48,661 bases of DNA, taken from NCBI GenBank assembly GCA_002724245.1, contig PBOG01000041.1, positions 59,840 to 108,500 of the forward strand, given 5' to 3'. This DNA is from Planctomycetaceae bacterium. Its GTDB lineage: Bacteria; Planctomycetota; Planctomycetia; Pirellulales; Pirellulaceae. The translations under genes and the position numbers were made by a program. Below are positions 1-48,661 of the stretch, in pieces (position 1 is the stretch's first letter; every line of letters begins with the position of its first letter). The notes below the pieces were generated by a model, which did not search any database, was not told where the DNA came from, and saw nothing but the letters and a program-made list of their open reading frames with translations.

Positions 1-594
1 GAAGATTGCACAAGCAACTCCCAGTGAGATACGGTCCTTGGCTGCAATGCCGCGGTACAACGCACCCGCCATAACAAAAAAGCCAGCTGCCGCGCCAATC
101 ACGGCAATATTGTCAAATCCCTCATAACTATTGAGCGCGGGGAGCCAGGCGAACACCCACATTGCGCCGCGATTTATTTCGGCCGGCCAACGTAGCGAAG
201 ATAACCAGTACCAAAAAGCAACTGCCAGGCAACCATGCAATATCATGCACATCAAGAAAAACGCATGCCCTGCAGGCCAATTCGAAATCTGCACCAGGGC
301 AGCGAGCAACAGATTCGGTGCTGGCGGAACACTAAAGAACGCATCGCCTACGCCGTGAAAAACAACTGCCTTGGCCTGAACAATCAGTCTCGCATTGTTA
401 AACGGAATTACACCGTCGCCAATCAGGAGCAGATGAACCAGACGAATCAGCAGCACACACCCCACCCAACCCACAGGCATCGCGAGTCGGTGCCGCACCC
501 CCTCCATAAGGACGCGCGTCCCATATCCAGGCCGTTGGCTATCAGCCAAGGATCTGCTCCGTGAAGCCCCAATTACCTTTAACAATAACCGCAT
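1..594 (-). CDS. Polytopic membrane protein, N-terminal part only
   Basis: This is the 5' part of a minus-strand gene that runs off the left edge of the window, with 198 codons visible. Translation from the ATG at 594 begins MRLLLKVIG, and an in-frame ATG at 507 (MEGVRHRLAM) is an alternative start just before the first hydrophobic segment. Neither start has a clear ribosome binding site. At least three hydrophobic stretches are visible, including segments containing VGCVLLIRLVHLLLI, FFLMCMILHG and AVIGAAAGFFVMAG. A loop after the first helix holds GDGVIPFNNA. The pattern resembles a multi-span membrane enzyme such as a GT-C-type glycosyltransferase, but that is a guess because the catalytic part lies outside the window. 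I do not recognise the family. It is divergent from the oxidoreductase at 749. Confidence 0.6.
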   Translation of the reverse strand, partial: MRLLLKVIGASRSRSLADSQRPGYGTRVLMEGVRHRLAMPVGWVGCVLLIRLVHLLLIGDGVIPFNNARLIVQAKAVVFHGVGDAFFSVPPAPNLLLAALVQISNWPAGHAFFLMCMILHGCLAVAFWYWLSSLRWPAEINRGAMWVFAWLPALNSYEGFDNIAVIGAAAGFFVMAGALYRGIAAKDRISLGVACAIF

Positions 595-748
595 ACGTCA
601 AAAGGGGCATGCTAACGATTGGTTCAACTTGCACCACATTTCCTGCGTAGACTATCATAGTTCGCAAGATTGCGACGATAACACTTTCTTTCATAGCAGC
701 CACTTCGCTACCAGATCTTTGACCGAAACACGCCCAAGGAGCATCAGC

Positions 749-2059
749 ATGGCACCTACCGAACCTACTTCGCAACCATCGCGTCGAAAGTTCCTGAGCA
801 ATTCCTCTACAGCACTTGTGGGAGGCGCACTCGCTACCTCGCTGGCTCCTCCCGCAGTGCATGCTGCTGGTGACGATACGCTCAAGATTGGTCTGATCGG
901 TTGTGGTGGACGTGGAAACAGCGCAGCCGGAAACGCAATGCGTGGTGACCCCAACGTAAAATTAACTGCGATGGCGGATGCTTTTGAAGACCGATTGGAC
1001 CAGGCCAGAAAAGTCCTCAGTCGTAGCCTTCGAGAAAAATACGCAGTTGACGACGATCACGCATTTTCTGGATTTGATGCCTACAAGAAGGTGATGGAAT
1101 CGGACGTCGATATCGTCCTGCTTTGCACTCCACCACACTTTCGGCCTCTCCAACTGCGCGCAGCAATCGAACATGGCAAGCATGTATTCTGCGAAAAACC
1201 GGTCGCAGTTGATGGTCCAGGTGTTCGCCACGTACTCGAAACAGTAAAGCAAGCCAAGCAAAAAGACCTGAGCATTGTCTCCGGCTTATGCTGGCGCTAT
1301 GACTACGGTGTGCGCGAGACAATGAAACGCATCCAGGACGGTGCCATTGGGGATATCACCTCCGTCCAGGAAAATTATCTGACTGGTACACTCTGGCACC
1401 GTGGCCGCAAACCCGAGTGGAGTGAAATGGAATTTCAGCTACGAAATTGGCTGTATTTCACTTGGCTGTCTGGTGATCACATCGTCGAGCAGCACATACA
1501 CAGCCTCGACAAAGCGCTCTGGCTAATGAATGACGAACTACCACAAAATTGCTTTGGCCTGGGTGGTCGGCAGGTGCGAACTGATGACAAGTGGGGGCAT
1601 GTCTACGACCATTTTGCAGTTTGCTACGAGTGGGCTAACGGCGTCAAAACCTACGCATTTACCCGTCAGATCGCTGGCTGCCACAATGATGTCGACGACT
1701 ATGTCCTCGGCACCAAAGGTCGAGCCCATCTACTCGGAACCCGGGGACGCCCGCGAATTGAAAACAGCGACGGGACTTGGAAGTACAAAGGGCCTCGTCC
1801 AAGTATGTATGACGTGGAACACAAAGAAATGCTGGCTGCAATTCGCGCCGGCAAACCGATCAACAACGGCACCTACATGTCGTATAGTACTTTGATGGCC
1901 ATCATGGGCCGTGAGGCATGTTATACCGGGCAGACTATCACATCTGACGCGATGTTGAATTCACAATTCGACATGTCACCTGAGCGTTACGAATGGGGTG
2001 ACGTAACATTGCCGCGTGTTGCGATGCCTGGCCAAACAAAACTAGACCGGTCAGCCTAA
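749..2059 (+). CDS. Tat-exported Gfo/Idh/MocA-family oxidoreductase
   Basis: This is a 436-residue NAD(P)-dependent oxidoreductase of the Gfo/Idh/MocA family, which acts on sugars, inositols and related polyols. The start at 749 is chosen because AAGGAG lies seven bases upstream and it puts a twin-arginine signal at the N-terminus (SRRKFL near residues 11-16, then a hydrophobic h-region ending near PAVHAA). The Rossmann dinucleotide motif follows as GLIGCGGRG (about 48-56), and the family hallmark EKPVA lies near 149-153. The HxxxD-like stretch HIHSLDKALW belongs to the C-terminal catalytic domain. Planctomycetes carry many such Tat-exported paralogues, usually assigned to extracellular sugar catabolism. 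The substrate cannot be read from the sequence. It stands alone and converges with the SMP-30-like gene. Confidence 0.93.
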   Translation: MAPTEPTSQPSRRKFLSNSSTALVGGALATSLAPPAVHAAGDDTLKIGLIGCGGRGNSAAGNAMRGDPNVKLTAMADAFEDRLDQARKVLSRSLREKYAVDDDHAFSGFDAYKKVMESDVDIVLLCTPPHFRPLQLRAAIEHGKHVFCEKPVAVDGPGVRHVLETVKQAKQKDLSIVSGLCWRYDYGVRETMKRIQDGAIGDITSVQENYLTGTLWHRGRKPEWSEMEFQLRNWLYFTWLSGDHIVEQHIHSLDKALWLMNDELPQNCFGLGGRQVRTDDKWGHVYDHFAVCYEWANGVKTYAFTRQIAGCHNDVDDYVLGTKGRAHLLGTRGRPRIENSDGTWKYKGPRPSMYDVEHKEMLAAIRAGKPINNGTYMSYSTLMAIMGREACYTGQTITSDAMLNSQFDMSPERYEWGDVTLPRVAMPGQTKLDRSA

Positions 2060-2105
2060 CTGAGGCGATTCAAACGATTTGCTTGAATCAGGACGCAATA
2101 AAAGG

Positions 2106-2129
2106 CCTGGCGGGGGACTACCCTCCAGG
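2106..2129 (-). terminator. Hairpin between convergent genes
   Basis: CCTGGcGGG pairs with CCCtCCAGG around a short loop, with one mismatch in the stem. On the minus strand the hairpin comes directly after the stop codon at 2130 and is followed by CCTTTTATT, which fits a rho-independent terminator for the SMP-30-like gene. It could also slow plus-strand transcription from the oxidoreductase, whose stop is at 2059. Confidence 0.55.
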
Positions 2130-3086
2130 TCAACCGGGATCAAATACAATTGCCTCCGGAAGCGTCGCTAATTCAGTCGGTGCAATAAAGAGAGAACCGG
2201 CTTGGGGATGACGACTTAGCCGTTCCGTCGTCATGTTTTCCGCGGCAGTCGTAATGACGAGCTTCACACTTCCGTTGTCTTCAACCCATTGGGGACAAGT
2301 CACCTGCGGTGACTGGGGTACTCTCCAGACAACCTCCAGATCGCCATGCTCTAACCCGTACTGTCGCACTTCGCCAAACGGTACATCGGTTGGGTTGTAG
2401 AACGCCACGACAACACTATTCCCATCTGGTGTGGCAATCATACCGTCAGGAAAATCCTCGGCTTCACGCCAGTCAAGGACTACCTGCGAATCGCCCAGGA
2501 CTCCACGTTCCACATCCAAAGAGTACGAGACCACGGTCTGGGTAGGCGAATCGATGTCCAACAAACGGTACCCGTGATCTCCACAAAACACCACCTTTCC
2601 ATTGGAACAGATCTGATCATCACGTAAACGTATCAGGCGTTGATCACTATACCGCCAAAGATACAAGCCCGCCCGCTTGTCATTGAATTCCAGATGCTTG
2701 GTACCAAACAACACACCTTCACTGAAGACGACACCGTCGTTGACAATGGTATCTTCGACATCATCGTCAATCCCATCAACGAGCACTTCCCATGACTCTG
2801 ATTGGAGATCGTATAAACCAAGCTGTCTTTCTAACCCAATCAACCAGGTCATGGACGACCGTGTTGGAAAAGCAAACCCAGGACGTCCAGGAAGATCCAC
2901 CGTCGTATTATTCAAGGATCTCGTATCAAGAATGTTCAACGATCCAACGCGGGCATCGGAACCATGCTGGATCGCAACCCAGCTCATTCGATTAGGCCCA
3001 CAGACTGCGGGGCCCTCAGGCAGGTATCTGAGGCCCACTTCTGGCGAACGATAAAACACCTCAGCTTGATGAACCACAACACCCAT
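2130..3086 (-). CDS. SMP-30/gluconolactonase-like beta-propeller protein
   Basis: This 318-residue protein has the layout of the SMP-30/gluconolactonase/LRE family, calcium-dependent six-bladed propellers that open sugar lactones. Visible family-like elements are LPEGPAVCGPN near the N-terminus (the usual E-G-P-x-W position, here with C instead of W), NDGVVFSEG and FGTKHLEF in the middle, SNGKVV, and DGMIATPDGN near the C-terminus. The start at 3086 (MGVVVHQAEVF) is preferred over a longer frame from 3338 because a G-rich ribosome binding site (AGGGGGG) lies four bases upstream and the family normally starts just before the E-G-P motif. No signal peptide is seen, so it is probably cytoplasmic. 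The nearby sugar oxidoreductase makes a role in sugar acid metabolism plausible but unproven. Confidence 0.75.
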   Translation of the reverse strand: MGVVVHQAEVFYRSPEVGLRYLPEGPAVCGPNRMSWVAIQHGSDARVGSLNILDTRSLNNTTVDLPGRPGFAFPTRSSMTWLIGLERQLGLYDLQSESWEVLVDGIDDDVEDTIVNDGVVFSEGVLFGTKHLEFNDKRAGLYLWRYSDQRLIRLRDDQICSNGKVVFCGDHGYRLLDIDSPTQTVVSYSLDVERGVLGDSQVVLDWREAEDFPDGMIATPDGNSVVVAFYNPTDVPFGEVRQYGLEHGDLEVVWRVPQSPQVTCPQWVEDNGSVKLVITTAAENMTTERLSRHPQAGSLFIAPTELATLPEAIVFDPG

Positions 3087-3671
3087 AATGCCCCCCCTGT
3101 CAATCGAGTCGCCAACCTGCCCAGCAGCACAGTTCTCGTCGCACGAACCAACGGAACAGGCGATCATCCCAGCCTGACCAACCTGCAGGCCGAGCATGAC
3201 ACACCGCCCGGCGCCGATGCAAGTCGTGTACTGTAGTGTCCGAAACTGTGTATGATAAGCCGACAGTGGTAAGCCAGCTATTGAAAGTGCGCACGGATGC
3301 GAAGAATCGACCCACAGATTTCGCCCAATGAAAAACACCGGCGCATCAGTGCGACACGATCCAAATGGTCCGTGCAGGAACGTGTATTACGGAGCGAGCG
3401 GGCCCGACAGCTGCACCTCGCAAGTAATGATTCCAAGTTGCCGTGGCTCACTTCTCTCCTCCAACAGAACAACCTCAAGCTTCAGGACTCGGTCGACCCG
3501 GTAGAAACCAGCCATTGATCAAGCAACGTCTGGGTGCAGCATTGCAGACCAAATGCCCGTGATGCCCGTGCGACGATCGCGAAGCCGGAGTCCTGCTCGC
3601 AGCAAACCGTCGCCTGTTGCCTTGCGAGAAAGTGCCCAAGGCAGTATTGTGCGGGCTAAGAATCTCGCAGA
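3087..3671. other. Intergenic region without a convincing gene
   Basis: This stretch lies between the start of the SMP-30-like gene and the inverted repeat that precedes the tRNA. Short open frames exist on both strands, but none has a family-like sequence or a good ribosome binding site. A perfect tandem nonamer (ATGCCCGTG twice, 3553-3570) is present. The promoter of the minus-strand gene must lie near the left end, but no clear -35/-10 pair was found. Confidence 0.6.
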
Positions 3672-3719
3672 AAGCTATTCCACCTGCCTACTTTGGACGG
3701 TTGCCAGGTGGAATGGCTT
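3672..3719 (+). repeat. 15-bp inverted repeat just upstream of tRNA-Val
   Basis: The left arm 3672-3686 (AAGCTATTCCACCTG) pairs with the right arm 3705-3719 (CAGGTGGAATGGCTT) over 15 positions with a single G-U pair, around an 18-base loop. Only five bases separate it from the first base of the tRNA. No T-tract follows, so it is a poor terminator candidate, and no plus-strand gene lies upstream for it to terminate. It overlaps the region where the tRNA promoter should be. Confidence 0.75.
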
Positions 3720-3724
3720 CATCG

Positions 3725-3798
3725 GGGCGCTTAGCTCAGTTGGCTAGAGCGCCGCCCTTACAAGGCGGAGGTCACAGGTTCGAGCCCTGTAGCGCCCA
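3725..3798 (+). tRNA. tRNA-Val (anticodon TAC)
   Basis: The 74-base sequence folds into a complete cloverleaf. The acceptor arms are GGGCGCT and AGCGCCC with discriminator A. The D arm is GCTC/GAGC around AGTTGGCTA. The anticodon arm is CCGCC/GGCGG around CTTACAA, giving anticodon TAC. The variable loop is AGGTC, and the T arm is ACAGG/CCTGT around TTCGAGC. The 3' CCA is not encoded, so it would be added after transcription. TAC reads valine GUA and, with wobble modification, other GUN codons. Confidence 0.97.
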
Positions 3799-3938
3799 TT
3801 CATTGCTCCTGCTGCCAAAACCTCAATACTCTTATGAGACGGACTTAACCGGCGTTTCTATAGTCCCAAGCGGCCTCCTGGCTGTCAGTCCGTCCCTGGC
3901 AACCGCAAGCCCTCAGAGGCATCCTCTCCCTCCCAGTC

Positions 3939-5141
3939 CTACGGCGCGATCAGCACACTTCCTTTTACCGATTGCTGCAACCGTTCGTGGTCGCTGGGAG
4001 AATCCACGAGCAAGTTGTCTCCAAAGAGTATTTGCTTGGATTCAGCCCCTCGTAATTCCACTGCCTTCGGCAACAGACTGGAAAAAAGGTTGCCGGCGAC
4101 CGTAACGGAACGAGTACCTTCGAGTACAAGTCCCGCCGCCCGTAAATCGTCGGTCCCGCGACGACGTTTGCCGCCACCGATATAACTATCGCAGAGCGTA
4201 TTTCCTGTGACGGTAATACGCCCGCTTTGAGGACCGATCCGCAAAGCATCAACGCCGATGATCGTAAACGTATTCGCGCTAATTGCGCACCCGTGTGCGT
4301 CGCGCAGGTCAATACCGGCACCGTCATGGGCGATCACATTGGCGGAAATCGTCACACCATAGCAATCACGATCCAGAATGATTGCTGTCTGCTTGCACTC
4401 TTCAATCATGTTTCCGGAAACAACAGAACCATACGTGTTTTCGATCACAATGCCATGGCGCAGATGGTCGTCAAGGCAGTTACCTGTCATGCACAGATTG
4501 AATCCATCGAAACAGTGTACTGCGTCTTGATTCTCCTCAAACTGATTCCCCGCAACCACAATATCGTGGCAACCAGGCAAATTGAGTCCAGTCATCCCGT
4601 TATAGGTAATCAGACAATCGACAATCCGAGGGTCCTCGTAGCAATGATCAAGCAATATGCCGTCTCCGCCGTGATGACTTACGGTCAGTCCTTCTAAATA
4701 CACCTCATTGACATGCGAAGCAACGATTCCCGGACCACTTTGAGGGTTCCCTGTAATCCGCAAGTTGGAAACGTGCACGCGCCACAAACGCAACTGTGAA
4801 TCTTCACGAGATCCAGATCGGTAAATGCGTAAAGCTGGCAAACCACTCGTGTTGGCATTCTCGATATGGGTTGCCGTCCCTGCTCCAACTAGCAATACGT
4901 CATCTTGCCTGATCTCAAGTGGCTCCACAATTCGAAACCTCCCCGGCGGAATTCGAACAACACCTCCTTCTTCCGGGAGAGCGTCGATTGCTTGCTGTAA
5001 TGATGCGTACCGAGACGCGTCAATCGGCACACGAGCGCCGGCCAAAATGGGCTTTTCCGGTCCGTCGTTTCCACGGCTGGCTAATGCATTGACCAATCCC
5101 ACAATGCCGAAGACTCCAATCGTCAAGACCCACCATTTCAT
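3939..5141 (-). CDS. Exported right-handed parallel beta-helix protein
   Basis: This is a 400-residue protein with an N-terminal hydrophobic segment (MKWWVLTIGVFGIVGLVNA) and a body of short repeated turns typical of right-handed parallel beta-helix proteins of the NosD/pectate-lyase type. Repeats of the pattern I-x-x-N-x-I/F-x-x are visible, for example VVAGNQFEEN, CMTGNCLDDH, VVSGNMIEEC, TISANVIAHD, AISANTFTII and TVTGNTLCDS. Upstream of these, SLQQAIDALPEEGGVVRIPPG is the usual cap of glycan-active beta-helix enzymes. The start at 5141 is chosen because GGAGGG lies eight bases upstream and it opens directly with the signal. The fold suggests polysaccharide binding or cleavage outside the cytoplasm, but no catalytic residues can be assigned. 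Confidence 0.85.
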   Translation of the reverse strand: MKWWVLTIGVFGIVGLVNALASRGNDGPEKPILAGARVPIDASRYASLQQAIDALPEEGGVVRIPPGRFRIVEPLEIRQDDVLLVGAGTATHIENANTSGLPALRIYRSGSREDSQLRLWRVHVSNLRITGNPQSGPGIVASHVNEVYLEGLTVSHHGGDGILLDHCYEDPRIVDCLITYNGMTGLNLPGCHDIVVAGNQFEENQDAVHCFDGFNLCMTGNCLDDHLRHGIVIENTYGSVVSGNMIEECKQTAIILDRDCYGVTISANVIAHDGAGIDLRDAHGCAISANTFTIIGVDALRIGPQSGRITVTGNTLCDSYIGGGKRRRGTDDLRAAGLVLEGTRSVTVAGNLFSSLLPKAVELRGAESKQILFGDNLLVDSPSDHERLQQSVKGSVLIAP

Positions 5142-5233
5142 AACGCAACCCTCCATTCCCTGACCCGCGTGCACAATTGCCTTCCTTCCTGGTGTCAGGA
5201 TAATCGACAGAGTGCACGCCACATGAAACACAC

Positions 5234-6205
5234 TTACCGCAAGCTCGCTGCAGCTATTAACCGACTGCTAGTCAGGTCCGCTACGGCCACTTGAAATCCC
5301 GCATTCGTCGAAGCGTATCCGACTTCACCATCTTTTCGCAAAGCAACAAATCCGACCCACCGCTCCGGTTGGTTCGGTTGTCGATCAAGGACTCGCTGCA
5401 ACACCTTCTTGACTGCTTCTTGAGGATGCACTCCCTGCCGCATGTATTCGACTACCTGATAAGAGCCACATACCTTGATGACCTCTTCTCCTATGCCGGT
5501 CGCAGCCGCGCCCCCCACATCACTGTCACAATAGAGCCCATGCCCAACCAGCGGTGAGTCGCCGACGCGTCCCGGAATCTTCCAGGCAAGTCCGCTGGTA
5601 GTACACGCAGCTGCCATTTGGCCGCGGCGATCGATCGCTACCATCCCGATGGTGTCATGGTCTTCTGTTCGTTCTTTTTTTTCCTGCTTGAGTCGCCACT
5701 CCTGCCAGGCCGCTCTAGATCGTTCGGTAAGCAAGTCACGTTCTTTAAACCCTTTCGATAACGCGAACTGACGAGCCCCACTACCAACGATCAATACATG
5801 TGGAGTATCGTCCATCACTTTACGAGCCACACTGACTGGATTCTCAAATCCACTAAGACCGGCTACTGCCCCACACTCCAAATCATTCCCATTCATGATG
5901 GATGCATCCAATTGGACAACACCAGCAGCATTCGGTAACCCACCGTAGCCAACGCTCGTAACTGTCGGATCCGACTCGACAACCATGACGCCTTGCTGCA
6001 CTGCGTCGAGTGCCGTACCGCCCGCCTTCAGTACTTCAATCGCCTTGGTATTCGCCCGAACACCAAAGTCCCACGTCGAAATGACCATCGGTTCACCAAT
6101 TGAACCGGGAACCACGTTCTTTGGTTTCGAGTCCTCGGCACTCTTGGCAATAACGCTAGTGGCCCCCAACACCGATCCGCCTGCCAAAAAGTTTCTTCTC
6201 TTCAT
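5234..6205 (-). CDS. Exported N4-(beta-N-acetylglucosaminyl)-L-asparaginase-like Ntn hydrolase
   Basis: This 323-residue protein is a family T2 Ntn hydrolase related to aspartylglucosaminidase, which releases aspartate from Asn-linked glycans or isoaspartyl peptides. The autocleavage site and nucleophile are visible as HDTIGMVAID, with catalytic Thr near residue 185. The substrate-binding stretch GRVGDSPLVG and the AATGIGEE segment follow and closely match human AGA as I recall it. The start at 6205 opens with the twin-arginine signal KRRNFLAGG and has AGGGG about seven bases upstream, so export by Tat is likely. It follows the beta-helix gene's promoter side on the same strand (92 bases before it), so the two may be co-transcribed. 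A glycopeptide-degrading role fits but is inferred. Confidence 0.93.
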   Translation of the reverse strand: MKRRNFLAGGSVLGATSVIAKSAEDSKPKNVVPGSIGEPMVISTWDFGVRANTKAIEVLKAGGTALDAVQQGVMVVESDPTVTSVGYGGLPNAAGVVQLDASIMNGNDLECGAVAGLSGFENPVSVARKVMDDTPHVLIVGSGARQFALSKGFKERDLLTERSRAAWQEWRLKQEKKERTEDHDTIGMVAIDRRGQMAAACTTSGLAWKIPGRVGDSPLVGHGLYCDSDVGGAAATGIGEEVIKVCGSYQVVEYMRQGVHPQEAVKKVLQRVLDRQPNQPERWVGFVALRKDGEVGYASTNAGFQVAVADLTSSRLIAAASLR

Positions 6206-6515
6206 ACCAATCCCCTGAAAGCTTTGAGATAACTGCAACGTCAACACTACCGCGCTACATTGTCACTCCAAACGCGACCGTCTTTCTATTTCGGTGTAAA
6301 ACAACTCGCCGACCTGCACCGCAAACAGTTGAAAACTGGCGATGAACAGGCCACGACCTTCGCATTCACACGTATTGGGGCAGCCGCACGTGGCCACCCT
6401 TGCACCATCGCGCGATTCCGTCAATCTGCGCAAGCGGCCACAAAAACAATGAGGGTTCTGCAGGACAAATCGTCCGTGGAGCCATCGAAAGCATGACTAC
6501 CGCAGCGACCGCCGA
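6206..6515. other. Intergenic region, no gene seen
   Basis: This stretch separates the end of the cytochrome c domain gene from the start of the asparaginase gene on the same strand. One plus-strand frame of 78 codons exists, but it has no family resemblance and no ribosome binding site. It presumably carries the asparaginase promoter on the minus strand; no clear consensus boxes were found. Confidence 0.5.
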
Positions 6516-8426
6516 CTAGTCAGATCCACCGCTCGAACGGCGCGAACGGCGTACACGAAGTGCCTGCTTCGCCGCATCGGGAGCCCAAAACTTCGCGACC
6601 TGCTCAGGAGTTCCCTGGTAGACAGCCCTAAATGCCTTCTGAAATTCAACTCCTCCACCCACACTCTTCAACATGCGCTGGTAACGACGTGGGTCCTTCA
6701 TAAGAAACTTGATAAAGCTGTATGAAGCAACATCAGCCAGCTCTGCTGGCAACTTCCCTTTGAGGAAATCATCAGCCTGTTTCATCGTGTTTAGTGTCTC
6801 AACTAATTCCCGATCCCAAGCAAGGACACGTTCGTCTTTTGCCCCCATTTTCCAGGCCACAAAACGAGCAGTGCCTTCCGAGAACCAGCGTGGTACTTTG
6901 CCGTGGCTTGCCACGAAAGCCCCTGCAACTTGCTGGCCAATCAGAACATCAAGAGAAACCTGATCATCATCAGAACGCGGCCTGACCAAAGCACCGTACG
7001 CATCGACAACGTTGAATTTCCAATGGCCGCGCCAAGACCGCGGCAATTGACGTTCTTCAACCATCTTTCCGAATTCGCTGTAATCATAACGCTTCCGGAA
7101 AACAAACAACGTCATTCGGCCTTTGATCAACGGCGTCTTCTGGTCCACCTTGAAAATGTCTGCAACACGCGTGACAACACCTTCAGATATTTTTGCCACT
7201 TCTTCGAGTGTTCCTTGTGGAACATCACCCAACAGCAGAAAGTTCCTGGTTTCTACCTGCGACAGCTCACCGTCTGGCATACCCAAACGCCAGTTCTTCG
7301 CAGCCAACGACTTTCGATCCGTACTAAGCTCCTCGTGCGTAGCATTCTTGGCGCGTGCCAACGCGGCGACATCTCGAATATGACGCGTGGCATCTTCACC
7401 ATCAAAAGTAGCGCCTTCTTTGATCCAAGTCTCGATTGCCTCGACTACTTCTTTTTCCAGTGGCGGACGTCGCAAAGGCATGCGATCACCTGCCATCCCC
7501 TTCAACTTTCTGACAAGCAAGCTGTCGCCAGGTTTACCCGGCAAGACAGCTGATCCACTATCTCCGCCTCGCATCAATCCCCTGAAAGTCGTCAGATTAA
7601 ACCCACCGCTTGCGCGACGACCATTCCCATGACATCCGCCACATTGCTTTTCGAGAAGCGCTGCCAGATCACTCGCAAAATGAACGGACTCTTTGCCAGT
7701 CGACTGCACGACTTTGACTTCTGGGCGGCGACCTGCATTCGCATCGGGTGCAAATGTTGACAGCTTTACTTTTGGGTCCTCGCCATCATACTTAGCTCCC
7801 TGCTTCACCCAGTTCCTTAACAACGCAAGTTCTTCCTCAGGAATCCCCGCTCCGCTGGGAGGCATTTCCTTGCCTTCGACTGCTTCGATCAAGCGACTGC
7901 CGGCAACATCACCTGGCTTAATAACGAATCCCGCTGGCGGACCCTTCATCAACGACTCAAAGTCGGACATGCTGAACATCCCTCGACTGTTGTTGACATG
8001 ACAGCGTCCACATCGCGCCACTAATATGGGAGCAACATCCTCCTTGAAACTAATCGCTTCGTTCTTCTCCGTCTCAGAAGCCGACATCGTCTCAAGTTTT
8101 TTGAGCGGCTTCAATTCAATCCCTTGAAGCTCCAACAGAGCGTGTGCTTTAACCAGACGTTTGTACTGGAAACTCAACTGAGCCCAAAGTTGCTTGTCTT
8201 TGGAAACCGCTAACTTCTCGATCTGCTGCTGAGCTTCGACAACAAGTGCCCCACATTCTTTGAACTTCTTTTGTCTATACAGATTGCCCGCCTTGGTGAT
8301 TCGCGTCTTCAGCGCACGTAGCGACCGGCGTTCCTGCGGAGTAACATCTGCAACAGCACTACCCTGGTTTAACGCCCCCACGATCACGGCGGTCAAAACC
8401 AAAGCCCGAAAATACCATGAATGCAT
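6516..8426 (-). CDS. Planctomycete-type cytochrome c domain protein with peptidase-like tail
   Basis: This 636-residue exported protein starts with a signal peptide (MHSWYFRALVLTAVIVGALN). It has two tandem planctomycete-type cytochrome c domains, with haem sites CGRCH (about 139-143) and CGGCH (about 262-266). Each is followed by the usual MPP or MPL axial-methionine region and a domain-ending W-V/I-x-x-G-A. The C-terminal part (about 390-620) resembles a gluzincin (MA-clan) peptidase: PRWFSEGTARFVA (about 512-524) matches the downstream glutamate motif. Where HExxH is expected, the sequence reads IGQQVAG, so zinc catalysis looks lost. The start at 8426 has GGGAGA about six bases upstream. 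Such domains usually occur beside DUF1501 or DUF1553 proteins in this phylum; here none is next to it. Confidence 0.85.
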   Translation of the reverse strand: MHSWYFRALVLTAVIVGALNQGSAVADVTPQERRSLRALKTRITKAGNLYRQKKFKECGALVVEAQQQIEKLAVSKDKQLWAQLSFQYKRLVKAHALLELQGIELKPLKKLETMSASETEKNEAISFKEDVAPILVARCGRCHVNNSRGMFSMSDFESLMKGPPAGFVIKPGDVAGSRLIEAVEGKEMPPSGAGIPEEELALLRNWVKQGAKYDGEDPKVKLSTFAPDANAGRRPEVKVVQSTGKESVHFASDLAALLEKQCGGCHGNGRRASGGFNLTTFRGLMRGGDSGSAVLPGKPGDSLLVRKLKGMAGDRMPLRRPPLEKEVVEAIETWIKEGATFDGEDATRHIRDVAALARAKNATHEELSTDRKSLAAKNWRLGMPDGELSQVETRNFLLLGDVPQGTLEEVAKISEGVVTRVADIFKVDQKTPLIKGRMTLFVFRKRYDYSEFGKMVEERQLPRSWRGHWKFNVVDAYGALVRPRSDDDQVSLDVLIGQQVAGAFVASHGKVPRWFSEGTARFVAWKMGAKDERVLAWDRELVETLNTMKQADDFLKGKLPAELADVASYSFIKFLMKDPRRYQRMLKSVGGGVEFQKAFRAVYQGTPEQVAKFWAPDAAKQALRVRRSRRSSGGSD

Positions 8427-8810
8427 CGCGTTCTCCCAAATCACGTCGATGGACGGGTTACCACCATTCACGTCTCTCGATGGCCTGCCAACTCAAACCC
8501 AAACTGGCCGCCCTTTGATTTTCTCCCGGCCACATCCATTGCCGCCAGTATGTTGATGCGAAACAAGCCGGCATGACGCTGAGAAGACCGGCAATGAACA
8601 GAACGTGCCGCCACTGCCCTTGTGCGCTCGCCACGGCTGAGAACGGTTTCCTGCCCCAGGCCGACGCATTTCCTCGATTATACGCAAGACCATACGTTGT
8701 GGACAGCTAGAAACCTCGCTCGGCTGCGCGTTTACCGATGCGGACAACGTTAACAAGGCATCGCATTCAGCAGCCATGCCACCAAAACGTCCGCTTTCAG
8801 GAAACAGAAC
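8427..8810. other. Intergenic region, no convincing gene
   Basis: This stretch lies between the methyltransferase stop and the cytochrome c domain gene start, both minus strand. A 94-codon minus-strand frame is open at 8493-8777, but its sequence is cysteine- and serine-rich with no recognisable pattern and no ribosome binding site, so it is not called. The promoter of the cytochrome gene should lie here. Confidence 0.5.
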
Positions 8811-9677
8811 CTAAACTTTTGCGTCTGACAAACGACTGCGCGCCATGTCGCAATACTCAGCAACACAATCAATCCCGATATAGCGTCTGCCCAGGCGTTG
8901 AGCTACAAGCGCGGTAGTCCCGCTTCCTACGAACGGATCCATAACGACACCATCCTCCGGAGTTCCGGCGAGCAAACACGTCTCAACAAGTGATTCAGGA
9001 AACACCGCAAAATGGGCATCGCGAAATTTTGATAGCGGAATGGACCATATTGTCCGTTTATTTCTACCTTTAGGGTGAAATGCCTGATCCCATCTGGCGT
9101 CGTGTAGATTTGAATTGCCGCTGTTCTTCCCCTTTTCAGGAGTGCTCGCTCGCTTGAACAAGTGCCCACGACCACCACGCATTCGGCTCTCGTCGGAAAA
9201 CGTCACATGAGGCTCGCGAATTGCATCCGCGTTGTAGTAATAGTCCCGTGAATGTGAAAAAAAGAAGATGTACTCATGCTCTGTCGTGGGACGCGTCTTC
9301 ACAGAAGAAGGCATGGCATTCGGCTTCTTCCAAATGACATCGCTGCGTAAGATCCAACCATCTTCTTTCATTGCCAGCGCAACGCGCCACGGCATCCCTA
9401 ACAGCTCCCCTCGGTGGTACTTGTCTCCCAATACTACCCACGCCGTCCCAGTCGGCTTCAACACGCGACGGCATTCCCGAAAGACATGTACCAAACGTCG
9501 TACGTATTCGTCCGGCGTTGCTTCTGAACCCAGCTGAGTCGCTTCCTGATAATCTCGCTGTCGAAAATAAGGTGGACTCGTGACAATCCCGTCGGCCACA
9601 TTTGATGGCAATCTAGTAGCAACCTCAGCTGCATCTCCGCAATGAATCTGGTCGAGCGCTTCAAATGTCGGTTCCAT
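8811..9677 (-). CDS. Beta-class DNA methyltransferase, probably N4-cytosine specific
   Basis: This 288-residue protein is a SAM-dependent DNA methyltransferase. The catalytic motif TSPPY lies at about 33-37 and the SAM-binding motif DPFVGSGTT at about 247-255; catalytic-before-SAM order defines the beta class. The segment before it, HFAVFPESLVETCLLAGT, is typical of type II and orphan enzymes of this group. TSPPY is most often found in N4-cytosine enzymes, although N6-adenine modification cannot be excluded. The target recognition region lies between about 120 and 210 and is basic (KKPN, FKR, KGRNKR). No restriction endonuclease is visible on either side, so it looks like an orphan methylase. 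Confidence 0.92.
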   Translation of the reverse strand: MEPTFEALDQIHCGDAAEVATRLPSNVADGIVTSPPYFRQRDYQEATQLGSEATPDEYVRRLVHVFRECRRVLKPTGTAWVVLGDKYHRGELLGMPWRVALAMKEDGWILRSDVIWKKPNAMPSSVKTRPTTEHEYIFFFSHSRDYYYNADAIREPHVTFSDESRMRGGRGHLFKRASTPEKGKNSGNSNLHDARWDQAFHPKGRNKRTIWSIPLSKFRDAHFAVFPESLVETCLLAGTPEDGVVMDPFVGSGTTALVAQRLGRRYIGIDCVAEYCDMARSRLSDAKV

Positions 9678-10091
9678 CCTCAGGTCCCCTATTCACTCGA
9701 TGACTGCGCGTGGGTTATGCCACAAGGCACTAGCATCGTCAATGACGTCCACTCATCTCATTTCCGCCGGCAGACTGCTCGATGAACCAAGACTTGCCTT
9801 TCTAACTAGAGACGCTTGTCCTAGAATACGACCACGAATAGTGAAAGGAACATTGCCTGGCAGAAAGCGCCGTCCGGCGTTACAGCCCACGCGGCAAGAA
9901 CCCAGCGTCTACGGCACGCCACGCGACCATCAGTAACATGCCCGTCACACACTACCGAAACGCACCCTGCTGTAATCTTACGGCGGCACCCACGGCCATT
10001 CAAACAGCAGACAGATGCAGCAAGACCAGCGGTTCCCCACAGAGTCTGGGCATTTCGTTGCCCAAATTCATCTTTTCGAAAGCGACCACCT
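9678..10091. other. Divergent intergenic region
   Basis: This region separates the divergently transcribed methyltransferase and M28-like gene and should hold both promoters. A TAGAAT near 9828 resembles a -10 box but has no matching -35 at the right distance. No coding frame with family features was seen. Confidence 0.5.
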
Positions 10092-11105
10092 ATGCGACGG
10101 TTTGATCGTAAGCTGACAGTCGTCGCTTTGGTATGCTGTGGCGGTGCATTACTCTGTGGTGGACTGATACTTTTCGATGAAACGACCACGGCGCATAGCC
10201 GTCGTCCCACGCTTACAGATATACCCATCAATGGGCAACGCGCGTTTGGCTACCTGGAAACGATATGCAATTTCGGCCGCCGTCCTAGCGGATCTGCTGG
10301 GATGCGCAAACAACAGGGATTTCTCATAAGTCATTTCACGAAACTCGGCGCGAAGAAGATCGAACAACAGAAGTGGACAATCCGGCATCCTGAAAATGGA
10401 AACCCGGTAGACCTGGTGAATTTGATCGTGCAATGGCACCCCAAACGTCAGCAGCGCATTTTGTTGTGTGCGCACTACGACACCCGCCCTTTCCCAGATC
10501 AAGATACAGTCAATCCCCGTGGAGTTTTTATCGGTGCAAATGATGGTGCGAGCGGGGTTGCCGTGCTCTGCGAGTTGGGCCATCACCTCGCAGATCTCGA
10601 CACCGAATATGGCGTCGATTTCGTATTCTTTGACGCCGAGGAGTTTATTTTCCCCCAGGACCGCGGCGAGTACTTTGTCGGTTCGATCCGATTCGCCGAG
10701 CGATACCGCGTCCAGCCCCCCAACTATCGCTATGCTTGCGCCGTATTGCTCGATATGGTTGGCGACCGGGACCTGCAAATATACAAGGAGAAAAACAGTT
10801 GGACCTGGAATGACTCACGTCCTCTCGTGCAAGACATCTGGAACACAGCACGGCGCCTTCAAATTCGCGACTTCCGTCAGAGAGTTGGACACGAAATACG
10901 TGACGACCATCTCCCCTTGCACAATATTGCCGGAATCCCCGCCTGCGACATTATCGACTTCGACTACCCTCGTCGCGGCAGAAACTACTGGCACACGTCC
11001 GCAGACACCCCTGACAAATGCTCTCCACTCTCTCTCGCAAAAGTGGGATGGGTGGTACTTGAATGGTTACGGAACGTCGATCCGAACCTGCTCTTGAAAG
11101 AATGA
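10092..11105 (+). CDS. M28-family zinc peptidase or glutaminyl-cyclase-like protein
   Basis: This 337-residue membrane-anchored or secreted protein has one N-terminal hydrophobic segment (about residues 8-28) and an M28 zinc peptidase domain. The metal ligands line up with the glutaminyl-peptide cyclotransferase branch: His in CAHYDTRP (about 128), Asp in ANDGASG (about 151), Glu in FFDAEEF (about 183-184), Asp in DMVGDRD (about 221), and His in YWHTSADT (about 301). The WHTxxDT ending and the DMVGD stretch are common in bacterial and animal glutaminyl cyclases, which form N-terminal pyroglutamate; an aminopeptidase function is the alternative. It is followed after nine bases by a small membrane protein gene, so the plus-strand genes up to 12609 probably form one operon. 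Confidence 0.88.
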   Translation: MRRFDRKLTVVALVCCGGALLCGGLILFDETTTAHSRRPTLTDIPINGQRAFGYLETICNFGRRPSGSAGMRKQQGFLISHFTKLGAKKIEQQKWTIRHPENGNPVDLVNLIVQWHPKRQQRILLCAHYDTRPFPDQDTVNPRGVFIGANDGASGVAVLCELGHHLADLDTEYGVDFVFFDAEEFIFPQDRGEYFVGSIRFAERYRVQPPNYRYACAVLLDMVGDRDLQIYKEKNSWTWNDSRPLVQDIWNTARRLQIRDFRQRVGHEIRDDHLPLHNIAGIPACDIIDFDYPRRGRNYWHTSADTPDKCSPLSLAKVGWVVLEWLRNVDPNLLLKE

Positions 11106-11114
11106 AGGTGGCTT

Positions 11115-11555
11115 GTGGACGCAGTCAGCTTCTGGACGATGGCGGGATTCGGGATCCTATTGATCGCCCTTTCCGGCTTATTGACATGGACCACTGAAAA
11201 TTCCTGGCGAAAAGACAAACAACGGGAACTGAGCGAGACCGACTGGAGCTACCTTAATACCCGCCGGCGGCGACGGCTGCAAACAAATATCATGATCAGC
11301 CTGGTTGGCGTGGCAATCATCGTTGGCATCTGGATTGTTGAGCCATTGTGGTTTGGCATCTACTGGTGCTGTGTCGTTTTGCTCGTCATGTGGATCATCC
11401 TATTGGCAGGTGTCGATTTTCTCGCAACCAGAACGTACTATCGTCAATTACGCGACCAGGCTTCCGTCGAGCGCCAACTACTCGAACAGGAATTAGACCG
11501 ACTCCAAAGATCCCAACACAACGGTAATGGAACCCCTCAAGAACGACATGGCTGA
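11115..11555 (+). CDS. Small membrane protein with C-terminal coiled coil
   Basis: This 146-residue protein begins with a GTG codon nine bases after the stop of the M28-like gene, with GGTGG close upstream. Three hydrophobic segments are visible (about 5-22, 57-74 and 77-97), the first separated from the others by a basic, polar stretch containing TRRRRRLQTN. The last 40 residues are charged and helical (RQLRDQASVERQLLEQEL), consistent with a short coiled coil. The 3' end overlaps the start of the downstream dehydrogenase (ATGGCTGA), which implies translational coupling. I do not recognise the family. A later in-frame ATG at the first hydrophobic segment is an alternative start. Confidence 0.7.
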   Translation: MDAVSFWTMAGFGILLIALSGLLTWTTENSWRKDKQRELSETDWSYLNTRRRRRLQTNIMISLVGVAIIVGIWIVEPLWFGIYWCCVVLLVMWIILLAGVDFLATRTYYRQLRDQASVERQLLEQELDRLQRSQHNGNGTPQERHG

Positions 11556-12609
11556 TCAAACGACACACACCATCGCGCTCTATCCTGGTGACGGCATCGG
11601 CCCAGAAGTAACTGCCCAGGCAGTGCGTGTTCTGGACTCACTTGAAACCACAGCGAATTTTCGTTTGGAGAAAACAACATTTGAGTGGGGCCTGAAATAC
11701 TGGGAACAGTACGGAACGGTCGTTCCGGAAGATTTCATCGATCTCTTACGTCCCTTTGATGCAATCCTCTTGGGTGCCGTCGGTTGGCCTGAAAAAGTTC
11801 CGGATCATGTCACCCTGGCCCCACTCGTAAAAATCCGCCAAACGTTCGACCAATACGCGTGTGTTCGCCCCTCACGACTCTACCCCGGGCTCAATAGCGT
11901 TCTGACTGGAAAAGAACCCCAGGATATCGATCTCGTTGTCATTCGCGAGAATTCCGAGGGAGAGTATGTAGACAACGGAGGGCGTATGAAATCCGGGAAA
12001 GACGACGAAGTCGCTGTACAAACGGCAATTCACACTCGCCGAGGTGTCGAACGAATTTTGCGTTTCGGATTTGCGTTAGCGCGTACCCGAAAAAATCGGT
12101 TAACCATGGTCACAAAATCAAATGCACAACGATACAGCTATGTCTTATGGGATGAGGTGTTGGAAAAACTGGCGCCCGAATTCCCGGAAATCACTACGGA
12201 CCGTCAGCACTGTGACGCCGCGGTGATGAATTTCGTTCGAGATCCTGCACAATTTGACGTTGTTGTCGCTTCCAATCTCTTCGGTGATCTCCTGACTGAC
12301 CTGGGTGGCATCATTGGTGGTGGATTGGGTTTGGCACCGAGCACAAACACAAATCCAGAACGAATGTATCCTTCGATGTTTGAACCGGTTCACGGCTCCG
12401 CTCCTGACATTGCAGGGCAGGGGATCGCGAATCCGATTGCAGCGATCCTCAGCGCCGCGCTGATGCTCGACCACTTGAAACAGACTGACGCCGCAAATCA
12501 AATCCGGCAAGCTATCGAAAGAACGCTCGCCGCAGGTCACAAGACGCCCGACCTCGGTGGCACAATGACAACCGAGGAAATGGGAAGCTGCGTTATCGAC
12601 CACCTCTGA
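11548..12609 (+). CDS. dmlA: D-malate / tartrate dehydrogenase (isocitrate/isopropylmalate dehydrogenase family)
   Basis: This 353-residue protein belongs to the decarboxylating beta-hydroxyacid dehydrogenase family. The segment AVGWPEKVPDHVTL (about 77-90) is diagnostic for the D-malate/tartrate branch (DmlA, TtuC) and separates it from LeuB and Icd. Other landmarks are the N-terminal YPGDGIGPE, RENSEGEY, the catalytic lysine in VTKSNAQR, the metal-binding FGDLLTDLGG, and EPVHGSAPDIAGQGIANP. It would oxidise and decarboxylate D-malate to pyruvate, or act on tartrate, using NAD and a divalent metal in the cytoplasm. The start at 11548 is chosen by family length; an in-frame ATG at 11527 would add seven residues. 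It overlaps the preceding gene by eight bases. The exact substrate is inferred. Confidence 0.88.
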   Translation: MADQTTHTIALYPGDGIGPEVTAQAVRVLDSLETTANFRLEKTTFEWGLKYWEQYGTVVPEDFIDLLRPFDAILLGAVGWPEKVPDHVTLAPLVKIRQTFDQYACVRPSRLYPGLNSVLTGKEPQDIDLVVIRENSEGEYVDNGGRMKSGKDDEVAVQTAIHTRRGVERILRFGFALARTRKNRLTMVTKSNAQRYSYVLWDEVLEKLAPEFPEITTDRQHCDAAVMNFVRDPAQFDVVVASNLFGDLLTDLGGIIGGGLGLAPSTNTNPERMYPSMFEPVHGSAPDIAGQGIANPIAAILSAALMLDHLKQTDAANQIRQAIERTLAAGHKTPDLGGTMTTEEMGSCVIDHL

Positions 12610-12703
12610 TCCCACACTCGCAACGACGCAACAGCTTTTAGTATTGCCGAATCTCCAATCGACTCTTTCGCAGCAGCCTTTGCAATAAGAGGAATCTCGA
12701 CCC

Positions 12704-13444
12704 ATGTCACGATTTGCGGTTATCCTCCCCGCAGCTGGACAGAGCCAGCGATTCAAAGACGAACACTACAAAAAACCGTTTGCTCCGTTATCAGACAGAG
12801 CCGTCTGGTTGCACACAGTCGAAAAATTCGTCAATCGCGACGATGTGAAACAGACCATCGTCGTCATTTCCCCGGAAGATAAATCTCTCTTCGAAGCAAA
12901 ATTCTCTGCAAATGCAGCTATCCTTGGAATCGATGTTGTTTTAGGTGGTGACTCTCGCGCCGATTCAGTCGCCAATGCACTAAAACAGGTTCGCGACGAG
13001 ATTGACTATGTAGCGATTCACGATGCCGTACGTCCGTGCATTGCTAGTAGCTGGATTGACAACGTGTTCAAGGCGGCAAAGGATAATGGCGCTGCGATCC
13101 TCGCAGTTCCAGTGACCAGCACGCTAAAACGTGTAAAGGACAACCGACAAATCCAGGAAACCGTCAGTCGTAACAATTTGTGGGAAGCTCAAACACCTCA
13201 AGTATTTCGACGCGATTTGTTAGTCAAAGCCTTCGCCGAAAACCCTCAGGCATCAATCGCAACTGACGAAGCGCAACTTGTTGAACAAATTGGACATCCC
13301 GTTACCGTCGTCGAAGGCTCACCGAGCAACATGAAAATAACAACCAAAGACGATTTAAGGTTAGCAGCAGAAGTGCTGAAATTTCTTCCCAAACCACAGC
13401 GTCAAGGTCCGGCACATCCGTTTGGCGACGATCATTGGCGATAA
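12704..13444 (+). CDS. ispD: 2-C-methyl-D-erythritol 4-phosphate cytidylyltransferase
   Basis: This 246-residue protein is IspD, which couples CTP to MEP to give CDP-ME in the non-mevalonate isoprenoid pathway. The nucleotide-binding loop PAAGQSQRF (about 9-17) and lysine in YKKPFAPL, the IHDAVRP motif (about 105-111), the PVTSTLKRV loop and AQTPQVFRRDLL are all present, followed by the C-terminal SPSNMKITTKDDL. GAGGAA lies about nine bases before the ATG. The C-terminus carries an unusual short extension (PKPQRQGPAHPFGDDHWR) beyond the family end. IspF, often its neighbour, is not present in this window. It converges with the ECF sigma factor gene with only 34 bases between stops. Confidence 0.96.
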   Translation: MSRFAVILPAAGQSQRFKDEHYKKPFAPLSDRAVWLHTVEKFVNRDDVKQTIVVISPEDKSLFEAKFSANAAILGIDVVLGGDSRADSVANALKQVRDEIDYVAIHDAVRPCIASSWIDNVFKAAKDNGAAILAVPVTSTLKRVKDNRQIQETVSRNNLWEAQTPQVFRRDLLVKAFAENPQASIATDEAQLVEQIGHPVTVVEGSPSNMKITTKDDLRLAAEVLKFLPKPQRQGPAHPFGDDHWR

Positions 13445-13478
13445 CGCATTACGACCAACCGCCCGTAATCTTGCACGC

Positions 13479-14093
13479 CTATTTTGCCAATCGAAGAGGT
13501 GAACCATCCTGTACATACGGCGCAAGCGATATGCGGAGATTATCCCGTGCCCGAGCTAATAGTGCCTTAACTGCCTTGGGAGTCGTCGCCATCGTTCCAG
13601 CAATTTCTGCATAGCTCATCCCCTGAAACTTACACAGCACAAGGGCGGCACGCTGACGCTCGCTTAATCCTGCAATCGCTTTGCGCACCAGTGTGACCTC
13701 TTCGGCACGGTCCAGCGCGTGTGAAGGCATCGCAGTACTCCTGGGCACCAGCGGTCCGATTACAGACGCCCCAGAATCACCTGGATTCAACTGATAGGGA
13801 AAGCGGCGCCGACGCCGAGCGTTGCCAGCAACATTGTTCGCGATTGTGAACAACCACGTACAGAACCTGGCCTTTGGCTGGTATGTCTTGCGAGCTCGAA
13901 ACACACGCAAAAACACCTCTTGGGAAAGATCTCGGGCCTGCTCTCGATCTCCGATTAGCAAAGCAAGGACTGAGATCAATCTCGACTCATACCGCGCAAC
14001 CAGCTCGTCAAATGCGGTGGTATCATCCAGCTGTACCGCCAGCATCAGTCGCACATCAGGGTCAATTTCGCTGTACTGTGCAAACTCTTGCAT
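13479..14093 (-). CDS. ECF-type RNA polymerase sigma factor
   Basis: This 204-residue protein has sigma-70 region 2 at about residues 22-90 (FDELVARYESRLISVL, then DLSQEVFLRVFRARKTY and FCTWLFTIANNVAGNARRR) and region 4 at about 135-185 (LSERQRAALVLCKFQGMSYAEIAGTM as the helix-turn-helix, ending KALLARARDNL). Regions 1.1 and 3 are absent, which defines the extracytoplasmic-function class. No anti-sigma factor gene is adjacent: the next gene, 14319-14681, is divergent and encodes a single-span protein with an acidic extracellular tail, which has no zinc anti-sigma motif. The regulon cannot be inferred. Confidence 0.92.
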   Translation of the reverse strand: MQEFAQYSEIDPDVRLMLAVQLDDTTAFDELVARYESRLISVLALLIGDREQARDLSQEVFLRVFRARKTYQPKARFCTWLFTIANNVAGNARRRRRFPYQLNPGDSGASVIGPLVPRSTAMPSHALDRAEEVTLVRKAIAGLSERQRAALVLCKFQGMSYAEIAGTMATTPKAVKALLARARDNLRISLAPYVQDGSPLRLAK

Positions 14094-14318
14094 TTCTGAA
14101 GCTGCCCCGTGGCCTTTTCTAACTCGCTCTCAGGCAATGCCCGAGACCCGATCCGTGGGGGTAAAGACGAAAAAAACAGCTCGTAGTACACCGGCACCAG
14201 ACCACCCATTATGAGGGAAAGCAAAATTGCCCTTTGCCCAGATCATCGTTTTCCGCAAACTACCGCCCGCAGAGCGGTGATTTGCGGTGTCGGTTCTTGG
14301 ACTAAAAAGGAGCATTCC

Positions 14319-14681
14319 ATGGTTGAGCAACAGCGTCTGGGGTTTCTGGGGTGGTTTTTCCGAGCTTTTGCAGCGGCCCTGGGGACAGTGGTTGGCCTGC
14401 TTTGTGGCGTCGCCATCTTGGGCGCAGGAGCCTGGATCTGGCAAGAACGAATGGGAGGAGAGGTAGACCTGGAAATGACAGCTCCCGTCATTGAGACAGA
14501 CCTTGACCTTGCTATCGAAACCGATAGTGAATTTGATTTCGGATACGAATCGCCGGAAGCAGACAGCCTCATGACGCCAGATGGCAGTGAACCGGAACCG
14601 ATTACGCCAGAATCAGAGTCTGCTTCACCGGAAACCGAAAACAAAAGGGTGGTGGCAAATCCGGAACAGACGCGACGGTAA
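14319..14681 (+). CDS. Single-span membrane protein with acidic C-terminal tail
   Basis: This 120-residue protein starts at 14319, where AAAGGAG lies seven bases upstream, a strong ribosome binding site. A short N-terminal stretch leads into one long hydrophobic helix (about 12-45, containing AAALGTVVGLLCGVAILGAGAW). The remaining 75 residues are strongly acidic and rich in Glu, Asp, Ser and Pro (for example DLDLAIETDSEFDF), suggesting a disordered extracytoplasmic tail. I do not recognise the family. It is divergent from the ECF sigma gene, so a regulatory link is possible but not shown. Confidence 0.75.
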   Translation: MVEQQRLGFLGWFFRAFAAALGTVVGLLCGVAILGAGAWIWQERMGGEVDLEMTAPVIETDLDLAIETDSEFDFGYESPEADSLMTPDGSEPEPITPESESASPETENKRVVANPEQTRR

Positions 14682-14951
14682 CGCACCATACTTCTGACAG
14701 GACAAACCGGGGAAGGGCCTTACGGCGACATATTTCCGGACACTGACGAGTATGTAGCTCTCTCCGCTGACCGCATAATGGCCTCCACTGCGGCTGCCAG
14801 TACACGTCGCACATCCTCTGCCAGGTAGTTCTCAAATACGCGTGCCAGGACAGCGGAAAAGACTGCACTGACCGCTTGGTGCCTGCTAGCTTGAACGACT
14901 CGATCCGTCGCCTTCACACCACTGCACATTTCCACCAAGGAAATTACAGCG

Positions 14952-15743
14952 TTGGAACTTTGGCAGTTACTGATCCTGGCGATCTTGCAGGGAATTACTG
15001 AGTTCCTGCCTGTTAGTTCAAGCGGGCACCTCGTTGTTCTCGCCTCTGTTTTGCTGGACGTGACCGACCCTGCTCTCAACCTGACAGCAATTAACGTCGT
15101 ACTTCACGTGGGCACACTGCTGACCATTCTGGTCTTCTATCGAAAACGCATCCTGACGCTACTGAAATCAGACTGGCGGACGCTGGCACTCGTAGTTGTA
15201 GGAACGCTACCCGCCGTGATCGTCGGTTTGCCGCTGAAACTCTTCCTGGAGGATGCGCTAACCGCACCATTATTAGCTGGTACTCTGCTGATCGGAACCG
15301 GCGGTTTGCTTGTTTGTACGTCAAAAGTTCGCGAGGGAGACCAGAGCCTCAACACCTTGACGTATCGAAATGCCATCCTTATCGGAATCGGTCAGGCACT
15401 CGCAATACTTCCAGGTCTCTCCCGTAGCGGTACGACGATTTCGGTGGCGTTGTTTCTTGGAGTCAAACGCCAAGCGAGTGCAGAATTTTCGTTTCTTCTC
15501 GCAATTCCCGCAATTGCAGGGGCCGGATTACTTGAAGCCAAGGATCTATTGCAGGCATCTCCAACAAGCACGCCGGTGTTCTCTTTGGTACTGGGTGCAA
15601 TTCTGGCATTCACTGTGGGCATGGTTGCACTGCGCTGGTTACTAACATGGCTGCAATCCGGGCGTTTGGCCTGGTTCGCGTGGTGGTGCATTCCAGTCGG
15701 AGTGACTGTGGTCACCTGGCGTCTGTTGTTGCTCGCCACTTAG
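14952..15743 (+). CDS. uppP: Undecaprenyl-diphosphatase
   Basis: This 263-residue polytopic membrane enzyme is UppP (BacA), which dephosphorylates undecaprenyl pyrophosphate so that the lipid carrier for peptidoglycan and other envelope glycans can be reused. The two signature motifs are clear: GITEFLPVSSSGHL (about 14-27) and LPGLSRSGTTI (about 153-163). The start is TTG at 14952, supported by AAGGAA about nine bases upstream and by the standard N-terminus (MELWQLLILAILQG). About eight hydrophobic segments are visible. It converges with the LptF/LptG-like gene, so both envelope genes may share a termination region, where no clear hairpin was seen. Confidence 0.96.
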   Translation: MELWQLLILAILQGITEFLPVSSSGHLVVLASVLLDVTDPALNLTAINVVLHVGTLLTILVFYRKRILTLLKSDWRTLALVVVGTLPAVIVGLPLKLFLEDALTAPLLAGTLLIGTGGLLVCTSKVREGDQSLNTLTYRNAILIGIGQALAILPGLSRSGTTISVALFLGVKRQASAEFSFLLAIPAIAGAGLLEAKDLLQASPTSTPVFSLVLGAILAFTVGMVALRWLLTWLQSGRLAWFAWWCIPVGVTVVTWRLLLLAT

Positions 15744-15784
15744 ATCACGACCGACGTAGCTGCCGGCGTTAATCAAGCCCCGGG

Positions 15785-16960
15785 TCAATGGCGCCGCATA
15801 CGCAACAGCAAGCATATGCCAACAACACACAACACCAGATTGCTTAACCACACACTGTATGGTGGCAACTGCCCAACTTTGGCCCGATCTGTTCCATACA
15901 TCAAGAGTGGATAGTAGACCGCCAGAATAGGTAAGAAACAACCTGCAAATGTCGCCCAAAAATCCGCCGTGCGAAATCGTGTTGCCAGCGGCACGCCTAC
16001 CATCACAAAAAACAAACAGCTGAATCCATTCGCCCAGCGCCGCCAAGGTTCGGTTTGCAATCGGTGCCACTTTGTCGTTGCAGACGCGATCTGTCCCCGT
16101 TTGTGCTTGAATTCGTTGCTCTGAAGGGCCTGAAAATCCCCTGTGGTCATCGCGAAGGCTGCGTCAACGGCCAATTCTTGTTCCAGACGTTCGATCATCT
16201 CCCTTTGAAGTTTTGCCTGACGTGGGATCTCACGGAGCGAGTAATCACCCGGACCACCTGTCAGGTCATTCAGCGGTGACGGAATTTCAACAATTTCATC
16301 TCGCAGAATACCGGTAACGTTTTCACCTTCCAGTTCGCCATTGACCATATGGAATCTCAAAGTATTTCCCTCACGATCAAAACGCAATTCTGCCTCATCT
16401 GCCGTAAACGTAATGGGTCCAGCCGACTCCTCCGCTGACGTGTGAAAGACCAGCGTCGGCTGAATGAGCCGTCGTCCGTCAACTCGGCGTACGCTGATCG
16501 AAAATTTCGGCCGTCGATACGACCTGCCCGTTCGTAACATGCTGTAGGCAATATGTTCGACAGATTGCAATACAACACGCTGGACTCCCAGCTTACCCCA
16601 GGAAACGGCTACATCATTAATGGCGACGGTTAACAAACTCAAGAGAAACGCCAGGACCAACGCTGGCCAAACCATCGTCCAGGGAGAGATTCCCAAGGAC
16701 TTCAGTGCCACCACTTCGTTTTCAGAAGAAATGCGTCCAAAGACGCTACAAACTGCAAACAGAACCGTCGCCGGAACGGCAAATCGCAGCGCAATAGGAA
16801 CAACGTAGGGAATCATGCGCAACAGAGGCACGGGACCCAGCCCCTGGCGAATGGCCTCTTGGCCTAGCACACCCAGCAAAAGCAACAAAGTCAGCGCTAC
16901 GAGCGCGACCAAAAACACTCGTAGAAGTTCAAAGACAATGTAACGTGTGAGCCGCTGCAT
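15785..16960 (-). CDS. LptF/LptG-family lipopolysaccharide export permease
   Basis: This 391-residue protein is a YjgP/YjgQ-family permease. LptF and LptG form the membrane part of the LPS export ABC transporter that extracts LPS from the inner membrane. Three hydrophobic segments near the N-terminus (about 12-35, 48-70, 95-118) are followed by a large periplasmic beta-rich domain (about 120-290) and three C-terminal helices (about 305-390). ISSENEVVALKSLGISPW is the characteristic cytoplasmic coupling stretch. Only one permease gene is present here; its partner and the LptB ATPase must lie elsewhere. Whether it is LptF or LptG cannot be decided. Presence of the family argues for a didermic envelope with LPS-like lipid. 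Confidence 0.92.
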   Translation of the reverse strand: MQRLTRYIVFELLRVFLVALVALTLLLLLGVLGQEAIRQGLGPVPLLRMIPYVVPIALRFAVPATVLFAVCSVFGRISSENEVVALKSLGISPWTMVWPALVLAFLLSLLTVAINDVAVSWGKLGVQRVVLQSVEHIAYSMLRTGRSYRRPKFSISVRRVDGRRLIQPTLVFHTSAEESAGPITFTADEAELRFDREGNTLRFHMVNGELEGENVTGILRDEIVEIPSPLNDLTGGPGDYSLREIPRQAKLQREMIERLEQELAVDAAFAMTTGDFQALQSNEFKHKRGQIASATTKWHRLQTEPWRRWANGFSCLFFVMVGVPLATRFRTADFWATFAGCFLPILAVYYPLLMYGTDRAKVGQLPPYSVWLSNLVLCVVGICLLLRMRRH

Positions 16961-17465
16961 CGATCAGCTCACTATATCAGACTTCGGCACACTTGCTGGT
17001 TTCCACCCACGCCAGGATTCGTTCTCACAGTAAATCCCATATCGCAAGATGCGTGTTGGCAGAACCAACAAACCAGACAGGCAACCTGTCCCTGTGGAAA
17101 TGGCGTCAAATGTGAATACCATGATCACCAGTCGCCCCGTTAATCAATACACAGAACAATCACTCGATTGTAGCGGTGTTCTAATCCGTATCGGCCGCAG
17201 CGCGATGCGTCCGCGGTGAAATCTAGCACTTTTGCACGGATCTGGGAACGAGACTTTTCTGGCTCCCAGCCAAGCCGCAACACCAATTGACGGTCGACCG
17301 GCAAATCGATACCCTCCGCTCGCCACAATCTCATTAAAACACCGCCCAAACACGAAGCACTCGATGCAAGGCCACAAGTAGTGACCTGCCGCCGATGCCC
17401 GGCCCTCAACGACCTGATGCTCTGCAATTTCGCTTGCAGTCAATCAAGCACTTCACGAGCTGCCA
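16961..17465. other. Divergent intergenic region with small hairpins
   Basis: This region lies between the divergently transcribed LptF/G-like gene and the methyltransferase. Minus-strand frames of 95 and 99 codons overlap each other at 17140-17443, with no ribosome binding site or recognisable pattern, and are not called. Two adjacent hairpins lie at 17054-17090. No confident promoter boxes were found. Confidence 0.5.
17054..17090. repeat. Two adjacent short hairpins
   Basis: TGTTGG (17054-17059) pairs with CCAACA (17065-17070) around CAGAA. Six bases after this, GACAGG (17076-17081) pairs with CCTGTC (17085-17090) around CAA. Both stems are perfect six-base pairs. They lie about 95-130 bases upstream of the LptF/G-like start and could belong to its leader or be a weak terminator pair; no function is shown. 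Confidence 0.35.
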
Positions 17466-18461
17466 ATGAAATGCCAACACTTGACTCCCTTGCCCAGGTC
17501 CGAACGACGAGCCCCATGCGTCTTATGCGAGCAAACCAACTACGAAATTCTCTCCCAGCACGACCGCAATGCCCAACCACTGCCAACGGTCATTTGCATG
17601 CATTGCGGACTGGTCTCCCACGAGTCAATTCCTAGTGATGATGAACTCGCCGAATACTACTCGAAAGAATACCGACAAGATTACCACGGAGAATTCCAAC
17701 CATCGGGCCGTCGCGTATTGCGAGAGTGGAAACGTGGGGGAGAACTGGCAACCCGGCTCTCCACACACACCCATGGCTACCATACCCTCTTTGAAATTGG
17801 TGCGGGCATAGGATGCAACGTCAAGCACTTTGAATTAGCAGGGCTAGAAGCATCGGGAATCGAACCAGGATGTGGGTTCCAGCAATACGCACAAAGTCAG
17901 CTACAAGCCAATATTTCCGACCAATTTTTCCAGGACCTGAGCCTCGATCGGCAATATGACATCGTGTTAATGGTACATGTCCTGGAACATCTCAATGGAC
18001 CCGTCAAAGCACTCCAAACGATACGGAAGCTTCTCAATCCTGGAGGGCTCGCTTATATCGAAGTCCCAAATCTGGAAGCACCTCATTCGCGACCGAGCCG
18101 GCTCTTCCATTTCGCACACATCTACAATTTCACCGGATCAACCCTGGCCATGCTGGCGCGAAAATGTGGCTTTCGTGTTAAACATGCGCTCTCTCGGTCA
18201 TCAGACAAGAACCTAATGATCCTGCTGGAACGTACCGACCACGAAACATTGACACTCGACCAAAGCAGTTATCAGTGCGTCCGAACAGCAATCAACCGCT
18301 ACAACAATCTGACGTACCACGTACGCTGGGAATACGTCAAAGACCGATGTCGAACGCTCTATCGACAACACTCTGCCCGTCTGGCTACAAACTACCGGCT
18401 GAGTCGCATTCTTCAGCGCTGCCAAAAACCACAACAAACGGCCTTTCACAAAGCAGCTTGA
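17466..18461 (+). CDS. SAM-dependent methyltransferase with N-terminal zinc ribbon
   Basis: This 331-residue protein begins with a zinc-ribbon-like segment with cysteines at about 18, 21, 44 and 47 (CVLC and CMHC), followed by a class I methyltransferase domain. The SAM-binding loop is FEIGAGIGCNVKHF (about 109-122), the acidic end of the second strand is ASGIEPG, and motif IV-like LMVHVLEHL follows. The order, zinc ribbon then Methyltransf_23-type domain, is common in sugar or polysaccharide C-methyltransferases and in glycan-modifying clusters. The C-terminal 80 residues are basic and helical. No glycosyltransferase cluster surrounds it in this window, so the substrate is unknown. Confidence 0.85.
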   Translation: MKCQHLTPLPRSERRAPCVLCEQTNYEILSQHDRNAQPLPTVICMHCGLVSHESIPSDDELAEYYSKEYRQDYHGEFQPSGRRVLREWKRGGELATRLSTHTHGYHTLFEIGAGIGCNVKHFELAGLEASGIEPGCGFQQYAQSQLQANISDQFFQDLSLDRQYDIVLMVHVLEHLNGPVKALQTIRKLLNPGGLAYIEVPNLEAPHSRPSRLFHFAHIYNFTGSTLAMLARKCGFRVKHALSRSSDKNLMILLERTDHETLTLDQSSYQCVRTAINRYNNLTYHVRWEYVKDRCRTLYRQHSARLATNYRLSRILQRCQKPQQTAFHKAA

Positions 18462-18597
18462 AACGACTTGGATGAGGTATCCCATTGAAAAGCCTGGGAA
18501 CAACCTCCCACAGCCCTCGCAATTAAGGCAGTGTTGCCAAACCGGACGCTGGGCCAGAGAAACGCTGCAGAAAAGCCGCAACAGGATTTATTTCCCG

Positions 18598-19875
18598 TTA
18601 TTGAACGCCCAGGCGGTGCAACTCTGTAATCATTGCGTGAATAGCCAGCCCATAGGATTTGATCGCATCCCGATGCTCGCGGGCACTCGCGGCACGCACC
18701 GCCTGCTCACAGTGACCATCAAGCACTGACCAATCTACCGCCCATTCATTTTCAATCGCGGCCTCGCGCAATTCCTCAACAATCTTCGCGAGCTTGTCGG
18801 TAAACTTGTCAGCAGCAGGACAATCGATCGAAACATGTGGTCCGTTGCCCAACCGCAAACCAGGAGCCAACGACGTGCCCCCTTTCTGCTTGCTGAGCTT
18901 CCACCCAATTCCGGCGAGCACGGACGCAGCACCGACAGCTAAAGAAGCGATCGCCAGATACGACTCGCCAAGAATAAACATCGCGATCGAAGACAAGAAG
19001 CAAACCCCCGCTGCAACCCAGGCCAACAACGGAACCTCGGACTCGCGTTGGTCACCGCCAATAACTAACGGCGTAGAGTCTCCAACACGCGTTACCACCT
19101 GCTCCCCGGTAACCTGCACAACGACCACCGTAATATTGTCCGGACCGCCGCGCAGATTTGCCAGGTCAACAAGAAGATGAGCCGCTTCCAAAGGCGACAT
19201 ACTGCTCAAGATGGGACCCAGCTCCTCGTCCGATACTCGACCAGTTAAACCATCACTACAAAGCAAGTAGGTGTCACCCACCGCGATCGGGTCCGGACCT
19301 TCGATGTCAACTTCCACTACCTGATTAGGTCCGAGAGAGCGGGTAATGACATTCTTGGGAATGGAAGTGAACTGTTCTGCATTTGCGGAGATCTGCCCAT
19401 GCTTCCGTAATTCCCAGACAAGGCTGTGGTCGAACGTCAATTGATCCAGCCGGTTACCGCGCACCCTGTAGATGCGACTGTCACCAACATGTCCGACTAA
19501 AGCCCCCTGCGGCAGCACCACGAAAATACTTGCTGTGGTTCCCATATTGTGGAAATCCACGTTTTCCTGCCCGCGATCAAAAATCTCCTTGTTGGCCTCC
19601 AAAACAGCTTCCTTGAGCGCTTCGGGAGGCGATAACTTTCCGAACTTGTGATAGTGGTGCGAAATGGCATCCACCGCCATTTTGCTTGCCAATTCCCCGG
19701 CCGCATGAGCCCCCATGCCATCTGCGACGATGAACACATGCCCTCGCTGCGTCCAGTCGTCGACCTCTGAAGGAACCAGCTTGAATGCGTCCTGATTATT
19801 GGCACGACGTCGCCCTACGTCGCTGATAGCGGCGTAATGCAAGCAACCCTGCCAACTGCCTGTTTGTTCTGACAT
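18598..19875 (-). CDS. PP2C-family serine/threonine phosphatase with membrane segment
   Basis: This 425-residue protein has a bacterial PP2C (PPM/Stp) catalytic domain at about residues 12-250. Metal and catalytic motifs are visible in order: ISDVGRRRANNQDAF, VADGMGAHAAGE, MGTTASIFVV, GHVGDSRIYR, LCSDGLTGRVSD and GGPDNITVVVV. Two hydrophobic segments at about 275-325 (LAWVAAGVCFLSSIAMFILG and AIASLAVGAASVLAGIGW) anchor it to the membrane, and a helical domain of about 85 residues follows. It would reverse Ser/Thr kinase signalling; no kinase gene lies in this window. The ATG at 19875 is chosen; an in-frame TTG two codons earlier is possible. The C-terminal helical domain is not recognised. 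Confidence 0.93.
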   Translation of the reverse strand: MSEQTGSWQGCLHYAAISDVGRRRANNQDAFKLVPSEVDDWTQRGHVFIVADGMGAHAAGELASKMAVDAISHHYHKFGKLSPPEALKEAVLEANKEIFDRGQENVDFHNMGTTASIFVVLPQGALVGHVGDSRIYRVRGNRLDQLTFDHSLVWELRKHGQISANAEQFTSIPKNVITRSLGPNQVVEVDIEGPDPIAVGDTYLLCSDGLTGRVSDEELGPILSSMSPLEAAHLLVDLANLRGGPDNITVVVVQVTGEQVVTRVGDSTPLVIGGDQRESEVPLLAWVAAGVCFLSSIAMFILGESYLAIASLAVGAASVLAGIGWKLSKQKGGTSLAPGLRLGNGPHVSIDCPAADKFTDKLAKIVEELREAAIENEWAVDWSVLDGHCEQAVRAASAREHRDAIKSYGLAIHAMITELHRLGVQ

Positions 19876-20233
19876 ACTCAACTACGCTACCCGAGCAATC
19901 GCTTGCAACCCGGTTGTCCGTAAAATCACTTTTTCCTGGCTAGTGAACGCCACATGCTACAGGATTTAACGAGGATCTGGCACACTGGCCTGCCATCGAC
20001 AAATACGATCTTAAACGAGCTTACTGGTGTCTGTATTGTACACATCTGCCAGCGTCCTCCTGAAACCAAGGCTCTAATTCCTCCGGAATTTTAGCCCTGC
20101 CGGTGACACGAACGCGGTCAGCCAGCCGCGCCTCTGGTGACCGACCGCCACAATCCACCTATCACTACGATTCGTGTCTCACTATACTCGCCCCGCTTTA
20201 TGAAGCGATGCACAATGCCGGCCAGACTTGCTT
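19876..20233. other. Divergent intergenic region
   Basis: This region separates the phosphatase gene from the PEGA lipoprotein gene. A hairpin (GGCT, two unpaired, AATTCC, loop TCC, GGAATT, two unpaired, AGCC) occupies 20070-20096. A TATACT at 20183-20188 is a plausible -10 box for the PEGA gene, but its -35 is poor. No coding frame was seen. Confidence 0.45.
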
Positions 20234-20758
20234 ATGCTCCGCAGCTCCCTAATGTGCCGTAATTTCGCCTGGTTCCTGCTGTTGTTATCAACCACTTCAA
20301 GTGGCTGCGTCCGCAGACGGATGACAATTCGTACAACCCCCCCAGGCGCGACTGTCTATGTTGATGATCAACTAATCGGTACGAGCCCTGTATCGACGGA
20401 CTTCACTTACTACGGAGTTCGAACCATCAAGGTGATGAAAGACCGGTTTCGCACCGAAACCATTCAACATCGTTTTTCTCCCCCCTGGTATCAGGTTCCT
20501 CCTGTTGACTTTGTCTCGGAAAACCTCTGGCCTGGAAAACTCCGTGATGAACATGTGTTGGACTACCAGTTGTTACCACAACCCAACGTCACAAATGAAC
20601 AGTTACGAGAGCGGGCCGAAACGCTACGCTCCAATGCCCGCAATGGACATTTCACGCCCCTGGTTCCAAATGCAACGGCGTCTTCTGGCCCCGCCACCAC
20701 CTCCGCCAACACTCCTCCTCAAGCGAACATCCCACGGCGATCGACCTATTCCCGTTAG
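20234..20758 (+). CDS. PEGA-domain lipoprotein
   Basis: This 174-residue protein has a type II-like signal (FAWFLLLLSTTSSGC), so Cys near residue 25 should be lipidated. It is followed by a PEGA domain with IRTTPPGATVYVDDQLIGTSP and a second half DFTYYGVRTIKVMKDRF, a surface-exposed beta fold often found in envelope proteins. The rest is low-complexity and rich in Pro, Thr, Ala and Asn. The start at 20234 is the first ATG that gives a full signal; an ATG at 20252 would also work, and no strong ribosome binding site decides between them. It converges with the mlaD-like gene 57 bases away, so an envelope role alongside lipid transport is possible but only by location. Confidence 0.82.
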   Translation: MLRSSLMCRNFAWFLLLLSTTSSGCVRRRMTIRTTPPGATVYVDDQLIGTSPVSTDFTYYGVRTIKVMKDRFRTETIQHRFSPPWYQVPPVDFVSENLWPGKLRDEHVLDYQLLPQPNVTNEQLRERAETLRSNARNGHFTPLVPNATASSGPATTSANTPPQANIPRRSTYSR

Positions 20759-20815
20759 CACTGCGTACGCTACACGTCCTCTGGCGAATTCCCCAACGCT
20801 GGCTCTCGCAGCCGC

Positions 20816-22015
20816 CTAGTATCCACGAGGCAGCTTGCTGCCGGCCCCGACAGGTGTTGGATCCAACATGCGTTTCAGCAACTGGCCCCCGGGATCACGT
20901 GCCATCTTATCCGTGAGCACATGAACGTCTCGCAAGATAGGGCCCAATCGGACTGTCAAACGCTCCAGGTTCGCAGCGGCGCTATTCAGCCGCTGGTATA
21001 ACTCTGGGTCTTTGATCAACAAGCCAAGAGTACCTCGGCTACTTTGCACACGTTCACTCATCATTTTCAGCTCTTGCGTCATATCCTGGATATTGGCAAG
21101 GGTCGCAGCCGCATCCGCAACCATTTCTGATCCTCGAGCGCCGAGCGGATCTGTGAACCCCTTAAGATTTTCCAGATTCTCTTCCGCCTGTTTGGTTACT
21201 TTCTCAATCTCAACCAGCGTGTTACGTGCGTCCCGGAATGTCTGTTTCCCCTGATCGACAAAAGCCGGCAGTTCACTCAACGTGCGTTTCAAGTTTGCCT
21301 GAATGTCTGGATCCCCAGCAATTTCTTCGACGCGTTGCATCGTGCGAGTTAAGGCAACCAGCGCCTCATCAGCCTGTGTCAGAATACTTTCAAGACGATT
21401 TTCGTTGCCAGCAACCACATCCGTGAGGCCCTGTGCCAACCTGGAAATATCTGCTGCTGTCGTTTCAATCGACTCAAGTGTTTGGGGGATTTGGTCTGCG
21501 ATGTTGGCCATTGAAGTGAAAGGATCAGCCTGGACCTTCCCGTCCCTCTGATGTTCACCAGACACTAATGCTACGTGTGCCGCCCTTTGCTCCGGTTCAT
21601 CGATTCTCTCATTTTCGTTCTTGTCATAACCTCTATCAATCAACTCAGCTTCGGTAGCCTTGATGAACTCCAAAACCGCATCGCCCGTGACAAGTGAATT
21701 CGTGCCGATGCGACAAACTTCGTCCTTGTAAATTGTGTATTTGCTGAACAGGGTTAGTTCAACGTCAACAGTGCCATTTTCTTCATTCAGTGTTACATCG
21801 ACGACACGACCGATCAGGACACCGCTTTTACGTACTGGCGTATCACGGGTCACCCCTGGGGCTTCAGCAAATTCGATGTACACCACAATGTCATCACCCT
21901 GCCACGCCCGAATCACAGACTGGCTCTCACCAAACAGGATCACCAGAATTCCCGTGATCGCTACCGCCGCCAAGACGACGACACCAACGCGAATTTGTAG
22001 CGTTCTTTCGTCCAT
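20816..22015 (-). CDS. mlaD: MCE/MlaD-family lipid transport protein
   Basis: This 399-residue protein has one N-terminal membrane helix (about 7-28) and an MCE domain at about 35-120, including YIEFAEAPGVTRDTPVRKSG and IGRVVDVTL, and continuing through VTGDAVLEF. An insertion (about 130-160) is acidic and charged. The second half is a long heptad-rich helical region, compatible with a coiled coil or tunnel-forming needle as in PqiB/YebT-like MCE proteins. MlaD holds phospholipid for transfer across the periplasm. It is the last gene of the E-F-D order, 55 bases after mlaF. The ATG at 22015 has GGTGG upstream; an earlier in-frame TTG is less likely. Confidence 0.92.
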   Translation of the reverse strand: MDERTLQIRVGVVVLAAVAITGILVILFGESQSVIRAWQGDDIVVYIEFAEAPGVTRDTPVRKSGVLIGRVVDVTLNEENGTVDVELTLFSKYTIYKDEVCRIGTNSLVTGDAVLEFIKATEAELIDRGYDKNENERIDEPEQRAAHVALVSGEHQRDGKVQADPFTSMANIADQIPQTLESIETTAADISRLAQGLTDVVAGNENRLESILTQADEALVALTRTMQRVEEIAGDPDIQANLKRTLSELPAFVDQGKQTFRDARNTLVEIEKVTKQAEENLENLKGFTDPLGARGSEMVADAAATLANIQDMTQELKMMSERVQSSRGTLGLLIKDPELYQRLNSAAANLERLTVRLGPILRDVHVLTDKMARDPGGQLLKRMLDPTPVGAGSKLPRGY

Positions 22016-22070
22016 TCCGTCCACCGTTACCAACAGGGCAACCGCAATTGCAGCCGCCTCTAGAAATCGG

Positions 22071-22889
22071 CTAGTGCAAAACTTCAGTCAATCGGGACCC
22101 CGCTTCACCTCGAACAAATTGACCCACCCGAGGGTCCTGTATTCGCTCCAGTTCGCTCGGCGGCCCGTCAAATATGATTTGGGGATCACCATCGTTGAGT
22201 TGGTCAACCGGCGCGAGCATGACAATACGGTCCGCGACCTTTCGAGCGGTTCTCATATCGTGCGTCACAACCACACTCGTGACGGTATAGCGACTGCGTG
22301 TGCGAATAATTAACTCATTAATGACATCGGACATGATCGGATCCAGTCCAGTCGTTGGCTCGTCATAAAGCACTAACTCCGGATCCAGAATCAGTGCACG
22401 AGCCAAACCAACTCGCTTTCTCATGCCGCCCGACAACTCGACAGGTTTCTTCAGTACGACATGTCTGGGCAAACCGACTTCAGCCAACCGCTCAACAACA
22501 TGATCGGGAATCTCCGCAGCGTCCATGCGTACATGATGACGCAAGGGAAATGCGACATTTTGCCCAACCGTCATGCTGTCAAATAGGGCTGCCTGTTGAA
22601 ATACAAACCCAATCTTGATCCGCTCCCGCGTGAGTTCTTGTTCGTTCAGGTGCTGCAGTTCCAGCCCATTGAACCAGACTTTTCCTTGCTCTGGCCTGAC
22701 CAGGCCAATCATCGACTTCAACAATACGGTCTTTCCGCAACCACTCTCGCCAATAATGGCCAACGTCTGCCCACGTGGTATTTCCAGCGTCAAGTCACGC
22801 AATATCGTGTACGATCCAAAACGCACACGAATTTCCTGCAAATGCAACAGCGGCTCGTTCACGTCAGCGTTGGAATCCGTCAGCATCAT
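22071..22889 (-). CDS. mlaF: MlaF-like ABC transporter ATP-binding protein
   Basis: This 272-residue ATPase has Walker A GESGCGKT (about 47-54), Q-loop FVFQQAALFDSMTVGQNVAFP, signature ELSGGMRKR (about 151-159), Walker B LVLYDEP (about 172-177) and the H-loop histidine in VVVTHDM. The signature LSGGMRKRVGLARAL and the Q-loop wording are those of the Mla/Ttg2/MCE subfamily, not of general importers. It powers MlaE-MlaD lipid movement between the inner membrane and the envelope. It lies between mlaE and mlaD in the same orientation, with short gaps, in a three-gene operon. No MlaC or MlaB homologue is seen near by. Confidence 0.95.
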   Translation of the reverse strand: MMLTDSNADVNEPLLHLQEIRVRFGSYTILRDLTLEIPRGQTLAIIGESGCGKTVLLKSMIGLVRPEQGKVWFNGLELQHLNEQELTRERIKIGFVFQQAALFDSMTVGQNVAFPLRHHVRMDAAEIPDHVVERLAEVGLPRHVVLKKPVELSGGMRKRVGLARALILDPELVLYDEPTTGLDPIMSDVINELIIRTRSRYTVTSVVVTHDMRTARKVADRIVMLAPVDQLNDGDPQIIFDGPPSELERIQDPRVGQFVRGEAGSRLTEVLH

Positions 22890-22939
22890 TGGAAATCTCG
22901 AGGTACCCTTAGATGAAATTGATCACGCCCGCGCATCAA

Positions 22940-23788
22940 TCAAAACAAACTCGCACCCTGCGGCCATACGGTGTAATAGAACGAATCCAACAAAATCCCC
23001 AGGAACAAATCCAGCATCAAGATCAGCACAAAGGAAATCACAAAAGAAGTCGTCGCGGCGTGCCCGACACCTTCAGCACCTGGCCGGCAATGGAACCCTC
23101 GATAGCAACTTACAATTGCAATTGCCGCGCCAAAAAAGAAGCTCTTGAACAACCCTGCAAAAAGATCAAACGCCTCAACAAACTGCTCAGAGTTATAGAG
23201 GTAGTAGTGCTCATCGATGCCAAGAATCGCAACACTGTAGCCGTAGCCTCCCACAAACCCCATGAAATCGGCCATCACCGTCAGAGTAGGGATCAAAAAT
23301 AGACAAGCCAAGACACGTGGTACCACCAGGTAGTGAATCGGGTTGGCCCCCATACTATCCAATGCGTCGATCTGTTCCGTAACACGCATGGTTCCCAATT
23401 CGGCGGCCATCGCACTCCCCACCCGACCAGCCAACATGGTGGCCGCCAAAACTGGCCCCAACTCCCGTACCAGCGTCATATTGATGACCGCGCCCAAGCG
23501 GGATTCCAATCCTAACTGGCTAAACTGGAAGTGACTCTGAACAGCCAACACCATGCCAATAAATGTGCCAGTGAGCGCAACGACCGGAAGACTAAGTACA
23601 CCTACCTGATAAAGATTTGGCCATAAAGACTCTGGATGCGGCCGTTTGGTTAACATCCAACGTAGCGTCTTCCAGGCAAACAGCGTCATCGCCCCAACGG
23701 TCTCTACACCATCCAGTACGACACGGCCCCAATTCGCCATCCAATCCGCAAACAGGACGCCTGTACGCTGTATTACAGCTGAATTCAT
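22940..23788 (-). CDS. mlaE: MlaE-family ABC transporter permease
   Basis: This 282-residue protein is an MlaE (YrbE) permease. Visible hallmarks are the amphipathic N-terminus, VALTGTFIGMVLAVQSHFQF, LVRELGPVLAATMLAGRVGSAMAAELGTMRVTEQIDAL (the family's conserved cytoplasmic stretch, quoted here in two halves: up to MLAGR, then VGSAM onward), NPIHYLVVPRVLA, and a C-terminal helix. It forms the membrane part of the phospholipid transport complex with MlaF and MlaD. It is the first gene of the operon; its stop is 50 bases before the mlaF start. No strong ribosome binding site precedes the ATG. Confidence 0.95.
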   Translation of the reverse strand: MNSAVIQRTGVLFADWMANWGRVVLDGVETVGAMTLFAWKTLRWMLTKRPHPESLWPNLYQVGVLSLPVVALTGTFIGMVLAVQSHFQFSQLGLESRLGAVINMTLVRELGPVLAATMLAGRVGSAMAAELGTMRVTEQIDALDSMGANPIHYLVVPRVLACLFLIPTLTVMADFMGFVGGYGYSVAILGIDEHYYLYNSEQFVEAFDLFAGLFKSFFFGAAIAIVSCYRGFHCRPGAEGVGHAATTSFVISFVLILMLDLFLGILLDSFYYTVWPQGASLF

Positions 23789-24151
23789 AGGCCACGCGCC
23801 GGAGCAATCCGCTTCGTCCCGAGGAATACTAATGGGTCAAGCTGCAACCTGGTCAATATGCAGCAACTCAGTTGAGCCAACATCACGCCAGCTGATCAGT
23901 GCAAGTCTGGCCATGGCACCCTAGCACCGCTAGCACAACAGTGGCTCGATTCAGTGCAGCCCTACGCCTCTGTTTTCGACCCACCGACCGGTCTACTTGA
24001 ACAATCTGAGACGATCAGCCCCAGTATTCCAAATACAGAACACAGGCAAACGTGGTAATTCATCCTGCCAGGCGCCCCGGCGGCTCGTGCTAGACAGCGA
24101 TCGAGTCCCACCCGACTACCACCACACCATGAGATCGTGGCTTGCCATGTC
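23789..24151. other. Intergenic region upstream of the mla operon
   Basis: This stretch lies between the stop of the polytopic membrane protein gene and mlaE, both minus strand, and should hold the mla promoter unless the whole run is one transcript. No open frame with family features, no strong hairpin and no convincing promoter boxes were seen. Confidence 0.5.
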
Positions 24152-25312
24152 TCATGCGCTGGAACTAGGGGCAGCGGTAAATGATGCGTCTAAATCGGGT
24201 AACGGTGGTTCTTCTTCTGGTTCTGCCAGAAAGACCTCATCCATTTCCGTTTGATCGACATCTTGCCGCAAGAGAAGGTAAATCGCACTCGCTGAACACC
24301 AGAAGAAACTGGCCGCGTAAGCCGTCGGTATTTTCTGTAACACCAGGCCACTCAGCACATGGATGCATTGCATCCCAATTACGACTGTGGTGTTTTCCGA
24401 CTCTCTGCTTATCTCCTCCATACGTTCAACACCACCAGCGCCCCAAGTCACAGCCCACGAGCTTATGTCTACGACTCCGATACAAACCGCATTTACAACC
24501 AACCAACCCAAAGCTCCCAGCATCGTTGCCACAAAGGCATAGAACAAATAGTGCAACGGACGTTCACGCGTGTAGTCATAACTCCGCTGCAATGCCTCGA
24601 ACAAATCACCGTTGAATTCCGCACTAATCGTCGGCCACATCAGCGGCCAGCCAAAAAACAACCCGAGCAACATCAGTGTCATTGCAAACCCGGCCACCAG
24701 AACGAACACCCAGAGCACTCCTGCAATTAACACTCCCCAATCCGCCCGCATCATTAAACCGAGCAGTGCCACAGGCAAAGCGCATAAGGTAAAACCAACC
24801 AACGGCAACAACGGTGCACCAACATATGCACCAATGCGTCGCACTGAAAAACCAAGCGACTCAATGAAACCAACCCGCTCTTCCCGACCCAGACGAACAA
24901 CAGCGATCCGTGACATCGCACCGGCAGGAATTGCCCATAGCAGAATCGACCACAAGCCAACGAACAACCAATACGCTGTCTCCCGTAGTGAATGCGTGCG
25001 CAGTACCTCGTGAAAAGGGCGGGTTACCTGATGGAATAGACTCTCCATGTGTTGCCGCCCAACAGCCGGCGCCACACGAGTCAGTTCCAACAATGAAGTA
25101 ACGCGCACCTCAACGGCGTTCTCCTCCACATGAGTTGGATGATCAAACAATTGTGTAGCGCACCAAGACCCCCACGGCATCAAGATGATCGGCAGCAAGG
25201 CCATCAGTAACACTGACGGGCGAATCGCCAAACGAAAGACCCGTAACAAGATTAGCCACGGAAATATCTCGCGCCAGGATATTTCTCGGATCGTGGTCAG
25301 GTTGCTCGACAT
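24152..25312 (-). CDS. Polytopic inner-membrane protein of unknown function
   Basis: This 386-residue protein starts with an amphipathic stretch and a hydrophobic segment (VLLMALLPIILMPWGSW), then a soluble loop of about 60 residues, and at least five further hydrophobic segments (about 110-130, 155-178, 187-220, 250-275 and 305-340). The C-terminal 40 residues are acidic (EMDEVFLAEPEEEPPLPDLD). AAGGAA lies about ten bases before the ATG. I do not recognise a family; the overall layout resembles the many six-to-seven-span uncharacterised proteins of planctomycetes. It lies between yacG and mlaE on the same strand, so a link to envelope lipid transport is possible from position only. Confidence 0.8.
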   Translation of the reverse strand: MSSNLTTIREISWREIFPWLILLRVFRLAIRPSVLLMALLPIILMPWGSWCATQLFDHPTHVEENAVEVRVTSLLELTRVAPAVGRQHMESLFHQVTRPFHEVLRTHSLRETAYWLFVGLWSILLWAIPAGAMSRIAVVRLGREERVGFIESLGFSVRRIGAYVGAPLLPLVGFTLCALPVALLGLMMRADWGVLIAGVLWVFVLVAGFAMTLMLLGLFFGWPLMWPTISAEFNGDLFEALQRSYDYTRERPLHYLFYAFVATMLGALGWLVVNAVCIGVVDISSWAVTWGAGGVERMEEISRESENTTVVIGMQCIHVLSGLVLQKIPTAYAASFFWCSASAIYLLLRQDVDQTEMDEVFLAEPEEEPPLPDLDASFTAAPSSSA

Positions 25313-25404
25313 TTCCAGATTCCTTCCAAATCACAACCTAACCTAAGGTCGCAGCTTCCAGCTGCCCCATCGGGATTCTCACGTCCAGTCCCTGGGCACC
25401 GATC

Positions 25405-25596
25405 CTATGTCCATTGTGTGTCGTTGCCAAGATCAGCGCTCAAGTTGTCCTCACTACCCTCACCAGGTTCAATGGGTAAACCATGCTCTTCATTAAGCCA
25501 CCGACCAAGATCTACCTGCTGACAACGAGGTGAACAAAAGGGGAGAGACGATGACAAACAAGGTTCAAAATGAGATCCACAAATCTGGCACCGCAT
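25405..25596 (-). CDS. yacG: YacG-type zinc-binding protein (DNA gyrase inhibitor family)
   Basis: This 63-residue protein has the complete YacG zinc finger: CxxC at 3-6, then PFCSPRCQQVDLGRWLNEE with CxxxC at 21-25 and the invariant DLxxWLNE. In E. coli YacG binds GyrB and inhibits gyrase. A GGAGAG lies six bases before the ATG, so the start is secure. The C-terminal tail is acidic. Neighbours are the membrane protein at 24152 and the glycerate kinase; the usual coaE partner is not here. Confidence 0.92.
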   Translation of the reverse strand: MRCQICGSHFEPCLSSSLPFCSPRCQQVDLGRWLNEEHGLPIEPGEGSEDNLSADLGNDTQWT

Positions 25597-25834
25597 TCGG
25601 CTCTCTCCGTCTGTATTAGCACCCCTTCACAGCGGCTCCGTTCGCTTGGACGCCACCTGTGAGACAACCTCGCAAGACGAAACAGTGTATCAAGTTTTTG
25701 TGGAAATCCGCGACCGTGTTTCGTAGATGCTCCAAAGAATCGCCATCAGCCCCACTCATCCGTAACTGGCTGCTTCAGACATCTGGACATTCCAAGTGCC
25801 CTGTCCAGCTCCACCAGGCGCCGTGCAGTGGGCA

Positions 25835-27220
25835 TCATGCGCCTGCCAAACCATGAGTCAAGACGACCCGCACATCACAAACATTCGTATGGGTTGGCCC
25901 AGTCACAATGAGACCTCCAGTATCCGCAAAAAATGAATAGGCATCGTTCCGTTCCAGATAGTCCAGTGGGTCCAGCCCACGCAAACGCGCGTTCTCCACA
26001 ACTTTCGCGTCCGCCATGGCACCCGCTGCATCCGTTGGACCGTCTTCACCGTCAGTACCGCCAGAAAGCAAAATTGTGGATGCAAACGGATTGACATCTG
26101 TTTGCTCACTAGAAGTACGGCTGTGTAGCCCAGAAAGAACAAGTTGCTGGTTACGCCCTCCGTGGCCACGACGTGACTCTGCGACCAATTGCACCGTCGG
26201 CTCACCGCCAGTAACCAGACATCTCGCACCTCCTCGATTCCGCAGCTGTAAAGCAGCAGATGCCAAATCGACACCAACTTCTTCCGCCGGACCCTCGAGT
26301 TTCTCTGCGGAGCAGGTTTCAGTGAGATAACCGCGGCGACGTGCCTCGATGCCCGCCGCATCGACAGCAAGCTGGTTGTTCCCAATTACGATATTGGTCA
26401 TCTCGCCAGGCATCGGCGACTGCGCCTGAGAGCTGTCTTTTACTGAATCAAGAATTCGCGTTACTTCCGCAGCCACAGGATTTTCACGAAGGCCTAGTTG
26501 ATCAAATACGGCAACTACGTCGCTTGGAGTTGCCGTATTTTCCACCGTTGGGCCTGAAGCGATAATCTCAAGCGGGTCACCGATTACATCAGAAATAACC
26601 AGAGTTTTCATCATCCCGGCACGGCATGCGGACGCCAAACGCCCACCCTTCACCCGGCTCAATTGTTTTCGGACCGTGTTCAGCTGATGGATATTTGCTC
26701 CCGCACTACTGAGCAACCGAGTAACCTGCTGCTTGTCCTCTAATGTCAAACCAGCGATGGGCGCCGGCAATAAAGCCGAAGCTCCGCCAGAAAGTAAACA
26801 AATGCAAAGGTCCTCGGGACCCAACGACCGCACCATGTGCAGCATTTTTTCAGCCCCAGACACGCCTTCCCGTGTTGGTTCATTGATCCCTGCGGGACGC
26901 GCTGGATGCAAAATAATTCGCTCCGTGGGGCGGTAACAATCTGCGGGCACATTAATCAGACCCTGCACTCCTTTCTCTAGCATCACGTCTTTGCCTAAAG
27001 CGGCCTCCAGCCCCTCAGCCATCCCGGCTCCAGCCTTCCCAGCTCCGACAACAACAATTCTTCTTACCCTGTTCAATGAAACGACATCGTCGCCAATACA
27101 AAGCTGGTCTCCTCGCAATGCAACATACTGGGTAACGAGTTGCTCGCTACGAACCGCATCCACGCCCGCCTGCCAAATTCCAATCGCATCGTCGCGCAAC
27201 TTGTCAGTGTCATGATTCAC
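25835..27220 (-). CDS. Type-2 glycerate kinase (GckA/TtuD family)
   Basis: This 461-residue protein is a glycerate kinase of the DUF4147-MOFRL type, which phosphorylates D-glycerate to 2-phosphoglycerate. The N-terminal domain shows VVVGAGKAGAGMAEGLE, LHPARPAGIN, LSGGASALLPAP and VRKQLSRVKGG. The C-terminal MOFRL domain shows VTGGEPTV, GRNQQLVL and SGGTDGEDGPTDAAGA. The start is taken as GTG at 27220 because GGAGAG lies six bases upstream; a longer frame reaches 27250. The 5' end overlaps the stop of the upstream gene by 11 bases, which suggests translational coupling. It could act with the D-malate/tartrate dehydrogenase 14 kb away in a tartrate or glycerate route, but they are not linked in one operon. 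Confidence 0.93.
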   Translation of the reverse strand: MNHDTDKLRDDAIGIWQAGVDAVRSEQLVTQYVALRGDQLCIGDDVVSLNRVRRIVVVGAGKAGAGMAEGLEAALGKDVMLEKGVQGLINVPADCYRPTERIILHPARPAGINEPTREGVSGAEKMLHMVRSLGPEDLCICLLSGGASALLPAPIAGLTLEDKQQVTRLLSSAGANIHQLNTVRKQLSRVKGGRLASACRAGMMKTLVISDVIGDPLEIIASGPTVENTATPSDVVAVFDQLGLRENPVAAEVTRILDSVKDSSQAQSPMPGEMTNIVIGNNQLAVDAAGIEARRRGYLTETCSAEKLEGPAEEVGVDLASAALQLRNRGGARCLVTGGEPTVQLVAESRRGHGGRNQQLVLSGLHSRTSSEQTDVNPFASTILLSGGTDGEDGPTDAAGAMADAKVVENARLRGLDPLDYLERNDAYSFFADTGGLIVTGPTHTNVCDVRVVLTHGLAGA

Positions 27221-27797
27221 GATGAACTCTCCGCACACGTAATACGTCAACCCACTGTCCAGGGTGCTTGATTTCGATCTGCCCTAGAGCATTCGATTTT
27301 TCAGCCCGGCAAACTAAAGCCGCTAAATACTGCTGTCCACCTGAGTCGAATTTCCCAGCCACACTACACCAGGGGGTTCCTCTGCCCCGATCTCCAGGAA
27401 GCGGCAGGTTGTTAAAGGCAGAGTGTACAAATCCTCGAATGCTGAGCTGCTCCGGCCAGCGTCGAAAAAGCGGCTGATGCGAGGACAATACTGCCATCAG
27501 ATCGGGAACCAGATTGTCGATAAATTGGGCCATGCTTGTTCTCCCAGGCAGCGAAAGACCTCTTCCCGCAGGAGCAAGCACCAGGACCGCAACGACCGTA
27601 GGCACCCCATAAATCTCGAGCGCAATACCTCTGTCCACAGGACTTTTCAGTGGCAGCGCAGCGATGTCAATGGAAAGTATCTCATTTGGCACCAATCCAG
27701 GAACTCGCTGGCGCCGGCTTCTCAGGTGGCGAACCAACATCCAAGTGACCAGCGTCACCAATCCCAACGATGCTATCGCGATCGAATTCCGCCACAC
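27210..27797 (-). CDS. Single-span protein coupled to glycerate kinase gene
   Basis: This 195-residue protein starts with GTG (GAGGGGTG about ten bases upstream) and one hydrophobic segment (about 4-24, IAIASLGLVTLVTWMLV). A basic stretch follows, then a globular domain with DIAALPLKSPVDRGIALEIYG, VAVLVLAPAGRG and SIRGFVHSAFNNLP. I do not recognise the family. It overlaps the glycerate kinase gene by 11 bases and lies 107 bases after the PQQ-propeller gene start region, all on the same strand. Function cannot be inferred. Confidence 0.78.
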   Translation of the reverse strand: MWRNSIAIASLGLVTLVTWMLVRHLRSRRQRVPGLVPNEILSIDIAALPLKSPVDRGIALEIYGVPTVVAVLVLAPAGRGLSLPGRTSMAQFIDNLVPDLMAVLSSHQPLFRRWPEQLSIRGFVHSAFNNLPLPGDRGRGTPWCSVAGKFDSGGQQYLAALVCRAEKSNALGQIEIKHPGQWVDVLRVRRVHRES

Positions 27798-27904
27798 GCT
27801 ATCACACCCCTCGCTTCAGCGGGCAACCTTCCTCGACAGTCTCGCTACAACGACAAACCACGCCTTATTGATATGATGGCACCTGTGTTACGGCACCATG
27901 CATG

Positions 27905-29167
27905 CTAGTGGCCGATGCAAAACAGGTGTGCGGCAGTGCGAATGTACAACTGCCCCTCCGAAACCGCCGGCGTTGAGTTGCTCGGCTCACCTAATGGATT
28001 GTTGGCAACGACTTCGTATTCATCTGGATTCGGCCGAAACACTACCGTGTTCCCCTGCTGATCGGTTGCGTACAAAAGTTTCCCTGCCATGACGACAGAA
28101 CCCCAGTGGCCTGCGCCCGGCGCCGACCAGCGAATCTTGCCTGTTGCTATTTCGATACACTGCAGGCTATTCCTTTTTTCTGCATTAGGCCGATAGACCA
28201 TCCCGGACACATGGACTCCCGAACCAATGTTCTGCGGATTATTTTCAACGTGCCAGAGGCGGCCTGTCCTTGTCACGTCGCCGCGCCCGCCAAGGCGCAC
28301 AGCCATTGATGGCCCCCGATAACCACCTGTCACAAAACATAAATCACCCGCAATAACAGGTGACGAATAAGCCAAATCGCCACGTTCATGGCGCAAGCCA
28401 TCACAACTCCAGATCAAATCGCCGTTATCTGGAGAAAAAGCGCCTATTCGGGTCGGCAACATGACGATCACCTGCGTCTTGGATTGGACCTCCGTTAGTA
28501 CAGGGGTACTCCAGGAACCCATGTAGTTCCCTGCATCATTGTGTTCCCCATCCCCCTCCTGTTGCTCGTCAGTCTCCCAAAGAGTTTTGCCATCAGACAA
28601 ACGATATGCACCAAGAAAGATGCGTTTCCCTGGTCCGCTAAACAAGATGATCCGATCCTGATAGATGATCGGTGAAGTGCCATAGCCCCACATGTGTCGA
28701 AACTCGCCCAAGTCACGTGACCACAGTGGTTTGCCAGCGATGTCGTAACAATACAACCCAGCCGAAGCATGCCAGACAACAACTCGCTTCCCATCCGACA
28801 CCGGAGTTGAACCTCCGTAAGGGTTCGTCTGATGCGTGGGCAACGTGCTCCCAATTTCAACCGTACGAATCCACTTCACGGTTCCCCGCTGGCGATCCAA
28901 GCAATACAAACTTCGGCGCCGGCCCTCGACATCCTCCGCGCTGGTGATGAAAACACATCCAGCGGCGACAATTGGGCTGCCGTTGCCTGGTCGCGGTAAT
29001 CGCGTGGACCATTTGATATTCTGCTTCCTGCTCCACACTGTGGGCACCTTCTCGTCACCAGCAATCCCATCCCCATTTGCCCCGCGAAAGGATGGCCAAT
29101 CACCAGCCTGCAAAACGGCTAACCAGTTACCTAGCACGACAGTAAGAAACACGACTGCAAGACGCAT
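27905..29167 (-). CDS. Secreted PQQ-type beta-propeller protein
   Basis: This 420-residue protein has a cleavable signal peptide (MRLAVVFLTVVLGNWLAVLQ) and a mature start DWPSFRGANGDG, the hallmark N-terminus of planctomycete PQQ-like propellers. Repeated blade motifs are visible, for example GSPIVAAGCVFITS, LYCLDRQRGTVKW, LYCYDIAGKPLWSRDLG, IGAFSPDNGDLIWS and LQCIEIATGKIRWSAPG. The repeats follow the A-x-D-x-x-T-G-x-x-x-W pattern of PQQ/BamB-like propellers. PQQ is not necessarily bound; many members serve as outer-membrane assembly or scaffolding proteins. GAGGAG lies eight bases before the ATG. It follows the ligase gene by 93 bases on the same strand. Confidence 0.9.
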   Translation of the reverse strand: MRLAVVFLTVVLGNWLAVLQAGDWPSFRGANGDGIAGDEKVPTVWSRKQNIKWSTRLPRPGNGSPIVAAGCVFITSAEDVEGRRRSLYCLDRQRGTVKWIRTVEIGSTLPTHQTNPYGGSTPVSDGKRVVVWHASAGLYCYDIAGKPLWSRDLGEFRHMWGYGTSPIIYQDRIILFSGPGKRIFLGAYRLSDGKTLWETDEQQEGDGEHNDAGNYMGSWSTPVLTEVQSKTQVIVMLPTRIGAFSPDNGDLIWSCDGLRHERGDLAYSSPVIAGDLCFVTGGYRGPSMAVRLGGRGDVTRTGRLWHVENNPQNIGSGVHVSGMVYRPNAEKRNSLQCIEIATGKIRWSAPGAGHWGSVVMAGKLLYATDQQGNTVVFRPNPDEYEVVANNPLGEPSNSTPAVSEGQLYIRTAAHLFCIGH

Positions 29168-29260
29168 TGAAAACTCCTCACTACTGACCTGAATGGACCA
29201 ACCAACTCAATCTGTCTCAAACACATGAGTAGCCAGCTGAAAAACAACCCAGTGAGTCAA

Positions 29261-30778
29261 TCAGCTATCTGAGAACAACTCGAGAACTTCTGGTTTGACA
29301 ACCTTTCCCATTGCATTGCGAGGAAGCGACTGGACAACCTTCAACCGGCTCGGCACTTTGTAAGGCGCCAATCTCTCCTTCCCCCAAACCCGTAACTCTC
29401 GCAGTCCCAAATCACAGCCAGCCTGCAACTCGATCGCAGCACATACCAACTGGCCCCACTGGACATCGTCAAGGCCGACAACTGCACACTGCATAATCCA
29501 GGGATGCTCTCTCAACCGGGCTTCAATCTCAAGCGCCGAAACTTTATAGCCACCGGTCTTGATAATATCGACTGAATTTCTCCCTAGTATCCGAATGTGG
29601 CCTTCGTGGCATTCACCAATGTCACCGGTTTGAAACCAGCCGTCTTTGGAAAACGCACCAGCCGTCGCCTCGGGTCTTTGCCAGTACTCCTCAAACACGG
29701 TGTTACCACGGACCTGAATCTCACCGGGAGTTCCAGCTACAGGCTCATCACCATCTTCCGCAACAAGGCGCAACTCCACACCCGGGAGCGGAGTCCCGAC
29801 ATGACCAGGTCGCCTCTCACCATGCAGCGGGTTTGACAAGGCCATTCCAATTTCAGTCATTCCATAACGTTCAAGCAAAGTGTGCCCGGCAATCGATCGC
29901 CACCGCTCGAGAACCTCTACAGGGAGCGCCGCCGATCCCGAAACCATAAGTCGAAATTTCTGACAGGCTGCTGTCGCAGCCTGCTTTTCTTCTTCCGTAA
30001 AATTCTGCCAGGCCTGTATTAACTGCGAGTAAATAGTGGGAACTGCCATAAACACTGTTAGATCATCCGGTCGCAAAAACCTCTTCCACACCAAATCTGC
30101 GTCAAACCGCGGCACGAACTCGCAACGAGCACCGGACCAGAGAGCACAACAAAGAACATTAATAATGCCGTGTATATGATGCAGAGGAAGGCAGTGCAAA
30201 ATGACATCCCGTTCGGTCCACTCCCATGCATCTATGAGAGACTGAATCTGCGCAGCAATCATTCCATGTGTACTGACCACACCCTTCGGCTTACTTGTTG
30301 TACCACTGGTGTAGAGAATCATTGCTCGACGCGACGTCTCAATTGGCGGCAAGTGGCTTCTGAGTGGCCTTTCATACAACGATTCGCCAGGCACACAGGA
30401 CAGACCAAGTTCAGCCGCAACGGGCAAAAGCCCATGGAACAACGTGCCGCTCGCAATCACGATTGCCACATCCGCATCCTGCAGAACGTAAGACCATTCG
30501 GCGGGCGGGTGCATGACTGCCAGTGGTACCGCAATACCTCCAGCTCGCCAAATCCCCCATTGAATAACAACATGCTCAAATCCCGGTGGCACAGCAAAGG
30601 CAACACGGGCCTCCTGCAAGTCACTGCGTCCGTCCAATAACGCCGCAGCGACACGCCCAGACTGCTCGAATAAATCACGATAGGAAAACTGTCTATCTCC
30701 CATCACAATCGCTGTATTGTCATCGAATTGGGCCGCGTGCGCCACCAGCGGCGGCGACTCGGCAGGCACATCGGTCAC
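29261..30778 (-). CDS. Malonyl-CoA-synthetase-like (MatB/ACSF3-type) acyl-CoA ligase
   Basis: This 505-residue protein is an AMP-forming acyl-CoA ligase. Motif A3 is LYTSGTTSKPKGVVSTHG, motif A5 is RYGMTEIGMALSNPL, the hinge is WFQTGDIG and the C-terminal GRNSVDIIKTGGYKVSALEIE holds the catalytic core, ending with NAMGKVVKPEVL. The combination TEIGMALSNPLHGERRPG and GGYKVSALEIE resembles malonyl-CoA synthetases (bacterial MatB, human ACSF3) as I recall them. It would activate malonate or methylmalonate with ATP and CoA. The start is GTG, with an exact ten-base GGAGGTGATC ribosome binding site. No malonate decarboxylase or dicarboxylate carrier gene is adjacent. Confidence 0.88.
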   Translation of the reverse strand: MTDVPAESPPLVAHAAQFDDNTAIVMGDRQFSYRDLFEQSGRVAAALLDGRSDLQEARVAFAVPPGFEHVVIQWGIWRAGGIAVPLAVMHPPAEWSYVLQDADVAIVIASGTLFHGLLPVAAELGLSCVPGESLYERPLRSHLPPIETSRRAMILYTSGTTSKPKGVVSTHGMIAAQIQSLIDAWEWTERDVILHCLPLHHIHGIINVLCCALWSGARCEFVPRFDADLVWKRFLRPDDLTVFMAVPTIYSQLIQAWQNFTEEEKQAATAACQKFRLMVSGSAALPVEVLERWRSIAGHTLLERYGMTEIGMALSNPLHGERRPGHVGTPLPGVELRLVAEDGDEPVAGTPGEIQVRGNTVFEEYWQRPEATAGAFSKDGWFQTGDIGECHEGHIRILGRNSVDIIKTGGYKVSALEIEARLREHPWIMQCAVVGLDDVQWGQLVCAAIELQAGCDLGLRELRVWGKERLAPYKVPSRLKVVQSLPRNAMGKVVKPEVLELFSDS

Positions 30779-30780
30779 CA

Positions 30781-30790
30781 GATCACCTCC
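30781..30790 (-). promoter_or_regulatory. Full-length Shine-Dalgarno sequence
   Basis: On the minus strand GGAGGTGATC is an exact match over ten bases to the complement of the conserved 16S rRNA 3' end. The GGAGG core ends seven bases before the GTG at 30778, which decides that start. It is much stronger than the other binding sites in the window, many of which are weak. Confidence 0.8.
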
Positions 30791-30872
30791 CGCTTCAGCG
30801 CATCGTTGTGCATCAAGATTTCACTTCCCACGCCAAACTATTCCACTGGCAACACAGGGTGACATAGTTCAG

Positions 30873-31571
30873 TCAACTCACCTGCGCCGTTCCATCGTGA
30901 CTCTCTCCCTCACGCAGCACACCCTCTTGGTTAGACTGCCAGTATCTCCCGGTTTGCAAGTCCATCGCAGTCAACCATCCGCCGTCATAACAATGTGTAT
31001 CCAGACAAATCAAATGTCCGGCATCAAGAATCTTCCCATCCGGCTGTGGCGTATGCCCCACAACGGCTACTTTTCCGGAACAATGCGGTGGCGGCAATTC
31101 GTCTGTCAGGTGTTGCCAGAACAACAGGGCCTGCGGCTGCCGACCAAGTGGCAAACCCGGATCATAATTGGCATGCATAAAGATGTGTGTTTCCGTTTCA
31201 AACCAGGATCGACAATTACGAAAAAAATCGATGTGATCTGGTGGAATACTCTCTACCCCGCCCCCATAACTCGCAAGCGTCTCAACTCCACCAAACTGCA
31301 ACCAGGCATTGAGTTGGCCCGAGTCGTGAAATGCCCGCAGCAACATCAACTCATGATTACCCTGCAATGCAACCACATTGGAGCAATCCTGCAATTTCCA
31401 GACTTGTTCTATCACGCCGCGTGTATCCGGGCCGCGGTCCACATAATCTCCCAGCAACACCACTCGGTCATCCCAACCTGGCTGAACGCATTCAATGATT
31501 TTCTGCAATGCGATCGAGCAGCCGTGAATGTCGCCGATACAAATCGTACGTGCCGGTTGAATGTAATCCAT
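30873..31571 (-). CDS. PPP-family serine/threonine protein phosphatase (calcineurin-like)
   Basis: This 232-residue protein has the PPP metallophosphatase motifs GDIHG (about 13-17), GDYVDRG (about 41-47), GNHE (about 71-74), a metal-binding histidine in MHANYD, and VVGHTPQ near residue 170. Two metal ions in this site hydrolyse phosphoserine, phosphothreonine or diadenosine tetraphosphate, so it could also act like PrpA or ApaH. The length and the WLQFGGVETLASYG stretch fit the bacterial protein-phosphatase branch. It is cytoplasmic by sequence and is the first gene of the minus-strand run that ends with mlaD. Confidence 0.93.
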   Translation of the reverse strand: MDYIQPARTICIGDIHGCSIALQKIIECVQPGWDDRVVLLGDYVDRGPDTRGVIEQVWKLQDCSNVVALQGNHELMLLRAFHDSGQLNAWLQFGGVETLASYGGGVESIPPDHIDFFRNCRSWFETETHIFMHANYDPGLPLGRQPQALLFWQHLTDELPPPHCSGKVAVVGHTPQPDGKILDAGHLICLDTHCYDGGWLTAMDLQTGRYWQSNQEGVLREGESHDGTAQVS

Positions 31572-32163
31572 GGTCTACTCAACTAGTCTCCACGACATCC
31601 GCACTAACAGGCCTAAACCAACCTGCCCCAGCAGCTCGAACGGTGCATACACCAATGCGGCAGCTTGCCTGGGTGGCAAACGATGAACTCACTTCCTCCT
31701 GAGACACCGTTCATTCCTGAATAGTCGTCACCACGCAGCCCCCACCCATTATAGCAGCCGTCAGGCAACTGGCCGCATCACGCGCGATACGCATTGGTTG
31801 TCAACACGGCTCACCACCGATACGCTGGAGCCGCTTCCTCGGCAGTTTTCCACACTTACATCTCAAGAGCAGCCAGATGCGCTGAATTGGATTACTGATT
31901 CTCGTTCCTGCCAGAAATGGATCAAGTCCGGGACGGCACAAAAACTAACGGAGCAAGAATTCAACCCTGACCTGCACGGCGACCGCCGCGGCGATCATGG
32001 CTGCGACGATGCTGACTCACCGACACAGGGCGCCACATCAACTCCTCGCCAGCATGTACGCTGTCGCGTTCGGCGATGCACAATTGACTCATGATAACCC
32101 GTGACGGCCCGTTAATAGCACCCGCTGGGCACCGCACCTGAAACCGGCAACAAGGACTGCATA
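31572..32163. other. Divergent intergenic region
   Basis: This region, nearly 600 bases, lies between the divergent PPP phosphatase and M24 peptidase genes. A plus-strand frame of 98 codons is open at 31798-32094, but it has no ribosome binding site and no recognisable pattern, so it is not called. A perfect ten-base palindrome (CGCCGCGGCG) lies at 31984-31993. No convincing promoter boxes or RNA structure were found. Confidence 0.5.
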
Positions 32164-33270
32164 ATGACCACCTGCTCCCTCGACCACAATGCATGTCGCG
32201 CTCGACAGCAACGGCTCCTCGCGATCATGGAGGAAAAGCAGATAGATCTGGCAATCTTCACGCAACGAGAAAACATCCAGTGGTTAAGCGGCCAGTGGTT
32301 CAATTGGTATTTCCAGCCAGCCGTCGCTCTCCATGCAAATGGACATCTGACGTTAGTCGCACCTACAAAACCTCCCGTCGCGGCCGCGGCAGACGAAGTC
32401 TTGCATTACGAAGCGCAGTGGCACTCGACTCTGCGAAATGACCAACGCAACGCCTCCTCGGAAGTACTGTGGGATCGTCTACGGGCTGCCTCAACACCAC
32501 AGCGAATCGGTGTGGAATTTTCGACCTTCGGACCGAGCCTTGCCCAGCACACCAGTGCAGAACTCATCGATATCGAACCTGAAATGTACGTTCTACGACG
32601 GCATAAAGAAGCCGACGAATTGGCCATGATCAAGCAGGCGATCGCAGGCACAGAAGCAATGTACAAGCGCGCTCGCGAGATCATCGAACCAGGAATTAGC
32701 GAACTGGAAGTCTACAACCAGTTACAGGCAACTGCTGTTGAGCGATTCGGGGAGGTCTTGACTGGCACGGGAAATGATTACCAGTGCCGCTCCCGCGGAG
32801 GTGCGCCAAGGTCCCAACACGAGGCAACTCAGGGGGACTTATACATCCTGGACCTAGGCCCCGCGTATCGAGGCTACTACGCAGACAACTGCAGAACTAT
32901 TGCGGTTAGCGAGCCAACCGAAGAACAGCGAATTGCGTGGGAACACGTGACAGCTGTCTTCGACTACATCGAACAGACTGTCAAACCTGGATCAAATGCG
33001 CGCGAATTGTTCTACGAAGTACAAGGAATGCTGGACCAAGCGCCGGTGGGCGTGTTCAATCACCATCTAGGACATGGCTTCGGCCTTTTTCCACATGAAG
33101 CACCGCATCTGAATCCGCACTGGGACGACGTCTTTGAGCGCGGCGACACTTTCACCGTCGAACCAGGTCTCTACGCACCTGAACTCAACGCCGGCATGCG
33201 GATTGAACAGAATTACGTCGTCTGCAATGACGGAGTTGAATTACTCACGACATTTCCAACGGATCTGTGA
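32164..33270 (+). CDS. M24-family metallopeptidase (Xaa-Pro aminopeptidase-like)
   Basis: This 368-residue protein has a creatinase-type N-terminal domain (about 1-145) and an M24 pita-bread domain. All five metal ligands are present: Asp in YILDLGPAY (about 230), Asp in YADNCRT (about 241), His in GHGFGLFPHEAP (about 304), Glu in VEPGLY (about 333) and Glu in MRIEQNYVV (about 348). It should cleave peptides with proline at the second position or act as a related dipeptidase; the exact specificity is not readable. AAGGA lies eight bases before the ATG. No signal peptide is seen. It converges with the gene ending at 33330. Confidence 0.93.
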   Translation: MTTCSLDHNACRARQQRLLAIMEEKQIDLAIFTQRENIQWLSGQWFNWYFQPAVALHANGHLTLVAPTKPPVAAAADEVLHYEAQWHSTLRNDQRNASSEVLWDRLRAASTPQRIGVEFSTFGPSLAQHTSAELIDIEPEMYVLRRHKEADELAMIKQAIAGTEAMYKRAREIIEPGISELEVYNQLQATAVERFGEVLTGTGNDYQCRSRGGAPRSQHEATQGDLYILDLGPAYRGYYADNCRTIAVSEPTEEQRIAWEHVTAVFDYIEQTVKPGSNARELFYEVQGMLDQAPVGVFNHHLGHGFGLFPHEAPHLNPHWDDVFERGDTFTVEPGLYAPELNAGMRIEQNYVVCNDGVELLTTFPTDL

Positions 33271-33329
33271 CATCTGCCAGAGCACAGTAGATCGTCTTGC
33301 ACCAATCACTGCTTTGTTTAACAGGTACA

Positions 33330-33881
33330 TCAGAACCGTTTCCCGCGGCGCCGCGTTACACCATTGATTGCATTGGAATGTTGATAACGTTCGACCAACC
33401 ACACTCCATTAACCTCACGAAACCAGATGCAGACAAACCTTGTCATGCGTCGAGGCACCGAGACAGAAGGCGACCGAACCACTAGAAGTACATTGAATTC
33501 TGCTACTGCGACATCAGCTTGCCGGCCCAAGTGAATTCGCAGGTTTGGCTTGATGACAACCCGCTGAAACTCAAACCGATTCAGGTAGTGGTCGGCGTCC
33601 TTCCGAACGCCACTGGCTTGTGGATGCAATAAAGCGAGTACGGCGTCGACGTCGCTGTGCTGGATTGCATCTACCAGACCATGCAACGACGTGTGGATGC
33701 GTTCCCGGTCGGTCTCCACCCAACGCTCCAACGCCACCATTGCTGCACTGATTCCGACCATTGAGAACGCACAAATCAACCATCGGAAGGAACTCGTCTG
33801 CAACCAGAGGAAACCAAACACACAGATCCCGATTACGCCAACAGCAATTGCGTAACCAGGCTGTTCGAAAATCCAGTTCAT
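33330..33881 (-). CDS. Membrane-anchored protein with NTF2-like domain
   Basis: This 183-residue protein begins with two hydrophobic segments (about 8-27 and 32-52). A cone-shaped NTF2/SnoaL-like domain may follow, as judged by the pattern LHGLVDAIQHSDVDAVLALL, a central VVIKPNLRIHLG strand, DVAVAEFNVLLVV, and a terminal RFVCIWFREVNGVWLVERYQ. This is a fold suggestion from strand pattern, not a family match. The ATG at 33881 is chosen, with AGGTTGG upstream; an in-frame TTG three codons earlier is possible. It follows the gene at 33908 by 26 bases, so both are probably co-transcribed. Confidence 0.72.
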   Translation of the reverse strand: MNWIFEQPGYAIAVGVIGICVFGFLWLQTSSFRWLICAFSMVGISAAMVALERWVETDRERIHTSLHGLVDAIQHSDVDAVLALLHPQASGVRKDADHYLNRFEFQRVVIKPNLRIHLGRQADVAVAEFNVLLVVRSPSVSVPRRMTRFVCIWFREVNGVWLVERYQHSNAINGVTRRRGKRF

Positions 33882-33907
33882 TAGCGCCAACCTATAACAG
33901 CAAGCGT

Positions 33908-34240
33908 CTATTCCTCACGGCGTGGACGCCAGTAATGCCACCAGACCATAGACCACGCGACCAGAAAACCGGTAATCAACAACGCGAACAGCGGACGTAA
34001 ACCAAGCCGCGTAGCACCTCGCGTCGACATGGTGGTGACCGGCGCCACACCAGATTTTTGCTCCGCGGCCCGCTGTCGCCCCTGAAACCTGCGTTCTTCC
34101 TGGACTTGTCGCTCAAGCACCTTCGGGCCCAGCAGCACGAGTCCTACTAAACCAGCAGCACAAAAGACGTAACCCCAATACCAGGGAGATTCGAGTACAG
34201 AGCGTCGCACCGTCGACTTCACCGTTGCCCCTTTACGCAT
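33908..34240 (-). CDS. Small two-span membrane protein
   Basis: This 110-residue protein has two hydrophobic segments, WGYVFCAAGLVGLVLLG (about 21-37) and LFALLITGFLVAWSMVWWHYW (about 83-103; listed here only up to 20 residues apart from its last W), joined by a charged, Gln- and Arg-rich loop (VLERQVQEERRFQGRQR). The start at 34240 is chosen because GGTGG lies upstream and the remaining N-terminus is a simple basic leader. I do not recognise the family. It lies between thpR and the NTF2-like gene on the same strand. Confidence 0.65.
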   Translation of the reverse strand: MRKGATVKSTVRRSVLESPWYWGYVFCAAGLVGLVLLGPKVLERQVQEERRFQGRQRAAEQKSGVAPVTTMSTRGATRLGLRPLFALLITGFLVAWSMVWWHYWRPRREE

Positions 34241-34323
34241 TTCAATGACACCACCGCTGTCGGCAGGCCACCGCCCTCCCACCAGCTACAACGACACCGA
34301 CCTGTAAAAGCCCACTTATCTAG

Positions 34324-34887
34324 TCACAGGCGAAATCGTGCCATCACATCATATGTTGGGCCACCTCTTCCCAAAAAACTGGCCATTACCAGCAACTCAC
34401 TCACCTCTACGGTACCTGCCGAAAAATCCTCATACTCTTCCATTAGTTCGCACAGTTGCGGGCCAGGCACCGGCCTGCGCAAGCGCCCGACAGTCAAGTG
34501 TGGCTGGTATGGCCGACGCTCTGGCAAAAATCCCAGCTCACTTAAACTGTTGTCCACAGCCGCATGTAGTTGCACTAAACGATCGCTGCCCTGGCCGACA
34601 CCAATCCAGATTACCTTCGGACGTTCTCGATTTGGAAACGCCCCGATGCCTTCATAGCTGACAGAAAATGGACCACAGGCTCCCACCGCATTACCGACCG
34701 CCCGACATACGTGAGATACCTCCGTATTCGGGACGTCACCGACAAACTTGAGCGTGAGGTGCAGATTGTCTGGTTTCACCCAGTTTACGTTTGCATCGCT
34801 ACAGCGAAGCCGTTCGATCAGGCTAGTTGCTCGTTTCTGTATCGTCGATGAAGTCGCAATCGCCACAAATGTTCGTATCTTCTGCAT
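34324..34887 (-). CDS. thpR: RNA 2',3'-cyclic phosphodiesterase
   Basis: This 187-residue protein is a 2H phosphoesterase of the ThpR/LigT family, which opens 2',3'-cyclic phosphates on RNA ends to 2'-phosphates. The two defining HxTx motifs are seen at HLTLKF (about 43-48) and HLTVGR (about 130-135), with the usual N-terminal RTFVAI and the RPYQPHLTVGR segment. It is cytoplasmic and of normal family length. It is the first gene of a short minus-strand run with the two small membrane proteins, although an 83-base gap separates it from the next gene, so co-transcription is not certain. Confidence 0.94.
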   Translation of the reverse strand: MQKIRTFVAIATSSTIQKRATSLIERLRCSDANVNWVKPDNLHLTLKFVGDVPNTEVSHVCRAVGNAVGACGPFSVSYEGIGAFPNRERPKVIWIGVGQGSDRLVQLHAAVDNSLSELGFLPERRPYQPHLTVGRLRRPVPGPQLCELMEEYEDFSAGTVEVSELLVMASFLGRGGPTYDVMARFRL

Positions 34888-35093
34888 CGCGTTGCGCCTT
34901 TTTCACGCAATCCCTGGCGGCGGTCAGCGGGGCTGCCTCCGTCGAACTAATGCTACACGTTGGATTCGTTCCACATTACTATGTGCCGGGCAAATCGGGA
35001 GTCACCGCCTCTGCTTTCAACCCCGTCTCTTGAATCCAATTCGTCCGATTTGGCACCACGCGTTAGCCAGAACATCGGCAGAACACAGTCGAG

Positions 35094-35996
35094 TCAGAGA
35101 CGCAACATTGCTTGATAGCGTTCCATCCGCTGGACAAGATCGGCCTGTTCGATCTGCTTCATTCGATCCAGACTGAAATCCTCGACGTTGTAACTGGCCA
35201 CAATTGTCCCGTATCCGATCGCTGCCTTTAACGCTTTCGGACCGACTTCACCCTGCGAAGCGAGGTAACCCATCATCCCACCAGCAAAACTATCGCCAGC
35301 GCCAGTCGGATCAACGACACGATCTGTAGGAAATGCAGGCAACGCATAGGTTTCCTGCTCCGAAAAGAACATCGCGCCGTGCTCACCTTTTTTGATCACA
35401 ACAAATCCCGGTCCCATTCGCAACACATCCTGTCCTGCCTCAACCAGATTCGTTTTTCCAGTCAACAACTTGGCTTCACTATCGTTCAAAACGAGCCCAT
35501 CGATTTCAAGCAATAACTGCTTGAGTTCCTCCGCTTCGTTTTGAATCCAAATATCCATCGTATCCGCCACCACAAATCGTGAACTATTCACCTGAGAAAG
35601 CACTTTGCGCTGCAGTGTTGGCGCACCATTCGCCAGGAACACAAAAGGACACTCTCGGTATTCGTCGGGAAGTTCAGGGTCAAAATCAGCGAAGACATTC
35701 AGCTGCAGCTCCAAGGTCTCCCGGTCATTCATGTCGGCATGGTATTTCCCCTTCCAATGAAACGTCTGGGCTTCCGGCACTGTCTCCAACCCAAGCGTAT
35801 CAATGCCGCGCGTCCGCAACCACTGCGTATGTTCATCCGGCCAGTCCTCACCAACAACTCCAACGAGGGACACTTCCGAAAAATAGCTGGCCGCGTAAGA
35901 ACAGTAGATTGCCGATCCCCCCAGCACGCGATCGCGTGCTGCGGCAGGAGTTTCTACAGAATCAAAGGCAACCGATCCAACAACGAGCAACGACAT
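35094..35996 (-). CDS. PfkB-family sugar or nucleoside kinase
   Basis: This 300-residue protein is a ribokinase-family kinase. The N-terminal VLGGSAIYCSYAASYF corresponds to the GG-containing PfkB signature 1 area, and signature 2 is VVDPTGAGDSFAGGMMGYL (about 228-246), with catalytic Asp near 235. NDSEAKLLTGK and VVIKKGEHGAMF are family stretches. It would phosphorylate a sugar, nucleoside or related alcohol with ATP, but the substrate is not readable. GAAGGTG lies six bases before the ATG. It stands alone on the minus strand; the divergent region to its right is free of genes. Confidence 0.93.
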   Translation of the reverse strand: MSLLVVGSVAFDSVETPAAARDRVLGGSAIYCSYAASYFSEVSLVGVVGEDWPDEHTQWLRTRGIDTLGLETVPEAQTFHWKGKYHADMNDRETLELQLNVFADFDPELPDEYRECPFVFLANGAPTLQRKVLSQVNSSRFVVADTMDIWIQNEAEELKQLLLEIDGLVLNDSEAKLLTGKTNLVEAGQDVLRMGPGFVVIKKGEHGAMFFSEQETYALPAFPTDRVVDPTGAGDSFAGGMMGYLASQGEVGPKALKAAIGYGTIVASYNVEDFSLDRMKQIEQADLVQRMERYQAMLRL

Positions 35997-36365
35997 TACT
36001 ACACCTTCATATAACTTGACGAAATAAGATTAGCATCACATTTCTCAGATGCGTCACTAGCCACGCGCCTCGACAGCGTATCACTCAAGAGCCCCACGCC
36101 ACAAGGCACCATGCTACACCGGTGTAGACAAGCGTGAACGCGACAGGATCCTCAGCAGATGCCAGGTCACTTCAGCTGCCGCTTCCCCCGTTCCTCTGGT
36201 CGAGCACACACGCTTGCCTGTCTTTGTCGAAAGGACTCCTGCAGCAGTCATTCGGATAGCATCTCAAGCCAGATTCCGCAATAATGACCGGTTGTGAAAC
36301 ATGGTCGGAACCAACCTAATCCGAGCGTGTGTCAGTCAGATAATGTTCTGTGCGGAGCAGCTCCC
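35997..36365. other. Divergent intergenic region with palindrome
   Basis: This region lies between the PfkB kinase gene and the secreted TPR protein gene and should contain both promoters. The main feature is a perfect 14-base palindrome at 36114-36127. A short plus-strand extension of the TPR frame reaches 36294 but is not used because it lacks a ribosome binding site and would bury the signal peptide. Confidence 0.5.
36114..36127. promoter_or_regulatory. Perfect 14-base palindrome, possible operator
   Basis: CTACACCGGTGTAG reads identically on both strands. It lies in the divergent region about 118 bases upstream of the PfkB start and about 240 bases upstream of the TPR gene start. Its length and symmetry fit a dimeric repressor site, but no repressor gene lies near and no second copy was noticed. 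Confidence 0.35.
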
Positions 36366-38042
36366 ATGCCTCAAAGATTCCTTCTCCTCGGTGTGATCGC
36401 TTTCTTATTCACCGAAGCATCGTTGACAGCTCTCCAAGCCGAAACCAAAGGCCAGGACGATCTTGACCAGGCTATTGAACTACAGCTAACCGCACGAACT
36501 CCAGCAGATCTAGAGCGTGTTTCCGCCCTATGCGAGTCCGCGATCAAGAAGGGACTCGAAAAAGACAATGAGAACTTTGCGAAGCAACTCCTCTCATCAA
36601 CGTTGTTTCAGATTTCTCGCCGGCTCGGAACTGCGGTTCTAGCACAACAGCAACCAAAGAATCCGCGTTGGCAGGCAATGCGAAAAAAAGCTCTCGACAA
36701 TCTGACCAAGGGATTCAGTTACGACAAAACCAGTGGCGACGCCTACACATTGTTTGCGCGCCTGCAGTCAGTGCCCGGTGGCAACAAAGAAGAAGCTCGC
36801 GAAGCCGCGAACAAGGCGATTGAGTTGTTCGAAGAAGACAATCGCAAGAAAGCCGAAGCATTACTGCTGCGGGCGGGTCTACAGACTGACACCAAGAAAC
36901 AATTGTCCGATGTTGACAAAGCGATTGAAACCGACCCTGAAAACGTTTCGGGCTGGCAATTGCGGGCTATCTATTACTTCCAGAACAACGATATTCCGAA
37001 AGGCATCACCAATCTCGAGAAGGTGCTGGAACTGGACCCCAAGAACGTAACCGCATTGCAACAACTGGCAACGGCTTACTTTTCCACGGAAAAAGAAGAG
37101 CAGGGGAGAGAAAAACTCGACCAGATAGTTGAAATCCAGCCAGCAATTGGCTACCCACTGAGATCTCGGTATTTCCAATCCCAGGGTAATATCAGCAAGG
37201 CAATTGAGGATCTCGATGCAGCCATTGATCTCAATCCACAACGCCTAGATTGGGTACTGATGCGGGCGGACCTTTATCGCCGTGAGCGGGCCTTCGACAA
37301 AGCTCGAAATGACGTTTCTCGTTTACTGAACCGTAATCCCGATCTCTGGCAAGCCCGGTATTTGCGTAGCCAGATTCTTGCCGATGAAGGAAAACTACCT
37401 GCGGCAATCGCTGAAATGCTATCGCTCGTACGTGGCCAAACACAAAACCTCAGTCTTAGAGCTGAATTGATTCAGCTCTATGTACGTGATAACCGACCAC
37501 GCAAGGCAGTTGAAGAATGCACGAAGGTATTGAATTCCCAAGCTGGCCACCCAACTTTTCTCAGTATGCGTGCCACCGCGTATATCAACATTGGAAAGCA
37601 TGCTCTGGCAATCAAGGACTACGACATCGCTCTGGAAAAACTTCCGGACAGCGAACATATGCTGAACAACCTGTCCTGGATCTTATCAACCTCAAAAGAT
37701 GATGCGCTACGGGATGGCAAACGTGCTCTGGAACTAGGTAAACGCGCATGCGAGATCACCAATTACAAAGCAGCCTACATTTTGAGTACTTACGCTGCGG
37801 GTTTTGCAGAATTAGGCGACTGGGAAAACGCCACGAAATGGTCGACCAAGGCCGTTGAGTTGAGCCGAGAGGACCTGGCTAAAGCATCCACCCCAGACGA
37901 CAAAAAGAAGCAAAAGGAAACGGTCGACCATCTTGAACAAGAACTGGAAAGTTACAAACAGATGAAACCTTGGCGGGAAAAACAAGAGACTAAAGAAAAC
38001 ACGGCGCCTATCCGCATTGGGGGAGGCAATCCGGCGACCTGA
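36366..38042 (+). CDS. Secreted TPR-repeat protein
   Basis: This 558-residue protein has a signal peptide (MPQRFLLLGVIAFLFTEAS, cleavage probably near LQAET) and a body of repeated TPR helices. Repeats are visible, for example GWQLRAIYYFQNNDIPKGI, LEKVLELDPKNVTALQQLA, IEDLDAAIDLNPQRLDWVLM and AIKDYDIALEKLPDSEHMLN, with the A-x-x-x-Y/F-x-x-A-I-x-x-x-P pattern. About ten units can be counted. The last 60 residues are highly charged and end IRIGGGNPAT. The start at 36366 places the signal first, with GGAG upstream. The next gene starts 56 bases later on the same strand. TPR arrays scaffold protein complexes; no partner is evident. Confidence 0.9.
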   Translation: MPQRFLLLGVIAFLFTEASLTALQAETKGQDDLDQAIELQLTARTPADLERVSALCESAIKKGLEKDNENFAKQLLSSTLFQISRRLGTAVLAQQQPKNPRWQAMRKKALDNLTKGFSYDKTSGDAYTLFARLQSVPGGNKEEAREAANKAIELFEEDNRKKAEALLLRAGLQTDTKKQLSDVDKAIETDPENVSGWQLRAIYYFQNNDIPKGITNLEKVLELDPKNVTALQQLATAYFSTEKEEQGREKLDQIVEIQPAIGYPLRSRYFQSQGNISKAIEDLDAAIDLNPQRLDWVLMRADLYRRERAFDKARNDVSRLLNRNPDLWQARYLRSQILADEGKLPAAIAEMLSLVRGQTQNLSLRAELIQLYVRDNRPRKAVEECTKVLNSQAGHPTFLSMRATAYINIGKHALAIKDYDIALEKLPDSEHMLNNLSWILSTSKDDALRDGKRALELGKRACEITNYKAAYILSTYAAGFAELGDWENATKWSTKAVELSREDLAKASTPDDKKKQKETVDHLEQELESYKQMKPWREKQETKENTAPIRIGGGNPAT

Positions 38043-38098
38043 TCTGTAGGTCTGCGAGATTCGAAATCACTTCTTCCGCTGACGTCTTGCCCACCGCT

Positions 38099-38665
38099 AT
38101 GAACCGTGACGCCGCGTACGATCTCGTCTGCGAATACACACAAAGCGACAGCTTGCGTCGTCACATGCGCTGTGTCGAACTCGCCATGCAGGCTTATGCA
38201 CGCAAATTTGGCGAGGACGAAAACAAGTGGGGAATCGTTGGCCTCCTGCACGATTTCGATTATGAGCGCTGGCCCGATGCGCCCGACCACCCGCTTAAGG
38301 GTTCAGAGATCCTCACAGAACGTGGATACCCGGAGGATGTCATTTACGCCATCAAGTCACACGCAGATTATCTGACCGATTGTCCACGGACTTCTCTTCT
38401 CGACAAAACGCTATACGCTTGCGACGAATTAGCAGGTTTCCTCACTGCATGTGCGATGGTGAGACCCAGTGGACTCCTTGGAATGAAATCGAAGAGTGTC
38501 GTAAAAAAAATGAAACAAAAGGGATTCGCAGCAGCTGTGAAGCGAGACGACCTACATCGTGGAGCCGCAGACCTTGGCGTTGACCTGAAAGAACACATTC
38601 AGTTCGTCATAGACGCTCTCGAGTGCCATGCTGAAGAGCTGGCACTTACACGCAACGATGCGTGA
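38099..38665 (+). CDS. HD-domain metal-dependent hydrolase
   Basis: This 188-residue protein has the HD superfamily layout: histidine in LRRHMRCVELAM (about 22), HD in LLHDFDYERWP (about 51-52), His in IKSHADY (about 88) and Asp in YACDELAGF (about 109). The metal site would hydrolyse a phosphate ester, possibly a nucleotide. The pattern SLRRHMRCVE and HDFDYERWPDAPDHP is shared with a group of predicted hydrolases often annotated simply as HD domain protein. The ATG at 38099 is chosen; a TTG 12 bases earlier is possible. It follows the TPR gene by 56 bases and converges with the cytochrome gene. Confidence 0.88.
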   Translation: MNRDAAYDLVCEYTQSDSLRRHMRCVELAMQAYARKFGEDENKWGIVGLLHDFDYERWPDAPDHPLKGSEILTERGYPEDVIYAIKSHADYLTDCPRTSLLDKTLYACDELAGFLTACAMVRPSGLLGMKSKSVVKKMKQKGFAAAVKRDDLHRGAADLGVDLKEHIQFVIDALECHAEELALTRNDA

Positions 38666-38717
38666 TACCGCTGGGCAGAACTCCTTGACATGGCGCTAGC
38701 GATCCCGCCGCGCGCCT

Positions 38718-41564
38718 TTACCGGTTGCTCACCGCCGGTGCGGTCTGGGTCAATGGATAAACGACAACTGGCTCTGCAGAGCGACTCGCCGTGGGATACC
38801 GTTTGTGAGCGAGTGCCGCGACCATGCCCCACGCGTGATCGTCTGCGCGATAACGCCGGAACAGCTCCCCGTGTCGATTTGCGAGGGCCGTTTGACCCAA
38901 CAACGCGTAGAGACGCTGAAGGTTGTGGTGGGCAACAGGGTGCTCGGAATCAACCTTCAGCGCAGTTCCAAACACCTCAACCGCACTACGCATTAGAGTC
39001 TCGGCACCTTCTGCATCATCTATCGCATACCGCCGTGCCGCCTGGTCAAATAAAGTCGAACCCAACAGATGAATAATTTCGACATCCTTGCTGAAATCAA
39101 ATCCACGTCGCCGCATGTCCTCCGTCTGATAACTCAAAACGTTCCGGAAGTTCTGTTCAGCCTCAACCAATCGCCCTTGCCTGCGATTCGCTACCCCCGT
39201 CAGCCACTCCTTAGTCCAGAATGGCCCGGTTTCCGTGAATTGCTCCAGCTTTTGCAGCACAGAAACGGCTTTTTGATTACGACCTTCTCGAAGATAAACT
39301 CTGACCAGATTCAACAGTCCCTCGACTCGCCCATGTTCAACCACTTGCTGAAACGCATTTGCCGCCTGACGTAATTCAACACCACCAACCAACAATCCTA
39401 TCCCGTAATCATTCCATCGCTCCCAAGGCTCGGCCACAAACTCCGGCATATCCGCTCCTTGATCGGATTCACTAACCGGGAAGGTCACTGTGTCCGAAGC
39501 AAGGGTCACAACAGGAAGACGATTGAAATACGGTTGACCTGGCTGGTGACCAGGAATCGGCTTGATCTCGTCACCATCGACATTGGCAATAAAGTCCGTG
39601 TATGGAACATCGAACTTGCGGTAATTCAGTTTCACCTCAACGGTCACAGAATCGGTCACGTCCAGCGGCAAGTGAAGCCCATAGCGAACGACCTGCGATG
39701 CGTCAGGAGGGATTTGGTGATCATACATCGCAACAAACATATCCTGGGTGTTGCGATGAACAACGCGGTTCCCATTCCTGTCTAGCATAAACACGTTGAA
39801 GAAATGCGCTGCCGGGTCAACCTCTCGATTAGAACTCAGCATACCGCTGTGGGCGATAATTCTGTCCCCACTGCGAACGGTAACTTCCAGCCAAACCTGG
39901 TTAGAATCACTCGTGCCCCCCGTAAAACGGTGGGCAATCTTTAATGCTCGGACAACCGTCTCAAACAAGTAATCCCGGCCGGGTGTAAGCACTGGCACCA
40001 GAGGGCGCAACGGCGCGTGAAGCTTCCCTTCCCGTGCAGCAATATCCTTCACACCAAAAAGGTCAACACGCACAGCCCCCTGCAAGAATTCCGTTTGTGC
40101 CGCTGTCGCTCCGGGTAGATTCTTGAACCAGGTAACTCCCGTGTTGCCTCCCAGGAATTGGTGGTCATGGATACTTGGGTTGTTTTTTCCCTCTGCCACG
40201 TAGGCACGCGCGGAAAAATCATTGGAATCTCTCAATGGCATATGACATTGAGAACAACTCTTGGCAGCCTTCTCCGGATAGTAAAAAGCCCTAGCAGTAC
40301 GCCCCGACAACCCGCTATTCAAGAAGGAATCATAGTGATTCTGTCCGCGTTGAAAGTCATGAACGCGCGTTAATTCACGCGGCAAATGTTGTTTGTGGCA
40401 GGTCGAACAAAACTCAATCGTTTTATGGAACGGCTTAAGCATCGATTTCTTGTGGAAATCTGGCTTGGCCTTAACCAATGTGTGATTCAACAGTTGCAAT
40501 AGTGGACGTTGACTGTACGCAAACGGATAGTGCAGAGGCTCTTCAATTACATAGTCGGCATTCCCTCTATTACTGTTGATGTGGGTAATGGCGTGACACG
40601 AAGTGCAGGTAATACCAGCCTGTGCGGATTCATCAAGCGTCACATTAAAACTAGGGTTCTCGAACTCTCCGGAAAAAAACGGCACTGGATCATGGCAACC
40701 TGCACACCACCGAAGCGCTTTCTGATTTCCGTCGCGACGTGAAAGGGCCTTGCCGGTTTGATTGATGGTCGCGAGATAGGCAGGGTTGTTAAACGAACTA
40801 AACCGATGGGCACTATGAAACCACCCATCAAAAGCATCCGGATGGCATTGCATACAATACTGATCATTCAGCAACGCACGTTTCGCAATGAACTTGCCAT
40901 TGACCGTCCGCGCGGCAGACGGATGAAAATAGAAGTCACCCTCTGCAGAACCTTTTTGATACCACTCCCTTGGATCCTGCGATTGCAGGCCGACCATCAC
41001 GAGAACGACCACTCCAACAGCAGCTAGAAATACAACTCCTTGTCGCCAACGAATACGTGTACCTGCCAGGCGGTGTAACCAATAAAGCCAAAGTACGACG
41101 AGAGGGCAAACCACATGCAACCAATAAACAGCAACTCTTATCCAAGGCTCTTTGAGATCAAACAAGCCCGGAATACGCACCAGCGCCAATCCGGTTCCCA
41201 GAACGACGAGCCCCCCCACAAATACACCGTAACCGATGTGAATTGCCCGGCGATTACGACGCCGAAGAGCCAATCGCAAATGAAATACGCTAAAGGTGAC
41301 AAATGGCACAACGAGGAGCAAGCCAATCGCCAGATGCAAACCGAACATCCACAAGAAGAACAGGTTCTCGTAACTCTTGCCCTTAATCCAGGTCAACAAT
41401 GAAATCGACAACAAATACAGAGAGTTTGCTGCGAGTAAAGCAACCAATGAGAAGACAACCAACAAGAGGATCCGCAATCGCGGACCAATAGTAGGGCGAT
41501 AACGGGTTCGCGAAACCGGAACAGTGCTTGCAGGAGGGGCGACTGCCATCTCGCCATCACTCAT
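38718..41564 (-). CDS. Fused membrane b-type-like / five-haem c-type cytochrome with TPR-like tail
   Basis: This 948-residue protein joins three parts. First, five hydrophobic segments (about 31-57, 68-97, 108-130, 143-165 and 175-193) with histidines at about 77, 95, 109, 150 and 164, arranged as in di-haem membrane b-type cytochromes. Second, an extracytoplasmic cytochrome c554-like region with five CxxCH sites at about 237 (CMQCH), 287 (CAGCH), 320 (CTSCH), 386 (CSTCH) and 437 (CSQCH), plus many free histidines such as IHDHQF that could be distal ligands. Third, a beta-rich segment and a helical TPR-like region (about 740-910). It may move electrons from membrane quinol to a periplasmic acceptor. 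Start overlaps the upstream stop as ATGA. Confidence 0.88.
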   Translation of the reverse strand: MSDGEMAVAPPASTVPVSRTRYRPTIGPRLRILLLVVFSLVALLAANSLYLLSISLLTWIKGKSYENLFFLWMFGLHLAIGLLLVVPFVTFSVFHLRLALRRRNRRAIHIGYGVFVGGLVVLGTGLALVRIPGLFDLKEPWIRVAVYWLHVVCPLVVLWLYWLHRLAGTRIRWRQGVVFLAAVGVVVLVMVGLQSQDPREWYQKGSAEGDFYFHPSAARTVNGKFIAKRALLNDQYCMQCHPDAFDGWFHSAHRFSSFNNPAYLATINQTGKALSRRDGNQKALRWCAGCHDPVPFFSGEFENPSFNVTLDESAQAGITCTSCHAITHINSNRGNADYVIEEPLHYPFAYSQRPLLQLLNHTLVKAKPDFHKKSMLKPFHKTIEFCSTCHKQHLPRELTRVHDFQRGQNHYDSFLNSGLSGRTARAFYYPEKAAKSCSQCHMPLRDSNDFSARAYVAEGKNNPSIHDHQFLGGNTGVTWFKNLPGATAAQTEFLQGAVRVDLFGVKDIAAREGKLHAPLRPLVPVLTPGRDYLFETVVRALKIAHRFTGGTSDSNQVWLEVTVRSGDRIIAHSGMLSSNREVDPAAHFFNVFMLDRNGNRVVHRNTQDMFVAMYDHQIPPDASQVVRYGLHLPLDVTDSVTVEVKLNYRKFDVPYTDFIANVDGDEIKPIPGHQPGQPYFNRLPVVTLASDTVTFPVSESDQGADMPEFVAEPWERWNDYGIGLLVGGVELRQAANAFQQVVEHGRVEGLLNLVRVYLREGRNQKAVSVLQKLEQFTETGPFWTKEWLTGVANRRQGRLVEAEQNFRNVLSYQTEDMRRRGFDFSKDVEIIHLLGSTLFDQAARRYAIDDAEGAETLMRSAVEVFGTALKVDSEHPVAHHNLQRLYALLGQTALANRHGELFRRYRADDHAWGMVAALAHKRYPTASRSAEPVVVYPLTQTAPAVSNR

Positions 41565-41944
41565 GAAGAAATCGACTTGACGGCCGCTTTGGACTTCTCT
41601 GGAAGAGCGGATTCTGAAGGCGTTCGCTTTTGCTCGGAATCTTGCTCGTTGGGATCTGTAGTCTTGGTTGCATCTGCTGGAGACTCTTTCCTTGACGCAG
41701 TGCCAGGCTCCCTGGCGGCCTTCAAATCCTCAGTAGACTTATCCTGGGCAACACGTGCACCACCGTCCCGCAGGTCCTGTATTTCCCATTGATAGTTTGT
41801 GTCATCCCAAACACCATCACCTTGAGAATTCACGGCTTCCATTCTGCTCATTTTATCCAGATCATTAGCGGTTGGCTGATAATCGGTTTCCTGGCCGCAG
41901 CCGGTCAACATCAATATGCCGCACCAAATCCAAACGAGTCTCAT
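41561..41944 (-). CDS. Small lipoprotein coupled to the fused cytochrome
   Basis: This 127-residue protein has a lipoprotein signal (MRLVWIWCGILMLTGC), with lipidation expected at Cys 16. A short conserved-looking segment follows (DYQPTANDLDKMSRMEAV and VWDDTNYQWEIQDLRDG), then a low-complexity, Glu-, Lys-, Ser- and Pro-rich tail. The start at 41944 has GGAGGTG five bases upstream. Its stop codon overlaps the cytochrome start in ATGA, so the two are translated as a pair. The pairing suggests it is a dedicated envelope subunit or assembly factor of the cytochrome; I know of no named family. Confidence 0.85.
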   Translation of the reverse strand: MRLVWIWCGILMLTGCGQETDYQPTANDLDKMSRMEAVNSQGDGVWDDTNYQWEIQDLRDGGARVAQDKSTEDLKAAREPGTASRKESPADATKTTDPNEQDSEQKRTPSESALPEKSKAAVKSISS

Positions 41945-42436
41945 TTCCACCTCCACTGCTGGCACTTCTTTCGAAGTGTCTGACGGCAAAATCGACACGC
42001 GAGACGACGGCAGTCGCATCTGCGGAATTTCTTCCCTAACCACAAATGACTGTCAAAATTGGCGACGCCATCACCTCATATCGTTGCAAATTCATCTTAA
42101 CATCGCACGGCAAACGAGCCAAAACCAACTTTTGAGAATCTCTTCCCTCGGTCGCAAGTCGACGAACGCCACCCGATCAAGCAACAACGACAGCCAGCCA
42201 GGTAAAAAGCCAGCTGCCTCGGAATCTTAGCGAACGTCTTTATCTCGATTACTTCGCCCCTACAGTTTCATAGCTCGACATGGGCAATTGGCAAGTGGAC
42301 GCGCCAAACAGGGCTTGCCTGGTAGGACTTGCCACACGTCCGGGACACAGGCCGACAGTAAACCGTTTGCAGCATTATCGCTAGAACCGCCTGGCGTCCC
42401 CAGCACAACGCGACGTCCGTAACATCGTCACAGACA
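41945..42436. other. Intergenic region upstream of the cytochrome operon
   Basis: This stretch lies between the YggS-family gene stop and the lipoprotein start, both minus strand. It should hold the promoter of the lipoprotein-cytochrome operon. A longer frame of the lipoprotein reaches 42043, and a plus-strand frame of 104 codons lies at 41916-42230, but neither has supporting features. No strong hairpin was found. Confidence 0.5.
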
Positions 42437-43141
42437 TTACGCGTCACCAGAAAAAAGAGTTTTTCCTACACGGACGATCGTCGCCCCCTCCTCAATCGCG
42501 GTCTCAAAATCACCACTCATTCCCATCGAAAGTTCTTCCATCTGAATCCCAGGAATGCCAATACCACGCAAGTGATCTCGTAATTCGCGCAAACGGACGA
42601 AGTATTTCCGGGCTGTTACATGATCGGACCCACGCGCCGCCATTCCCATCAAGCCCTGCACTTTGATATTCCGCAAGCCAGCAATCGTTGGGAGCAACAA
42701 GGGGATTTCATCTGACGAAAAACCATGCTTGGCAGCATCTTCAGCCACATTCACTTCAAGCAATACCGGAACGATGCACGCATCACGACCAGCCTCTGTA
42801 TCAATCGTCTGCAACAAACGTAAACTGTCGCAAGAATGCACGAGTCGAACAGCTGGTAACGTACGCCGCACTTTATTGCGTTGCAAATGCCCGATCATGT
42901 GCCACTGAACAAGCGGGTGACTGACCGCATTCACTTTCTTCCACAACTCCTGCGGGCGACTCTCACCAAGATCAAAACAGCCGACATCGAGAAGCGCCAG
43001 CACTTCATCCAGCCCCACGTACTTTGTCACTGCAACCAAACGAACGCTCTGCGAGTCACGGCCGCTGCGCCGCGCAGCAGCGTCAATCTGCTCTCGCACG
43101 CGAGTGACGTTGTCGGCGATCCGCTGTTGCAATTCAGACAT
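42437..43141 (-). CDS. yggS: YggS-family pyridoxal-phosphate homeostasis protein
   Basis: This 234-residue protein is a PLP-binding homeostasis protein (PLPBP, YggS). The PLP lysine is in RLVAVTKYV (about 40), and LGESRPQEL, HMIGHLQRNK, LEVNVAEDAAKHGF, GLMGMAA and LSMGMSGDFETAIEEGATIVRVG are all family segments. The family helps keep free PLP balanced and is cytoplasmic. The ATG at 43141 is chosen; an in-frame TTG four codons earlier is possible. The upstream gene on the same strand ends 91 bases before it, so it may be co-transcribed with the large protein at 43233. Confidence 0.96.
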   Translation of the reverse strand: MSELQQRIADNVTRVREQIDAAARRSGRDSQSVRLVAVTKYVGLDEVLALLDVGCFDLGESRPQELWKKVNAVSHPLVQWHMIGHLQRNKVRRTLPAVRLVHSCDSLRLLQTIDTEAGRDACIVPVLLEVNVAEDAAKHGFSSDEIPLLLPTIAGLRNIKVQGLMGMAARGSDHVTARKYFVRLRELRDHLRGIGIPGIQMEELSMGMSGDFETAIEEGATIVRVGKTLFSGDA

Positions 43142-43232
43142 CAACAAACTCAACTAGATTTCCGCAACGCCAGCAACGTCCGGGCATTCGGCTTCGTCGG
43201 GCAGGCTCGCGCCAAGTTGAGCGCCATCCCGA

Positions 43233-45011
43233 CTATTCGATTTCAATCAAAGTCTCAACACTGCCGTTGGTGTGAAATCGTCCGCAGATATATTCACAAC
43301 CCAGATTCTGCCCCAATACGGTTCGAATTCGCTTCGCGGCCAAAGAGCGATAAAACATCCACTGGCGCCGCCCGATCTGAACTCGATAGCCCGTCGCAAC
43401 GTCGCGCGGCTGAACCTGAAGATCTTCGGCAACCGTTAGTTGACGCCACGTGTACGGTTTCGTCCGCTGCCTGGGATCAAGGTCAATAAACAACGGCACC
43501 TCTAGCCGTGAAGCCACCCCTCGCTGTTTAAGCAATAATCCACTGGTTGTCACAGTCAATTCGCCATCCGCTGGGGCTGCACGCCATTCAGGTAATGAGA
43601 GAGGCAACGCAAGAAACCGTGGCTTGCGGCGATCCGAAATAGTCACCTCGCGGGTCTCGTCAGCCGGCTGCAAATGCATCGACTCATGAAGCGGCCAGGA
43701 AACCTCAAGATCGATTTCAACAGGCTTCTTGCCCAATACGACATGGCCGAGCAACAAGAACTCTTCTTTTCTCGCCACCAAAACCTGCCGCTGCAACACG
43801 ATACCGTTTCCCAATGGGGCTTCCAATTCCAGATAAACAACATCCTCGTCACTGAACCAGCACAATTCAGACCAGCGTCCCTGAACCGCCAGTCGTTTTC
43901 CGTCGACACAAACATCTGCTTTCCAGGGACCAGTAAAAATCTGCTGGGTCCCGCGACTTAATCCGGCAAAGACAGAATCTTCTCCGAATATCACTCCCAG
44001 GTCAGTCTTACCACGGCCCCATCCCCCCCGCATGACCGCGATGCCAGCCCATTCCGAACAAACGGAAGCGTCTGGCAGAGATTTCCTGGAGGATCGTTTT
44101 GCAGATCCAGGCCAACCAGAGAAGAGCCGGCTGGCTACCATTTGGTCGTGAGGGTCACCCGACAACTTCAGCGCCGCCTGAGACAACTTCCGCCAATCTC
44201 CGATCTCATCCGCATCACAAAATATCTGGGAACCATCCCCCCTCGACAACCGGAGCATCTGCAACACCATCCAGTCATATTGTTCTTGCGCTGCCTCGGT
44301 CAAACATAACCTGTCGTTAGCACATGCCAGGGATTGACACCTTGTCCAGGATGCCAGTAGGGGCCGAAAACTCTCTATCGCTCGCGAGTGGATTAACCCC
44401 TCTCCATCGAGTAGATCAATCAGCGCTGCTGAGAGCAGCTCAGAAGCGGAATCATGCAATTCCTGGCATTGATCCAGTTCGGGAAACAGACACACCAGAA
44501 TCAACGGCAACTCGCCGACAAGCCATTGTTGCACAAGCGGATCGTCACTGGGTGACGATCGTCTGGCATCGTTGGCAACCTCTACCAATTGGTCCAAGAG
44601 TTCGCACCAAGGTGCGGCAGGAAGTTCACGTGCCAGATCGACGAGCGCATAGCTCCAAGCGATACATTCCAGACACAACGTGCGGCTCACCTCACGAGCG
44701 GGCAAACCCTGCAACCAGCCTTCCAGTTCCGTCGCAATAGCAGTGTCTAATGACTTCCGTTTCGACTTCCGCTTTCGAGCGACATTCTCCAGGTTGCTCA
44801 AGAGGGGCAACGCATCATTGACGCCATGCCCGTCACTCAACCCCCAACGTAACGCCTTGCGTCCGCCGGATTTGACCGCCTCGCGCAGGCCAATAGGTTT
44901 TATACGGTTCTGCAGGTGCTGCACCCACTGTTCCCAATCACTCGGGTCGGGTGTGCCGGCGTCCAGCCGTACTGCATTTTGTTTCTTCGCAACCGTGAGT
45001 GACCCTGACAT
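43233..45011 (-). CDS. Large uncharacterised protein, heparinase-like architecture suspected
   Basis: This 592-residue protein has no signal peptide. The first 300 residues are alpha-helical (for example LPLLSNLENVARKRKSKRKS and QEQYDWMVLQMLRLSRGDG), and the last 280 are beta-rich with GIAVMRGGWGRGKTDLGVIF, LQRQVLVARKEEFLLLGHVV and WMFYRSLAAKRIRTVLGQNL. A helical toroid followed by a beta-sandwich resembles heparinase II/III-type enzymes and their relatives, but I see no catalytic Tyr/His pattern I can trust. I do not recognise the family. It lies in a short minus-strand pair with yggS and is divergent from the YdjY gene. Confidence 0.75.
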   Translation of the reverse strand: MSGSLTVAKKQNAVRLDAGTPDPSDWEQWVQHLQNRIKPIGLREAVKSGGRKALRWGLSDGHGVNDALPLLSNLENVARKRKSKRKSLDTAIATELEGWLQGLPAREVSRTLCLECIAWSYALVDLARELPAAPWCELLDQLVEVANDARRSSPSDDPLVQQWLVGELPLILVCLFPELDQCQELHDSASELLSAALIDLLDGEGLIHSRAIESFRPLLASWTRCQSLACANDRLCLTEAAQEQYDWMVLQMLRLSRGDGSQIFCDADEIGDWRKLSQAALKLSGDPHDQMVASRLFSGWPGSAKRSSRKSLPDASVCSEWAGIAVMRGGWGRGKTDLGVIFGEDSVFAGLSRGTQQIFTGPWKADVCVDGKRLAVQGRWSELCWFSDEDVVYLELEAPLGNGIVLQRQVLVARKEEFLLLGHVVLGKKPVEIDLEVSWPLHESMHLQPADETREVTISDRRKPRFLALPLSLPEWRAAPADGELTVTTSGLLLKQRGVASRLEVPLFIDLDPRQRTKPYTWRQLTVAEDLQVQPRDVATGYRVQIGRRQWMFYRSLAAKRIRTVLGQNLGCEYICGRFHTNGSVETLIEIE

Positions 45012-45205
45012 GTTCAGCTTACCTTCCTATACCAGCCTGCGCAATCGCTTTTACTGCACTATAATAGACATCCGCGGGTTGGCCACAAGGCGGCGGGCCT
45101 TTCAGACTACTTCAACACTCTCCACGCCTGGTAACTGCAAGTGGGCTCGCAACGCGGCATGCTAGATTACAACCGACGCCAACTGGCCATCAGGGGAGTA
45201 CTAAG

Positions 45206-46000
45206 ATGTCGATGACACACCATCAGCCGCAACGACTTGCGGCGATCTTCGTGTGCCTGGTATTTTCATGCGAGCCATCGTTTTTTTGCCCTGGGACCAT
45301 CACCTGTGCTGAGGACGCGAGCAAAGATCCGCAAGTTCAGGTACTCAGCCCTCCGCCCGGACTGCAGCAACTTGGCAAACACAGGCTCTGGGTAGACCTG
45401 AAAAAACGACACGTTGTGGTGGATGGCACCGTCTGCTTGCGCGAAGGCCAACTCGAGATGTTCGCCTGTCCCAAAGGCACCAAAGAACACGAAGCGATTG
45501 TTGCGATTGACTGCCCAGCACAGTTCTTGCACGCTGCGTTGTTGTCAGTAGGAGCCCAATCTGGCAACACCGTGTCCTATGAACCTGAGTACAAGGCCGC
45601 AAGTGGGACTATCATCGATATCTACCTGCTCTGGAAAAGTGCGGATGGTAAGAAACACCAGACACGGGCTCAGAACTGGGTGCGGTATCTGAAAACAGGC
45701 AAAGCCATGCCTTACGATTGGGTGTTTGCAGGCAGTGGATTCTACACCGACAAATCGACTGGAAAACGACACTATATGGCAGATGCCGGAGACATGATTT
45801 GCGTCTCCAACTTCAATACAGCCATGCTTGATCTCCCAATTCAAAGTAGTGCGGCAGCGGCAGGTCTACTATTCACTGCGTACAAGAAACGCATTCCACC
45901 ACTGCGTACTCCTGTCCGGATCGTCTTGATCCCGCGACCGTCGAAAAAGGACACCGAATCACCTCCTGCGCCTGCGGTCAGCAACAAAAACTCGCCCTGA
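45206..46000 (+). CDS. Secreted YdjY-domain protein
   Basis: This 264-residue protein has an N-terminal signal-like stretch (about 10-35) and a YdjY domain, recognisable by DLKKRHVVVDGTVCLREG, CPKGTKEHEAIVAIDCPAQF and LHAALLSVGAQSGN. The domain continues to WVFAGSGFYTD and MICVSNFNTAMLDLP. The function of YdjY is unknown; in planctomycetes such proteins are often exported and numerous. The C-terminus is Pro- and Lys-rich. GGGGAG lies nine bases before the ATG at 45206. A TATAAT at 45060-45065 in the 194-base divergent region may be its -10 box, but no good -35 was found. It converges with the creatininase-like gene. Confidence 0.88.
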   Translation: MSMTHHQPQRLAAIFVCLVFSCEPSFFCPGTITCAEDASKDPQVQVLSPPPGLQQLGKHRLWVDLKKRHVVVDGTVCLREGQLEMFACPKGTKEHEAIVAIDCPAQFLHAALLSVGAQSGNTVSYEPEYKAASGTIIDIYLLWKSADGKKHQTRAQNWVRYLKTGKAMPYDWVFAGSGFYTDKSTGKRHYMADAGDMICVSNFNTAMLDLPIQSSAAAAGLLFTAYKKRIPPLRTPVRIVLIPRPSKKDTESPPAPAVSNKNSP

Positions 46001-46119
46001 ACCACATACTCCTGCAAGAAGACATTCGGCGCAACGACACGGATGAGGCCAGATTACTCGCAAGCACTAATCTCAACAGTACCGTCTGGTCCAAAGAATC
46101 GGTAACAGTCGCCGTTCTA

Positions 46120-46959
46120 TCATGGTGAGTCGTTTCGAGTCGCAGCACGAATCGCTTTCACCGTAGCCGCCGCACGAAACTCGATAATCCGCCGGCCCCA
46201 CTCGATCGTTCTTTGCGCAGGTGCAAGCTCGACACCGTTGATACGAAACTTGTCTGCCGCAATTCTCTGGTTCGTCCTGACACTACTTGGATCAACGGCC
46301 ATCATCGTTGCCGTCATTCCAAAATCATCGTGATAACCTTCTGGATTCTGGGAAATCCCCTCGCTTTCCAACCAGTCTGTGACGGATTGGAAATCGTAAT
46401 ACTCGGCAATGTAATGGACCCGACAGCCCTTTCCTTTCCCATCCCGGTTAAGTAAGTCTGCGACTTGCTTCATTCCCTCCTGATTTCCACCACTGTCACC
46501 AATCATCACGACGTGCTTGAATCCGTGCGTTCGCAACGAAGCACAAATGTCCGTGAGTAAAGCTCGGTATGTCTCTTCTGTGACACTAACTGTACCCGGA
46601 TATTTCATATGTACCGTTGGTGGATCAATATCTCCTTCAGGGACAAACGGAACGATCGGCGCAATCAAAGTGTTGCCTAGCCTGCGAGCAATCGCTTCCG
46701 TGGTTCCCCGCAAGACGACATTGTGTTTTCCGGTTACCAAATATGGGCCGTTCTGTTCAACGCCGCCTGTCGCAACAATCACTGTGTCTTTACCTGCTTT
46801 CATTGCATCCCGAACTTCCATCCAGGTCAGATCTTCAATGAAAAGAGTGTCTGCGGCTGCAATTGGCCGCGGACCATTCGGATCGGGATTAACCGGATCT
46901 GGAATTGCCAGGTAAGAGGCTGCCAAGCCGATCACCAAGAGTCCTGCAGCACGAAACAT
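46120..46959 (-). CDS. Exported creatininase-family protein with altered metal ligands
   Basis: This 279-residue protein has a signal peptide (MFRAAGLLVIGLAASYLAIP) and a creatininase-like domain. The normal metal-binding motif E-Q-H-G-P-H-L-P with a downstream Asp appears here as VEQNGPYLV (about 67-75) with His near 79: the second ligand His is Asn, and the Asp position is His. The usual N-G-H-G-N motif reads GDSGGNQ (about 154-160), so that His is Ser. Other family elements remain, including MKYPGTVSVTEETYRALLTD and YHDDFGMTATMM. It may bind metal differently or may have another activity. The start at 46959 has a G-rich site four bases upstream, like that of the SMP-30-like gene. Confidence 0.85.
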   Translation of the reverse strand: MFRAAGLLVIGLAASYLAIPDPVNPDPNGPRPIAAADTLFIEDLTWMEVRDAMKAGKDTVIVATGGVEQNGPYLVTGKHNVVLRGTTEAIARRLGNTLIAPIVPFVPEGDIDPPTVHMKYPGTVSVTEETYRALLTDICASLRTHGFKHVVMIGDSGGNQEGMKQVADLLNRDGKGKGCRVHYIAEYYDFQSVTDWLESEGISQNPEGYHDDFGMTATMMAVDPSSVRTNQRIAADKFRINGVELAPAQRTIEWGRRIIEFRAAATVKAIRAATRNDSP

Positions 46960-47082
46960 AATCCCCCCTTCACGAACAGAGACCAAGAAACAGTATCCAC
47001 CGCTACGCTGACCGAATTGTAGTATGCGAGGTGTCGTGTTTCATCAGGGTCAGAGAATTGCAATGCACAATACTTGTCAAAA

Positions 47083-47092
47083 GAAACGTTTC
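47083..47092. promoter_or_regulatory. Perfect ten-base palindrome, possible operator
   Basis: GAAACGTTTC reads the same on both strands and lies 124 bases upstream of the creatininase-like start. It sits just after a TTGTCA. A regulator site is possible but unproven. Confidence 0.25.
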
Positions 47093-47127
47093 GTTCCCAG
47101 ACTCAACGTTCCAAACCAGGCATAATG

Positions 47128-47137
47128 CTGGTACCAG
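47128..47137. promoter_or_regulatory. Perfect ten-base palindrome
   Basis: CTGGTACCAG is self-complementary. It lies in the same divergent region as two other inverted repeats, but its sequence differs from theirs, so they are not copies of one site. Confidence 0.2.
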
Positions 47138-47229
47138 TGCGTCGTTTCCGATGAACGACAAACACCATTCAGCTGCGACCGCCTAAAGGCCCAACTGAAC
47201 TCTGGCAATAAACCGATCAATCGCAAAAC

Positions 47230-47245
47230 CAGCCGGTGCCGGCTG
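47230..47245. repeat. Seven-base-pair inverted repeat with a two-base centre
   Basis: CAGCCGG and CCGGCTG flank TG. It lies 125 bases upstream of the serine hydrolase start. It is GC-rich and could be a regulator site or a leader hairpin. Confidence 0.3.
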
Positions 47246-47369
47246 TTGTTGGGTGTCTATTCATCCGCGACTTGCTTTCGACCAACCACAATGCCACGAT
47301 CATGGCACATCGATTCGGGATCGGCAGCACTCTGCACTTTCATGTCCTTCAGACCGAGAGGTAACGATA

Positions 47370-48661
47370 ATGCGGTCCATTCACTCGACACTCTGGCTGC
47401 TGTTCGCCATCGGACTTTATGCGCCCTGTCATGCGAAATCACTCCGTCAGAAGTTATCTTCGCTTCTCAAGACACACGAAGGGCATGTCGCAGTTGCAAT
47501 CAAACACCTGGCCACTGGGGAGCGATTCGAATTCGAGGCAAATCGGGCAATGCCAACCGCGAGCCTGATCAAGATTGCGGTGATGGTAGAAGCGTACCGT
47601 CAGGCGGACGCAGGACGTATTGATCTCGAACAGCGCATTACTTTGCTGGCGGGAGACAAGGTACCTGGATCAGGAATACTGACCACACACTTCTCTGCCG
47701 GCACCCAGGTTTCACTGCGTGATGCAATACGACTGATGATCGCGTACTCTGACAACACTGCAACAAATCTAGTGCTGGAACAAATCGGCATTCGCTCCAC
47801 ATCTAAAACGATGGAGAAACTCGGCTTCCCCAACACCAAGATACACGCCAAGGTATTTCGTCGAGACACCTCCGTCTTTCCGGACCGCAGCAAGCGATTT
47901 GGCTTGGGAAGCACTACCGCGTTGGAAACCGTCCAATTACTGGAGCAACTCTACCGAAAACAACTTGCCAGTCCCTCAGCAAGTGACGCAATGCTCAAGC
48001 ACCTGGAAAACTGTCAGGATCGCACAAAACTCCGGCGTTTCCTGGAGCCGCATATCACCATTGCCCATAAGACTGGATCCCTGGCAACTGTTCGCACGGA
48101 TGCTGGCATTATTTCCTCACCCTCGGGACCACTCGTTGTATGTGTGCTGACCTCGGAAAACAAAGACCGACGCTGGACCGAAGAAAACGCCGGTGAGATT
48201 CTGTGCGCACGGGTAGCCAAGATTACTTGTGCACATTTCGATCAAGGTCCCAAAACCACGGCAAAAGCGTCTCTCTTGGCAGTTGGTGACATCGGAGAAA
48301 CGGTTGAAGACCTGCAACGCACTCTGAATGCGCGCTTGAAACCTTCACCGGACCTGGCAATCGACGGCGACTTTGGCCCCAACACACAAGCTGCTTTGCG
48401 CCAATTCCAGAATGAACGACACTTAGCCGTCACAGGAATCACAGATCCCGCCACCTGGAAAGCGTTAGGACCGCTGGTTTCAGAGGACGCTCCACAACCA
48501 GCGCCGGAGATCGTCAACCAGGAGGTTCTACCAAAACGACCTGCCGATTCACTAGAAGGGCCTCCCTACGTAACCTGTAAAGCTTGGGCAATTGGTGATG
48601 GCGAAACAGGACAAGTGCTGTGGCAAGACGCTGCCAATCAGCGTCTTGACATCGCCAGTAC
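47370..48661 (+). CDS. Exported fusion: class A beta-lactamase-like + PG-binding + start of S11 carboxypeptidase-like domain (truncated by window end)
   Basis: The gene starts with ATG at 47370 (GAGAGG upstream) and is open to the last base, 430 codons. A signal peptide (about 1-22) precedes a penicillin-recognising serine hydrolase domain with SLIK (Ser about 65, Lys 68), SDN (about 127-129) and HKTGS (KTG about 234-236). The usual class A ExxLN glutamate is not seen; that region reads RRDTSVFPD, so deacylation may be poor. A peptidoglycan-binding domain follows at about 303-366 (VGDIGETVEDLQRTLN, AIDGDFGPNTQAALRQFQ). After a linker, AWAIGDGETGQVLW and RLDIAS lead into what looks like the ASTxK site of an S11 D-alanyl-D-alanine carboxypeptidase, cut by the window end. 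It probably acts on cell-wall peptides. Confidence 0.85.
   Translation, partial: MRSIHSTLWLLFAIGLYAPCHAKSLRQKLSSLLKTHEGHVAVAIKHLATGERFEFEANRAMPTASLIKIAVMVEAYRQADAGRIDLEQRITLLAGDKVPGSGILTTHFSAGTQVSLRDAIRLMIAYSDNTATNLVLEQIGIRSTSKTMEKLGFPNTKIHAKVFRRDTSVFPDRSKRFGLGSTTALETVQLLEQLYRKQLASPSASDAMLKHLENCQDRTKLRRFLEPHITIAHKTGSLATVRTDAGIISSPSGPLVVCVLTSENKDRRWTEENAGEILCARVAKITCAHFDQGPKTTAKASLLAVGDIGETVEDLQRTLNARLKPSPDLAIDGDFGPNTQAALRQFQNERHLAVTGITDPATWKALGPLVSEDAPQPAPEIVNQEVLPKRPADSLEGPPYVTCKAWAIGDGETGQVLWQDAANQRLDIAS

Follow-up and report, generated by a model that had tools for sequence, protein, structure and literature searches.

NrfH is a c-type haem protein of the NapC family, and in the NrfH-NrfA system a membrane part hands electrons to a periplasmic pentahaem protein. 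The initial annotation of the locus described here used that system for comparison, but it is not the nearest one: CbcL from Geobacter sulfurreducens, described in the available part of the source as an inner-membrane quinone oxidoreductase, already combines two haems b and nine haems c in one chain (PMC9129911). A DUF4405 protein is described as binding haem b in vitro (PMC11334425, available in part). We analysed a window of 48,661 nucleotides of Planctomycetaceae DNA (the whole stretch under study), which encodes a fused cytochrome, P0001. No description of a P0001-type fusion was found in the openly accessible literature searched.

P0001 consists of a membrane di-haem b-like part, a five-haem c part, an immunoglobulin-like domain and a TPR-like tail (Table 1). 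The open reading frame for a single chain was confirmed; it lies on the minus strand, which the initial annotation had left unstated, and the frame tested on the plus strand across the same interval contains many stops. The reported fusion of membrane and multihaem parts is real, since Shinella and Nitratiruptor encode the same two parts by separate, adjacent genes. Models in Pfam and NCBIfam cover P0001 only in fragments, its sequence alone matched no PDB cytochrome, and the structure model of the whole chain has a low pLDDT (53.7); the alignments behind the structure models contained seven and six sequences. Promoter and terminator scans gave fewer sites than shuffled sequences. The genome carries a cytochrome c assembly gene (PF01578).

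Table 1. Features of P0001 and its upstream neighbour, in coordinates of the window.
Feature	Residues	Position	Strand	Basis
P0001 whole gene, 948-residue fused cytochrome		38718..41564	minus	ORF listing
Membrane domain, five helices, di-haem b-like	28-198	40971..41483	minus	hydrophobicity, profile match, model
H77, outer-side ligand candidate for haem b, proposed partner H150	77	41334..41336	minus	conservation
H95, inner-side ligand candidate for haem b, proposed partner H164	95	41280..41282	minus	conservation
H150, outer-side haem b ligand candidate	150	41115..41117	minus	conservation
H164, inner-side haem b ligand candidate	164	41073..41075	minus	conservation
Pentahaem c domain, c554-like, pentahaem c552-like family	200-480	40125..40967	minus	Pfam, profile search
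Haem c site 1, CMQCH	237-241	40842..40856	minus	motif
Haem c site 2, CAGCH	287-291	40692..40706	minus	motif
Haem c site 3, CTSCH	320-324	40593..40607	minus	motif
Haem c site 4, CSTCH	386-390	40395..40409	minus	motif
Haem c site 5, CSQCH	437-441	40242..40256	minus	motif
Immunoglobulin-like beta domain, conserved H545	495-700	39465..40082	minus	model strands (low confidence overall), weak alignments
TPR-like helical tail	730-905	38850..39377	minus	Pfam TPR_19, model helices
Upstream 160-residue ORF, lipobox-like LTGC, overlaps cytochrome start by ATGA		41561..42043	minus	ORF reading

Architecture, conservation, homologies and gene neighbourhood lead us to propose that P0001 is probably a single-chain, quinone-linked membrane cytochrome that serves as an outward electron conduit. 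Five helices, with the N terminus inside and the C terminus outside as predicted from charge and domain side, would carry a stack of two haems b spanning the membrane: H77 (helix 2) and H150 (helix 4) would ligate the outer haem, H95 and H164 the inner one. Through the haems b, the quinone pool would exchange electrons with a periplasmic, pentahaem c552-like chain of five haems c. The immunoglobulin-like domain would close this chain, and the TPR tail that follows would probably bind another protein.

Matches at E ≤ 0.001, some of them to the haem part only, were found in at least 122 of the 294 sampled genomes of Planctomycetota and at least 104 of the 247 of Acidobacteriota. The homologues compared are those fetched, among the matches listed for both phyla: 193 matches above 50 bits and of at least 450 residues, leaving 170 rows after duplicate removal. 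A first alignment comprised 106 sequences of 600-1500 residues, from which L028, L070 and L096 were later dropped. Eleven Leptospira records match over 38% of the query with 23-25% identity.

Hydrophobic segments at residues 24-60, 66-101, 107-137, 140-167 and 171-198 bear out the five membrane helices of the initial annotation, and all five histidines that it had placed like b-haem ligands are present (77, 95, 109, 150 and 164). The candidate ligands number four, not five, because position 109 is variable (of 152 relatives, 47 have R, 26 K, 14 V and 14 L), and H109 was rejected as a haem ligand. H77 and H150 occur together in 152 of the 170 non-redundant homologues and all four histidines in 125, every one of which has the same spacing (18 for H77-H95, 14 for H150-H164). 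Presence of H77 and H150 was the criterion for selecting these 152 rows, and the 100% conservation of the two residues reflects that selection. G81 is invariant in the same set (152/152), and the four histidines and G81 rank among its most conserved membrane residues. It is very unlikely, in our judgement, that the helices are an anchor only and the histidines structural: this conservation argues against it, as does the match of the domain to a cytochrome b-like family. Pointing the other way, 17 of the 152 relatives have lost both H95 and H164, and 18 of the 170 rows lack H77 and/or H150; in our reading the membrane region of these rows is missing or truncated, and two of them, L096 and L187, lie at contig edges. 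A further 10 of the 152 relatives keep only one of H95 and H164, so that 27 lack H95, H164 or both. The initially proposed pairing of H77 with H150 and of H95 with H164 agrees with which sites are kept or lost, but not independently on the tree, where a test for joint loss of H95 and H164 was not significant (4-6 supported pairs, median p 1).

The membrane part had been called b-type-like, and its histidine conservation and spacing, a DUF4405-like profile match and structural alignments support a candidate haem b protein that looks like a di-haem b-type cytochrome. In hhalign, a profile of 78 membrane sequences matched a two-sequence profile of the DUF4405-like proteins of Shinella and Nitratiruptor with probability 92.4 (P 5e-7) over 123 columns, with the histidines of both families in register; reversed membrane profiles reached 0.2-0.4 against this target. 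The membrane profile gave a probability of only 1.2 against seven other DUF4405-type proteins and 0.6 against cytochrome b6-type. When a membrane profile was reversed and compared with its forward version, it still reached 52.4 (15.6 for a narrower set), so that hydrophobic helices can be enough for a score in hhalign. No Pfam or NCBIfam membrane-cytochrome model matched the membrane part of P0001 or of its paralogue L002. Among 10 sequences scanned with Pfam, DUF4405 appeared in 7 and cytochrome b561 in 5, every match lying below cut-off and among weak matches to unrelated membrane families. The DUF4405 model exceeded its cut-off in one relative (G074, 29.3 bits); many of its matches across the phylum look like cytochrome b6 on reading, which makes this model alone a loose test. 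Foldseek found nothing at E ≤ 0.001 for the structure model of the membrane domain (pLDDT 77.7, pTM 0.68). The best 15 VIA-align rows comprise 10 b-type cytochromes and 5 designed bundles, with Z-scores (HyaC cytochrome b 11.0, cytochrome b6 10.3, FdnI 10.2, designed bundles 10.1) in a range, under 13, where helical-bundle matches may be chance.

The five CxxCH sites and the c554-like region noted initially both hold: 5000 shuffles of the protein gave an average of 0.004 motifs and a maximum of one, and PF13435 matches residues 237-324 with 27.6 bits (cut-off 20.8). Searched against the PDB, a profile of 14 cores (the window core and 13 relatives) found cytochrome c552 (5ze8, which we take to be the Thermochromatium protein; E 1.4e-18), MccSep (E 2.6e-8) and c554 (E 5.9e-5). 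By profile comparison, the haem core of P0001 belongs with pentahaem c552-like proteins. The NCBIfam model ExtKL scores 23.1 bits (E 2.5e-5) against a cut-off of 250, so P0001 is not ExtKL itself. The core has five CxxCH in 122 of the 170 rows, four CxxCH and one CX4CH in 44, and other arrangements in 4. Ten-residue blocks of residues 201-480 have pLDDT 22-57 in the structure model, and a phage collection gave no match to the haem core.

Beyond the membrane part and outside the haem motifs, H371 and H468 are found in 170 of 170 rows and H253 and H545 in 169. These are only four near-invariant histidines for five haems, and position 410 varies (69 rows have H, 43 E and 31 Q). Such a pattern would suit an enzyme instead of a wire, with one haem c forming an open catalytic site for the reduction or oxidation of a small molecule, as in NrfA, HAO and MccA; the core profile also touches MccA and, weakly, NrfA-type chains, besides MccSep. 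We regard an enzyme as unlikely: P0001 contains no CxxCK pattern, and the fifth ligand could be a residue other than histidine, or a histidine whose place varies among the aligned rows.

Aligned separately, the immunoglobulin-like part matches weakly (5ze8, 10.8 bits; MccSep, 7.5 bits). This domain (about residues 495-700) and the gene neighbourhood had both been missed in the initial annotation. The TPR-like C-terminal part passes, marginally, with TPR_19 at residues 732-773 (25.2 bits, cut-off 25.0); the model has helices from about 730 to 905, with pLDDT ≥ 85 in 7 of the 10 ten-residue blocks of residues 801-900. A paralogue from the same genome has a clearer TPR match (TPR_11, 39.8 bits versus a cut-off of 26.8).

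Among rows that have the membrane part, 119 of 143 carry a CRTAC1 gene directly downstream, as do 3 of the 18 other rows; the count covers those 161 of the 170 rows whose downstream sequence is 800 bp or longer. A gene was called CRTAC1 if its BLAST match to the protein of L031 or L034 scored 60 bits or more, it lay on the same strand and the gap was below 300 bp; L042 and L069, where CRTAC1 lies 394 bp and 3.3 kb away, were scored as lacking it. In most relatives, the partner is probably the membrane-anchored CRTAC1 propeller protein from the next gene. CRTAC1 is absent directly downstream at the window locus, as in L022 and L023, and present directly downstream of the paralogue L031 from the same genome. 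The window copy presumably has another partner, or a CRTAC1 protein from elsewhere in the genome. A link between this pairing and the TPR part was rejected: CRTAC1 stands beside 24 of 26 relatives that are shorter than 860 residues and have no TPR, so the TPR is not what makes the pairing. The upstream ORF, perhaps co-translated with the cytochrome, is also found in the two nearest relatives and gave no Pfam match at E 1. The neighbours that L056-L058 have in common (clusters c20-c22) look like ordinary synteny among close relatives and were for that reason left out as evidence. CRTAC1 genes are described as adjoining homologues of hydrazine synthase genes (PMC12758564, available in part), and the available part of PMC3174227 holds only table entries for ASPIC/UnbV.

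In Shinella and Nitratiruptor, the gene for a small DUF4405-like protein adjoins the gene for the same kind of cytochrome; in Shinella PSBB067, one frame upstream of the cytochrome matched no family. An FTR1 iron permease gene directly follows the homologous cytochrome gene in the two Shinella records and in those of Nitratiruptor YY08-14 and Aeromonas; in Shinella HZN7 and Nitratiruptor YY08-14, an imelysin gene lies two genes before it. An iron oxidant usually operates alongside FTR1 systems. This context would fit inward flow: a periplasmic donor, such as ferrous iron or a substrate on which the CRTAC1 propeller acts, would reduce the five haems c, from which the electrons would reach the quinone pool via the haems b. 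We consider this direction rather unlikely for P0001, as the FTR1 context would suit a ferric reductase too, a Granulicella plasmid record has CRTAC1 genes instead of FTR1, no FTR1 match was found in the window genome (98.8% complete), and the window genes scanned by family gave no iron family.

We speculate, with more doubt than confidence, that P0001 represents a widespread unnamed module in which membrane di-haem b and pentahaem c parts work with a propeller partner. The module is fused in Planctomycetota and Acidobacteriota; its split version in Pseudomonadota and Campylobacterota would, on this speculative view, perform iron redox chemistry for the FTR1 permease, replacing a copper oxidase or peroxidase. 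An open catalytic site may exist at one haem c of the module. If the preferred reading as a quinone-linked conduit is true, P0001 defines an uncharacterised transmembrane electron route in two large, poorly cultivated phyla, and the CRTAC1 propeller genes gain a concrete candidate redox partner. The separate-gene version beside FTR1 makes the chemistry approachable in culturable bacteria.

Like NrfH-NrfA, P0001 has a membrane part that would feed a periplasmic pentahaem part. It differs from NrfH/NapC, as its membrane part has no PF03264 match and no CxxCH, and from NrfA, as it lacks the CxxCK catalytic haem motif. The imelysin-small membrane protein-multihaem cytochrome-FTR1 clusters of Shinella and Nitratiruptor contain the same two cytochrome parts in separate adjacent genes, but in an iron permease context and without TPR or CRTAC1. 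DUF4405 membrane cytochromes share the four histidines in a membrane bundle; they are described with flavinylated proteins and ferrosomes (PMC11334425, available in part). P0001 itself falls below Pfam detection. The pentahaem cytochrome (PHC) family (Thermochromatium tepidum c552, ExtKL and Gsu2801) shares the combination of a pentahaem part and an immunoglobulin-like domain, and the available part of the source describes no membrane b domain or TPR tail for it (PMC11976967). CbcL, likened here to P0001 by description only, shares the membrane di-haem b domain and periplasmic multihaem c domain in a single chain; it has six helices and nine haems c, compared with five helices and five CxxCH in P0001, and no immunoglobulin-like or TPR part is described in the available text (PMC9129911). 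P0001 is best read as a new form of the known single-chain b/c cytochromes such as CbcL.

The fused cytochrome of 948 residues, P0001, contains the five hydrophobic segments, the five CxxCH motifs and the cytochrome c554-like stretch that the initial annotation had described; at most one CxxCH appeared in any of 5000 shuffled sequences. The TPR-like C-terminal part was also recovered, but the match is marginal. The membrane part is not named by any Pfam or NCBIfam model. A second copy in the same genome is 56% identical, and orthologues (84 and 74% identity) are present in the other two members of the genus that were sampled. Matches were found in 21 of 30 near relatives and, at E <= 0.001, in 122 of 294 genomes of the phylum, with nearly end-to-end matches (query start <= 40, query end >= 939) in at least 43 of the 294, among the matches listed. 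The phylum of the genome that carries the relative L025 has matches in 104 of 247 genomes, nearly end to end in at least 20, among the matches listed; L025 is labelled 'Acidobacteria', and we extend this label to the other rows of its phylum, here called acidobacterial.

Positions of P0001, other genes of the window and a related gene cluster
Feature	Location	Strand	Remarks
P0001, reading frame	window 38718-41564	minus	
Lipoprotein-like ORF, 160 residues	window 41561-42043	minus	bears a lipobox; upstream of P0001
TPR-repeat protein, 582 residues	window 36294-38042	plus	two genes away from P0001; the two are convergent
HD-domain gene	window 38087-38665		adjoins the TPR-repeat gene
Protein of 592 residues	window 43233-45011	minus	shared with the two nearest relatives; Pfam and NCBIfam gave no hit at E 1
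MlaD, ABC ATPase, MlaE	window 20816-23788	minus	consecutive; probably a lipid-transport operon
Protein of 651 residues	window 6516-8471	minus	planctomycete cytochrome c domain (PSCyt1)
Aeromonas caviae cytochrome cluster	L224 4900-9162		

The candidate haem b ligands were compared across 170 non-redundant homologous sequences that we fetched. H77 and H150 are both present in 152, and 125 of these also have H95 and H164, with spacings of 18 and 14 residues in all 125. Since 18 residues correspond to five helical turns, both histidines of helix 2 would point the same way and share one face. H95 and H164 are both absent in 17 of the 152 rows, while five keep H95 alone and five H164 alone. These 27 sequences (L026, L027 and 25 acidobacterial rows among L188-L223) retain H77/H150, as if they held one haem b only. 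The pairs first proposed, H77/H150 and H95/H164, agree with this pattern of retention and loss, but the joint loss of H95 and H164 is not significant on the tree, because there are too few independent events. The arginine-rich loops that follow helices 2 and 4 point to an N terminus inside and haems c outside; H77/H150 would then form the outer pair.

In Shinella HZN7 and Nitratiruptor, a gene for a small membrane protein, annotated as DUF4405 and hypothetical, respectively, directly precedes the homologous cytochrome gene; the proteins score 23.7 and 31.9 bits against Pfam DUF4405 (cut-off 26.7). The same small frame is present in Shinella PSBB067. A profile of the HZN7 and Nitratiruptor sequences aligned with the membrane profile of the window family at a probability of 92.4 (P 5e-7); the alignment spans 123 columns and keeps the histidines in register. 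The probability was 85.6 for the sequences nearest P0001 and 56.8 for shorter relatives. As controls, reversed window-family profiles gave 0.2-0.4 against the same target, and a reversed profile reached 52.4 and 15.6 against its own forward form. The membrane profile matched seven other DUF4405-type sequences (1.2) and cytochrome b6-type sequences (0.6) weakly. Among ten family members scanned, seven matched DUF4405 and five cytochrome b561, all under the cut-off, and the paralogue L002 matched neither; one relative exceeds the DUF4405 cut-off. Binding of haem b has been reported for a DUF4405 protein purified from a different bacterium (PMC11334425). Compared with known structures, the predicted model of the membrane part (pLDDT 77.7, pTM 0.68) comes closest to those of HyaC, cytochrome b6 and FdnI (Z 10.2-11.0); designed bundles reach Z 10.1 against the same model, and bundle matches under Z 13 were flagged as unsafe. 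Foldseek returned nothing at E <= 0.001, its top two rows being STEAP2 and STEAP1.

As a single query against the PDB, P0001 found no cytochrome. A profile of 14 cores matched 5ze8 (cytochrome c552), presumably the Thermochromatium protein, at E 1.4e-18, and MccSep and c554 less strongly; the immunoglobulin-like part aligns only weakly. Five CxxCH motifs are present in 122 of 170 cores, four CxxCH with one CX4CH in 44, and other arrangements in 4. Further histidines are nearly invariant at four positions (H253 and H545 in 169 rows each, H371 and H468 in all 170), which for five haems implies one with a variable outer ligand. A pentahaem family including ExtKL and Gsu2801 is described as structural kin of Thermochromatium c552 (PMC11976967).

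Downstream neighbours were counted for relatives whose sequence runs on for at least 800 bp. In long membrane-bearing rows (at least 860 residues), the gene directly downstream, on the strand of the cytochrome, encodes the propeller-like protein CRTAC1 in 58 of 72 cases and, for acidobacterial rows, in 37 of 45. The corresponding counts are 20/21 and 4/5 for shorter membrane-bearing rows, and 3/18 for rows without the membrane part. ASPIC/UnbV matches number 14 in the window genome; by a rough gene count this is one in about 480 genes, which makes adjacency by chance unlikely. The CRTAC1 protein of L031, the one checked for domains, has FG-GAP and ASPIC/UnbV; in three CRTAC1 proteins a hydrophobic segment lies close to the N terminus. 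The own-genome paralogue has a CRTAC1 neighbour; P0001 and its two nearest relatives, L022 and L023, have none at the locus. The lipoprotein-like ORF, which has no Pfam family, also occurs in L022 and L023. Its stop codon overlaps the cytochrome start codon by four bases (ATGA), and they are possibly co-translated.

P0001 matches six records in the plasmid collection. Gene order was read in five, the second Nitratiruptor record being equal to the first in length and match position. The iron permease FTR1 directly follows the cytochrome in four (two Shinella, one Nitratiruptor, one Aeromonas), and CRTAC1 genes take its place in Granulicella; the window genome has no FTR1. In the clusters of L029, L030 and L225 (Shinella, Nitratiruptor) and L224 (Aeromonas), FTR1 is grouped with a pentahaem cytochrome and a small membrane protein that carries histidines. 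The Aeromonas cytochrome is fused to an N-terminal half that by eye resembles YVTN propeller repeats, with no Pfam match at 0.01. The gene before it encodes a membrane protein of 149 residues, in which the spacings H-x18-H and H-x13-H were counted by eye.

The simplest reading, which we consider reasonably probable, is that P0001 is a quinone-linked conduit. Electrons would pass from quinol to the inner and then the outer haem b, on to the five haems c and finally to a periplasmic partner, in most relatives likely the CRTAC1 protein. Possibly the electrons flow inward instead, or one haem c is a catalytic site. In the open literature that we searched, we found no description of a DUF4405-like membrane part joined to a pentahaem core and TPR, of a link between such a cytochrome and CRTAC1 genes, or of the FTR1 version of the cluster. 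Single-chain b/c cytochromes are already known: CbcL has two haems b, as proposed here for P0001, but nine haems c (PMC9129911) against the five CxxCH motifs of P0001.
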